From the NCBI GenBank assembly GCA_019694755.1, contig JAIBBI010000029.1, positions 1-43,199 of the forward strand: a stretch of DNA of 43,199 nt. Reading direction: 5' to 3'. A model generated the notes under the pieces. It was not told the DNA's origin. It did not search any database and worked only from the letters and a program-made list of their open reading frames with translations. This stretch comes from Gemmataceae bacterium. GTDB taxonomy: Bacteria; Planctomycetota; Planctomycetia; Gemmatales; Gemmataceae. This document shows positions 1-43,199 of this stretch, in pieces (the first letter of the stretch is position 1; each line of letters begins with the position of its first letter). The position numbers and the translations under genes are program-made.

Positions 1-1504
1 CGAAAAGCGGATTGCCCCCGACCCGCCGGCTCACCAATCGAGTGACTCCGGTCTGGCGATCGTATTGATACACATTGCGATTGTTGTAAGTGTTGGAGAC
101 AAAGCCCGGAATGAGATTCGTGGCCACCGACGAATAGGTCACATACCGGCCGTCCACGCTGACCTGCGGCGGCTCCGGATCGCTGCCAAGGCTGGACGTC
201 GTGCCGTTACCCGTCGATAGCGGGTCGACGGCATCCCGACTGATCAGCGAAACGGAGCCGTACTCGAAGACGTACGTCTGGAAGGCTCCCGCAGGGCCGT
301 TGTAGGTCAAGCCGTCGATGTGATTGGTCCCGGCAGAGGCGAACGTGACGACCTGCCCGTCCGCCGACAGCGCCAGCCGATGGGCGTTGACTGCCCCGCT
401 CGCACCGGCCAGCGGGGACGATGCACTGCGGCTGATGAGCGCTATCGCACCCGTCACGCGATCCAGCCGGAACAGGTCCGGAATGTTTGCGCCGTTGTTG
501 TCGACGAAGCCGGCGATCGCGGATCGCGTCGAAAAGAACGCCACAAATCTTCCGTCGCTGCTCACCGACCTGAGCGAGCATCCACCGATGCCGTTCGGGC
601 TGGCCCCGCCGGGGGCTTGGGTGAGCATGGTGGTGGCCCCGGTCGTCAGGTCGCGATAATAAATGTTGGTGGTGTTCTCGGTCTGGCCGGGCAACATGCG
701 AGTCGTACTGACACTGAAAATCACTCCCTGACTGTCGGGCGTGAACACGCCGGCGGCATTGGCCGATGCCGCCGGAAAGTTGGGGTTGGCGAAATCCGAC
801 GTCACCAGCTTGACAGTTCCGGTCGGAACGTCGTAGACGAACAGATTCTCATTTGGGCTGGAGGGAGGCGTGTAAGGTACGATATCGGTACTCGCACTCC
901 GGAAGAGTACCTTCGATCCGTCGTCCGAAACGACCGGCCGTGATGCCAGTCGGTTGCCTCCGCGAAGTGGGTCGGCGGCGGTGCGCGACACTAACTTCGT
1001 CACCCCGGTCTCGCAATCGAACAGGTAGATTTGAGCGAACCCCCCGGCGGACGGAACTTGATAGCCGACAACGAGATCTGTGGACTGCGACTCGAACGCA
1101 ACATAGCGACCATTTTTCGAAATGAACGCGATCCCGGCACCACTCCCGTTGGAAGCAACTAACGGTGCGCCAAACGATCGATTGACAAGCAGTGTTGAAG
1201 AAGTCAATGCATCGTATCGAAATAGTACTGTCGTTGCGCCAGCCGGTGCCACGACTCCGGACATCATTCCGGCCCCGCCGCTGTGAATGAGCAAATAGCG
1301 ATTGTCCGAGCTAAACAGCGAATAGTTGATGTCGCTATTGGCGGCCAGAGCGCTGTACGGCGACACCGAAAGTGAAGATTCCGCCGCCGATGAAACGGCG
1401 ACCAGCCCCGCCGACGGGGCCAGTCGCTGCTCAAGACTATGCAATTGAGGGCGCATGAATTCACTCACGGGAACGGATGATGTCCGGGTTTGACGACCAA
1501 ACAT
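1..1504 (-). CDS. Secreted TolB/WD40-like beta-propeller surface protein (C-terminus off the window)
   Basis: An open frame on the minus strand runs without a stop from ATG 1504-1502 to the left edge, so about 501 codons are visible and the C-terminus is missing. The N-terminus contains LHSLEQRLAPSAG at about residues 19-31, a variant of the Leu-Glu-x-Arg motif found near the start of many planctomycete secreted proteins. The rest is built from repeated propeller blades with the pattern S-x-DGR-x-V-x-F/Y-x-S and blade ends such as TGVTKLVSR, TGAIALISR and TGVTRLVSR, as in TolB/PD40-type propellers. The frame closes upstream at a TGA at 1597-1595, so ATG 1504 is the first ATG; an internal ATG at 1456 is the alternative. 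No clear Shine-Dalgarno sequence precedes it. An extracellular or cell-surface location is inferred; the ligand is unknown. Confidence 0.85.
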   Translation of the reverse strand, partial: MFGRQTRTSSVPVSEFMRPQLHSLEQRLAPSAGLVAVSSAAESSLSVSPYSALAANSDINYSLFSSDNRYLLIHSGGAGMMSGVVAPAGATTVLFRYDALTSSTLLVNRSFGAPLVASNGSGAGIAFISKNGRYVAFESQSTDLVVGYQVPSAGGFAQIYLFDCETGVTKLVSRTAADPLRGGNRLASRPVVSDDGSKVLFRSASTDIVPYTPPSSPNENLFVYDVPTGTVKLVTSDFANPNFPAASANAAGVFTPDSQGVIFSVSTTRMLPGQTENTTNIYYRDLTTGATTMLTQAPGGASPNGIGGCSLRSVSSDGRFVAFFSTRSAIAGFVDNNGANIPDLFRLDRVTGAIALISRSASSPLAGASGAVNAHRLALSADGQVVTFASAGTNHIDGLTYNGPAGAFQTYVFEYGSVSLISRDAVDPLSTGNGTTSSLGSDPEPPQVSVDGRYVTYSSVATNLIPGFVSNTYNNRNVYQYDRQTGVTRLVSRRVGGNPLF

Positions 1505-1944
1505 CCGACTGAGTTGGACGATAGACCAGACCTGAAGCCGGAACTGCAGAGAGTCCGGCGCGGCGACCGGTCCGGTGGCATCGCCGAACTGCGCTCAGAC
1601 CTCTCTCTTGAGCCGAACGCCTCCATCCGCGCTCTTCATCTCTTTCTCATTGTATCCGGATTTCGGGCGAAGGTGGACAGATGGGCCGGAATTAATGCAA
1701 ACCACTCCGACTATCGCTTGTCGGGCAAGCCAAAAAGTGCAACGACACCTGATTCCGACTCCGATTCCTCCATTCGTCCAGTTCGTTTTTTTCCTCCCCA
1801 GTGGGGTGGGGCATATCGCGTAAACGAATTTGCGAAAGACAGCTCCGGCGTGCAAGACCTGATCTTGTTGCCACTTGCGACCGTTACCGCAACTGCCGCA
1901 TGAGAAATGTCTCCCTGGAGGCAATTCGGGCGTGGCACGCCGGA
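1505..1944. other. Intergenic stretch of 440 bp between two surface-protein genes
   Basis: This stretch lies between the end of the dockerin-type protein gene and the start of the propeller gene, both on the minus strand. Several open frames of 60-140 codons cross it on both strands, but none shows a recognisable domain, and their composition is rich in His, Cys and Trp as expected of chance frames. A short palindrome, CCCCAGTGGGG, lies near 1797-1807 beside a T-run on the plus strand. The T-run is on the wrong side for a terminator of the upstream minus-strand gene. The promoter of the propeller gene probably lies here, but I cannot place its hexamers with confidence. Confidence 0.5.
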
Positions 1945-4341
1945 TCACACCGATTGCAGAAACCGCAACCGGAATTGGAGGAAGTCGCTGCTGTCCACCG
2001 TGCCGTTGCCGTCGGCATCGAATGCGGGGTTGCTCGTGAGGAACGCGAGGCGGAAGGCGAGGAAGTCGGTGCCGGTGACGGTCCCGTCACCATCGGCATC
2101 CCCGAACAACCGATAGATGTTGGTCGCCGGATTGGGACTGCCGGCCGATGCGAGGACGAAGTCGTCGCCGGGCGTGCCGTCGCCATTACCATCGAGCGAG
2201 CCGGCCACGTTGCCAACGTCGGCTGAGACCACCCGAAGGGTGTACCGCCCGTCGGCCAGCGACCCGTGGTCCACCGCGCCGCCCAAAAACGTGAGTGTCG
2301 CCACCGTGCCCGGCCCGGCGTTGTTCACGCCCACGGCCAGACTCACCGGTGCATTGTCACTTTGTCGGACCAGTTGAAACGCACTCGTAGTCAGCGTGAC
2401 GATCTGGCTGAAGTTCACGGTCAGGCTGGCGACCCGCGATCGCTGGGCCGAGCCGTCGCCGATCATCACCTGGGCCACGCGCGGCGCGGTCCCGAGCAGC
2501 GTAGCCACCCCCTGCCCCGTCAGGACGACGGCATTGCTCGGGTTGTTGAGGTTGATCGCGAAGTTCGCACTGGCCGCGGTGACCGACCCCGGCACGATCG
2601 GCACGGTGATCGTTTGCGACTTCTGCCCGGGGGCGAACGTCAGCATGCCGCTCATCGTCGTGTAGTTCGTTCCTGCAACGGCAGTGCCGTCGGCGGTGGC
2701 ATAGTTAACCGTAATGGGTGCGGTCCGCGGGAAGTCGAGCGAGACGGTGAAGACAGCACTCGTGCCATTGGCCGCGACGGTCGGGCTGGAGATCGAAAGT
2801 CCCGGGGTTCGGCCGAGCGCGAACAGGATGCCGTCCTCCATCCCGTAGCTCGTACCGTCCATGCCGATCACGGTCATCGTGTACGGCTGGCCGTAGCCGA
2901 ACGTCAACTGGTAGTACTCGGTCAACGTGTTGGTCGGCAGATACCAGCGGTAGAACCGCCCGTCTTCGCTGTTCACAAGGACGCTGCTGGTCGCAGGGTC
3001 GACGGCCGCATGGTTGATGCACCACTCACGCACGGCGGTCGGCACGCCCGGCAGATCGCCGTCCGGCGTGGGGCCGACCTTGTACAGCACCCGCCGCATG
3101 ATCGCCAGGCCGTTCGACGAGGGATGAAAGTCGATTTCCGTTGAGTTGGGATCCAGAATGGCGATCATGTTCGAGCCGTCGCCGTCGCCCTGGTAATAAT
3201 TGTTGTACTTCGTGAAGATGAGGTAGGTCGAGGTGCCGGTGTACTGGGGCACCATGGAGGCGGGCACGACCGAAGCGGTAGTATCCCAGCCGAAGCCCCC
3301 GGCCGTGTACTGCGTCGTCAGGTTGGAAGAAAATTGAAGCATCCAACCGCGCGAGCCGTTGTTCGGGTTGCCGAACACGCCGAAAAACACCTTCCCGTCC
3401 GGCCCAACCATCGGCGAAGCCGTGCTGTCGCTCAATATCTGGGCATTGACCGTCCCGCCGTTGCGGGGGTCTTTCAGCACGCCGGAATCGTAAAGCGGCG
3501 CAAGCGTCGTCGCGTTGACACCGACGAGCCGGCCGTACGCGGGCGTGCTGAGATTTCGCGTCGCGAAGTACACGACGGATTCGTCGTTGCTCAGGGCAGG
3601 AGCGCTGTTTCGAGCGCATTGGTCAATGCTGGTGTCGCCACCGGCCGCAGCCTCGGCGGAGATCCACGATCCGACGCCCGTCGCTGAGATTCTGGCGAGC
3701 CCGCTCACAAGATTGGCCGGGTTCGCGCCGTTGACCCGAAACCCGAAGTAGATGTTCCCCTGGCTGTCGACGGTGAGCGGCGTATCGACAAAGACGTTGC
3801 TGTCGTAGGTCGACTTGTTGGCGAAGTAATCGGTGAGGTTGCCGAAGAACGCCAATTGGGTGACCGTGCCCGAAGCGGAATCGGGGTTGGTCCGGTAGTA
3901 GATGGTGCCACCGGCCCCGGCGAAATAGACGCGGTTGGTCGCCGTCGCGAGCACGGGCTGCATCGGCGGATACCAGTTGTAAGCTGTCGGCGCCCAATCG
4001 GTGGCCACGTCCCAAAGTTGCGAACCGTCGTTTCCGGACCGGCCCAGCACATGGAAATTCGGCGGCGTGACTCCGCCGCGATACGGATAGATCACCGTGT
4101 TCGCGTTGGTGACCACCGGCGCACCGTAATGCTCGTAGTAGGTGCCGCCACTGATGTTGACGCTGGCCTGCCAGTGGATCGCCTGCACCGGTTGCGATGT
4201 GACGGCCGAGATGCCGGTGTGCTGAGGGTCGCCCCCGAAGTTGGTGACGGCCGGGGCAATCCGGTCCTCGAGTGTCTGAAGTCGGATCCCCGCCCGAAAA
4301 CGAGATACGGACCGACGCGGCCGGAGGAAAATGTGAGCCAT
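1945..4341 (-). CDS. Large surface protein: PQQ-like propeller, Calx-beta domain and dockerin-like EF-hands
   Basis: A 798-residue protein for export. An N-terminal basic stretch is followed by RLQTLEDRIAPAV at about residues 21-33, the planctomycete Leu-Glu-Asp-Arg motif. Residues of about 35-510 form a PQQ-like/quinoprotein-type beta-propeller with repeated blocks (for example VVYFATRN, GKVFFGVFG). A Calx-beta domain follows at about 515-600, recognisable by TVNYATADGTAVAGTNY and the GQKSQTITV strand. A beta-rich spacer of about 610-740 precedes a C-terminal pair of Ca-binding loops, DADGDGTVTGTD and DADGNGTVDSSD, resembling a dockerin or EF-hand pair. Like its neighbour it is probably a surface or matrix protein. 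The domains are clear; the substrate or partner is not. A 5-bp inverted repeat (4347-4360) sits just upstream of the start. Confidence 0.9.
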   Translation of the reverse strand: MAHIFLRPRRSVSRFRAGIRLQTLEDRIAPAVTNFGGDPQHTGISAVTSQPVQAIHWQASVNISGGTYYEHYGAPVVTNANTVIYPYRGGVTPPNFHVLGRSGNDGSQLWDVATDWAPTAYNWYPPMQPVLATATNRVYFAGAGGTIYYRTNPDSASGTVTQLAFFGNLTDYFANKSTYDSNVFVDTPLTVDSQGNIYFGFRVNGANPANLVSGLARISATGVGSWISAEAAAGGDTSIDQCARNSAPALSNDESVVYFATRNLSTPAYGRLVGVNATTLAPLYDSGVLKDPRNGGTVNAQILSDSTASPMVGPDGKVFFGVFGNPNNGSRGWMLQFSSNLTTQYTAGGFGWDTTASVVPASMVPQYTGTSTYLIFTKYNNYYQGDGDGSNMIAILDPNSTEIDFHPSSNGLAIMRRVLYKVGPTPDGDLPGVPTAVREWCINHAAVDPATSSVLVNSEDGRFYRWYLPTNTLTEYYQLTFGYGQPYTMTVIGMDGTSYGMEDGILFALGRTPGLSISSPTVAANGTSAVFTVSLDFPRTAPITVNYATADGTAVAGTNYTTMSGMLTFAPGQKSQTITVPIVPGSVTAASANFAINLNNPSNAVVLTGQGVATLLGTAPRVAQVMIGDGSAQRSRVASLTVNFSQIVTLTTSAFQLVRQSDNAPVSLAVGVNNAGPGTVATLTFLGGAVDHGSLADGRYTLRVVSADVGNVAGSLDGNGDGTPGDDFVLASAGSPNPATNIYRLFGDADGDGTVTGTDFLAFRLAFLTSNPAFDADGNGTVDSSDFLQFRLRFLQSV

Positions 4342-4572
4342 GACACCACTTGAGTAAGTGACGGCGATTCGGACCAGGACGGTGATTTTCGGCAGGACGG
4401 TAAATGCAGTCTAACAAAGCTGGACGCGGGCCGCCACTGTCGCGACATTGCCACGGATTAGCGAGCGGCGCGTCCTTTCCCCGTTCCACTGGTTCCATTA
4501 TCTCCTTCTGAGCACGTCCCAAGTCGCACAATTGCTCAAGTTGACCCAGATTAACATTCGATACTGGGGAGG

Positions 4573-5874
4573 ATGGCCCCTCACTTCGATCACCGGAGCG
4601 CTGCGCGAAAGCCCTGCTTTGGCGGCGCGTCGGTCGTCGCGCTTGTGATGTGCTTCGCGGTCGGCTGTTCGTTCGGCCCGAAAGCCCTGGAACATTCCCA
4701 CGGCAAGTTCAACCACGCGGTCAAACAGGTTGAAGACGAAGAGATCCTGCTCAACCTGGTACGTCTGCGGTACAACGAGAATCCCCTGCGGATTGATGTC
4801 TCGGGGATAGCCGCCCAGTACGAGCTAAGCGGGTCTGCTGAGGCTCGTCCTTTCTACAGCACTGAAGCCGCCAACCTCGGAGATGTCGCAAGCTCCTATC
4901 GCGAATTCTTGAAGATACTGCCGTTCGTCGGCGGCAGCGCGACGAACCGACCGACATTCTCGCTGACTCCGCTCGATGATCCCGAGAGCCTCCGGCAGTT
5001 CTTCGAGCCAAGCACGCTCGACGGGATCGCTTTCCTGGCCGAAACCAGTTGGCCGGTCTCCACGGTGTTCCGACTTTGCGTCGACTCCATGAACCGCGTG
5101 CCGAACGGCCGCAGCGCGACCGGACCGGACGCCGGGCTCACCCCCGAATTCCGCGAATACCAGCGGGCCACACAAATCATGCAGGAATTGCAGGACGCAG
5201 GAGACTTGCGATTCTCGCGCGAAGACAAGTTGACGCAAGTAGGATCGCCAATGGCTGAGGCCGCGGTTACTGCGACGCATCATCTGGAGGCGGCCAAATC
5301 AAAGCTGGAGTACCGGCAAAACGAAGACAGGACGTGGAGCCTCGTCCGCCACGACAGACGGCTCGCACTCCTGATCAACCCGAAGGTCCTTGGCGAACCG
5401 CACGTTGCAGAATTCTGCAGGCTGTTGAATCTGGAGCCGGGTCAATCCCGCTACGAGATTGCGCTGGCCGGGAGCGACGACGCCTTCGAAGCGACGAGCC
5501 CTGCCCGCCAGCATCGGACCATTGCAATCACTACCCGCTCGACCATTCAGACGCTCTTTTACGTCTCGTATGGTGTGATCGTGCCCGCCCGGCATTATCA
5601 ATGTGGGCTGATCAAGCCGACTGCCGGCGCGGGCGGGTGCGGATTTGACTGGCAGGAAATGACCGCCGGACTCTTCACGGTCCATTCATGCTCCGGCCAC
5701 CATCGACCGAAGTGCGCTTTCACGGCTGTGCGGTATCGGGACCACTGGTACTACATCGACGACCGCGACTCGGCCTCGAAGTCAACGTTCGCGCTGGTCT
5801 GCACGATGACACGCCTGAACCTGCTCGGCTCACGCAAGGGCGGACCGGTGTTGACGTTACCGGTCGGGAGATAA
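4573..5874 (+). CDS. Lipoprotein of unknown function
   Basis: A 433-residue protein with a lipoprotein signal: hydrophobic segment VVALVMCFAVGC with the probable lipidated Cys at residue 32. The N-terminus is unusually long for a lipoprotein signal, but no better in-frame start is visible. The mature part begins with a helical region rich in charged residues (KFNHAVKQVEDEEILLNLVRLRYNENP split over about 40-66) and ends in a beta-rich, Cys-containing region (GGCGFDWQ, HSCSGHHRPKC). I do not recognise a named family; similar long lipoproteins of unknown function are known from planctomycetes. A GGGGAGG stretch directly abuts the ATG with no spacer, which is too close for normal ribosome binding. 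The next gene starts 13 bp after its stop, suggesting a two-gene envelope operon. Confidence 0.85.
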   Translation: MAPHFDHRSAARKPCFGGASVVALVMCFAVGCSFGPKALEHSHGKFNHAVKQVEDEEILLNLVRLRYNENPLRIDVSGIAAQYELSGSAEARPFYSTEAANLGDVASSYREFLKILPFVGGSATNRPTFSLTPLDDPESLRQFFEPSTLDGIAFLAETSWPVSTVFRLCVDSMNRVPNGRSATGPDAGLTPEFREYQRATQIMQELQDAGDLRFSREDKLTQVGSPMAEAAVTATHHLEAAKSKLEYRQNEDRTWSLVRHDRRLALLINPKVLGEPHVAEFCRLLNLEPGQSRYEIALAGSDDAFEATSPARQHRTIAITTRSTIQTLFYVSYGVIVPARHYQCGLIKPTAGAGGCGFDWQEMTAGLFTVHSCSGHHRPKCAFTAVRYRDHWYYIDDRDSASKSTFALVCTMTRLNLLGSRKGGPVLTLPVGR

Positions 5875-5887
5875 GAGGAAACTCGCC

Positions 5888-6772
5888 GTGAAGATGCGGA
5901 TTTCACTAGTCGCAGCGGGCGTGCTGATCGTTGTCGGCCAGGCACCCGGGCAAACGCCGGCCGCACTGCCCAGCGAAATACCGGCGATCCTGACTCCGGC
6001 CCGGGAACAGGTAGGCGAGCGGCCTGAATCTCCAGAGCCCCGCGAACGGGACGAGATCGAAACGGACCGCGACTCGTTCACCCCTTCTACAAAGACCGTC
6101 GGCCGACGGCGACTGGTGATCGAGTCGGCATACACATTTCTCGAAAACCGCGGCCGGGCAGAGACACACTCCTTTCCCGAATTCCTCGCCCGCTTCGGGC
6201 TGACCGAGCGGATCGAATTGCGCCTGGGCTGGAACTACGAGGTCGGTGGCGCGGCCAACACCGTCTCCGGTGGCGGCGAAGGTGGCGAAGGCTTTGGCAG
6301 CGGCCTGGAGCGGGCCAGTAATCTCAACCTCGGCGTCAAAGCGCGAATTACAGAACAGAATCGGTGGGTGCCGGAAAGCTCGGTAATCCTGGCCGGGCTC
6401 ATCCCGACGGGTGGCCCCGAATCTACTCCACTGTTTGCAGGCACCTATGTTTTCGGTTGGGAATTGCCAAATCGCTGGAAGTTCGACGCGGCCATGCGCT
6501 ACGGAACGGACATCGGCGAGGGTGATCACTTCTCCGACTGGGCGCCGTCGGTCGTTATCAAAGTGCCAATTGGCGAAAAGTGGGCCGCCCACGCCGAGTA
6601 CTTCGGGACGTTTACAAGCGGCAAGGAACACGATGACGTACGACATTACTTTAGCCCGGGTGTTCATTACCTGATCACGCCGGACCTCGAGGTCGGCACG
6701 CGGCTCGGCTGGGGCCTCAACGATCAGTCGAGCCGGTTCTTTTGCAATGTCGGGTTGGGCTGCCGATTCTGA
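5888..6772 (+). CDS. Outer-membrane beta-barrel candidate (phenol MetA pathway/transporter-like)
   Basis: A 294-residue protein starting at GTG 5888, preceded by AAGAGGA with good spacing. Residues 1-25 look like a cleavable signal peptide (KMRISLVAAGVLIVVGQAPGQ). From about residue 60 the sequence alternates short amphipathic strands and turns: VIESAYTFLENRG, FGLTERIELRLGWNYEVGG, NLGVKARITEQN, GTYVFGWELPN, AHAEYFGTF, and it ends in a C-terminal aromatic strand finishing with Phe. This matches the broad family of putative outer-membrane transporters annotated as MetA-pathway of phenol degradation. That family name reflects sequence similarity and does not establish a phenol role. It lies 13 bp after the lipoprotein gene, so the two may act together at the outer membrane. 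Confidence 0.8.
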   Translation: MKMRISLVAAGVLIVVGQAPGQTPAALPSEIPAILTPAREQVGERPESPEPRERDEIETDRDSFTPSTKTVGRRRLVIESAYTFLENRGRAETHSFPEFLARFGLTERIELRLGWNYEVGGAANTVSGGGEGGEGFGSGLERASNLNLGVKARITEQNRWVPESSVILAGLIPTGGPESTPLFAGTYVFGWELPNRWKFDAAMRYGTDIGEGDHFSDWAPSVVIKVPIGEKWAAHAEYFGTFTSGKEHDDVRHYFSPGVHYLITPDLEVGTRLGWGLNDQSSRFFCNVGLGCRF

Positions 6773-6834
6773 AAAATGATCTGACGGCCTATCCTGAGAT
6801 CTGACTGAAAACCCCGAGCGACATCAGAGGAGCC

Positions 6835-7515
6835 ATGGCTGATCAGCACTACAGTCCGGGCCCGTCACCCGACACCGTGCGAACGCAGGCCGGCGAGGTT
6901 GTTACCGCGCCGGCCGACTGGATTCTTGTCCCGCCGGGCGACGCCGCGTTGACCCGTCGCCTCAAGTCGGCCGGCGAATACTGGGTTGTGTCCGAAAAGA
7001 AGGGCCGTAAGGTTTTCTCTCGCGGAGTGTGGACCGCGGCCGCCACCGTTGAACGCATCCGTGCAGAACTGATGACTGAGCGTTCCACCATCTCATTCAA
7101 GAAAAAGAAAGAATCAGATGCCCGCAAACGGCTGAAGGCACAGGGCAAGTACATCGATGAGTTTCTCCAAGCGGTAATCGCATTCCTGGCGTTTCACGAC
7201 TGCCATGCAGAACTGGCAGACCGATTGGCGAAGGCTGTGACCGAACATGCTACCCCGATTGGAAGTGGTACGGTAGCGAGGACAAAGCGCATTCCCGTCG
7301 AACGCCGGGCCGAGGCGGCCGTCATCGCCTGGATGCGGCACCAGACGACCGAATACGATGACATGGTAATCCCGCGCACCAGGGGCACGCGGCGGGAAAT
7401 CCGCCGATTGCTGGCTCTTAGATCCAGAGATTTGCTCGAGGCATATCGACTCGGTCGTCGGCCGGCCGACAACTGCCCGCTCCGATTGGCGATGGAATTG
7501 TTGGCAAGAACATGA
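6835..7515 (+). CDS. DUF2293 domain protein
   Basis: A 226-residue soluble protein. The C-terminal part (about residues 140-215) carries the DUF2293 signature: IPVERRAEAAVIAWMRHQTT, then YDDMVIPRTRGTRREIRRLLA and a final SRDLLEAYR. The N-terminal part has a Lys/Arg-rich helix (FKKKKESDARKRLKAQGK). No enzymatic residues are recognisable and the family has no established function; the basic character would allow nucleic-acid contact, but this is inference. The start ATG 6835 follows AGAGGAGCC, a good ribosome binding site. Its last codons overlap the next gene by 4 bp (ATGA at 7512-7515), so the two are translationally coupled. Confidence 0.85.
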   Translation: MADQHYSPGPSPDTVRTQAGEVVTAPADWILVPPGDAALTRRLKSAGEYWVVSEKKGRKVFSRGVWTAAATVERIRAELMTERSTISFKKKKESDARKRLKAQGKYIDEFLQAVIAFLAFHDCHAELADRLAKAVTEHATPIGSGTVARTKRIPVERRAEAAVIAWMRHQTTEYDDMVIPRTRGTRREIRRLLALRSRDLLEAYRLGRRPADNCPLRLAMELLART

Positions 7516-7748
7516 ATGAACAATCTGCCGAACCCGCTATCAAAATCGGACGATACCGTCACTACAAGGGAAACGAGTACACGGTCATTGGCGTGGCCCG
7601 ACACAGCGAGACGCACGAATACCTCGTGGTGTATCGGCCGGAATACGGCGAACGCCGACTCTGGGTCCGCCCGGCCGGAATGTTCCTGGAATCCGTCGAT
7701 TTCGACGGGCGGTCGGTCCCCCGCTTCGCGTTTCTTGGCCCGGTCTGA
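7512..7748 (+). CDS. DUF1653 domain protein
   Basis: A 78-residue protein that is essentially one DUF1653 domain. Diagnostic blocks are GRYRHYKGNEYTVIGVARHSET (split by eye at residues 13-34), YLVVYRPEYGERRLWVRP and the end VPRFAFLG. Members of this family are small all-beta proteins of unknown function, sometimes fused to or beside nucleotide-related enzymes. The ATG overlaps the stop of the DUF2293 gene by 4 bp, and the intergenic region after it holds the promoter of the tetR operon, so this is the last gene of its transcription unit. Confidence 0.88.
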   Translation: MNEQSAEPAIKIGRYRHYKGNEYTVIGVARHSETHEYLVVYRPEYGERRLWVRPAGMFLESVDFDGRSVPRFAFLGPV

Positions 7749-7772
7749 TCGTCGCAGTTGGTTTCATGTGCC

Positions 7773-7802
7773 TTGACAACGTCCGCCATGCCCCGATATA
7801 AA
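7773..7802 (+). promoter_or_regulatory. Strong sigma-70-type promoter of the tetR-RND operon
   Basis: A perfect -35 hexamer TTGACA (7773-7778) is followed after 18 bases by TATAAA (7797-7802), one mismatch from the TATAAT consensus. The expected transcription start lies near 7809, inside the palindrome at 7801-7828, and gives a leader of only about 24 bases before the tetR ATG at 7833. No Shine-Dalgarno sequence is visible in that leader. Confidence 0.8.
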
Positions 7803-7828
7803 TTACCGGACGGATGCGTCCGGTAATT
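7801..7828. promoter_or_regulatory. 28-bp palindromic operator, probable TetR-family binding site
   Basis: A perfect inverted repeat: arms AATTACCGGACG (7801-7812) and CGTCCGGTAATT (7817-7828) around a 4-base centre GATG. It overlaps the end of the -10 element and the predicted transcription start, and lies 4 bp before the tetR start codon. Perfect palindromes of this size placed over the promoter of a tetR gene are the usual operators of this family, so autorepression of the whole efflux operon is the simplest reading. It is followed by A-rich sequence on the plus strand, not a T-run, which argues against a terminator. Confidence 0.85.
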
Positions 7829-7832
7829 AAAA

Positions 7833-8495
7833 ATGGCGACACGTACACCACAACAGAAGCTCCGAGGCCGGCCCCGCGACCCTAACCGGACGGCTCGTTG
7901 CCGCGAGGAAATCCTGGACTCGGCCGCCCGGATATTCGCCGAGAACGGGTATCCGCATACGGACGTGCAGGTCATTGCAGACACCCTCGGAGTCGGGAAA
8001 GGCACGGTCTACCGGTACTTCCCGACTAAAGACGCTCTGTTTCTCGCCGCGGTCGACCGCGGGATGATGCGACTGATTGAAGCCACGGGCGACGTCAAGC
8101 AGTCCCGCGACCCGCTCGAACACATGCGCGACGCCGTGAAGGCCTATCTGAGTTTCTTTCAGGAGTATCCGGAGTTCGCGGAGCTGCTCATTCAGGAGCG
8201 AGCCGAGTTTCGCGATCGGAAGGAGCCGACATATTTTGCCCGCCAAAAAGTGCAGGAGCCTATCTGGCGGGCACAATTCGAGCGGCTGATTGCAGCCGGC
8301 CGAGTTCGCGACGTCCCCATCGAGCGCATCATGAACGTTCTGGGCGATCTGGTTTACGGCACGATGTTCACCAACCACTTCTCCGGGCGTCACAGGCCGT
8401 TGAAGGATCAGGCCGAGGACATTCTGGATGTGGTATTCCATGGAATTCTGACCCCTGCTGAGCGACGCCGCCGGGCACGAGGAGCAAAATCTTGA
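7833..8495 (+). CDS. TetR/AcrR-family transcriptional regulator
   Basis: A 220-residue repressor candidate. The N-terminal DNA-binding domain spans about residues 20-75: REEILDSAARIFAENGY, the turn and recognition helix VIADTLGVGKGTVYRYFPTKDALF, typical of the TetR family. The remaining two thirds are helical and would form the ligand-binding and dimer domain; no ligand can be read from sequence. The gene is first in an operon with an RND adaptor and pump. By analogy with AcrR-type regulators it probably represses that operon through the palindrome at 7801-7828 until a pump substrate binds. Its stop overlaps the TTG start of the next gene. Confidence 0.93.
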   Translation: MATRTPQQKLRGRPRDPNRTARCREEILDSAARIFAENGYPHTDVQVIADTLGVGKGTVYRYFPTKDALFLAAVDRGMMRLIEATGDVKQSRDPLEHMRDAVKAYLSFFQEYPEFAELLIQERAEFRDRKEPTYFARQKVQEPIWRAQFERLIAAGRVRDVPIERIMNVLGDLVYGTMFTNHFSGRHRPLKDQAEDILDVVFHGILTPAERRRRARGAKS

Positions 8496-9757
8496 AACGC
8501 AAAATGCTGGTTTGGCTGTTCATCCTGATCCCACTTGGTGCGGCCGGCACCTGGATGGCGTTCGGCCGATCGCATGCGCCAGAGGCCGAGCCGTCGAAGT
8601 CACCCGCCGCGACCGAACTGGCTGTCGCCGTGACAACGGACATCGTCACTCCAAGGCCGGTCCGCCGCCGTATTTCCGTTGTCGGCTCCCTTTTCGGGCA
8701 GGAAGAACTCGTGATCTCCCCCAAGGTCGAAGGACGCATTACCAAAATCCACTGCGATCTCGGCGATGTGGTGAAGCCGAATGCCCTGCTGCTGGAAATC
8801 GACGATTCGGATTTCAAGCTCGCCGTCCGCGAAGCCGAACGCGCTTTGGAGTTGGAGCTTGCGAAGATCAACGCCCCGGCGGTGCCTGGCCGCGAGTTCG
8901 ATGTCAAGAAACTTCCATCCGTAGAGAAGGCAGCGACGGTCCTTGCGAATTCGGCCCGGCGGCTCGATCGCCTGCAAAAACTTGGAAACAGCGCGAGCCG
9001 GGAAGAACTCGAACAAGCTGAAATGGAGTACCATGTCGCCCGCGCCAATCACGCACAGGCACTGCTGGAAGCGGAGGCAACGCTGGCAACTATCCGACTC
9101 CGCGACGCATATCTCGCCACCGCCCGGCAGAAACTCGCGGACACTCGAGTCGTTGCACCGCCGGCCCCAATCGGCACCGAATACTCCGTCGCCCAGCGTA
9201 TGGCGTCTGAAGGCGAGATGCTCCGAAACGGTCCCAATACGTCCATGACTGTGTTTCGCCTGGTCATTGATCGCACGCTAAAACTTCAGGCGACCGTACC
9301 CGAACGCCATTTAGGCCAGATCAAGGAAGGACAGGACGTCGAAGTGAACGTCGAGGCGTATCCCGGCGAGACATTTGCCGGCGTCGTGGCCCGGGTCAAT
9401 CCGACTGTCGATCGCACAAATCGCACCTTTCAGATCGAGGTGACCGTGCCCAACGCCAGCCGCAAGCTCCGCGCGGGGAGCTTTGCCAAGGCCTTTGTCG
9501 TAGCCCGCGGCGACGATCAGGCGCTTACGGTCCCCGAAGAATCGCTCGTGATCTTCGCCGGCGTGACGAAAGTGTTTGTCGTGGAAAAAGACGTGGCCCG
9601 CGAAGTGCCCGTGACCACCGGTCCACGCTTTCCTACAACCTCGGCCGACAAGACTCGGCCCTGGACTGAAGTCACCGGGAAGCTTCGAGCGGGTGACAAG
9701 GTCATCACCAGCGGCATGTCACAACTTTCAGACGGAAAAGCCGTCCGCCTGCGCTAG
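8492..9757 (+). CDS. RND efflux periplasmic adaptor (membrane fusion protein, HlyD/AcrA type)
   Basis: A 421-residue adaptor protein. An N-terminal hydrophobic anchor or signal (MLVWLFILIPLGAAGTWMAF) leads to a lipoyl/barrel-sandwich half (about 65-105, VEGRITKIHCDLGDVVKPNALLLEIDD), a helical hairpin with heptad character (about 105-215), the second lipoyl half, and beta-barrel and membrane-proximal domains (TLKLQATVPERHLGQIKEGQDVEV; GDKVITSGMSQLSDGKAVRL at the end). The start is TTG 8492, preceded by GAGGAG at 8479-8484 and overlapping the tetR stop, so the two are coupled. It should connect the pump encoded by the next gene to an outer-membrane channel. The operon itself encodes no such channel; the TolC-like protein at 21141 is one candidate in the window. 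Confidence 0.92.
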   Translation: MKRKMLVWLFILIPLGAAGTWMAFGRSHAPEAEPSKSPAATELAVAVTTDIVTPRPVRRRISVVGSLFGQEELVISPKVEGRITKIHCDLGDVVKPNALLLEIDDSDFKLAVREAERALELELAKINAPAVPGREFDVKKLPSVEKAATVLANSARRLDRLQKLGNSASREELEQAEMEYHVARANHAQALLEAEATLATIRLRDAYLATARQKLADTRVVAPPAPIGTEYSVAQRMASEGEMLRNGPNTSMTVFRLVIDRTLKLQATVPERHLGQIKEGQDVEVNVEAYPGETFAGVVARVNPTVDRTNRTFQIEVTVPNASRKLRAGSFAKAFVVARGDDQALTVPEESLVIFAGVTKVFVVEKDVAREVPVTTGPRFPTTSADKTRPWTEVTGKLRAGDKVITSGMSQLSDGKAVRLR

Positions 9758-9786
9758 ATCGTCGACCTGTTGATTCGGGAGCCTCC

Positions 9787-12700
9787 ATGGCAATCTGGGA
9801 CATCTGCATCCGCCGACCTGTCTTTACGGTTATGCTCGTGGCCGCTCCCGTCGTCCTCGGACTGGCTTCGTACCGTCGGCTCGGTGTTGAGCTGTTTCCG
9901 AACGTCGACTTCCCCACGGTCGTTGTGACCACCACTCTGCGCGGCGCGAGTGTCGAAGAGATGGAGACATCCGTCACCAAGCCGATCGAGGAGATCGTCA
10001 ACACGGTAGCGGGGATCGAAGAACTCCGTTCAACAACCAAGGAGGGTACGTCCACTGTCACCGTGCAGTTCAAGCTGGAGCGCAACGGCGGACTCGCCGC
10101 GCAGGAAGTGGAATCGAAGATCCGCACGATCCTCAGCCAGTTCCCCCCCGGTACCGACCCGCCGATTATCGACCGGTTTGATTTCTCCGCTTCGCCCGTG
10201 GCGACAATCGTCGTCAGCGGTCGTCGAGACCTTCGGGAAGTTACCGAAATCGCCAAGAAGCGGATCAAAGAAGACCTTGAAGCCCTTCCGGGTGTCGGCG
10301 CGGTGACGCTCGTCGGTGGCCGTGTTCGCGCCATATCCGTCGAGATTGATCCGGACAAACTGCTGAAGTACGAAAACCTGACGGTCGAAGACGTCCGTCA
10401 GGCGTTGATCCGAGAGAACCAGGAATTGCCCGGCGGCAGGGTCGATCAGGATCAAGCCGAGGTCGTGCTCCGAACAATGGGCCGGATAGAGAAGCCCGCC
10501 GATTTTGCCCAGCTGATCGTGTCGAACCGCGGCGGTCAGCCGATCCGCATCGAGGACATAGGGAGAGTTGCTGATTTCTTTGAGGAACCGCGAGGTCTGA
10601 GCCGGCTCTGGGTCCGCGACCGGTCCCGCGCCGATGCCCCCGGTGATAATGCCGTCAGCCTTGTAATCCGTAAGCAGTCGGGCCAGAATACTGTGGCCGT
10701 GGCCGACATTGTGCAGTCACGGCTGGCAACGATTCGCCCGGGCCTGCCCGACGATATTCGCGTTGAATTCATCAAAGACCAATCGCGGTTCGTCAAGAGC
10801 TCGATCGACGAAGTCAAGCTGCACATGATTCTGGCGGCCGTTTTGGTGAGCGGCACCATTCTCCTGTTCATTCGTGACTGGCGCACGACCGTGATCGCGA
10901 CTCTGGCTATCCCGACATCGATGATCGGCACTTTCGCGTTCATGGACGCGATGGGATTCTCGCTCAACAACGTGACCATTCTCGGCCTGATCCTTGCAAT
11001 CGGGATCGTCATCGATGATGCAGTCGTGGTTCACGAGAACATCTTCCGGCACATGGAAGAAAACGGACTCTCTGCGTTGCAGGCGGCCGGTCAGGCTACG
11101 ACGGAGATCGCCCTGGCTGTCGTCGCCACTACGCTTTCGCTGCTTGTCATCTTCATCCCGATTGCGTTCATGGGCGGGGCGGTGGGCCGGTTTTTCTCCA
11201 GTTTCGGATACGTGGTCGGCTTCTCGATCCTGGCGAGCATGTTTGTCTCATTCACGATGACTCCGATGCTCTGTTCGCGATTTCTCAAGCCCGAAGACCC
11301 GGAGCACAGCTCCAAGAAAGGGATTGTCTGGCGGGTCGTGGAAGGCGGTTACATGGCCCTGCTCCGGCGATCGCTCCGGCACCGATGGGTCGTTGTCGTC
11401 GCATCACTGACGTTGTTCGCGTCGACCCCGTTATTGGTACAGTGGGTCGGCAAGGACTTCGTACCACGCGACGACCAGAGCGAGTTTGAAGTCGCCATTA
11501 CCCTTCCCGAAGGCTACTCGCTCGACAGGGCCGATTCCGTGTGCAACGAAATCGACCGGCGCCTGCGCAGCCTCCGCGGCGTCACGCACACGTTTATCGT
11601 GATCGGCGATACCACCGGCCGCATTGCCAAGGGCCAGGGCGACGTGACCGCGGCCAACATTTACGTCCGCCTCGTCGACCTCTCGGAACGCGATTACACA
11701 CAGTTTCAGGTTATGGCCGAGGCCCGGACCCTGCTGGCCGACTACCCCGATTTGCGGGCGGCAGTCCAGGACGTGTCCGCATTCCAATCGACCGGATTTC
11801 GTCAGGTCGACATCGACCTCAACGTATCCGGCCCCGACATGGACCGGCTTCAAGTCTATTCCGACCGCATCGCCCGCTGGATGCGGCAGCAAGGCTACTT
11901 CGTCGACGTCGATACCAGCCTGTCGCTCCGCAAGCCGGAGCTGCGCATCCGATTCGACCGCGAGCGAATGAGCGATCTCGGCGTCTCGATTCAGTCGGTC
12001 GCTTCGGCCGTCAACATCATGGTCGGCGGTGAACCCGTGACCAAATTCAAGGAACTCGATCAGCAGTATGACGTCTGGCTGCGCGCGGAAAAAACCGCAC
12101 GCAATGACCCGGAGACCATTGCGCGACTGACTGTTCCGTCAGTCCGGGCCACCGGCGGAACCGTTCGGGTAGACAGCATCGCCCGACTGGAACGCGCACA
12201 GGGACCGACCACGATCGACCGCTTCGGTCGGCAGCGGCAGGTGGTCGTCTCGGGCAACCTCGAGGGCAAGTCGCTCGGTGATGCAGTGTCCTTTCTGACG
12301 GAACACGTCCGCTCGTTGGAGCTGCCTCCCGAGTACCGTTTCGAGTTCATCGGCCGGGCCAAGACCATGTCCGAATCCAACAGCAACTTCCTGATCGCCT
12401 TCGCCCTAGCTTTCGTGTTCATGTACATGATTCTCGCCGCGCAATTCGAGAGTTTCGTCCACCCGGCGACGATCATGGCTTCTCTCCCACTTACGATCCC
12501 CTGCGCACTTGCCTCTCTCATCGCGTTGCAAACCAATCTTGATGTCTACGCAATGTTCGGACTGTTCATGCTGTTCGGGATTGTCAAGAAAAACGGTATC
12601 CTGCAGGTCGACTACACCAATGTGCTCCGCAATCAAGGCCTGCCCCGCGATCAGGCGCTGCTCGATGCCAATGCCACTCGGCTCCGGCCCATCCTGATGA

Positions 12701-12963
12701 CGACCGTGATGTTGATCGCCGCCATGGTCCCGATGGCGCTCGGCCGCGGCCCCGGGGCCAGTACCCGGTCGGGCATGGCCAAGGTCATTCTTGGTGGCCA
12801 GCTGCTCTCATTAATCCTGACGCTCCTTCTAACGCCGGTTTGTTATTCACTTTGGGACGATGTTACAGGATACTGGCACCGCCTGATCGCCTGGGCGCGC
12901 CCAGCACATCAAATCCCGTCACCAGCCAAAGCCCCCGACCCGGCGACCCGCTACGAGCATTGA
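9787..12963 (+). CDS. RND-family inner-membrane efflux pump (HAE1/AcrB type)
   Basis: A 1058-residue proton-driven transporter of usual AcrB-family length. The N-terminus IWDICIRRPVFTVMLVAAPVVLG is the standard first helix, followed by a large periplasmic loop (LFPNVDFPTVVVTT, EEMETSVTKPIEEIVN), helices 2-6, a second periplasmic loop and helices 7-12. The proton-relay pair Asp410-Asp411 lies in the helix-4 sequence GIVIDDAVVVHENIF. Helix 10-12 signatures such as GIVKKNGILQVDYTN and RLRPILMTTVMLIAAMVPMALG are present. It starts 29 bp after the adaptor gene. Substrates cannot be read from sequence; the HAE1-type features point to hydrophobic or amphiphilic compounds rather than heavy metals. 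Confidence 0.95.
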   Translation: MAIWDICIRRPVFTVMLVAAPVVLGLASYRRLGVELFPNVDFPTVVVTTTLRGASVEEMETSVTKPIEEIVNTVAGIEELRSTTKEGTSTVTVQFKLERNGGLAAQEVESKIRTILSQFPPGTDPPIIDRFDFSASPVATIVVSGRRDLREVTEIAKKRIKEDLEALPGVGAVTLVGGRVRAISVEIDPDKLLKYENLTVEDVRQALIRENQELPGGRVDQDQAEVVLRTMGRIEKPADFAQLIVSNRGGQPIRIEDIGRVADFFEEPRGLSRLWVRDRSRADAPGDNAVSLVIRKQSGQNTVAVADIVQSRLATIRPGLPDDIRVEFIKDQSRFVKSSIDEVKLHMILAAVLVSGTILLFIRDWRTTVIATLAIPTSMIGTFAFMDAMGFSLNNVTILGLILAIGIVIDDAVVVHENIFRHMEENGLSALQAAGQATTEIALAVVATTLSLLVIFIPIAFMGGAVGRFFSSFGYVVGFSILASMFVSFTMTPMLCSRFLKPEDPEHSSKKGIVWRVVEGGYMALLRRSLRHRWVVVVASLTLFASTPLLVQWVGKDFVPRDDQSEFEVAITLPEGYSLDRADSVCNEIDRRLRSLRGVTHTFIVIGDTTGRIAKGQGDVTAANIYVRLVDLSERDYTQFQVMAEARTLLADYPDLRAAVQDVSAFQSTGFRQVDIDLNVSGPDMDRLQVYSDRIARWMRQQGYFVDVDTSLSLRKPELRIRFDRERMSDLGVSIQSVASAVNIMVGGEPVTKFKELDQQYDVWLRAEKTARNDPETIARLTVPSVRATGGTVRVDSIARLERAQGPTTIDRFGRQRQVVVSGNLEGKSLGDAVSFLTEHVRSLELPPEYRFEFIGRAKTMSESNSNFLIAFALAFVFMYMILAAQFESFVHPATIMASLPLTIPCALASLIALQTNLDVYAMFGLFMLFGIVKKNGILQVDYTNVLRNQGLPRDQALLDANATRLRPILMTTVMLIAAMVPMALGRGPGASTRSGMAKVILGGQLLSLILTLLLTPVCYSLWDDVTGYWHRLIAWARPAHQIPSPAKAPDPATRYEH

Positions 12964-13024
12964 ACTCCGGGCGGACGGCAATTAAGCTCTGACTTGGGTG
13001 AGCCAATCCAACAGGCGGAAGGCG

Positions 13025-14269
13025 ATGTCGGGTGTCCCTGAGCAGTCAGACACGGCCGCGTCCGTTAAGGACGTAGAGGCGGTCTACCGATCCGAATCCC
13101 GGCGGGTGTTTGCCACGCTTGTGCGTCTCGTCGGTGACTTCGATCTGGCGGAGGAATCACTCCACGAGGCGTTTGTTGCCGCGCTCGAACGCTGGCCGGT
13201 CGATGGAGTGCCGACCAACCCGCGGGCCTGGCTCGTCGCTGCCGCCCGGTTCAAGGCCATCGACACAATAAGGCGGCAATCACGGTTTGCCGCGTCCTTG
13301 GGGATGCTGGCCGCCCGTCGTCAGGAACTATCAGATCCGGACGAGGAAATTCCGGACGATCGGCTGCGACTTATCTTCACCTGCTGTCACCCCGCCCTTG
13401 CGCCGGCCACGCAAATTGCGTTGACGCTGCGCGAGGTATGCGACCTCACGACGGAGGAAATCGCGGGGGCATTTCTGACCGCGCCCGCGACAATTGCCCA
13501 ACGGATTGTGCGCGGTAAGGCGAGGATTCGTGAAACCGGAATTCCGTACGTCGTCCCGGAACTGGCAGAACTGCCGGAACGGCTGGATAGCGTCTTGGCT
13601 GTAATCTACCTGGTTTTCAACGAAGGGTATTCGGCAAGTTCTGGTGAATCGGTGACGCGGGAGCCGTTGATCCGCGAAGCCATCCGCCTAGCCCGCCTGC
13701 TTGTCGAATTGCTCCCGGATGCCGAGGCGATCGGCCTGCTCGGACTCATGCTCCTTCACGAATCACGTCGCCCTGCGCGTACGGATCCATCCGGCGATTT
13801 GATACTTCTCGAGTTTCAGGACCGCACATTGTGGGATCAATCGCTGATCACGGAAGGCCGCGAACTCGTCCATCGGGCACTGCGAAACCCGCCCGTGGGT
13901 GTATACACGTTACAGGCGGCCATCTCGGCGTTGCATTCAGCGTCCCAACACTATGAAGCGACAGACTGGGCACACATTGTGGAGTGGTATGACCTGCTGA
14001 GGCAGGCCGATCCGTCGCCAGTCGTCCAGCTCAATCGGGCAGTTGCAGTCGCGATGCGGGACGGGCCGGATGAGGGACTTCGACTAATGGACGACCTTGA
14101 AAAGCTCGACAAACTGGAAAACTACCATCTCTTCCATGCCGCCCGGGCTGACTTGTTGCGCCGCGCCGGGCGGGCGTCCGACGCTCGGAAATCGTACTTC
14201 AGGGCCCTCGATCTGACGATGCAGGAACCGGAGCGTCGGTTCCTGGAACGGCAGATCCGAAAACTCTGA
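13025..14269 (+). CDS. ECF42-type RNA polymerase sigma factor with TPR-like C-terminal extension
   Basis: A protein of 414 residues from ATG 13025, preceded by AGGCGGAAGG; an in-frame GTG at 12998 would add nine residues and has no better binding site. Sigma region 2 is DFDLAEESLHEAFVAALERWP followed by NPRAWLVAAARFKAIDTIRR. Region 4 is the helix-turn-helix DLTTEEIAGAFLTAPATIAQRIVRGKARIRE. Before it lies the family hallmark RLIFTCCHPALAP. The long helical C-terminus (about 200-414, VIYLVFNEGYSASSGE, then TPR-like repeats) identifies the ECF42 group, whose activity depends on this extension instead of a classical anti-sigma factor. ECF42 genes are typically beside DGPF/YCII genes, exactly as here. 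It probably drives the downstream genes; the signal is unknown. Confidence 0.92.
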   Translation: MSGVPEQSDTAASVKDVEAVYRSESRRVFATLVRLVGDFDLAEESLHEAFVAALERWPVDGVPTNPRAWLVAAARFKAIDTIRRQSRFAASLGMLAARRQELSDPDEEIPDDRLRLIFTCCHPALAPATQIALTLREVCDLTTEEIAGAFLTAPATIAQRIVRGKARIRETGIPYVVPELAELPERLDSVLAVIYLVFNEGYSASSGESVTREPLIREAIRLARLLVELLPDAEAIGLLGLMLLHESRRPARTDPSGDLILLEFQDRTLWDQSLITEGRELVHRALRNPPVGVYTLQAAISALHSASQHYEATDWAHIVEWYDLLRQADPSPVVQLNRAVAVAMRDGPDEGLRLMDDLEKLDKLENYHLFHAARADLLRRAGRASDARKSYFRALDLTMQEPERRFLERQIRKL

Positions 14270-14361
14270 AATCAGCAATTTTGAAAGAATGTCGAATCGG
14301 CCATTTGCCGTTCGACTCACTGGAAACGCCACCACTGTCTCGAACCAAGGAATGAAACCCC

Positions 14362-14841
14362 ATGCAAGCAACACCGCAACCGGAACACGCCTGGCTCCAA
14401 CGACTTGTGGGCAAATGGAACTCGGAAACCGAGTGCGTCATGGGCCCCGACCAGCCGCCGACCAAAACTACGGGGACCGAAGTTGTTCGCTCGCTGGGCG
14501 GACTCTGGACGGTCGGCGAAGGGTCGTCGCCGTCACCCGATCCGTGCTCGTGCGACACGATCATGACCCTCGGGTATGATCCCGCGAGCAGGAAATTCGT
14601 CGGCACTTTCGTGGCGTCCGTAATGACCCACCTCTGGCACTATTCGGGTACCTTGAACGATGCGGGCAACGTGCTGACTCTCGATACTGAAGGCCCGAGC
14701 TTTTCAGGTGAGGGAATGACTCGGTACCAGGACATCATCGAGTTTGTCGACGACTCGCACCGCACGCTGACTTCCCGGTATCTCGGTCCGGACGGTCAAT
14801 GGCTTCACTTCATGACGGCTCATTACCGGCGTGCCGACTGA
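14362..14841 (+). CDS. DUF1579 family protein
   Basis: A 159-residue protein with the DUF1579 pattern: EHAWLQRLVGKWNSETEC near the N-terminus, GTEVVRSLGGLWTVGEG, TIMTLGYDPASRKFVGTFVASV and a final YRR. The fold is expected to be a lipocalin-like beta-barrel that could bind a small ligand, but the family has no confirmed function. It has no signal peptide and is likely cytoplasmic. AAGGA upstream of ATG 14362 gives a moderate ribosome binding site. Proteins of this family commonly accompany YCII/DGPF and VOC genes in ECF42 loci, so its presence supports a shared regulon. Confidence 0.88.
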   Translation: MQATPQPEHAWLQRLVGKWNSETECVMGPDQPPTKTTGTEVVRSLGGLWTVGEGSSPSPDPCSCDTIMTLGYDPASRKFVGTFVASVMTHLWHYSGTLNDAGNVLTLDTEGPSFSGEGMTRYQDIIEFVDDSHRTLTSRYLGPDGQWLHFMTAHYRRAD

Positions 14842-14855
14842 GCGGAGGCTTAGCG

Positions 14856-15251
14856 ATGAAGTTCATGTTTCTGGTGTACAGCGACGAAAAGGCATGGACC
14901 CCGGAGGAATGGAACCAATGCACGCTCGATTCGGCCCGCATCTGCCATGAATTGAGCGAAAAGGGGCAGTTCCTCGGTGCCTCACCGCTGCATCCTGTGG
15001 CCACCGCAACAAGCGTCCGCGTGCGCCAGGGCAAGCGACTTCTGACGGACGGGCCTTTTGCCGAAACCACCGAACAACTCGGCGGCTATTTTCTTGTCGA
15101 CGTGCCGAATCTCGATGAGGCGATTGCCATCGCCGCCAGGCTACCTTCGGCGCAGAAAGGTACGGTCGAAATCCGACCTCTTTATGAACTGATCGGATTG
15201 CCGACCTCCGACAAGGGCCTTGAACCAGATTCCAAAAGGAGCAACAAATGA
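14856..15251 (+). CDS. YCII-related protein with DGPF motif
   Basis: A 131-residue protein starting at ATG 14856, chosen because CGGAGG lies eight bases upstream and because the family begins with MKFMFLVYSDE. The central DGPF motif is intact in LLTDGPFAETTEQLGGYFLVDV, and the end has IEIRPLYEL-like residues (VEIRPLYELIG). YCII-related proteins have a ferredoxin-like dimeric alpha/beta-barrel fold; the DGPF branch is the known partner group of ECF42 sigma factors, but its biochemical role is not settled. The stop overlaps the next start (ATGA at 15248-15251), so the two are coupled in translation. Confidence 0.93.
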   Translation: MKFMFLVYSDEKAWTPEEWNQCTLDSARICHELSEKGQFLGASPLHPVATATSVRVRQGKRLLTDGPFAETTEQLGGYFLVDVPNLDEAIAIAARLPSAQKGTVEIRPLYELIGLPTSDKGLEPDSKRSNK

Positions 15252-16123
15252 AAGTCATGGTCATGGTGAAGGCGACGAAGTCGTCCGAGGCGGCAGTCAT
15301 GCCAACCGCGGATCTTGTGTCTGCGATGCAACAGTTCAATGAAGAGCTCATCCGATCGGGAATCCTGCTCGCTGGCGAAGGGTTGCAGCCGAGCGCCAAA
15401 GGGGTACGCGTGCGATTCTCCGGAGATAGCCGGGTCGTGACTACTGGGCCGTTCGCCGAAACGAGCGAACTGGTGGCCGGCTACTGGCTGTGGAAAGTCA
15501 AAGACATGGACGAGGCCATCGCGTGGGTCAAGAGATGCCCGAATCCCATGCTGGAGGACTCGGACATCGAAATCCGACCGTTGTTCGGGATCGAGGATTT
15601 CGGCGATGTGGTGACGCCCGATGTCCGTGAGAAGGATGCGGCGTTGAGGGCTATCACCTGCGGCCTCAATGAGCCCCGGTACGAAACAGGGCGGGAAATC
15701 CTCGTGGGCGGAATTCTGGCGTCGTACACCCAGGGCAACATCGGAGAGATTCCCGGACAGTGGCAGCAGTTCAAATCGATCGGGCCGATTCCCGGTCAGA
15801 TCGGTAGCGATTCCTTCGGTGTATCGCTAAATTGCAAGGCCGATTGCAGCTTCGATTACCTCGTGGGCGTCGAGTTTGATGGCGATGCGCGATTGCCAGC
15901 GGGGTTCACGACGACGCGGATTCCCGCCGGACGATATGTCGTGGTGCCGCATACCGCGCCGGTTTCGCAGATCAAGGAGACGTACGACGCAATCTGGTCT
16001 CGTTGGATTCCTGAATCGGGGCTGAAGTTGGCGTCGGCCCCGATGTTCGAGAGATACACGAAGGACTACAACCCGCAGACCGGCACGGGGGGCATCGAGA
16101 TTTGGATCGCGGTCCAAGGCTAA
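15248..16123 (+). CDS. YCII domain fused to GyrI-like effector-binding domain
   Basis: A 291-residue two-domain protein. Residues 1-115 are a second YCII domain (MVMVKATKSSEAAVMP, VVTTGPFAETSELVAGYWLW, IEIRPLFGIEDFG); its DGPF motif reads TGPF, so the conserved Asp is replaced by Thr. Residues of about 130-291 resemble the GyrI/AraC effector-binding fold: a region IGEIPGQWQQFKSIGPIPGQ, FGVSLNCKADCSFDYLVGVEF, PAGRYVVVPHTAPVSQIKETYDAIWSRWIPESG and a final IEIWIAV. The second domain normally binds small organic ligands. A YCII-GyrI fusion inside an ECF42 operon suggests coupling of an enzyme-like or sensor domain to ligand binding, but this is inference. It is the third gene of the set after the sigma factor. 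Confidence 0.9.
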   Translation: MKVMVMVKATKSSEAAVMPTADLVSAMQQFNEELIRSGILLAGEGLQPSAKGVRVRFSGDSRVVTTGPFAETSELVAGYWLWKVKDMDEAIAWVKRCPNPMLEDSDIEIRPLFGIEDFGDVVTPDVREKDAALRAITCGLNEPRYETGREILVGGILASYTQGNIGEIPGQWQQFKSIGPIPGQIGSDSFGVSLNCKADCSFDYLVGVEFDGDARLPAGFTTTRIPAGRYVVVPHTAPVSQIKETYDAIWSRWIPESGLKLASAPMFERYTKDYNPQTGTGGIEIWIAVQG

Positions 16124-16149
16124 TCCACGAGACAATACGAGGAATCAAC

Positions 16150-16680
16150 ATGTCCCGATTGATTTTCGTCAATTTGCCGGTCAAGAACCTCGCGAAATCG
16201 ATGGAGTTTTTTCGCCGGCTCGGATACCGTTTCAATCCGAAGTTCACAGACGAGACGGCCGCATGCATGGTTGTCAGCGAGACGATTTATGCCATGCTGC
16301 TTACGCACGACAAGTTCCGGCAGTTCATCCCAGGGGGAATCTGCGATGCGTCGAAAGACTCCGAGGTACTCGTCTGCCTGAACTGCGACAACCGGACCGA
16401 AGTTGATGAAATGATCGGCAAGGCCGTTGCGGCCGGAGGCACAACCTGGAAGCCTCCGCAAGACTTCGGGTTCATGTACGGTCATTCATTCCGCGACCTG
16501 GACGGCCACATCTGGGATGTACATCTGGATGGACCCTACATCCGTCAATCCGTGACGCCGTTTCATTCAAGTAGTCCGGGTTCTCTTCTGAAACCCGGAC
16601 TGCCGGAGGAATCCCGAGTCAACCGCGGATCAAAAGTCGCGCGACCGGATTTCACGTCATACATGCAGCCCACTACCTGA
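16150..16680 (+). CDS. VOC (glyoxalase/bleomycin-resistance-like) family protein
   Basis: From ATG 16150 (preceded by GAGGAATCAAC) this is a 176-residue protein with the vicinal-oxygen-chelate pattern: FVNLPVKNLAKSMEFFRRLGYRFNPKFTDETAACMVV, then EVDEMIGKAVAAGGTTWKPPQDFGFMYGHSFRDLDGHIWDVHLD. One likely metal-ligand His/Glu position is occupied in the second half, but a full metal site is not obvious, so enzymatic activity is uncertain. The normal VOC fold ends near residue 137; the remaining about 39 residues are an extra tail that runs opposite the last codons of the SulP-carbonic anhydrase gene. Last member of the ECF42-linked gene set. Confidence 0.88.
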   Translation: MSRLIFVNLPVKNLAKSMEFFRRLGYRFNPKFTDETAACMVVSETIYAMLLTHDKFRQFIPGGICDASKDSEVLVCLNCDNRTEVDEMIGKAVAAGGTTWKPPQDFGFMYGHSFRDLDGHIWDVHLDGPYIRQSVTPFHSSSPGSLLKPGLPEESRVNRGSKVARPDFTSYMQPTT

Positions 16681-18818
16681 ATCGCACCCGATTCCGCAAG
16701 ATCGCGAATGCACTTGCTGTGTAAAAAAATGGTAGAAATGGTCTGGCGAACATTTTCTTCTGCTACCTTGTCGACGAACTCTTCGTGGCTACCGCTCTGA
16801 TCCAACAATACTCCCGGCCTAATGGCCCGACGAATTTCTGAAAGCAAAACTTCAAGGTTTTCGCACCGACACAGATCTTCCGTGCATTGTTCTTCCAGTG
16901 CAGAATTGACCGCAGCGGTCACCGCGCCGCATCGGGTATGACCCATTACAACAATAAGTTTGACTCCGGCGACCACGGCCGCATATTCCAAGCTTCCGAG
17001 TACCTTTTCCCTGGCGACATTTCCGGCAATCCGAACTGTCAGTAGATCTCCCAACCCGACATCAAAAATGAGCTCCGTCGGCGCTCGGGAATCAATGCAG
17101 CTGAGAACAGCAGCCAGCGGGAATTGCCCGGTTGCGGTGGCATTCAACTGGCGGTTAAGATCACGTGAAAGTCGGGTCCCATGGAGAAACCGCTCGTTGC
17201 CATCTTTTAGAATCTGCAAGGTGCGTTCCGGTGTCAGCGCATTCCGGATTTCACGACTGGTGTAATCAGCAAACAGGATACGGTCTTCCACTTGATCGTA
17301 GTGGTTCTTGAATCCGACCATGCTGACTCGGATTCCGCGTGTCGGTGCCACTTCGCATTCGAACTCGCGAATGAGCTGAAGAATGTCCGCATCGATATAG
17401 TCCGTATCACGGGCGTCGAGTAGCACCTGCGTCCCTTCGGCGATGTCCTCGAGCGTTTTCGCTATCATCGCCCGGTTCAGAAAGCTGACCTGATTTGGCA
17501 ACTGGAGATGGAGGACATCCCCGCCAATGTGCCGTTCGACGATCCGGTTCAATGGCCGTTTCAGGTTGTTGAACAAGATGAACGCGAGGCTGACGCCTAG
17601 CCCGATCAGTATCCCGACGAGCAGGTCTGTAAAGACAATCGCGAGTATGGTAATGATGAACGGCAGAAACTGATTCCATCCCTGCCGCCAGAAGCTCTTG
17701 AAAACCGCCGGTTTGGCCAGCTTGTAGCCGGTCACGATTAGAATGGCGGCCAGTGCAGCGAGCGGAATTCGGTTAAGGACGGTGGGCATAAGTACGACGC
17801 AGGTGATTAGAAGCAATCCATGAAACACCGTGGCGACTCTCGATTGTCCCCCCGCATAGATGTTCACGGAGCTGCGAACGATTACGGACGTCACGGGGAT
17901 TCCGCCGAGAAGTCCGGAAAGCAGATTGCCGACTCCTTGGGCGAAGAGTTCTCGATTCGGCGGTGAAGTTCGGCGGTCGGGGTCGATTTTGTCGACAGCC
18001 TCGAGGTTCAGCAGTGTCTCAAGCGACGCGACGATTGCGATCGTTGCAGCGGCCGCATACACCGCCTTCGATCCAAGTCCCGAGAAGTCTGGAAACAGGA
18101 ACAAGCTGCTGACCCGGGCCCAACCTTCTGCGTCCGGTAACCGAACCATATGTTCCGGCCCGATGATCCAGTTGCCCCGAAACAAGGTGGCTAGCAGGGA
18201 GCCGAAAATCACCACCACCAACGGCGCGGGAACCACAGACTTCTTAAGTACCCGAACTTTCCCCCACACGATCATGAGTGCGAGACAACTCAGCCCGACC
18301 GTGGCGGCACCAATGTCGATGTCGAAGGTCGTCTCGATCAACTCCGTCAGAGAGTTCTTCTGATCAGGCTGAAGAAACGACATCTCCCCCTCGTCGTCTA
18401 TGTCATGTCCGAAGAGGTGGGGAACCTGCTTAAGGATGAGTACTATTCCAATGGCAGCCAAAAGTCCGTTGATGACGCAATTGGGAAAGAACCTCGCGAA
18501 TCCGCCCGCCCGGAGGGCAGCGAACACGAGTTGGATCAACCCCGCCATCGCGACCGCGACAAGGAATCGCTCGTAGGAACCGGCGGCGGTGATTTGGGCT
18601 GCCACCACTGCTGTCAGTCCCGCCGCAGGCCCACTGACCGAAACTCGCGATCCGCTCAGGATACCGACAACTACTCCGCCAATGATCCCTGCCAGGACTC
18701 CCGACATGAGCGGAGCATTTGACGCGTGAGCAACACCCAGACACAGCGGCAACGCAACGAGAAACACGACCAGACCGGCAACGAGGTCCTGTCGAATTGT
18801 GGCGAGTCGATTTGCCAT
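16563..18818 (-). CDS. SulP anion transporter fused to beta-carbonic anhydrase
   Basis: A 751-residue bifunctional protein. Residues of about 1-420 form the SulP membrane domain (VSGPAAGLTAVVAAQI; ETLLNLEAVDKID; GGIPVTSVIVRSSVNIYAGG are family signatures), followed by a STAS-like segment (about 435-540, VLLDARDTDYIDADILQLI). Residues of about 545-730 are a beta-carbonic anhydrase with zinc ligands Cys574 (CIDSR, with the Asp-Arg dyad) and His627-x-x-Cys630 (GHTRCGAV). Such fusions are thought to move bicarbonate or another anion and to interconvert it with CO2 at the membrane. The C-terminal 20 or so residues (DSSGSPGFRREPGLLE) overlap the tail of the convergent VOC gene by 118 bp. All key residues are present, so both halves are probably active. 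Confidence 0.95.
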   Translation of the reverse strand: MANRLATIRQDLVAGLVVFLVALPLCLGVAHASNAPLMSGVLAGIIGGVVVGILSGSRVSVSGPAAGLTAVVAAQITAAGSYERFLVAVAMAGLIQLVFAALRAGGFARFFPNCVINGLLAAIGIVLILKQVPHLFGHDIDDEGEMSFLQPDQKNSLTELIETTFDIDIGAATVGLSCLALMIVWGKVRVLKKSVVPAPLVVVIFGSLLATLFRGNWIIGPEHMVRLPDAEGWARVSSLFLFPDFSGLGSKAVYAAAATIAIVASLETLLNLEAVDKIDPDRRTSPPNRELFAQGVGNLLSGLLGGIPVTSVIVRSSVNIYAGGQSRVATVFHGLLLITCVVLMPTVLNRIPLAALAAILIVTGYKLAKPAVFKSFWRQGWNQFLPFIITILAIVFTDLLVGILIGLGVSLAFILFNNLKRPLNRIVERHIGGDVLHLQLPNQVSFLNRAMIAKTLEDIAEGTQVLLDARDTDYIDADILQLIREFECEVAPTRGIRVSMVGFKNHYDQVEDRILFADYTSREIRNALTPERTLQILKDGNERFLHGTRLSRDLNRQLNATATGQFPLAAVLSCIDSRAPTELIFDVGLGDLLTVRIAGNVAREKVLGSLEYAAVVAGVKLIVVMGHTRCGAVTAAVNSALEEQCTEDLCRCENLEVLLSEIRRAIRPGVLLDQSGSHEEFVDKVAEENVRQTISTIFLHSKCIRDLAESGAIQVVGCMYDVKSGRATFDPRLTRDSSGSPGFRREPGLLE

Positions 18819-18895
18819 GAAAGCTGGGCCCGAGTTTGCGAATAGGTGATTTATCGGAACGGTCCGCGATCGCCCCCTGCGCGGAGACGAACCCG

Positions 18896-19267
18896 CTATA
18901 CCGGATCACAATCCCGGTTGACCGTCTCCGGGGAAAACGCCGCGATGCACACCGCTATGTACTCCGCTCCGTCTGCTCCCGGAGTGCTGTAACGCACCCA
19001 TTGCCCGGCGGGAGCAAGGAATCCCTGCCCGGTCCCGACCTGAACAACCCCTTTACAGGTTTCGACCCGAAGCTGACCTCGAAGAACCACAGAATACTCA
19101 TCGAAATCCGGCGTCTGTCCCGGTTCACGCCAGCCGGCAGGGCTGGACATCCGGGCGATGCTGACGCGGCTGTCGTTCGAATTCACTCGCCCGAAGTACT
19201 CCTCGATGATTTTGGGGAGGTTGCCCGCCGAACGAATTTTGGCCGGTTTTTCGATGAACTGACCCAC
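18896..19267 (-). CDS. Small cupin-domain protein
   Basis: A 123-residue single-domain protein that starts at GTG 19267, six bases after GAGGAGGCG. It has the cupin pattern DFDEYSVVLRGQLRVE followed by VGTGQGFLAPAGQWVRYSTPG. The usual first cupin motif contains two His ligands; here they are replaced (TPDFDEY), so the protein may not bind a metal in the usual way and could be a ligand-binding or structural cupin. A separate promoter region of about 90 bp lies between it and the divergent microprotein gene. Its role is unknown. Confidence 0.85.
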   Translation of the reverse strand: MGQFIEKPAKIRSAGNLPKIIEEYFGRVNSNDSRVSIARMSSPAGWREPGQTPDFDEYSVVLRGQLRVETCKGVVQVGTGQGFLAPAGQWVRYSTPGADGAEYIAVCIAAFSPETVNRDCDPV

Positions 19268-19356
19268 AATTCGCCTCCTCGATCACGACCACAGGGCGAC
19301 CGAGTTTGTATACCAATATTTCAACGGATCCCGTTAACTATTCAGGAGTTCTAGCG

Positions 19357-19461
19357 ATGGGCAACCCCGCCGGCGTTCGCCGCAAGCAGAAGGAAAAGCG
19401 AGCCAAGAAGGAAAACGCCCGCCTGGCGGCTAAGGCCGCGGCAACCGGAAAAAAGAAGTAA
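19357..19461 (+). CDS. 34-residue highly basic microprotein
   Basis: A short open frame ATG 19357 to TAA 19461 that encodes 34 residues, beginning MGNPAGVRRKQKEKRAKK and continuing with an Ala/Lys-rich run that ends in GKKK. Half of the residues after position 7 are Lys or Arg, with Ala as the other main residue, so it should form a single basic helix. Support for translation is a strong Shine-Dalgarno sequence AGGAG at 19344-19348, eight bases before the start, in a gap between a divergent cupin and a convergent thiE. The composition resembles DNA- or RNA-binding tails, but no family is recognisable by eye. A nucleic-acid or ribosome association is inference only. Confidence 0.72.
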   Translation: MGNPAGVRRKQKEKRAKKENARLAAKAAATGKKK

Positions 19462-19474
19462 CTTCTCTTCGCCC

Positions 19475-20956
19475 TCACTCCAGCATTTTCCGGAGTTGAG
19501 CTGCGACCTTTGCCGGATCCCGGGCCTGCCCGATGCACCCGCTGACCGCAATGCGGGTGCCGCCCGCGGTCCGAACGCTGCCGACGTTTTTCTCGTCGAT
19601 CCCTCCGATGGCAAACGCCGGGATTGAGGTCATTCTCGTCGCTTCGGTGATGTACTCCAGCCCCGCCAGACGCGGAAACTCTTTAGTCAAAGACGGAAAC
19701 GTCGGGCCCATCCCGATGTAATTCGCCCGGTCCATAACCGCTTGTCTTACCTGTGGTATGTTGTGCGTGCTGACTCCGATGATGGCGTCGGCCCCGAGAA
19801 TGGCACGGGAGGATGAAACGGACATGTCATCCTGGCCAAGATGCACGCCGTCGGCTTCGACGACTCTCGCGATGTCAGGTCGATCGTTGACGATCAAAAC
19901 CGCGTTACCGGACCGCGTGACTTGGCGCAGTGCCCGGCCGATTGCAATCAACTCGCGGTCGGCCAGACTCTTCGCACGAAGTTGAACCATGTCAACGCCG
20001 CCGGCGATCGCCTCGCGGACTCGCCATTCCAGATCGGGTATGGGCCCGACGAGATAACAGAGTCGGGACCGATCCAGGCGGTCGCACATGTTCGCGGCGA
20101 GCACGGCCTCGAGGGTATAGGCCCGATACCTGAGTTGTTCGCATTGGATGGCGAAATCGCGGCTGACAATCTTGCCGAACTCTTCGAGAGTTCGCAGCGA
20201 TTCCTGTAGCCGCCGGGAGTTGGCTGCAACCACATCCTGAACCGAGTCGCGAACGTACTCGTTCGCCGTACTCAGCGTTGTTCCCACATCGCCCGGAGTA
20301 TCGCGGGCGGCGAGTCGTTTCGCGAGCGGCAACTGCCGCAAAGTGATACCGAGATCGTGCCTGAAGCTTTTGGCCGCCTCAGCCAGTACCCCGTCGTTAC
20401 GAACGAAGCGAACGTAGTCTTCGAGGACTCGGATGGCCTCGGACGCTCGATCCGCATTGGCGTCCAGAACGCGATACACCGAGATGTCCTGACTCAACTC
20501 CGTGCAGGGGTCAGGCGGCGCGGGCGGAGCCGAATTCACCACGGGAATCGGATCCAGTGCTTCTCCGAGGACTTTTCGTTCAAGTTTCGGTCCGTCCATG
20601 CCGAAAGCGGCCCACTCGTCAGCCAGGTCGGACTCGGTTTGTTGTAGCGCGAGCAGCAGCAGACTGCTCGTAACTGTTCTGTCGCCGAAGTACTCCCTGG
20701 CCAGGCTGCGGGCCCTGCGAAATGCCCTGGTTTCCTCGCTGGACGAGAGCACATTCTTCACATGGTCCGACCACGTGTCGATGTCTAATCCGCAGAAATG
20801 AGCGGCCGCAAAGGCCTCGCCGTCGCGATCGTGGAACAACGCAGCTGCAAGCACTCGCGCAGTTATGGGGCCCAGCCCCCGCAGTCGCTCGGCCTGAGCA
20901 AGCGCCCGCTCAGCACCCGGGGAAAAATCCGCCGAGTGTCGAAACTGATTCGTCAT
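19475..20956 (-). CDS. thiE: Thiamine-phosphate synthase with ThiD2 and Clp-N-like N-terminal regions
   Basis: A 493-residue protein with three parts. Residues of about 299-493 are the ThiE TIM-barrel that joins HMP-pyrophosphate and thiazole phosphate: QLRAK at 325-329, VNDRPDIA at 356-363, VHLGQDD at 371-377, GVSTHN at 394-399, GPTFPS near 417 and AIGGI near 449. Residues of about 154-285 (YRVLDANADRASEAIRVLEDY; RLQESLRTLEEFGKI) match the ThiD2-type helical domain that precedes ThiE in cyanobacteria and some other bacteria. Residues of about 1-135 look like a Clp N-terminal repeat region (FSPGAERALAQAERLRGLGP, TVTSSLLLLALQQ). Most ThiE proteins are about 210 residues, so this one is more than twice as long. 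All ThiE motifs are intact, so the enzyme should be active. Confidence 0.9.
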   Translation of the reverse strand: MTNQFRHSADFSPGAERALAQAERLRGLGPITARVLAAALFHDRDGEAFAAAHFCGLDIDTWSDHVKNVLSSSEETRAFRRARSLAREYFGDRTVTSSLLLLALQQTESDLADEWAAFGMDGPKLERKVLGEALDPIPVVNSAPPAPPDPCTELSQDISVYRVLDANADRASEAIRVLEDYVRFVRNDGVLAEAAKSFRHDLGITLRQLPLAKRLAARDTPGDVGTTLSTANEYVRDSVQDVVAANSRRLQESLRTLEEFGKIVSRDFAIQCEQLRYRAYTLEAVLAANMCDRLDRSRLCYLVGPIPDLEWRVREAIAGGVDMVQLRAKSLADRELIAIGRALRQVTRSGNAVLIVNDRPDIARVVEADGVHLGQDDMSVSSSRAILGADAIIGVSTHNIPQVRQAVMDRANYIGMGPTFPSLTKEFPRLAGLEYITEATRMTSIPAFAIGGIDEKNVGSVRTAGGTRIAVSGCIGQARDPAKVAAQLRKMLE

Positions 20957-21140
20957 AACCGGCCCGTCCGGAACAGGTGGAATCCCCGCGGCGAAATCTG
21001 GCTATCGGCACAATCGGCCGGCTCCAGTCGTTCGTTGTACTCGACCGATTCCCTCAATACCCGACGGGAGCCGCGGCAGTGCGCGAAGACGCCACGGCAG
21101 CTCCAAGCCAAGGAGGCGCGTCGGCGTGCGAGGAATGCAT

Positions 21141-22451
21141 ATGAACGGCCGATCATCCTCATTGATTCGTCGTCGGACCCGGGCGGCCGCTCTCGTGGCG
21201 CATCTCGGGCTCGCGGGAATCTGCGCGGCCCAGGCGAACCCCAACCAGCCGATCAGCGCGCCTAAGACACTCCCGCCCGCGGCGGTTTCTCCCGCGGCAA
21301 CGATCCCCGTTTACACCCTGGCTGACTGCGTCCGCATCGGCCTGGAGAAGCAGCCGGCTTTGGCCGCTTCCCGTGCCAGCCTGGCAGCCAAGCAGGCGGC
21401 CCGCGACGGCATCGCCCGGCCGAGCTTTTCGTACCTGTTCGTTCCCGACATTCACCTCCGTAGGCAGCAGTCGCTCAAGGGAGTGAGCGCGGCCGAGGCG
21501 GAATTGATGCAGGCCGGGATCGACACGACCTACGCCGTCACCCGGACTTACTATACGGCGATTTACGCCCGACTTCAGTACGATGTCGCCGCCGACATCC
21601 TGAAGAAGCTCGAGTTCGACCGCGCCGATCTGGACCGTGCAATCAAGAATGGTGTCCGCGAATTCTCCGAACCAATGCTCGACCGACTCGACATTGCGAT
21701 CAACCTCGCCAAGGCCAAGCAGCTCGAAGCGGATGAAGGAATGCGAAAGGCCTTGGCCGCGCTTCGTGAGGCCATGGGAGTCAGCCAGGAGTGCTTCAGC
21801 TTCCAGCTCGCCGACCTGTCGCTGCCGGAACCTGCGGCCCAGCCCGAACGCTGCACGATCATCAACCTCGCGTTGTCGCGTCGCGGCGAAATGATGCAGA
21901 CGCTTCTGCTGTCCGATGTCGTCCGCCTGGAAATCGATGCCCAGGGCAAATGGTGCTTCCGGCAACTTGTTCGGACATTTGCGTCGGCGGCAGACATCCA
22001 CTCGGCTCCGGTGCCGCCCGGCATTCGCAACGGCGACTACCGGCCCGGTGCTATCGGACCGGAGATGCCCGCTAACCTCGCTGGTCCGCGTAGCGCGCGA
22101 ATCGAACAGGCCAATGCATTCAGCGCCCGTGCCGACGCCGTGGTCGCCAAGACCCGCGAACTCCTGACTCTGGAAGCCGAAGACGGGATCTGCAAGTGGG
22201 AAGAGGCGAGCAAGAAGGTCGCCTTCACCAAACTCGCGACGTCCAAGGCGACCAAGTACATCAAACAGCTCGAAGAAGACAAGGCCGCTGGTGCAAAGAT
22301 CAAGCCCGAAGAGCTGACTACTAATCGCGTCCTGGCCACCCAGGCTGCCGTCGCTCTGAACGAGGCGCTGTTCCAGCAGGTGCTGGCGCTGGCAAACCTC
22401 GAGCGGATTACGGCCGGCGGGTTCAACGCCGGGCTGGTGAATCACCCGTAA
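21141..22451 (+). CDS. TolC-like outer-membrane efflux protein
   Basis: A 436-residue exported protein. ATG 21141 is chosen because AGGA at 21131-21134 has good spacing; an in-frame GTG at 21126 and ATG at 21135 are alternatives. A signal peptide (LIRRRTRAAALVAHLGLAGICAAQA) is followed by TLADCVRIGLEKQPALAASRASLAAKQAA, the usual first helix of TolC/OEP proteins, and by long helices (VTRTYYTAIYARLQYDVAADIL; LDIAINLAKAKQLEADEGMRKALAALREAMG). The second half again has long helical stretches (ELLTLEAEDGICKWEEASKK; LATQAAVALNEALFQQVLALANLERIT), consistent with the two-repeat channel fold. It could serve the RND pump at 8492-12963 or the unknown system with the next gene. Confidence 0.88.
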   Translation: MNGRSSSLIRRRTRAAALVAHLGLAGICAAQANPNQPISAPKTLPPAAVSPAATIPVYTLADCVRIGLEKQPALAASRASLAAKQAARDGIARPSFSYLFVPDIHLRRQQSLKGVSAAEAELMQAGIDTTYAVTRTYYTAIYARLQYDVAADILKKLEFDRADLDRAIKNGVREFSEPMLDRLDIAINLAKAKQLEADEGMRKALAALREAMGVSQECFSFQLADLSLPEPAAQPERCTIINLALSRRGEMMQTLLLSDVVRLEIDAQGKWCFRQLVRTFASAADIHSAPVPPGIRNGDYRPGAIGPEMPANLAGPRSARIEQANAFSARADAVVAKTRELLTLEAEDGICKWEEASKKVAFTKLATSKATKYIKQLEEDKAAGAKIKPEELTTNRVLATQAAVALNEALFQQVLALANLERITAGGFNAGLVNHP

Positions 22452-22491
22452 GAGACACACTCCTCGACAGGCACCCAATCCGGGGGACTCC

Positions 22492-23364
22492 ATGCCGCGA
22501 CATCGCATCGCAATCATGACAATCCTTGTGGCCGCCGCGTTGACCGCGGCGGCCGCTCCCGCTGAACCTACCGTGCGGATCGGCATGCTGAAAAGCATGT
22601 TCCGGGAAGTTCCTCCCGCGATGTTTAACGCGATGTCGACGCCGTTCCAGACGGTCGTACAATCGCAGACCGGCCTCAAGGGGCAACTCGTCATCGTTGA
22701 ATCCGCTGAGGCCATGCGGCAGCAACTGACAACTGGCGAGGTCCAATTGGGCGTCTTCCACGGCTTCGAATTCGCCTGGATGAAGCTCAAGGAAAAGTCG
22801 CTCGAGCCCCTCATGCTGGTTTCGGTCAATCCGAACATGCTCCAGGCGGTCGTCGTCGTCCAGAAGGACTGCTCCGCCAAGGGAGTCGCCGAGTGCCGCG
22901 GCCAGAAACTCGCGATGCCCAAGGCGACCAAAGAACACAGCCGACTATTCCTCCAGCGGCGGTGCCGGGTCAACGGCGGGACTTGCAACGACTTCTTCCC
23001 CACCCTTCAGGAGCCGCCGTCGATCGAAGACGCTTTGGACGACGTTGTCGACGGGGTCAGCCAAGTTGCCGTCGTGGATAAGGCCGCCCTGCAGATGTTT
23101 GAGCGCCGCAAGCCGGGCCGATTCGCACGCCTCCGCATCCTCGAATCTTCGGAGCCGTTCCCGCCCAGCGTCATCGCCTTTGGCAAAGGCCAGGTCGATG
23201 TAACCACTCAAGACAAGTTCCGCAGCGGCATGTCTACAGCCCACGACACGGCGCTCGGAAAACACCTAATGGGCCTCATGAAGATCACCGGATTCGAGCC
23301 GGTCCCGGCCAATTTCGACCAGCGAATGGCGGAATCGGTCAAGGCGTACCCGCCGCCGTGGTGA
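22492..23364 (+). CDS. PhnD-like periplasmic substrate-binding protein
   Basis: A 290-residue exported protein with signal peptide (MPRHRIAIMTILVAAALTAAAAPAEP). The mature part follows the PhnD/phosphate-phosphite-phosphonate binding-protein pattern: VRIGMLKSMFREVPPAM at the start, QTGLKGQLVIVESAEAMRQQLTTGEVQLGVFHGFEFAW, the second-lobe KLAMPKATKEHSRLFLQRR, and DVVDGVSQVAVVDKAALQMFE. Four Cys residues (CSAKGVAECRG; RCRVNGGTC) may form disulfides in the periplasm. It lies 40 bp after the TolC-like gene and has no ABC permease or ATPase beside it, so it may not belong to a normal importer. A strong terminator follows at 23391-23436. Confidence 0.85.
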   Translation: MPRHRIAIMTILVAAALTAAAAPAEPTVRIGMLKSMFREVPPAMFNAMSTPFQTVVQSQTGLKGQLVIVESAEAMRQQLTTGEVQLGVFHGFEFAWMKLKEKSLEPLMLVSVNPNMLQAVVVVQKDCSAKGVAECRGQKLAMPKATKEHSRLFLQRRCRVNGGTCNDFFPTLQEPPSIEDALDDVVDGVSQVAVVDKAALQMFERRKPGRFARLRILESSEPFPPSVIAFGKGQVDVTTQDKFRSGMSTAHDTALGKHLMGLMKITGFEPVPANFDQRMAESVKAYPPPW

Positions 23365-23390
23365 TTCGCAGATAGTTTCTGCCAGAATTC

Positions 23391-23436
23391 ACTGCGGATT
23401 CGATCGGCCCAGCGCTCGTCGAATCCGCAGTTTTAA
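23391..23436 (+). terminator. Intrinsic terminator of the TolC/PhnD-like transcription unit
   Basis: A perfect 13-bp stem, ACTGCGGATTCGA (23391-23403) pairing with TCGAATCCGCAGT (23419-23431), encloses a 15-base loop and runs into TTTTAATTT. It starts 27 bp after the phnD-like stop. The stem is GC-rich and followed by a T-rich stretch, the hallmark of rho-independent termination on the plus strand. Confidence 0.85.
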
Positions 23437-23456
23437 TTTCCCTGATTAACCTGCAA

Positions 23457-23882
23457 ATGCTCTTGTTCAACCTTTGTTGCTGCTTGTTCATGACCGGGCT
23501 CATCTGGTTCGTTCAGGTGGCCCATTACCCGCTGTTCTCACTCGCAGAACGGATTAGGTTTCGCGAGTTTTCCGAGGCACATCAACGGCGCACGACCTGG
23601 GTCGTGATGCCCGTCATGTTGGCGGAACTCGTCACGGCAGCGTTGCTGATCCTGCACTCGCGCACCAATCCGGAACGTGTTTCGGCCGGTTTCGCATTCG
23701 CTTTACTGGTCGGCATCTGGCTTTCGACGGCACTGTGGCAGGTGCCCGCCCATCAGAAGCTGCTCCAAGGTTTTGATGAACTTACGCATCGATGGCTCGT
23801 ACGATCCAACTGGGTTCGCACGATTCTCTGGACCGTCAGGTCGGCGATTCTGGCCGGACTACAGGCACAAGTTCACGGGTAA
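23457..23882 (+). CDS. Small integral membrane protein with four predicted helices
   Basis: A 141-residue protein with about four hydrophobic segments: FNLCCCLFMTGLIWFVQVAH, WVVMPVMLAELVTAALLI, VSAGFAFALLVGIWLSTALW, and a final WVRTILWTVRSAILAGL. Charged loop motifs FSEAHQRRTTWVV and VPAHQKLLQGFDE lie between them. This pattern occurs in uncharacterised membrane proteins in several phyla; I do not know a function. The gene begins 20 bases after the T-run of the terminator, so it probably uses its own promoter. There is no clear Shine-Dalgarno sequence. The 3' end overlaps the convergent MFS gene by 47 bp. Confidence 0.8.
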   Translation: MLLFNLCCCLFMTGLIWFVQVAHYPLFSLAERIRFREFSEAHQRRTTWVVMPVMLAELVTAALLILHSRTNPERVSAGFAFALLVGIWLSTALWQVPAHQKLLQGFDELTHRWLVRSNWVRTILWTVRSAILAGLQAQVHG

Positions 23883-25110
23883 CGGCGAATCGAGTGCGCA
23901 CTTCGTACCGCCACGAGCGGGCCGAGCAAATGAAGGCGATCCCGGCCAGAAGGCAGGAGGCGGATCCGATCCGAAGCGCGTTCGGCGTACCTACCCAGTC
24001 CGCAAGTTCGGGGACGACAAGGTTTCCCAAGGGCGACATTCCGGTGAAGGCGATCGCGTAAAAGCCCAACACCCGGCCCCGCTTGTCAGCCGCCGTGATG
24101 GTCTGAATCAGGGTGTTCGCGGAGTTGAGGAGCGTCAGGAAGCCGAAACCGGCGAAGAAAAGGCAGAAGACGGCCATTGCGACGTGAGTTGACCAAGATG
24201 CAGCCAGAAGACTGCCACCTGCCATAAACGGGGCCAGCACCATTCGGCGGGTGACGCCTCGAAGTCCGTTCGATGCGATCCAGACACCTGCGATGAAAGC
24301 TCCCAGTCCTGGCGCGGTGAGCAGCAATCCATAGGTCCATTCGCCACCGTCCAGCATCTCCCGTGTGACATACGGAAGCAGCAGATTGTACGGCAAACCA
24401 AATAGACTCATCGCGGCGACGATCAGAAGAGCGGCACGAATTGGCCGATCAGCACGGACATAGTTCCACCCCTCGAGCAGTCCAGTCAGGAAAGGCGTAT
24501 GCCGGGCGGGTGAACGACTCACTTGAATCCGCATCATTCCGATCGCGATCAGCACAGCCACAAAGCTCAGTGCATTGGCGATAAAACAGCCCGCGACTCC
24601 AACCGTCACCATCAACGCCGACGCCAGACCTGGCCCGATGAGACGAGTACCGTTGACCAGTGACGAGTTAAGGGCAATCGCGTTCGCCAGGTCGTCGCGG
24701 TCGTCGATGACATCACTAAGCAAAGTCTGGCGAGTGGGCAGGTCGAAAGCGTTGACGGTACTGAGGATGAAATTCAGCACCATCACGTTCAGGAGCGTTG
24801 CTTTCCCGGAAACGACGAGTGCCGCGAGCAGCACTGCCTGAGTCATGGCCAGCGTCTGAGTCACTCCGAGGATCCGTCTGCGATTGACGCGGTCGGCAAC
24901 AACGCCGGCGACAGGAGGGAAAAGCAGCGCGGGGAGTTGCGCCAGGAACCCTGCCCGGCCATATTGCCCCTTCGATTCGGCCAGGTGGCTCAAAAGCCAT
25001 TGCATTCCGGCCTGCTGAGTCCAAGTCCCAATCAGGGAGAGCGCCTGGCCCGCGAAATAGAGTCGATAGTTTCTGTGCCGGAGAGCTCGGACAAGCTTTT
25101 GGCCGGCCAT
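23836..25110 (-). CDS. MFS transporter of the EntS/MFS_3 type
   Basis: A 424-residue transporter with 12 predicted helices. The N-terminus LRHRNYRLYFAGQALSLIGTWTQQAGMQWLL is the standard start of the MFS_3/EntS group, followed by the loop GVVADRVNRRRILGVTQ (motif A) and NAFDLPTRQTLLSDVIDDRDDLANAIALNSSLVNGTRLIGP, another family hallmark. Members export siderophores or drugs in some species; substrate here is unknown. The start lies 6 bp after the lon stop, so it is the last gene of the hsp20-lon-MFS unit and probably co-transcribed with it. Confidence 0.92.
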   Translation of the reverse strand: MAGQKLVRALRHRNYRLYFAGQALSLIGTWTQQAGMQWLLSHLAESKGQYGRAGFLAQLPALLFPPVAGVVADRVNRRRILGVTQTLAMTQAVLLAALVVSGKATLLNVMVLNFILSTVNAFDLPTRQTLLSDVIDDRDDLANAIALNSSLVNGTRLIGPGLASALMVTVGVAGCFIANALSFVAVLIAIGMMRIQVSRSPARHTPFLTGLLEGWNYVRADRPIRAALLIVAAMSLFGLPYNLLLPYVTREMLDGGEWTYGLLLTAPGLGAFIAGVWIASNGLRGVTRRMVLAPFMAGGSLLAASWSTHVAMAVFCLFFAGFGFLTLLNSANTLIQTITAADKRGRVLGFYAIAFTGMSPLGNLVVPELADWVGTPNALRIGSASCLLAGIAFICSARSWRYEVRTRFAVTRELVPVVRPESPT

Positions 25111-25116
25111 GGGAAT

Positions 25117-27459
25117 TCAGGCCCGCCCGTCTTCGAGGGCGGCAGCCAGAACGTCGTTGATTTTCTCGGCAAAGATGACTTTAGTGTCTTCGCGAACGCT
25201 GGCCGGGAGGTCGCGGATGTCCTTTGCGTTGGCTTTGGGCAGAATGATCCGCTTGATTCCCGCCCGGCGGGCCCCGAGGATCTTCTCCTTGACTCCGCCA
25301 ATGGGCAGGACGAGCCCGGTCAGCGTGATCTCACCAGTCATCGCGGTGTCGGCGCGCGCGGGCCGGCCGGTAAAGAGCGAAGCCAACGCAGTTACCAGCG
25401 CAACGCCGGCCGAAGGTCCGTCTTTGGGTACCGCACCGGCCGGGACATGGATATGGACGCCGCCTTCCTTGAACTTGTCGCGATCAATCCCGAGTTGGCC
25501 GGCGTGTGAAGCCACGTAGCTTTGGGCCGCCCGGGCCGACTCCTGCATGATGTTGCCAAGTTGCCCCGTAATTCGGAGTTCGCCGGAGCCCGGTACTTGC
25601 ATCGCTTCGATGTACAGTACCTCTCCGCCTGCTTCGGTCCAAGCCATGCCGGTAGCCACGCCCGGCGGCATTTCCCGGCGAGCATCCTCCGGCACGAAAT
25701 GCTCGGGCCCCAGCAAGTCGACAAGCAACTCTTCCGATACCGCGATTCGAGACTCGGAGCCACGCGCTACTCGAAGCGCAAGCTTTCGCATGACCTGGCC
25801 GATGGTCCGCTCCAACTGCCGGCATCCGGCTTCGCGCGTGTAACCGCGAATCAACGCAACGATTGTCTTTTCCGGAATGTCGCTTTGCTCGACAGTCAAT
25901 CCCGACTCTGCTCGCTGTCGGGGGATCAAGTATCTCTTGGCGATCTGGAGCTTTTCATCCTCGCTGTACCCGCTGAGCCGGATGATCTCCAGCCGATCCA
26001 ACAGGGGCCGGGGCAGTGGGTCGAGCGCGTTTGCCGTCGCGACAAAGAATACCTTGCTCAGGTCGAACGGCAGGTCGAGGTAGTTGTCGCGAAAAGTACT
26101 GTTCTGGGCGGGGTCGAGAACTTCCAACAGCGCGGCCGACGGATCGCCACGGAAATCCCGGCCGAGCTTGTCGACCTCGTCAAGGAGAATCATCGGATTG
26201 TTGACGCCCGCACGACGGACCGCCTGGATGATCCGACCGGGCATCGCGCCGATGTAGGTACGCCGATGTCCCCGAAGTTCCGATTCGTCGTGCATGCCGC
26301 CCAAGCTGAGCCGCTCGAACTTCCGGCTCATGGACCGGGCGATAGAGTGGCCGAGTGAAGTCTTGCCAACGCCGGGCGGGCCGACAAAGCAGAGAATCGG
26401 GGCCTTCGCCTTGGGGTTAAGTTTCAGAACCGCGAGATGCTCGAGAATCCGTTCCTTCACGTCCGTCAGTCCATAATGATCCTCGTCAAGGATGGTCTGC
26501 GTCCGTTCGATATCGAGCACATCATCGCTGGAATTTTTCCACGGCAACTCAGCTATCAGTTCCAACCAAGTGCGGGTGACCTGATAGTCCGGGGCTTGCG
26601 ACGGTAGACGCTCCAGCCGGGTCAATTCCCGGTCGGACTCGACTCGGACGGCCTCGGGCAGATCTGCCGCGGCCAGCTTCTCTCGGAGTACATCGGCTTC
26701 GGCCCCCTCCGGTGAGCGCTCGCCGAGTTCGTCCTGGATTGCCCGCATTTGCTGGCGGAGAAAATACTGCCGCTGTTCGCGAGTCATTTCCCCCTGGGCC
26801 TTACTGGCAATCTGCTGTTTGAGTTCCAAAATCTGGGCTTCGTGCGTCAGATACTCGTGAATCCGCTGGAGTGCGGCCAGTCGGGTAGGTGCTTCGAGCA
26901 ACGCCTGCTCTTTGGCCACGTCGAGGCTCAACATCGATCCGAGCAGAAAGGTCAATCGCAGCGGATCGGCCGTACCGGACAGCATCTGCATGATCGCGGC
27001 CGGCCCCTGAGGCGGCTGCGCCAACTCAACAACGCGAGCAGCAGCATCAAGGACTTCCCGCTGGAGCGCTTCGATTTCCGGTGACTCGTCTGTCGGCAAC
27101 GGGAACGAATCGACGACGGCCCTGAGGTGTGGTTCCACCTGATCGATTCGAACAATGCGGACACGTTCAATGCCCTGCACCATGACTTCAACGGCATCGT
27201 CCGACCGGTTCATTTTCTTGATGACGGCCCGCGTACCGACGGAAAACAACGCATCGGCATCGAGCCGATCGTCGTCCGCGTTTCGCTGTGCCACCACGAG
27301 GATGATTTTTTCCTCGGTCGCGACTGCCGCTTCGACTGCCGCCACGGAGTTGTCCCTGCCGACGCCCAGTGGAAGGAACAGCGTCGGAAACAACACTGTG
27401 TTCTTGAGCGGCAGGACCGGAAGGCTGACATTCGAAGGGATCGGAGTCGGCTCACTCAC
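25117..27459 (-). CDS. lon: ATP-dependent protease Lon
   Basis: A 780-residue LonA-type protease of normal length. The substrate-binding N domain begins with LPVLPLKNTVLFPTLFLPLGVGR; a coiled-coil region follows (about 190-250, KAQGEMTREQRQYFLRQQMRAIQDELGE). The AAA+ module has Walker A GPPGVGKT at 360-367 and Walker B MILLDEVDK near 423-431. The proteolytic domain has catalytic Ser683 in PKDGPSAG and Lys724 in GGVKEK. Lon degrades misfolded and selected regulatory proteins in the cytoplasm. Its ATG overlaps the stop of the small heat-shock gene by 4 bp, which makes sense as a joint protein-quality-control unit. No CIRCE element is visible upstream. Confidence 0.97.
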   Translation of the reverse strand: MSEPTPIPSNVSLPVLPLKNTVLFPTLFLPLGVGRDNSVAAVEAAVATEEKIILVVAQRNADDDRLDADALFSVGTRAVIKKMNRSDDAVEVMVQGIERVRIVRIDQVEPHLRAVVDSFPLPTDESPEIEALQREVLDAAARVVELAQPPQGPAAIMQMLSGTADPLRLTFLLGSMLSLDVAKEQALLEAPTRLAALQRIHEYLTHEAQILELKQQIASKAQGEMTREQRQYFLRQQMRAIQDELGERSPEGAEADVLREKLAAADLPEAVRVESDRELTRLERLPSQAPDYQVTRTWLELIAELPWKNSSDDVLDIERTQTILDEDHYGLTDVKERILEHLAVLKLNPKAKAPILCFVGPPGVGKTSLGHSIARSMSRKFERLSLGGMHDESELRGHRRTYIGAMPGRIIQAVRRAGVNNPMILLDEVDKLGRDFRGDPSAALLEVLDPAQNSTFRDNYLDLPFDLSKVFFVATANALDPLPRPLLDRLEIIRLSGYSEDEKLQIAKRYLIPRQRAESGLTVEQSDIPEKTIVALIRGYTREAGCRQLERTIGQVMRKLALRVARGSESRIAVSEELLVDLLGPEHFVPEDARREMPPGVATGMAWTEAGGEVLYIEAMQVPGSGELRITGQLGNIMQESARAAQSYVASHAGQLGIDRDKFKEGGVHIHVPAGAVPKDGPSAGVALVTALASLFTGRPARADTAMTGEITLTGLVLPIGGVKEKILGARRAGIKRIILPKANAKDIRDLPASVREDTKVIFAEKINDVLAAALEDGRA

Positions 27460-27845
27460 ACGCCGACCTCCTTGAGGATTCGGATCAACATCATGCCGTT
27501 GTCAAAATGGGTTTCGATGGTGGCTCGTTGCCAGTCACCGGGCAACTCGATCTCGCGTTCAAATCGGCCGTACTCGATTTCCATCCGCGATTGCCGGCAT
27601 CCGGCATCCGGGCAGCAGTCGCGCCGCCGGCCGCTGACGACAAGCGTCCGACCGCGGAGATTGAGTTGAACGTCTTCGGCGGTCACGCCGGCCAGTTCCA
27701 TCTTGACCAGCCAGCCGGTCGGCAGCCGATAAATGTCGGCGGCAGGTTGCCAGGCCGGCTTGGAATGCTCGACCTGTTGAAGGAACAGCGAAACCAGTCT
27801 CACCGCGTCCACGGGCATCGGCCGATCCTCGACTTTCCTAAGCAT
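27456..27845 (-). CDS. Small heat-shock protein (Hsp20/alpha-crystallin family)
   Basis: A 129-residue chaperone. The alpha-crystallin domain spans about residues 35-129: WQPAADIYRLPTGWLVKMELAGVTAEDVQLNLRGRTLVVSGRRR, a middle part with GRFEREIELPGDWQRATIETHFDNGMMLIRILK. The family I-x-I/V tail motif is not clear because the protein ends soon after. Two Cys residues (CCPDAGC) sit in the loop where most family members have none; a metal or redox role is possible but speculative. It starts 38 bp after the topoisomerase B stop, and its own stop overlaps the lon start. Confidence 0.93.
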   Translation of the reverse strand: MLRKVEDRPMPVDAVRLVSLFLQQVEHSKPAWQPAADIYRLPTGWLVKMELAGVTAEDVQLNLRGRTLVVSGRRRDCCPDAGCRQSRMEIEYGRFEREIELPGDWQRATIETHFDNGMMLIRILKEVGV

Positions 27846-27883
27846 CCCTTAGCTTACCAGATCGGGAAGCCTCATCCAACGGG

Positions 27884-29800
27884 TCAGATATCCAACTCCT
27901 CTGCGACCGCCAGAGTCGACGATTCCATGATGAACTTGAACCGATGGGCCGGGTCTTTGCCGAGCAGTTCGACAAACGTCCGGTCGGCATCGAGGTTGGA
28001 CTCGATGTTGACCTTCAGGAGCGTTCGTGTCCGGGGATCCAAGGTCGTCGCCTTGAGAACCGGAGCGTCCATCTCGCCGAGGCCTTTGAACCGGGACACA
28101 TCCGGCTTTGAATTCGCTCGGAGGCCACTGAGGATTTCCTCCTTGTGCCGGTCGTCCCTGGCCCAAAAGGTCTCCTTGCCCACGTCGATCCGGTAAAGCG
28201 GAGGCTGGGCAATGTAGACGTGCCCCTTTCGGATCAGGTCCGTCAGGTGACGAAACAGAAACGTCAGCAGCAGCGTCGAAATGTGGTAGCCGTCGGCGTC
28301 GGCGTCCATCAGCAGGATAATCTTGCCGTATCGTAGCCCGTTGATGTTGAACTTGTCCCCGGCTCCCGTTCCAAGAGCGTTGACCAGATCGGCCAGTTCA
28401 CGATTGGCCATCACAGTGCTGAAGGCGATCCCTTCGGCGTTCAGGATCTTTCCGCGAAGCGGCAGAACGGCCTGAAACCGGTTGTCCCGCCCCTGTTTGG
28501 CGGAACCGCCGGCCGAGTCGCCTTCCACGATGAACAATTCGGACTTGTTCAGGTCGCCGGTTTTGCAGTCGGCAAGTTTACCGGGGAGACTGAGTCGCTT
28601 GCTGCCGGCACTCTTTCTTTTCACTTCCGAGACAGCCTCGCGAGACGCGAGGCGGGCCCGCGCGGCCAGGACGATTCGGCCGACAATCTGGTCGGCCGCC
28701 GACATGTTGTTGCTGAGCCAGGCTTCCAGGGTCGGGCGGACAAACCCGTCGATGATAGCGTTCATTTCCGGATTGTTCAGGCGCTCTTTGGTCTGGCCCT
28801 GGAACATCGGCTCGCGAACGAATACACTCAGCACCCCGACGACACCCTCGCGAATGTCCTCGGCCGTGATATCGAGCCCTTTGGTCGCCTTGATTTCGTG
28901 TGTCGCGATGTAATTGCGGATCGCCTTGACGATGGCCCCTTTGAAACCTGATTCGTGCGTGCCGCCCGCCAACGTGCGGATACCGTTGACGTACGAACGG
29001 AAGACTTCTTCGGTGGCTTCGGTCCACTGCAAGGCCGCCTCGATCTTTTCGCCAGTCGTGCGGGCGACGTAAAAGGCGGCGTCGCTGACCGTCGGCTTGT
29101 CCGCATCTTTGACCAGTTTGCCGAGAAACTCGGGGATGCCACCCGGGTGGCTGAGTTCCAGCGTCTCACCCGTCTTCTCGTTCTTAAAGACGATGGTGAG
29201 CCCCGAGTGGATGTAGCTCATGTCCTCCAGATGAGCCCGGATTTGCTCGGCATCAAACTGCGTCGTCTTGAAGATGGTGTCGTCGGGCGCGAACGTGATC
29301 AGGGTACCGTGCCCGCGGAATTGCCCTAGCTTCTTCAACGGGGCGACGGGAATACCCTTGCGATAAACCTGCTGGTACTCGTACCCGTCCCGGCGAATGG
29401 TCGCGGTAAGCTGTTTCGACAGCGCGTTAACGACCGACGAGCCGACGCCGTGCAGGCCGCCCGAATGTATGTAATTGTCGCCCTCTCCGAACTTCGCACC
29501 CGAGTGAAGCGTCGTCAGCAGCAGTTCCAGTGCCGGCCTTTTGTGTTTCGGGTGCATATCGACGGGGATACCCCGGCCGTTGTCTTGCACCGTAACCGCA
29601 TCGCCCGATTTGTGCAGCGTGACGATGACGGAGTCGGCAAAGCCGTTGAGGTGTTCGTCGACAGCGTTGTCGACGATCTCCCAGACGAGGTGGTGAAGGC
29701 CTTTGGCATCGGTCGAGCCGATGTACATCGACGGACGCTTGCGGACAGGCTCCAGGCCCTCAAGAACTGTAATGTCGGCTGCGGTGTAGCGATTCGCCAT
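27884..29800 (-). CDS. Type IIA DNA topoisomerase subunit B (GyrB/ParE)
   Basis: A 638-residue ATPase subunit. The GHKL ATPase domain has EIVDNAVDEH (catalytic Glu41, Asn45), QDNGRGIPVD and the GGLHGVGSSVVNAL loop. The Toprim domain has ELFIVEGDSAGGSAKQGRD and the metal-binding LMDADADGYHISTLLLTF. The C-terminus holds FKGLGEMD and ends at RFKFIMES..., the standard Gyr/Par end. The length fits ParE and the shorter GyrB proteins, so gyrase versus topoisomerase IV cannot be decided from this subunit. Subunit A lies 53 bp upstream, and together they form an A2B2 enzyme that passes DNA strands to control supercoiling or unlink chromosomes. Confidence 0.95.
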   Translation of the reverse strand: MANRYTAADITVLEGLEPVRKRPSMYIGSTDAKGLHHLVWEIVDNAVDEHLNGFADSVIVTLHKSGDAVTVQDNGRGIPVDMHPKHKRPALELLLTTLHSGAKFGEGDNYIHSGGLHGVGSSVVNALSKQLTATIRRDGYEYQQVYRKGIPVAPLKKLGQFRGHGTLITFAPDDTIFKTTQFDAEQIRAHLEDMSYIHSGLTIVFKNEKTGETLELSHPGGIPEFLGKLVKDADKPTVSDAAFYVARTTGEKIEAALQWTEATEEVFRSYVNGIRTLAGGTHESGFKGAIVKAIRNYIATHEIKATKGLDITAEDIREGVVGVLSVFVREPMFQGQTKERLNNPEMNAIIDGFVRPTLEAWLSNNMSAADQIVGRIVLAARARLASREAVSEVKRKSAGSKRLSLPGKLADCKTGDLNKSELFIVEGDSAGGSAKQGRDNRFQAVLPLRGKILNAEGIAFSTVMANRELADLVNALGTGAGDKFNINGLRYGKIILLMDADADGYHISTLLLTFLFRHLTDLIRKGHVYIAQPPLYRIDVGKETFWARDDRHKEEILSGLRANSKPDVSRFKGLGEMDAPVLKATTLDPRTRTLLKVNIESNLDADRTFVELLGKDPAHRFKFIMESSTLAVAEELDI

Positions 29801-29853
29801 TGTCTGCCGTGATCTCTCGTTGTCAGATTAAACTGTCGGCCCGGGTCGCCCGT

Positions 29854-32208
29854 TCAGTCGTAAAGTCCCTTGCCACCGCGACCTGGCCTCTTCGCGTCCT
29901 TTTCTTCCATCTCTTCCCAATTCACCAGTTCGATCTCGGCGGGCAGGACGCGAAGCAACCGGGACCGCTTGACAACTTCGAATCCCTTGCCGCCCCGATG
30001 CGTAACGGTGTAAGCCCCACGTCGAAGTTCGTGGGTCTTCCCGCCACTGGTTTCGACGACGCAGGCATCGTGCCGGTTGCCAATCAACGCGCCGCCCAAA
30101 CACTCATCGCCGTCGTTGAGTTTGATCCCCAGCACGCCCTTGCCCGCGCTGCTCAGCACCGGGATCTCCGCGATTTCAAAGTGAATGACATGTCCCTCGG
30201 CCGACGCCAGAAACAAGCTGGTCTCCTCGCCCACAATTGCGGTGAGCACGACCTTGTCTCCGTCATTGAGCCGGACGAACCGCCGGCCGACTTTCGTCGA
30301 TTCCGTGCGATAAGACACGTAGGGAAGGCGTGACACCAAACCCTGCTTCGTGGCCGTGATCAAATACGGACCCGGCGGGTCTCCCTTGGCTCCCTTCACC
30401 GATTCGGGGATGAAACGGGAATCTCCAGTGGTCGCGGCTACGAGTCGTACGCCGTCACCGAGCTTGAAAAACTTCGTGACCGGCTCGCCGTACCCGGAGC
30501 TGGCTGGAACTTCATTGACCCGCATCGTGTAAGCCGCGCCGTCGTCGGCGAAGAACACGACGGTGTCCAAGGTGCTGGCAGGCACCACGGCCAAGACGCT
30601 GTCTCCCTCGCGAACACGCGTCGTTTCGATCGAAGCGAGTCGGCCGACCCGTTTGATCCAGCCGTCCCGCGTCACGACGATATTCGTGTTCTCGCGGACA
30701 ATGTAGGCTTCTTCGTTGAACTCGAGTACATCTTCGTCGGTCGCCACCCGGCTCCGCCGCTTGTCGCCGAACTTCTCGGCCAACTCGCTCAGTTCCGACT
30801 TGACGACGCCCCAGAGCTTCGACTTCGACTTCAGGATCCCTTCGATCCTCTCGGCCTCGGCCTTTTTTTCGCGGAGTTCATCGAGAATCTTCTTGATCTC
30901 CATCTGCGCGATTCGGTAAAGCTGAGCTTCGAGGATCGCATTGGCCTGAATCTCGTCCAGTTTGAACCGCTTGATCAGCTTCTCGGCCGCGTCCGCCTTA
31001 CCTTCGCTCGTTCGAATGATCCGGATTGCTTCGTCCAGGGCGTTGAAGATGATCCGGAAGCCCTCGAGGATGTGAATCCGCTTGCGGAGTTGCTCCAGAT
31101 CGTACTCAAATCGCCGCTTGACCGTCGCGAATCGAAAGTCATTGAAGTACTGGAGTATCGGCTTGAGTCCGAGACGCTCGGGCCGGATGATTCCGTCGGC
31201 CGATGGGACGAGGCAGGTCATGTTGTACGCGAAGTTTTGTTGAAGCGCGGTGTGCTTGTAGAGGTAGGCCATGATCATGGCCGGGTCGGCATCTTGCTTC
31301 ATTTCGAGGACGATGCGGGTATTCTCGTCCGACTCGTTATGTACGCCGAGCAGCTGCGGCAGCTTTCGTGTTTCTACGATCGCCCCGATTTCGGCTTCCA
31401 GATTGCCCCGGTTCACCCCATACGGGATGGACGTGATGACAATCTGCGACTTGGGCCCCGGAGTCTCAACGCGCCATTCGCCCTGTATTTTGATCGAACC
31501 GGAGCCTTCCTCGTAGATGCGGCGCAGCGTGGGGCGGTCGGTAATGATCTTCCCGCCGAGCGGAAAGTCCGGGCCCTTCATTTTGTTCAGAAGCGTCGCC
31601 GTTGTGGCGTCGGGGTCTTCAATGAGGGTAATGCACGCAGCAATCACCTCTGCCAGATTGTGCGGCGGAATGTTCGATGCCAGTCCGACGGCGATACCCG
31701 ACGTGCCATTGACGAGCAGGTTCGGAAACTGCGCCGGCAACACGACCGGTTCTTCTCGGGTGTTGTCGAAGTTGGGCCGGAAGTCGACGGTCTTTTGCTT
31801 CATCTCGGCCATCAGCCGCTCGGAGACGGCCGACAGTTTCGCCTCCGTGTACCGGAAGGCTGCCGGTGAGTCCCCCTCGACGGAGCCGAAATTTCCCTGC
31901 CCGGTGACGAGCGGTGCCCGCATCACCCAATTTTGGGCCATGCGGACCAACGCATCGTAAGCGGCCTCGGGGCTGTGCGGGTGGTAGTTGCCGATGACTT
32001 CGCCGATAATCTTGGCACACTTGCGGGGCTTGGCATCCGAGTACAGATGCAGATCCTGGTACATCGTGTACAACATGCGGCGCTGGACGGGTTTGAGTCC
32101 GTCGCGGACGTCGGGAAGGGCTCTAGATTGAATGACCGAGAGCGCGTAATGCAGGTAGCGGTGGCGGGTTTCTTCGGAAATCGAGACCGGATGAATCGTC
32201 TCCGCCAT
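29854..32208 (-). CDS. Type IIA DNA topoisomerase subunit A (GyrA/ParC)
   Basis: A 784-residue breakage-reunion subunit. The N-terminus has YALSVIQSRALPDVRDGLKPVQRRML, the quinolone-region helix, and catalytic Tyr120 in PAAFRYTEAKLS. The C-terminal half has beta-pinwheel repeats (for example IVVTRDGWIKRVG, LITATKQGLVSRLPY, VVLTAIVGEETSLFLASAEGHVIHFEI). GyrA proteins carry a QRRGGKG box in the first blade; here only a degenerate form, HRGGKG, is found near residues 737-742 in the last blade, and a second RGGKG lies in the final tail. This makes a topoisomerase IV-like (ParC) role plausible, but the box could still allow DNA wrapping. Subunit A precedes subunit B. Confidence 0.95.
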   Translation of the reverse strand: MAETIHPVSISEETRHRYLHYALSVIQSRALPDVRDGLKPVQRRMLYTMYQDLHLYSDAKPRKCAKIIGEVIGNYHPHSPEAAYDALVRMAQNWVMRAPLVTGQGNFGSVEGDSPAAFRYTEAKLSAVSERLMAEMKQKTVDFRPNFDNTREEPVVLPAQFPNLLVNGTSGIAVGLASNIPPHNLAEVIAACITLIEDPDATTATLLNKMKGPDFPLGGKIITDRPTLRRIYEEGSGSIKIQGEWRVETPGPKSQIVITSIPYGVNRGNLEAEIGAIVETRKLPQLLGVHNESDENTRIVLEMKQDADPAMIMAYLYKHTALQQNFAYNMTCLVPSADGIIRPERLGLKPILQYFNDFRFATVKRRFEYDLEQLRKRIHILEGFRIIFNALDEAIRIIRTSEGKADAAEKLIKRFKLDEIQANAILEAQLYRIAQMEIKKILDELREKKAEAERIEGILKSKSKLWGVVKSELSELAEKFGDKRRSRVATDEDVLEFNEEAYIVRENTNIVVTRDGWIKRVGRLASIETTRVREGDSVLAVVPASTLDTVVFFADDGAAYTMRVNEVPASSGYGEPVTKFFKLGDGVRLVAATTGDSRFIPESVKGAKGDPPGPYLITATKQGLVSRLPYVSYRTESTKVGRRFVRLNDGDKVVLTAIVGEETSLFLASAEGHVIHFEIAEIPVLSSAGKGVLGIKLNDGDECLGGALIGNRHDACVVETSGGKTHELRRGAYTVTHRGGKGFEVVKRSRLLRVLPAEIELVNWEEMEEKDAKRPGRGGKGLYD

Positions 32209-32288
32209 CAGCGGCGTCCTCGTGCCTGACAGGGTCGGAAAGACGTTTTAGCGATCCACCCGCCACAAGGCCAAAACTCGACGCAAGC

Positions 32289-33026
32289 TCAACGAGGGCG
32301 AATCGTACTAAGGCCTCCATCGACGCCAAACACCTGACCGGTCACCCACGATGCTCCGGCTCCCAGTAGCCAACCAGCGAGTTCCGCGACATCGGCTGGT
32401 TCGCCAATTCTTCCAAGCGGGTGCATCGCAGTGGAAGCTTTCAGCGCCGATTCGTTGCCGACAATGCGTGCTGATAGCGGTGTCCGGACGAGTCCCGGTG
32501 CAATGCAATTGACGCGGAGGCCCCGCGGAGCGTACGTTGCCGCCGCCGATAAGGTCAATCCCTGCACTCCGGCCTTGGCGGCGGCAATTGCCTCATGATT
32601 GGCGAGCCCGATCCGAGCCGCCACTGTCGAGAAAAGCACGATCGAGCCTGCGCCCGAAACTGACTTCACGTACGCACGGATAAGTCGAAATGAGGTCGTC
32701 AGGTTAACGGCCAGAGTCTCGTCCCATTCCGTATCGGATAACAGATGTGCCGGTTTGAGAACGATGGAGCCCAGGCAGTTGGCCGCTCCGTCCAACTGGC
32801 CAAAGGCGTCTCTCGCCCGCGTGACCGCTTCGTCGATGACGCCGGCCTGCGTCGCATCACCGGGAAAACACTCCGCACCGATCTCGTCCGCAATCGATTT
32901 CAATCGCTCCTGCGATCGGCCGACGAGCATGACTCTGGCCCCACCAGCCGTCAGAATTCGGGCAATTGCGGTTCCGATGCCGCCGGCCCCTCCGAGCAGC
33001 AGATAAGCCCTACTGTTCATCGACAT
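32289..33026 (-). CDS. SDR-family protein without the catalytic tyrosine
   Basis: A 245-residue Rossmann-fold protein. The nucleotide-binding motif GGAGGIG near residues 10-16, the NxAG-like segment AANCLGS, and the C-terminal GQVFGVDGG are typical of short-chain dehydrogenases. In the active-site helix the Tyr-x-x-x-Lys motif reads IAAAK: the Lys is kept but the Tyr is Ile, and the preceding Ser position is Thr (FSTVAARIG). Such a protein may still bind NAD(P) but is unlikely to use the standard SDR mechanism. It is the last gene of the carotenoid-type set. The start at 33026 follows GGGAG; ATG 33020, which overlaps the glycosyltransferase stop, is an alternative. Confidence 0.88.
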   Translation of the reverse strand: MSMNSRAYLLLGGAGGIGTAIARILTAGGARVMLVGRSQERLKSIADEIGAECFPGDATQAGVIDEAVTRARDAFGQLDGAANCLGSIVLKPAHLLSDTEWDETLAVNLTTSFRLIRAYVKSVSGAGSIVLFSTVAARIGLANHEAIAAAKAGVQGLTLSAAATYAPRGLRVNCIAPGLVRTPLSARIVGNESALKASTAMHPLGRIGEPADVAELAGWLLGAGASWVTGQVFGVDGGLSTIRPR

Positions 33027-34177
33027 CGGTCACTCCCGTCAGACGGACGATCCATGATTGGCGGCTGGACCCGACCTTTCCACCCAACCGGTCGCCCGAT
33101 CAGTCGCCGGGCCAGCGCGTACCACTGAATCGCCAGCAAAAGGAAAATACCAACGGGATGGAGAATGGCCCCGAGCAGCGACTGATGAAACCGCCGGACC
33201 GCGAGCAATCGCGGAAGTAACGCAAGAAGACAGGCAGCGACGACCGGCCAACGCTGATGGACAGCCAGTGATTTGTAACCCATCGCCAGGAAGAAAGGAA
33301 GAACGGCGCCACCGCCGAGTAAGACAGTCCACGGCACAATCGCCGCGGCCGAACCGATCCCTTCCCCTGCATTTTTGGCGAGCCCGTTCCAGAGCTGACC
33401 GGCCGAGTGGTACATGCGGCACGAAGCAACTTGAGTCGCATCGCATAAGTCTGTCCGAAGTCCTGCACGCCGGTAGGCACGCGGCAGCTTTACGCCATCG
33501 TGAAAGGAGTCGCGAATGGCAGCGTGGCCGTTGCTTGCAGCGTACCCGGCCCGAGTCGTGAGAAACAACTGGCCGCACCCGGCACCCAATGCGGGGTGGT
33601 TGATCATCCTCATAATCCACACGGGGAGATACCCGAGAAGGAGAAAGTGGATCAACGGGATGACGAGTTTTTCAAGCAAAGTGCCAGTGATCTGCCGGGG
33701 AACGCCACTGACGAGATCGGCCCGACTCGACAATTGAAATGCCACAAGCCGGGCGAGGCCGTCGTGCTCGAGTCGCACGTCGGCATCCAGAAACACGAAA
33801 ATGTCGTATTGGGCGGCCAGGGCCAGCTGATAACACGCGTGCTGCTTGCCCGACCACCCGGGCGGCAATTCAGCGCCCTGCAGTAATCGCACGCGGGAAT
33901 CCTGATTCGCAGCCGCTCGAACAACGCCAGCGGTTTCATCCGTCGAATGATCGTCGAGTACGACCACTTCGACTTCCACGTCTCGACTCACGAGGGCGGA
34001 CTCGATCGCAGGCCCGATTGATGCTTCCTCGTTTCGGGCAGGAATCAGCACTGAAACGTGCGGTTCGCCATCGCCGGGCCCTGGCGGCGTAACATAGTAC
34101 GCGCCGTTCCGCAAGTACATGTAAGCCGGAATCGCGGCCAGAACGCACGCCATTACGCAGATCGTGGTGACAATCAT
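33017..34177 (-). CDS. Glycosyltransferase family 2, likely carotenoid glycosyltransferase (CrtQ-like)
   Basis: A 386-residue membrane-associated glycosyltransferase. One N-terminal helix (VTTICVMACVLAAIPAYMYL) precedes the GT-A domain: VSVLIPARNEEASIGPAIESAL, VVVLDDHSTDET, the metal-binding DXD in FVFLDADVRLE, and the acceptor region GQLFLTTRAGYAASNGH. The C-terminus has two or three hydrophobic helices (WTVLLGGGAVLPFFLAMG, LLGAILHPVGIFLLLAIQW). The architecture matches CrtQ and related enzymes of C30 carotenoid pathways. The start overlaps the acyltransferase stop by 4 bp and the stop overlaps the SDR gene, so co-expression is nearly certain. Confidence 0.9.
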   Translation of the reverse strand: MIVTTICVMACVLAAIPAYMYLRNGAYYVTPPGPGDGEPHVSVLIPARNEEASIGPAIESALVSRDVEVEVVVLDDHSTDETAGVVRAAANQDSRVRLLQGAELPPGWSGKQHACYQLALAAQYDIFVFLDADVRLEHDGLARLVAFQLSSRADLVSGVPRQITGTLLEKLVIPLIHFLLLGYLPVWIMRMINHPALGAGCGQLFLTTRAGYAASNGHAAIRDSFHDGVKLPRAYRRAGLRTDLCDATQVASCRMYHSAGQLWNGLAKNAGEGIGSAAAIVPWTVLLGGGAVLPFFLAMGYKSLAVHQRWPVVAACLLALLPRLLAVRRFHQSLLGAILHPVGIFLLLAIQWYALARRLIGRPVGWKGRVQPPIMDRPSDGSDRCR

Positions 34178-34953
34178 TCCGAATGGTCCGCCCGAAATCG
34201 GCGACCAGTGAGTAAGGCACGAGCCCGCCTTCCAAAATCGTAAAGCCCTCCAACTCCCGCCCTGCTTTGAACCAATGGCTGGAAACGGGTCGTGTCGCGT
34301 GATTGCGCTTCGGCAGCGAGAGCATCCATAGCCTTCTCAAGCGCCGAAGCAACAACCGAAGTGCATTGTTTCGGACCGCTCCCTGACAACGATTCCGCAG
34401 CGATCGGCGATCCACAGCCGATCAAAGCCACAGGCTTGCTCTCGTTCCAAAATGTGTACTCGACGGCAATCGGAAGGATGACGCCGTGCGACATCCCTGC
34501 CGCAATATGCCCGACCCCTGCACGCAACTCGACTGGCCTGATTCGGGCATCGGTGAATTGGCCCTGGGCGGTAACCCATAGAGACGCATTGGCGTACGTC
34601 ATTAACTGACGCCCGACCCGCAAAAACTCGCGAGCGCCACGAAGGGTGCCTGGATCGATGCCGAATAGTCCCGCTTTGGCGAGGAACTTGTATTTTTCGA
34701 GTGCCGTCGCATCGATCGGAGCGAAATCTAATCGATTCGGCCAGAAACGACAGAGAACATATCCAATGATCGGGTCCCACCAACTCGGGTGGTTCATTAC
34801 GATTAATGCGGGTCCTTCCCAGGACGATGGCGCAGGCATCGATTTCGCAATGCCGACGAAGTGAAAGTGCTTGGCAGCGTATTTCGGTGCGTAGTCGCGG
34901 AACAGCCGAAACAGCCACGGCCAACGAGGCGGCAGTTGGTCGCCTGTTTTCAC
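34174..34953 (-). CDS. PlsC-like acyltransferase of the carotenoid set
   Basis: A 259-residue protein from GTG 34953, chosen because this codon overlaps the stop of the upstream desaturase (GTGA) while a longer reading would overlap it by 85 bp. The acyltransferase motif NHPSWWDP (the NHX4D block) is near residue 54, followed by FAPIDATALEKYKFLAKAGLFGIDPGT and a hydrophilic FTDARIRPVELRAGVG. Family members transfer an acyl group to phospholipid precursors or, in C30 carotenoid clusters, esterify the sugar of a glycosylated carotenoid. Position between a desaturase and a glycosyltransferase supports the second role. Lack of a strong signal peptide suggests membrane association at the cytoplasmic face. 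Confidence 0.88.
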   Translation of the reverse strand: MKTGDQLPPRWPWLFRLFRDYAPKYAAKHFHFVGIAKSMPAPSSWEGPALIVMNHPSWWDPIIGYVLCRFWPNRLDFAPIDATALEKYKFLAKAGLFGIDPGTLRGAREFLRVGRQLMTYANASLWVTAQGQFTDARIRPVELRAGVGHIAAGMSHGVILPIAVEYTFWNESKPVALIGCGSPIAAESLSGSGPKQCTSVVASALEKAMDALAAEAQSRDTTRFQPLVQSRAGVGGLYDFGRRARALLTGRRFRADHSE

Positions 34954-36500
34954 GGAGCTATCCTGACCGGCGTCCGGCGAGAGCGATTCTCGCTCCGGAA
35001 TACATCCTCGTCGAACGAATCGGCAGCAATCCACCCGCTCATCAGCGCCATTGGCATGCCAGGTCCCGGGTGAGCCGACCCGCCGGCCAGGTAAAGCCCC
35101 GGAATATGCCGGCTCCGGTTGGCCGGCTTAAACGCGCCGGCCCATTTCCCGTGACTGGCAAGGCCATAGATGGCCCCGTCGAGCACGCGATATCGGTCAT
35201 GAATGTCCTGTGGAGTCAGCGCGGATTCAAAGACGATCCGGTCTTCGATGTCAGCCATTCCTCCAGTGGTCTGTAACTTGCGAATGATGGCCTTGCGGTA
35301 CTCCGGCAGCATCTTTTTCCAGTCGTGGTGTTTACGCAGAAACGGCGTATGGACCAGCACATAAAGTGCTTCGCCGCCGGGCGGGGCGACTTCGGGCTCG
35401 GTGCGGGCCGGTGCTGCAATGTAGCAGGTGGGATCCGGCGCGGGCTCACCTTTCTTGTAGATCCAGTCAAACTCAACGTGCGGGTCGGCCGAGAACACGA
35501 AGTTGTGATGGAGTAAATGCTCGTAGGCCTTTTTCAAACCGAGATAAAGGACCACTCCCGAGCAGGCTGGCTCGAATTTCCTTTCGCCGAGGAACTTCTG
35601 ACTGGCCGGTGAAGGTTCAAGTACCTCCTTGTACGTTCGCACAACATCCATATTGGAAACGACCGCATCGGCCGGGATCGATTCGTCTGAATCTGTCAAT
35701 ACCCCGCAGGCATGACCGGTCGCACTGCGCTCGATCTTGCGGACACCGACACCCGTCGTCAGCGTGACTCCCATCTCGCGAGCCAGTCGAACAAGGGCGG
35801 CGGGGACAGCGCCGGTTCCGCCCCGCGGGTACCAAACACCGTCCGACGTTTGCATATGAGCGATACCGCAAAGAACGGCCGGCGACTGTTCCGGTGAGGA
35901 CCCCACGTACTGCGTGAAATGGTCGATCATTTGAGCAACCCGCGAGTCCGGTACGTATGACCGGACGACGCTGGCGACAGAACGGCCCATCTTCAGGGAA
36001 AGAACATCTTTCAGCGTTGAAATGTTGAACGAATTTCCAGGATCGAACACGTCGCGAAGGCCACCGACCGACCGCCAGAAGTAGAACTTTTCGGATACCT
36101 GATGAAGCCGGGCTGACAGGTCAAGGAATCGACCATATCCAGCCTCGCTGCCGGGAGAAAACTGCCGGAGAGATTCTCTCATCTCGCCAAGATTGGATTT
36201 CAGATCCAGGACAGAGCCATCGACAAACAAGCAACGCCATTGGGGATCGAGTGGTAACAGCTCCAGGTAGTCGGACAACTTTCGATCGCATTCCCGGAAG
36301 ATACGGTCGAGTACGCGGGGCACAGTGAGGATCGTGGGGCCCATGTCGAATCGAAAGCCCTGCGACTCCAGCACGGCCGCCTTTCCGCCGAGCCACGAAG
36401 ATTTCTCGAAAAGCGTTACGCTATGCCCGCGCCCGGCCAGCGTGCAAGCGGCCGCAAGGCCACCTAGCCCTCCGCCAACGATTACGACCCGCTTGGCCAT
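34950..36500 (-). CDS. CrtN/CrtP-type carotenoid desaturase or oxygenase
   Basis: A 516-residue FAD enzyme of the CrtI superfamily. The dinucleotide motif VVIVGGGLGGLAAACTLAGRGHSVTLFEK opens the protein, then FRFDMGPTILTVPRVLDRIF, a feature of CrtN/CrtP proteins, and near the end LYLAGGSAHPGPGMPMALMSGW, the usual C-terminal FAD-contact block. It could desaturate a C30 or C40 backbone or oxidise a terminal methyl group (CrtP-like), and sequence alone cannot separate these. ATG 36500 follows GAGGA with good spacing. The stop overlaps the acyltransferase start. Its paralogue lies 54 bp upstream. Confidence 0.92.
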   Translation of the reverse strand: MAKRVVIVGGGLGGLAAACTLAGRGHSVTLFEKSSWLGGKAAVLESQGFRFDMGPTILTVPRVLDRIFRECDRKLSDYLELLPLDPQWRCLFVDGSVLDLKSNLGEMRESLRQFSPGSEAGYGRFLDLSARLHQVSEKFYFWRSVGGLRDVFDPGNSFNISTLKDVLSLKMGRSVASVVRSYVPDSRVAQMIDHFTQYVGSSPEQSPAVLCGIAHMQTSDGVWYPRGGTGAVPAALVRLAREMGVTLTTGVGVRKIERSATGHACGVLTDSDESIPADAVVSNMDVVRTYKEVLEPSPASQKFLGERKFEPACSGVVLYLGLKKAYEHLLHHNFVFSADPHVEFDWIYKKGEPAPDPTCYIAAPARTEPEVAPPGGEALYVLVHTPFLRKHHDWKKMLPEYRKAIIRKLQTTGGMADIEDRIVFESALTPQDIHDRYRVLDGAIYGLASHGKWAGAFKPANRSRHIPGLYLAGGSAHPGPGMPMALMSGWIAADSFDEDVFRSENRSRRTPVRIAP

Positions 36501-36554
36501 CCCAATTTCCTCGTGCCCACCGACTATCCTACTGGCAACGCAATTCTGGAAACT

Positions 36555-38093
36555 TCAGCCGACGTACTCGGGCACCTCGAGGCTGCCGGGAACGTCGACG
36601 AACGAGTGGTCCTTTCCGAGGTCACCGAGCAGCAATCGCGAAGTGATCCGGGCCGACTCGAAAATCACCGGTAAGCCACTGCCGGGATGGGTGCCACCAC
36701 CGACGAGGTACGTGCCGGGCACCTCGTCGAACCGATTCCGCGGCCGGAAGTGAAGCATCTGCCCCAGATTGTGGGCCAGATTGAACGTGGCCCCGCGGTA
36801 AACATGGTACTTCGATTCCCAGTCGGCCGGCGTGACCATTTTCTCAAAGCGAATCCGCTTCTCGATGTCGGAACAACCGAGTCGCTTCTGAAGTTGCTGC
36901 AGGACAACTCGCCGGAATGCCGGGGCTTCACGATTCCAGTCGATATTCGAGTGCACGTGACTGACAGGTGCGAGCACGTACAGAGTGCTGCCCCCGTCGG
37001 GGGCAAGCCCCGGGTCCGTCACACAGGCGTTCTGGACGTAAAGCGAAGGATCAGCCGACAGTACATGGTCGGATTCGATCTCTCTCAGGTTGCGTTCGTA
37101 GTCCGCCGCCATGTAGATCGAATGGTGCGACAAGTGTTCATACTGGCCTTCAATTCCGAGGTACAGCATGAACGTCGAACAGGAATATCGCTTCTTCGCG
37201 ATCGCTTTGTCCGTCCAAGTTCGGCGACGGGAGTTGGGCACCAGTCGGGTCATAGCCTGCGCGAAGTCTGCATTTATGACGATTGCGTCACCGGAAAACA
37301 CACCCGAAGCCGTGCGAACTCCCGAGGCACGTCGGCCACGAAACAGCACCTCTTCGACTTCCTCTCCGTAGCGAATCTCGACGCCCAGATCCTCCGCGAC
37401 GCGGGCCATGTGCTCCATGACCGCGGAGCATCCACCGATAGGGTGATACACGCCGTGTTCGTATTCGAGAAAGCTGAGGATGGAGAAAAGGCTCGGGCAC
37501 TGGAATGGCGACATACCGAGGTACTTGGATTGAAACGAGAACGCCAAGCGGACCCGCGGGTCGCGAAAATAGGACGCGAGTTCGGAATTCAGGGATTTCC
37601 ACGGACGCAATAGCGGGAGAAGCTTGATGAGGTCCCACGAAAACATGGACGACCACCCGAGAAACGGGCTTTCGAGCGCCGGCTGAAAACAGGCGAGTTT
37701 CCGGCGGTTGTCGGCCAGGAACTGGCGAAACCGGCCAGCATCGGAAACCGAGAGCTTTTCCACCTCCCGGATCATCCGATCGACGTTGGGAGTCGCCTTC
37801 AATTCACCACCCGAGCCGAATATCAAGTGATACTGCGGATCGAGGCGAACCATTGGTACTTCGGAACGGAGGTCCCGACCGCAGGCCCGAAAAACACGCT
37901 CGAGTGACAGCGGAAAAAGGAAGAACGTCGGGCCAAGGTCAAAGCGAAATCCCTCGGCCTCAATGGACGAGGTACGCCCGCCCGGGCGGTCCAATCGTTC
38001 CAGGACGGTCACACGGAGGCCCGCCCTGGCCAGTATCATTGCCGCGGCCAAGCCTCCGGGCCCTGCCCCGACAATGACGACGCTTTCAGCCAT
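36555..38093 (-). CDS. CrtN/CrtI-type phytoene (diapophytoene) desaturase
   Basis: A 512-residue paralogue of the downstream desaturase. The motif VVIVGAGPGGLAAAMILARAG and GGRTSSIEAEGFRFDLGPT give the FAD end, FQSKYLGMSPFQCPSLFSILSFLEYEHGVYHPIGG the substrate-side part, and YLVGGGTHPGSGLPVIFESARITS the classic C-terminal CrtI motif. This is the first gene of the run. Phytoene-type desaturation of a C30 backbone (as in staphyloxanthin-like pathways) is the most likely role. No carotenoid synthase or squalene-type synthase gene is in the window, so the substrate must come from elsewhere. The 105-bp region upstream is shared with the divergent PLP enzyme. Confidence 0.92.
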   Translation of the reverse strand: MAESVVIVGAGPGGLAAAMILARAGLRVTVLERLDRPGGRTSSIEAEGFRFDLGPTFFLFPLSLERVFRACGRDLRSEVPMVRLDPQYHLIFGSGGELKATPNVDRMIREVEKLSVSDAGRFRQFLADNRRKLACFQPALESPFLGWSSMFSWDLIKLLPLLRPWKSLNSELASYFRDPRVRLAFSFQSKYLGMSPFQCPSLFSILSFLEYEHGVYHPIGGCSAVMEHMARVAEDLGVEIRYGEEVEEVLFRGRRASGVRTASGVFSGDAIVINADFAQAMTRLVPNSRRRTWTDKAIAKKRYSCSTFMLYLGIEGQYEHLSHHSIYMAADYERNLREIESDHVLSADPSLYVQNACVTDPGLAPDGGSTLYVLAPVSHVHSNIDWNREAPAFRRVVLQQLQKRLGCSDIEKRIRFEKMVTPADWESKYHVYRGATFNLAHNLGQMLHFRPRNRFDEVPGTYLVGGGTHPGSGLPVIFESARITSRLLLGDLGKDHSFVDVPGSLEVPEYVG

Positions 38094-38198
38094 GAAATCG
38101 CTATCCTGCCGACAAACACGGGCAATGCCCGCACTGTTTTATGCCATGATAGTCAGCCGAATTGGTTTCCGGCAAATTGGTTCCTACGGGACGGACCT

Positions 38199-39233
38199 AT
38201 GACCCACCTTTCGAATCAGCAATTGGCCAGTGCTACCGAGCGACTTGCCCGGAAGATGCTGGGCCATTGGCCGACGCCCCTCACCGAGTTGCCACGCCTC
38301 TCCGAGGAACTGGGAATCCGCGTCTTAATGAAACGCGATGACTGTTCCGGATTCTATTTCGGAGGTAACAAGACCCGCCACAACGAGTTCCTCATCGGGG
38401 ATGCCATTTCGTCGGGGTGCGACTGCGTGGTGTGGGGGGCGGAAATCCAGTCGAACAATTGCCGACAGACTGCGGCCGCCTGCTCCCGGTTCGGACTGGA
38501 CTGCTACTTGTACCTGAGCCCCGGCCATCACCGACTCGACGTCAACGGCAACCTCCTTCTTCATTACCTCGCGGGTGCAAGAGTGGAGATTGTTGACGCC
38601 CGCATCGGACCTGAGCTTGATGAACTGCTCGTCGAAAAGGGCCGGGCCCTGCAGGCCGCTGGTCGACGGCCTTACTTCTGGGACCGTTCGCGAGTCATCC
38701 CCCGTGCGGCAGTAAGCTATGCTCTCTGCCTCGCAGAGACACTGGAACAGTGCGAAGCGAAAACGGCCAGGCCATCCGCTGTCTACGTCTCGTCGGCTGG
38801 CTCAACGGGTGCAGGGCTAGCCCTGGGAAAGGCTGCGCTCGGCTTCGAGGGCAGTATCCGAAACGTCTGTCCGATGGCCTGGCCCTGGGACGTGCGCGAA
38901 GATCTAGCCAGGTCAGCGACAATTGCAGCTCGAGCGATTGGATTGCCCATTGAAGTTCGCCCTGGAGACATAGAAGCCGATGAATCCCAAGTCGGCGTGT
39001 ACGGCCGACCAACGGCAGCAGGACAGGAAGCAATGAAGTTACTGATGCGAACCGAGGCCATACTGCTCGACCCCGTCTATTCGGCGAAGGCCATGGCAGG
39101 GTTGTTGGCCGACGCACGGAACGGGAAGATTCCAAGCGGTTCTACAGTTGTGTTCGTTCACACAGGTGGCACGCCCGTTGTGTTTTCGCTGGCACCTGAA
39201 ATGCTCGCGTCTTTCACCGGGTCGGGGACCTGA
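38199..39233 (+). CDS. D-cysteine desulfhydrase/ACC deaminase-family PLP enzyme
   Basis: A 344-residue fold-type II PLP enzyme. The N-terminus WPTPLTELPRLSEELGIRVLMKRDDCSGFYFGGNKTR contains the family block with the PLP Lys at residue 58 (GGNK). The phosphate-binding glycines lie in SSAGSTGAGLALG, and the C-terminus ends with VVFVHTGGTPVVFSL. Members remove sulfide and ammonia from D-cysteine, or deaminate 1-aminocyclopropane-1-carboxylate. The residues following the Lys (TRHNE instead of the common TRKLE) may shift specificity, so the substrate is uncertain. The 3' end overlaps the convergent methyltransferase gene by 76 bp. Near the start, two copies of AATTGGTT-like sequence (38160-38184) form a 15-bp-spaced direct repeat. 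Confidence 0.9.
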   Translation: MTHLSNQQLASATERLARKMLGHWPTPLTELPRLSEELGIRVLMKRDDCSGFYFGGNKTRHNEFLIGDAISSGCDCVVWGAEIQSNNCRQTAAACSRFGLDCYLYLSPGHHRLDVNGNLLLHYLAGARVEIVDARIGPELDELLVEKGRALQAAGRRPYFWDRSRVIPRAAVSYALCLAETLEQCEAKTARPSAVYVSSAGSTGAGLALGKAALGFEGSIRNVCPMAWPWDVREDLARSATIAARAIGLPIEVRPGDIEADESQVGVYGRPTAAGQEAMKLLMRTEAILLDPVYSAKAMAGLLADARNGKIPSGSTVVFVHTGGTPVVFSLAPEMLASFTGSGT

Positions 39234-39985
39234 TAACCAGTTCTAACGACCCACTCCAACTGACGAGCAATTCCGTGCAGTAGTTGTACGTCGTTGTGAG
39301 TGGGCCGTGCCCGGATGATGATTTGTCGGAGCCCATGAAACAGAAGTTCGGCTTTGTCGTCCCAGAGAAAATGCACGTCTTCGAGAGCCTTCTTCAGATG
39401 GCGGAACATTCGTTCGCGTTCGTCGTCGGTCGCCGGGGCACTTTCCGAAACAAAATCCTCCCCTGAAGATTCGGCTCGAAAAACCTCGTACGCCGCGATT
39501 GCGACGGCGTGAGAAAGGTTGAGCGCCGAATACTCCTTGTTGGCCGGTATGGTGATGAGGTGGTCGCACCGGGCCACCTCGGCCGTCGAGAGCCCACTGG
39601 GTTCGGGGCCAAATACCAAAGCGACAGGCCCAGAATGAGATAAGGCCACAAGTTTGGGCAAAGTCTCGGCCGGACTTCCGGCCATGCCCCGGCGGATGAG
39701 CCCCGCATCATTGGAGGAAAACGCCGCGGAGCCAACACACCCTGCGAGCGCTTCGTCAAGCCGGTCAACTCTTTTGGCCGACGCGAGGACTTGCTGACCG
39801 TGCGTTGCCCTCTGGAAAGCCTCCGGCGACATTGGATCCGCGACCGGTGCGACAAGGACTAGATCGCTGATTCCGAAGTTGCGAAGAACACGAGCGACAG
39901 CGCCGATGTTGCCCGCCACCTCGGGCCGGACGAGCACAAATCGGATTCTGCCGTTATTTTTCGCGTAAGCGTCTTGCCGGGTCAT
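39158..39985 (-). CDS. TrmJ-type RNA 2'-O-methyltransferase (SpoU family)
   Basis: A 275-residue protein from ATG 39985, which leaves 7 bp after the upstream stop; a longer reading from 40024 would overlap that gene. The SPOUT (trefoil-knot) signatures are IRFVLVRPEVAGNIGAVARVLRNFGISDLVLVAP, the central VALVFGPEPSGLS, and LITIPANKEYSALNLSHAVAIAAYE. These identify the TrmJ/LasT group that methylates the ribose at position 32 of tRNA in bacteria. The C-terminal 60 or so residues are a helical extension (HLKKALEDVHFLWDDKAELL). The last 15 residues overlap the convergent PLP-enzyme gene. The gene probably shares a transcript with the aas-like gene before it. Confidence 0.9.
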   Translation of the reverse strand: MTRQDAYAKNNGRIRFVLVRPEVAGNIGAVARVLRNFGISDLVLVAPVADPMSPEAFQRATHGQQVLASAKRVDRLDEALAGCVGSAAFSSNDAGLIRRGMAGSPAETLPKLVALSHSGPVALVFGPEPSGLSTAEVARCDHLITIPANKEYSALNLSHAVAIAAYEVFRAESSGEDFVSESAPATDDERERMFRHLKKALEDVHFLWDDKAELLFHGLRQIIIRARPTHNDVQLLHGIARQLEWVVRTGYQVPDPVKDASISGASENTTGVPPV

Positions 39986-39992
39986 GATCGAA

Positions 39993-42209
39993 CTATCCGG
40001 CGACAGCGGTCGTGGAAGGCGCATTTCCTAGGGCGATCTGCTTGATTGCCTGAAGGTCCAGTTTGCCGGTCCCAAGTAGGGGCATGGAAGACACCGGCCG
40101 AAAATCCCGCTCACTCGGAATCCAGAGATTGGGCAGGCCTCGCTTCGACAGAGCATCGGTCAGGGATTCGGGCGTCGTACCTGCGGGAAAATCCAGATGG
40201 AGCACGATGATCCGTTCGCCCTTTTTCTCGTCCGGAATCGAGGTGACGGCCAGGACCCGGTCAGTCATTCCCATAACGGCATGGAGTTCTTCCTCAAGCC
40301 GCTCCAGAGGAACCATCTCGCCACCGATCTTTGCGAACCGGGATTGCCGACCCGTCAGGGTTACGAATCCGTCTTCATCGACGTGGCCGATGTCACCTGT
40401 CACATACCAGCCTTCTCGAAGCGACTTGCGAGTGAGGTCTTCCCGGTGCAGGTAGCCCTGATGAACATTGGGACCGTACACGAGCAGGAGTCCCTCGGTG
40501 TCTTCCGGGAGCAACTCGCCAGTTTCCGGATGGACAATCCGGGTCGCAATCCCCGGTAACGGCTGGCCGATCGTCCCGGGTTTCGATCGTACCTGCGTAA
40601 TCCCGGCGACCTTCATGTCGGCCATGTTGACACTGACGACCGGTGAAAGTTCGGTACAGCCGTAACCCTCCAATGGTCGAACGCCGAACTTGGCTTCGAA
40701 CTCGTCGGCGAGCGCGACCGGCAGCTTTTCCGCCCCACAAACGAGCAGGCGCATTGAGCGGAAGTCCTCGGGATCGCACCGACGTACATAGAACCGGAGA
40801 AAAGTCGCCGTGGCTGCCATCAGCGTTGCTTTTTGCGATCGTGCCCACTCGCCGACTTCCTTGGCCGCGCGCGGGTCCGGCAGGTACATGGCGCTCGCAC
40901 CTACGGCCAACGGCCCCCACATGGTCACGGTGTAACCGAAACTATGGAAGAATGGCAGAATCCCCAGGACGCGATCTTCCTGCGAGAATTGTGCGTGTTC
41001 GATGAACGCTTCGACGTTGGATGCGATATTGCCGTGCGACAGAGTAATACCTTTCGGCTCGCCGGTGCTCCCACTGGAAAACACTACCGTCGCCAACTGG
41101 TTGGATTGGTGTCTGTTCAGGCCCCAGATTCTTTCCAACAGCCATCCCGGGAGTATCACGACCATCAGGAAGGTAGCAAGTTTGGTCCACCGGCCAATTC
41201 CCGGAAGGAGATCTTCGAGCATGATCGGAGTCACGTCCGGCCCGAAGTCGCCCGGCACCTTGGCGACAAACCGCTTGGATGTCAGCACATGGCGAAGCTG
41301 ACACTGCCTGACGGACGATTGCACGACCTCAGGCCCGGCCGTGTAGTTCAGATTGACCGCGGTTTTGCCGAGCATGCAAAGCGCGAGATTAGCAAACGCC
41401 CCGCCTGTGCTCGACGGGAGCCAGACGCCAACCATATGTTCGACCCCCAGTATCGGCTTCAGCAGTCGACTGAGGCACACGACGCCCGTTAACGTTTTGC
41501 CGTAGGTCAATTGCTGCGCCTTACCCGAAGTATCAATGAAACACAGTCGAAACGGTCGCCGGGCGGCGTTTCGGACAAAGGTCCGGTGAACCGGGCGAAT
41601 CGACTCCGCCCGTTCGATAGCGCTCTGGGCCAGTAACTCCTGAACCGCCTGCCGAGCTTGAAACGCGGTCGCCCCGGCCGGAAGCGCCTTTCCGAGTCGG
41701 ACCCGGACCGGGCCGGGCCGTCGCCGCGATCTTGTCCAGATCAGCCTGCCGCCGGCATACCCGAACCGGCTTCCCCACATTCCGTCAATGCAAGCTGGTA
41801 TCACTGGAACATCCGCATCCCGGGCGATCTGCTCGAAACCCCGGCGGAACTTCATCATGGTTCCGCAGCGAGTGGGATACCCCTCTGGAAACAGCGCGAC
41901 GATTTCGCCCTGTTTCAGCAAATCGACCGCCGCCTGCATGGCTTGGCGAAATCCCTTCGGTCCGGTCCGCGGCATGGGGATCGCCCCCAGACTCCGTAGG
42001 AACCAGCCCAACAGTCCGCGATTTACGAAGTACTCGTCGATGACGAACCTGACGCGCCGGGGCGACGCTGCCAGAAGGAGAATTCCATCAACGTAACTGA
42101 CATGATTGCAGACAATCAGCGCGCCACCCTTTTCCGGGAGATACGCCCGACCGGAAACCCTGATCCGATAAACCAGCCACGAGTAAAGCCAGTTAATCGC
42201 ATGGAGCAT
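39993..42209 (-). CDS. Aas-like fusion: PlsC acyltransferase and acyl-AMP ligase
   Basis: A 738-residue two-domain protein. Residues of about 1-200 are a PlsC acyltransferase with NHVSYVD (catalytic His36 and Asp41) and the FPEGYPTR block. Residues of about 220-738 are an AMP-forming acyl ligase: P-loop VVFSSGSTGEPKGITLSHGN, the adenylate motif YGCTELSPVVS, the hinge TGDIGHVDEDGFVTLTGRQSRFAKIGGEMV and a final KGRG-like GTGKLDLQ. This order matches Aas, which re-acylates lysophospholipids using free fatty acid and ATP via acyl carrier protein. The E. coli protein also has a transporter domain partner; none is seen here. An SD-like GAGGA lies 10 bases before the start. Confidence 0.92.
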   Translation of the reverse strand: MLHAINWLYSWLVYRIRVSGRAYLPEKGGALIVCNHVSYVDGILLLAASPRRVRFVIDEYFVNRGLLGWFLRSLGAIPMPRTGPKGFRQAMQAAVDLLKQGEIVALFPEGYPTRCGTMMKFRRGFEQIARDADVPVIPACIDGMWGSRFGYAGGRLIWTRSRRRPGPVRVRLGKALPAGATAFQARQAVQELLAQSAIERAESIRPVHRTFVRNAARRPFRLCFIDTSGKAQQLTYGKTLTGVVCLSRLLKPILGVEHMVGVWLPSSTGGAFANLALCMLGKTAVNLNYTAGPEVVQSSVRQCQLRHVLTSKRFVAKVPGDFGPDVTPIMLEDLLPGIGRWTKLATFLMVVILPGWLLERIWGLNRHQSNQLATVVFSSGSTGEPKGITLSHGNIASNVEAFIEHAQFSQEDRVLGILPFFHSFGYTVTMWGPLAVGASAMYLPDPRAAKEVGEWARSQKATLMAATATFLRFYVRRCDPEDFRSMRLLVCGAEKLPVALADEFEAKFGVRPLEGYGCTELSPVVSVNMADMKVAGITQVRSKPGTIGQPLPGIATRIVHPETGELLPEDTEGLLLVYGPNVHQGYLHREDLTRKSLREGWYVTGDIGHVDEDGFVTLTGRQSRFAKIGGEMVPLERLEEELHAVMGMTDRVLAVTSIPDEKKGERIIVLHLDFPAGTTPESLTDALSKRGLPNLWIPSERDFRPVSSMPLLGTGKLDLQAIKQIALGNAPSTTAVAG

Positions 42210-42612
42210 CAGTTCAAAGTCCTCGCCGTGAACCAGCCGACCCCGACCATTCCGTGAATCGGTCGATGGTTTTCACTCCCGTTGCGGCGATAAAGTTACC
42301 CACAAATACCGGTTTCGTCCATAACTGTTTACAGGGTTGCAGCTTACAATCGCGAATTTGTGGGAGATTCCCGGCCCCGGCCTTCAATCTGATGGCAAGG
42401 ACACCTACCCAGTCACGCCGCAAGCCTCTGTGATATCAACAGTTGCGGTCGCCACGGTGTGATCATCCCCCATTCGCAAAATGGTGGTTCCGGGAGTTGG
42501 CGTTGTCCACGCATGCTCTAGCGACTATTCACCTTCTGTCCGCGCCAACGGGGAAAGCGGCGCAGAATGTCCGGCCTGAGCTTTGGCAATGACAGATGAA
42601 GGGAGCGGTTTG
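42210..42612. other. Intergenic region of about 400 bp with divergent promoters expected
   Basis: This gap separates the minus-strand aas-like gene from the next plus-strand gene, so it should carry a promoter for each. No convincing paired -35/-10 elements can be placed by eye. A few DnaA-box-like 9-mers (for example TTACCCACA near 42294 and TTGTCCACG near 42503) occur but do not match the consensus fully. No RNA gene, repeat array or other feature was recognised. Confidence 0.5.
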
Positions 42613-42966
42613 ATGCTCGATCGTGCTTTTCTTAGGCCGATTCTGGACGACGAGTCCCTTACTCGCGGACTGGGCGACGAAGAAGCCCGGGTGATGATCG
42701 AATGGCTCGTAAATCATGCCGAGCGGATCGCGACGGAGAGCGAGTCCGAGTCGGCAACGCGACACCTGCGGGACCTTTGCAGAAGGGCGAAGTCGGTGAG
42801 CCGTTTCGTCCGGCTTTGGTGCCATGACGGGGAATGCGGAGCGGCCATGCAGTTTGCGGGAGCGGAAAACGCCCCGTGGAACCTTCCGACGGGAGACGAA
42901 GACGCTGCCGACCTCATCGCCAGGCTCCTCGATTGCGAAGACCGTCGCATTGTCGCATTTGCGTAA
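42613..42966 (+). CDS. Small conserved-looking soluble protein of unknown function
   Basis: A protein of 117 residues from ATG 42613, preferred because AAGGGAG lies about eight bases upstream; in-frame ATGs at 42583 and 42589 would add up to ten residues. The sequence is acidic and helical (LDDESLTRGLGDEEARVMIEWLVNHAERIA; SESATRHLRDLCRRAKSVSRFVRLW) with a Cys-containing middle (WCHDGECGAAMQ). No domain is recognisable. It may be one of many planctomycete-specific small paralogues, but I cannot confirm this. No membrane segment or signal peptide is seen. Confidence 0.72.
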   Translation: MLDRAFLRPILDDESLTRGLGDEEARVMIEWLVNHAERIATESESESATRHLRDLCRRAKSVSRFVRLWCHDGECGAAMQFAGAENAPWNLPTGDEDAADLIARLLDCEDRRIVAFA

Positions 42967-43143
42967 GGCGGGTAATCCCTGCGGCGCATGCGGCGGAGCG
43001 GCGCGCCGTCCGTGCGATTTTCCGTCGCGTGGCGTCGTATCACTTGCAGTCGCCGGTATGATGGGATGACTCCGATGCCTTGCGGCACTGCGGCCGCTGC
43101 ATAGTTTAAACTGGTCAGTTCGCTCAACTTACGAGGTGGTCCG

Positions 43144-43199
43144 GTGAGTCCACAACCAGGCACGGGCACCCTGTCCCCGGAACAAGCGCAAAAGGCGTC
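43144..43199 (+). CDS. 5' end of a gene that runs off the right edge
   Basis: GTG 43144 opens a frame of 18 codons and two bases that reaches the window edge (MSPQPGTGTLSPEQAQKA). A good Shine-Dalgarno sequence, GAGGTGG at about 43133-43139, precedes it. The visible residues are a low-complexity, Pro/Thr/Gln-rich start, common at the N-terminus of planctomycete kinases and regulators, but no domain can be named. The 177-bp gap before it shows no other feature. Confidence 0.6.
   Translation, partial: MSPQPGTGTLSPEQAQKA

Follow-up and report, generated by a model that had tools for sequence, protein, structure and literature searches.

The window (the whole stretch of DNA that was analysed, 43,199 nucleotides of a contig from a Gemmataceae bacterium) contains on its minus strand an uninterrupted open reading frame that runs from 20956 to 19475, starts with ATG and encodes a predicted enzyme of thiamine synthesis of 493 amino acids. 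The gene and its domains are laid out as follows:

19475..20956, minus strand: whole gene, a Clp_N-ThiD2-ThiE fusion of 493 amino acids (open reading frame, Pfam, NCBIfam, relatives)
20552..20956, minus strand: Clp N-domain, residues 1-135, two repeats with eight helices (profile, Pfam on relatives, AlphaFold, fold searches)
20474..20551, minus strand: linker, residues 136-161, ending where the first ThiD2 helix starts (AlphaFold)
20105..20473, minus strand: ThiD2 domain, residues 162-284, predicted HMP-P kinase (PF17792, E = 7.2e-40; invariant residues)
19478..20062, minus strand: ThiE domain, residues 299-493, thiamine-phosphate synthase (Pfam, NCBIfam, solved structures)

The initial annotation, made from the letters of the sequence, had placed ThiE at residues 299-493 and a ThiD2-like domain at about 154-285, with some 135 residues in front of them, and these borders are correct to a few residues according to Pfam and NCBIfam. 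TMP-TENI (PF02581) was matched at residues 309-474 (E = 7.6e-54), and the NCBIfam model for thiamine phosphate synthases of the ThiD2-ThiE type (NF002727, PRK02615) covers residues 155-493 with 361.9 bits against a cut-off of 335. Solved structures of ThiE match the protein with a best E of 1.7e-34. In an alignment of 38 homologues, Q325, R327, K329, N357, D361, H372, L373, G374, Q375, D376, D377, S396 and G417 of the ThiE domain are invariant and D358, P418, K425, G451 and G452 nearly so; we take this set, from Q325 to G452, to be the active-site motifs. Behind the N-domain, Pfam found ThiD2 and TMP-TENI only, and no AAA+ modules. All three domains were recognized by Pfam in single relatives, with Clp_N at 29.3 bits (L163), 39.5 bits (L173) and 92.7 bits (L215) against a cut-off of 20.7. 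AlphaFold models were made from alignments of 19 rows (the N-domain) and 38 rows; the full-length model (pLDDT 92.2, pTM 0.71) contains a low-confidence stretch at about residues 131-150, between the N-domain and ThiD2 (pLDDT about 60), which on the strength of the model is probably a flexible tether.

The gene is the sole ThiD2-ThiE gene found in its own genome (5.6 Mb, 97% complete), and no canonical ThiD (TIGR00097) was found there by a search whose control was positive in 14 of 14 genomes, so the ThiD2 domain is the likely HMP-P kinase; ThiD2 is an HMP-P-specific kinase according to the available part of PMC12345177. Judging from this gene content, the enzyme probably carries the genome's only HMP-P kinase and TMP synthase: the ThiD2 part would turn HMP-P into HMP-PP, and the ThiE part would make thiamine phosphate from HMP-PP and thiazole phosphate. 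ThiC occurs as two fragments, on contigs C227 and C217 of the draft, and a TPP riboswitch lies upstream of thiC on contig C227 (L269, 1403-1502). No TPP riboswitch was found before thiE, either in the window or in eight other thiE loci. The neighbours of the gene are not thiamine genes: upstream are a divergent gene for an outer-membrane efflux protein and a gene for a phosphonate-binding protein, and downstream are a small cupin-like gene and a gene that joins a SulP-type anion transporter to a beta-carbonic anhydrase (16563-18818, minus strand; Sulfate_transp at residues 9-386, Pro_CA at 570-726).

The N-terminal residues, 1 to about 135, are almost certainly a homologous Clp N-domain. Taken alone, the window copy has no match to Clp_N in Pfam (whole protein at E ≤ 1, residues 1-169 at E ≤ 10), and its homology therefore rests on its relatives and on its own structural model. 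The relatives were selected for a stretch of 110 residues or more in front of ThiD2 and a 5' end that is not open (66 rows), not for resemblance to Clp_N; a motif rule supplied the start codons, apart from those of L006, L034 and L130, which were set by hand, and L054, L092 and L106 were removed by eye because only 37-105 residues separate the picked start codon from ThiD2. Individually, 49 of the 63 remaining N-termini have a Clp_N match at E ≤ 0.001 (best 2.2e-16) and 57 at E ≤ 10, and none of the other Pfam families listed matched more than one member. A profile of the 63 N-termini has 78 matches at E ≤ 10 to PDB sequences, with a ClpC1 N-domain on top (E = 5.2e-23) and N-domains of ClpC1, ClpC, ClpB and ClpA among them; the best 60 of the 78 are Clp, Hsp104, ClpV or ClpT by name, or one kindred T6SS protein. 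An HMM of the N-termini from which the window row had been left out gave residues 1-155 of the window protein 76.5 bits (E = 1.5e-22), compared with 9.5 bits for the highest of 1000 shuffled sequences. Because this score is so far above the shuffles and a matching protein is present in 59 of 59 related genomes, neither the open reading frame nor the fusion is due to chance. The N-terminus diverges fast, and consequently, when used as a single-sequence query, it finds matches in only 10 of the 59 genomes.

The AlphaFold model of the N-domain (19 sequences, pLDDT 87.7) has eight helices (residues 13-26, 33-42, 47-54, 59-66, 78-90, 97-107, 109-117 and 122-130) arranged as two four-helix repeats. 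When it was compared with known structures by Foldseek and VIA, N-domains of Clp, Hsp100 and ClpT proteins were among the best matches listed, the top one being the ClpB N-domain 1khy_A with Z = 16.3 over 122 residues (rmsd 2.3 Å), which exceeds the Z of about 13 to which, as the tool warns, common helical arrangements can rise. The resemblance to a Clp N-terminal repeat that was proposed initially is thus upheld by the profile against the PDB, by Pfam in 49 of 63 relatives and by the fold searches; the confident Clp_N match comes from the family profile, the relatives and the fold, and the window sequence alone gave none. The finding named in advance as counting against it was a plain helical linker or a different N-terminal domain already known from ThiD or ThiE; nothing of either kind was seen, and both are ruled out by the 63-member Pfam scan and the structural matches listed.

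The protein can be regarded as an enzyme of a known kind to which a Clp N-domain has been added, with a role for the added domain that we infer from the comparisons below. Its domain order is that of the ThiD2-ThiE enzyme of cyanobacteria and others (NF002727/PRK02615), and over the core the protein shares about 31-46% identity with the cyanobacterial and Melainabacteria-type homologues sampled, whereas the sampled non-planctomycete and Phycisphaerae homologues begin at or near ThiD2 without a Clp N-domain. The N-domains of ClpC, ClpB and ClpA (PF02861) share its eight-helix double repeat (ClpC N-domain 2k77, Z = 15.9, 127 residues, rmsd 2.9), but the AAA+ modules that follow them are missing from the fusion, the structural alignments have only 12-23% identity, and the phospho-arginine glutamate in repeat 1 of ClpC is lost in nearly all ThiE copies. 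ClpT proteins accompany the core of the Clp protease as subunits; ClpT1, ClpT2 and ClpT4 of plants and algae resemble the domain in being accessory modules with a Clp N-like fold (4y0c_B, Z = 13.9; 7eko_O, Z = 14.5) but are not fused to a metabolic enzyme. Mycobacterial ClpC2 likewise has a Clp N-domain outside an AAA+ chaperone (8ad9_A, Z = 14.9, 122 residues, rmsd 2.3), but it is a self-regulating cyclomarin-binding protein with a C-terminal Clp-like part and no attached enzyme, as described in the accessible text of PMC10030653. ClpN repeats fused to conflict-system proteins are reported in the part of PMC7159879 that was available, and no description of a Clp N-domain joined to thiamine phosphate synthase was found in the literature searched. 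Other Clp_N matches outside ClpC and ClpB were also observed: in the window's own genome, a stand-alone protein of 184 amino acids (24.2 bits; G000:C244:50611-50748, L148 1231-1785, minus strand) and a 418-codon frame downstream of a 300-codon open reading frame (25.2 bits; G000:C216:2551-2673, L147); and in genome G031, a 148-codon open reading frame with two Clp_N matches.

The fusion occurs throughout the class Planctomycetia. A class-wide search with the full-length alignment matched 297 of 297 genomes, and most of the matches listed start in the first few positions of the model, which correspond to the N-domain. In 78 thiE loci under 21 family labels, which were picked for family coverage and partly after their clp neighbours were known, so that counts among them are not random-sample frequencies, 48 have the N-domain and 30 lack it: all 19 loci of the window's family (f1) and the three related families f2, f3 and f5 carry it, as do 14 of the 15 loci of f4, and the remaining families are mixed. 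The conservation in Gemmataceae that the initial annotation had put forward as a check was therefore found, and the N-domain is kept beyond that family as well. A plasmid search with the gene gave no match.

In a tree of the ThiD2-ThiE part of 101 proteins (many inner branches of which are weak, and from which G217 was excluded for having a core of fewer than 300 residues), all 23 outgroup rows, from Phycisphaerae, other Planctomycetota and other phyla, are unfused, and the families of mixed state fall mostly within one supported clade of 42 rows, 14 fused and 28 unfused, for which "Pirellulales-like" serves as a working label. Fusion state changes 13 times on this tree, versus 33.9 times in shuffles. 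The simplest reading of the tree is one early gain followed by repeated losses: the ancient fusion, including that of the window, would be a single early gain near the base of the class, and the N-domain, which is missing from many Pirellulales-like genomes, would have been lost later in those families. The early gain may have followed the same kind of route, from a neighbouring clpC, that is apparent in one genus (see below).

The class-wide search revealed that a second Clp_N match, in a gene of about 850-890 codons for a Clp ATPase, often adjoins thiE, and when compared with the ClpC and ClpB proteins that the genome of the window encodes, this neighbour proved to be a divergent clpC. The divergent thiE-clpC pair is present at 41 of the 78 loci, 19 with the Clp_N fusion and 22 without; it is found at none of the 19 loci of f1, f2, f3 and f5 and at 41 of 59 loci elsewhere, in 14 of 17 families, and several of the loci without clpC (e.g., G095, G224 and G063) stop at contig ends. 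The window's own genome does not have clpC beside thiE but on another contig. The neighbourhood would have been lost from f1, f2, f3 and f5, probably through later rearrangement. In public genomes, six further loci, whose titles all name planctomycetes, show ClpC matches in the 3-kb flank, compared with none of the other 74 loci. At four loci that were read, the space between thiE and clpC is occupied by a gene of about 200 codons (L152 6882-7487, L154 5363-5926, L167 7512-8177, L180 4984-5649); it has a hydrophobic start with the pattern WPGL..LW, and the two copies that were scanned have TPR motifs.

By identity and by tree placement, the N-domain of ThiE in one genus has evidently been taken from, or overwritten by, the adjacent divergent clpC. 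The ThiE N-domain of G168 (family f16, locus L215), in a protein where Pfam finds Clp_N (92.7 bits) together with ThiD2 and TMP-TENI, is 57.6% identical to that of its own adjacent ClpC and at most 42.6% identical to the other ThiE N-domains compared, and in the tree it lies inside the ClpC clade with support of 100/100. The same pattern in the sister species G237 (L249; Clp_N 93.3 bits), whose ThiE N-domain is 53.6% identical to a clpC N-domain that does not differ from that of G237 itself where the two align, speaks against an assembly error in G168. These N-domains would represent a recent capture or gene conversion. In G090, thiE and clpC are separated by a truncated ClpC-N gene (L157 6613-7449, minus strand, 278 amino acids, Clp_N 131.2 bits), which duplicates part of clpC (68.5% identity over 108 residues). 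From the G168 and G237 N-domains and the G090 duplicate it follows that a neighbouring clpC donates N-domains to the thiE locus, and fusions apparently arose at least twice, once anciently and once from clpC.

Assignment of the ancient N-domain to ClpC or to ClpB by sequence failed. The ClpC HMM, which is narrow because its rows share about 96% identity, outscores the ClpB HMM in 15 of 92 ThiE N-domain rows; Smith-Waterman scores favor ClpC in 40 of 92 rows by the mean and in 15 of 92 by the best score. All ThiE N-domains except that of G168 lie outside both the ClpC and the ClpB groups in a tree with long branches, for which the bootstrap had not settled. With scores slightly nearer to ClpB and a tree placement outside both groups, the donor of the ancient domain cannot be named.

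The duplicate beside thiE in G090, the origin of fusions on at least two occasions and the existence of several lineages without the domain would all be expected if partial duplication of an adjacent clpC sometimes dropped N-domains into thiE by accident, to be tolerated there but not used. This neutral explanation is improbable in view of how the domain has evolved. For closely related sequences, 46 of 66 possible pairs had dS below 1.6 in the core, and in the 45 informative pairs (not independent of one another; one further pair of identical sequences is uncounted) omega of the N-domain ranges from 0.09 to 0.63, compared with 0.04 to 0.25 for the enzyme core. With omega below 1 in 45 of 45 pairs, the N-domain is evidently under purifying selection, and the model and the alignment indicate that its eight-helix fold has been held through most of the class at a mean pairwise identity of about 29%.

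A further explanation is that the N-domain has a structural or oligomerising role, or acts as a spacer, and is no longer tied to Clp; it has a substantial claim, although it would surprise us somewhat if it proved to be the whole answer. In nearly every pair omega is higher for the N-domain than for the enzyme core, mostly by a factor of 1.5-4, a speed of evolution that a loosely constrained spacer might show; its conserved columns are mostly hydrophobic positions; and it is dispensable in many Pirellulales-like genomes. The residues by which ClpC binds phospho-arginine point the same way. In ClpC, glutamates E32 and E106 act in the two phospho-arginine sites, and a hydrophobic groove is the other known docking surface of the N-domain, according to the available text of PMC12583610. 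Both TEH motifs are present in 42 of 42 planctomycete ClpC proteins, but in a count of 91 ThiE N-domains (with L215 excluded, and with at least G045 and G052 each entered through two loci) the equivalent of E32 in repeat 1 is glutamate in two and lost in 89, and the equivalent of E106 in repeat 2 is glutamate in 54 and acidic in 74. The window copy has R and S at these positions and thus neither glutamate, and phospho-arginine docking is unsupported for it; the clpC-derived copy of G168 retains both. The loss of the glutamates means that any docking, in most species and in the window organism, is not by the two-site phospho-arginine grip of ClpC. Against a domain of structural value only, its recruitment from ClpC in one genus suggests that a ClpC-type function is useful, unless proximity alone explains it, and thiE remains beside clpC in 14 families.

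The role that we propose for the N-domain is that of a tethered docking module for partners of the kind that bind Clp N-domains, either adaptors such as ClpS, of which the window's own genome has two, or exposed peptides of substrates, and such docking would tie the amount or the location of the enzyme to the Clp system. Control exerted post-translationally through the N-domain would naturally complement the missing riboswitch control at thiE. As a whole chain, from the fusion through donation by clpC, a single early gain and catalysis to docking of the Clp type, this account is put forward tentatively, as having slightly under an even chance of being right in every part. A different role for the N-domain would be that of a decoy similar to ClpC2, in which the N-domain soaks up Clp-targeting peptides or competes for the partners of ClpC and the thiamine enzyme is a mere carrier. 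The Clp-like domain of ClpC2 is among the structural matches of the N-domain, and ClpC2 sequesters cyclomarin from ClpC1 according to the accessible part of PMC10030653. No drug-like ligand or induction is known for the thiamine enzyme fusion, and we consider a decoy very improbable. A biosynthetic enzyme would be expected to be a carrier of low abundance.

Returning to docking as the preferred role, the hypothesis of a link between thiamine synthesis and proteostasis becomes more plausible with the thiE-clpC gene order and the second capture of an N-domain. Such a link is not far-fetched, since the CLPC1 protein of Arabidopsis traps the thiamin-pathway proteins THIC and PYRP2 in the available text of PMC8889267. 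In its strongest form, which we regard as unlikely though worth stating, Planctomycetia would link thiamine synthesis physically with the Clp protease through docking partners common to ThiD2-ThiE and ClpC. If so, proteolytic load would determine how much enzyme there is or how active it is, or ThiD2-ThiE would be a client or a brake of ClpC, and the divergent thiE-clpC pair and the repeated capture of Clp N-domains would be the genomic traces of the coupling; a metabolic enzyme would carry the receptor domain of an unfoldase. What the class Planctomycetia contains is a widespread, selectively kept fusion of a proteostasis receptor domain with an enzyme for an essential cofactor, whose evolutionary source, the adjacent clpC, is visible in at least one lineage where the event was apparently repeated. 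The fusion makes the roles of Clp N-domains outside AAA+ rings testable in cultured planctomycetes.
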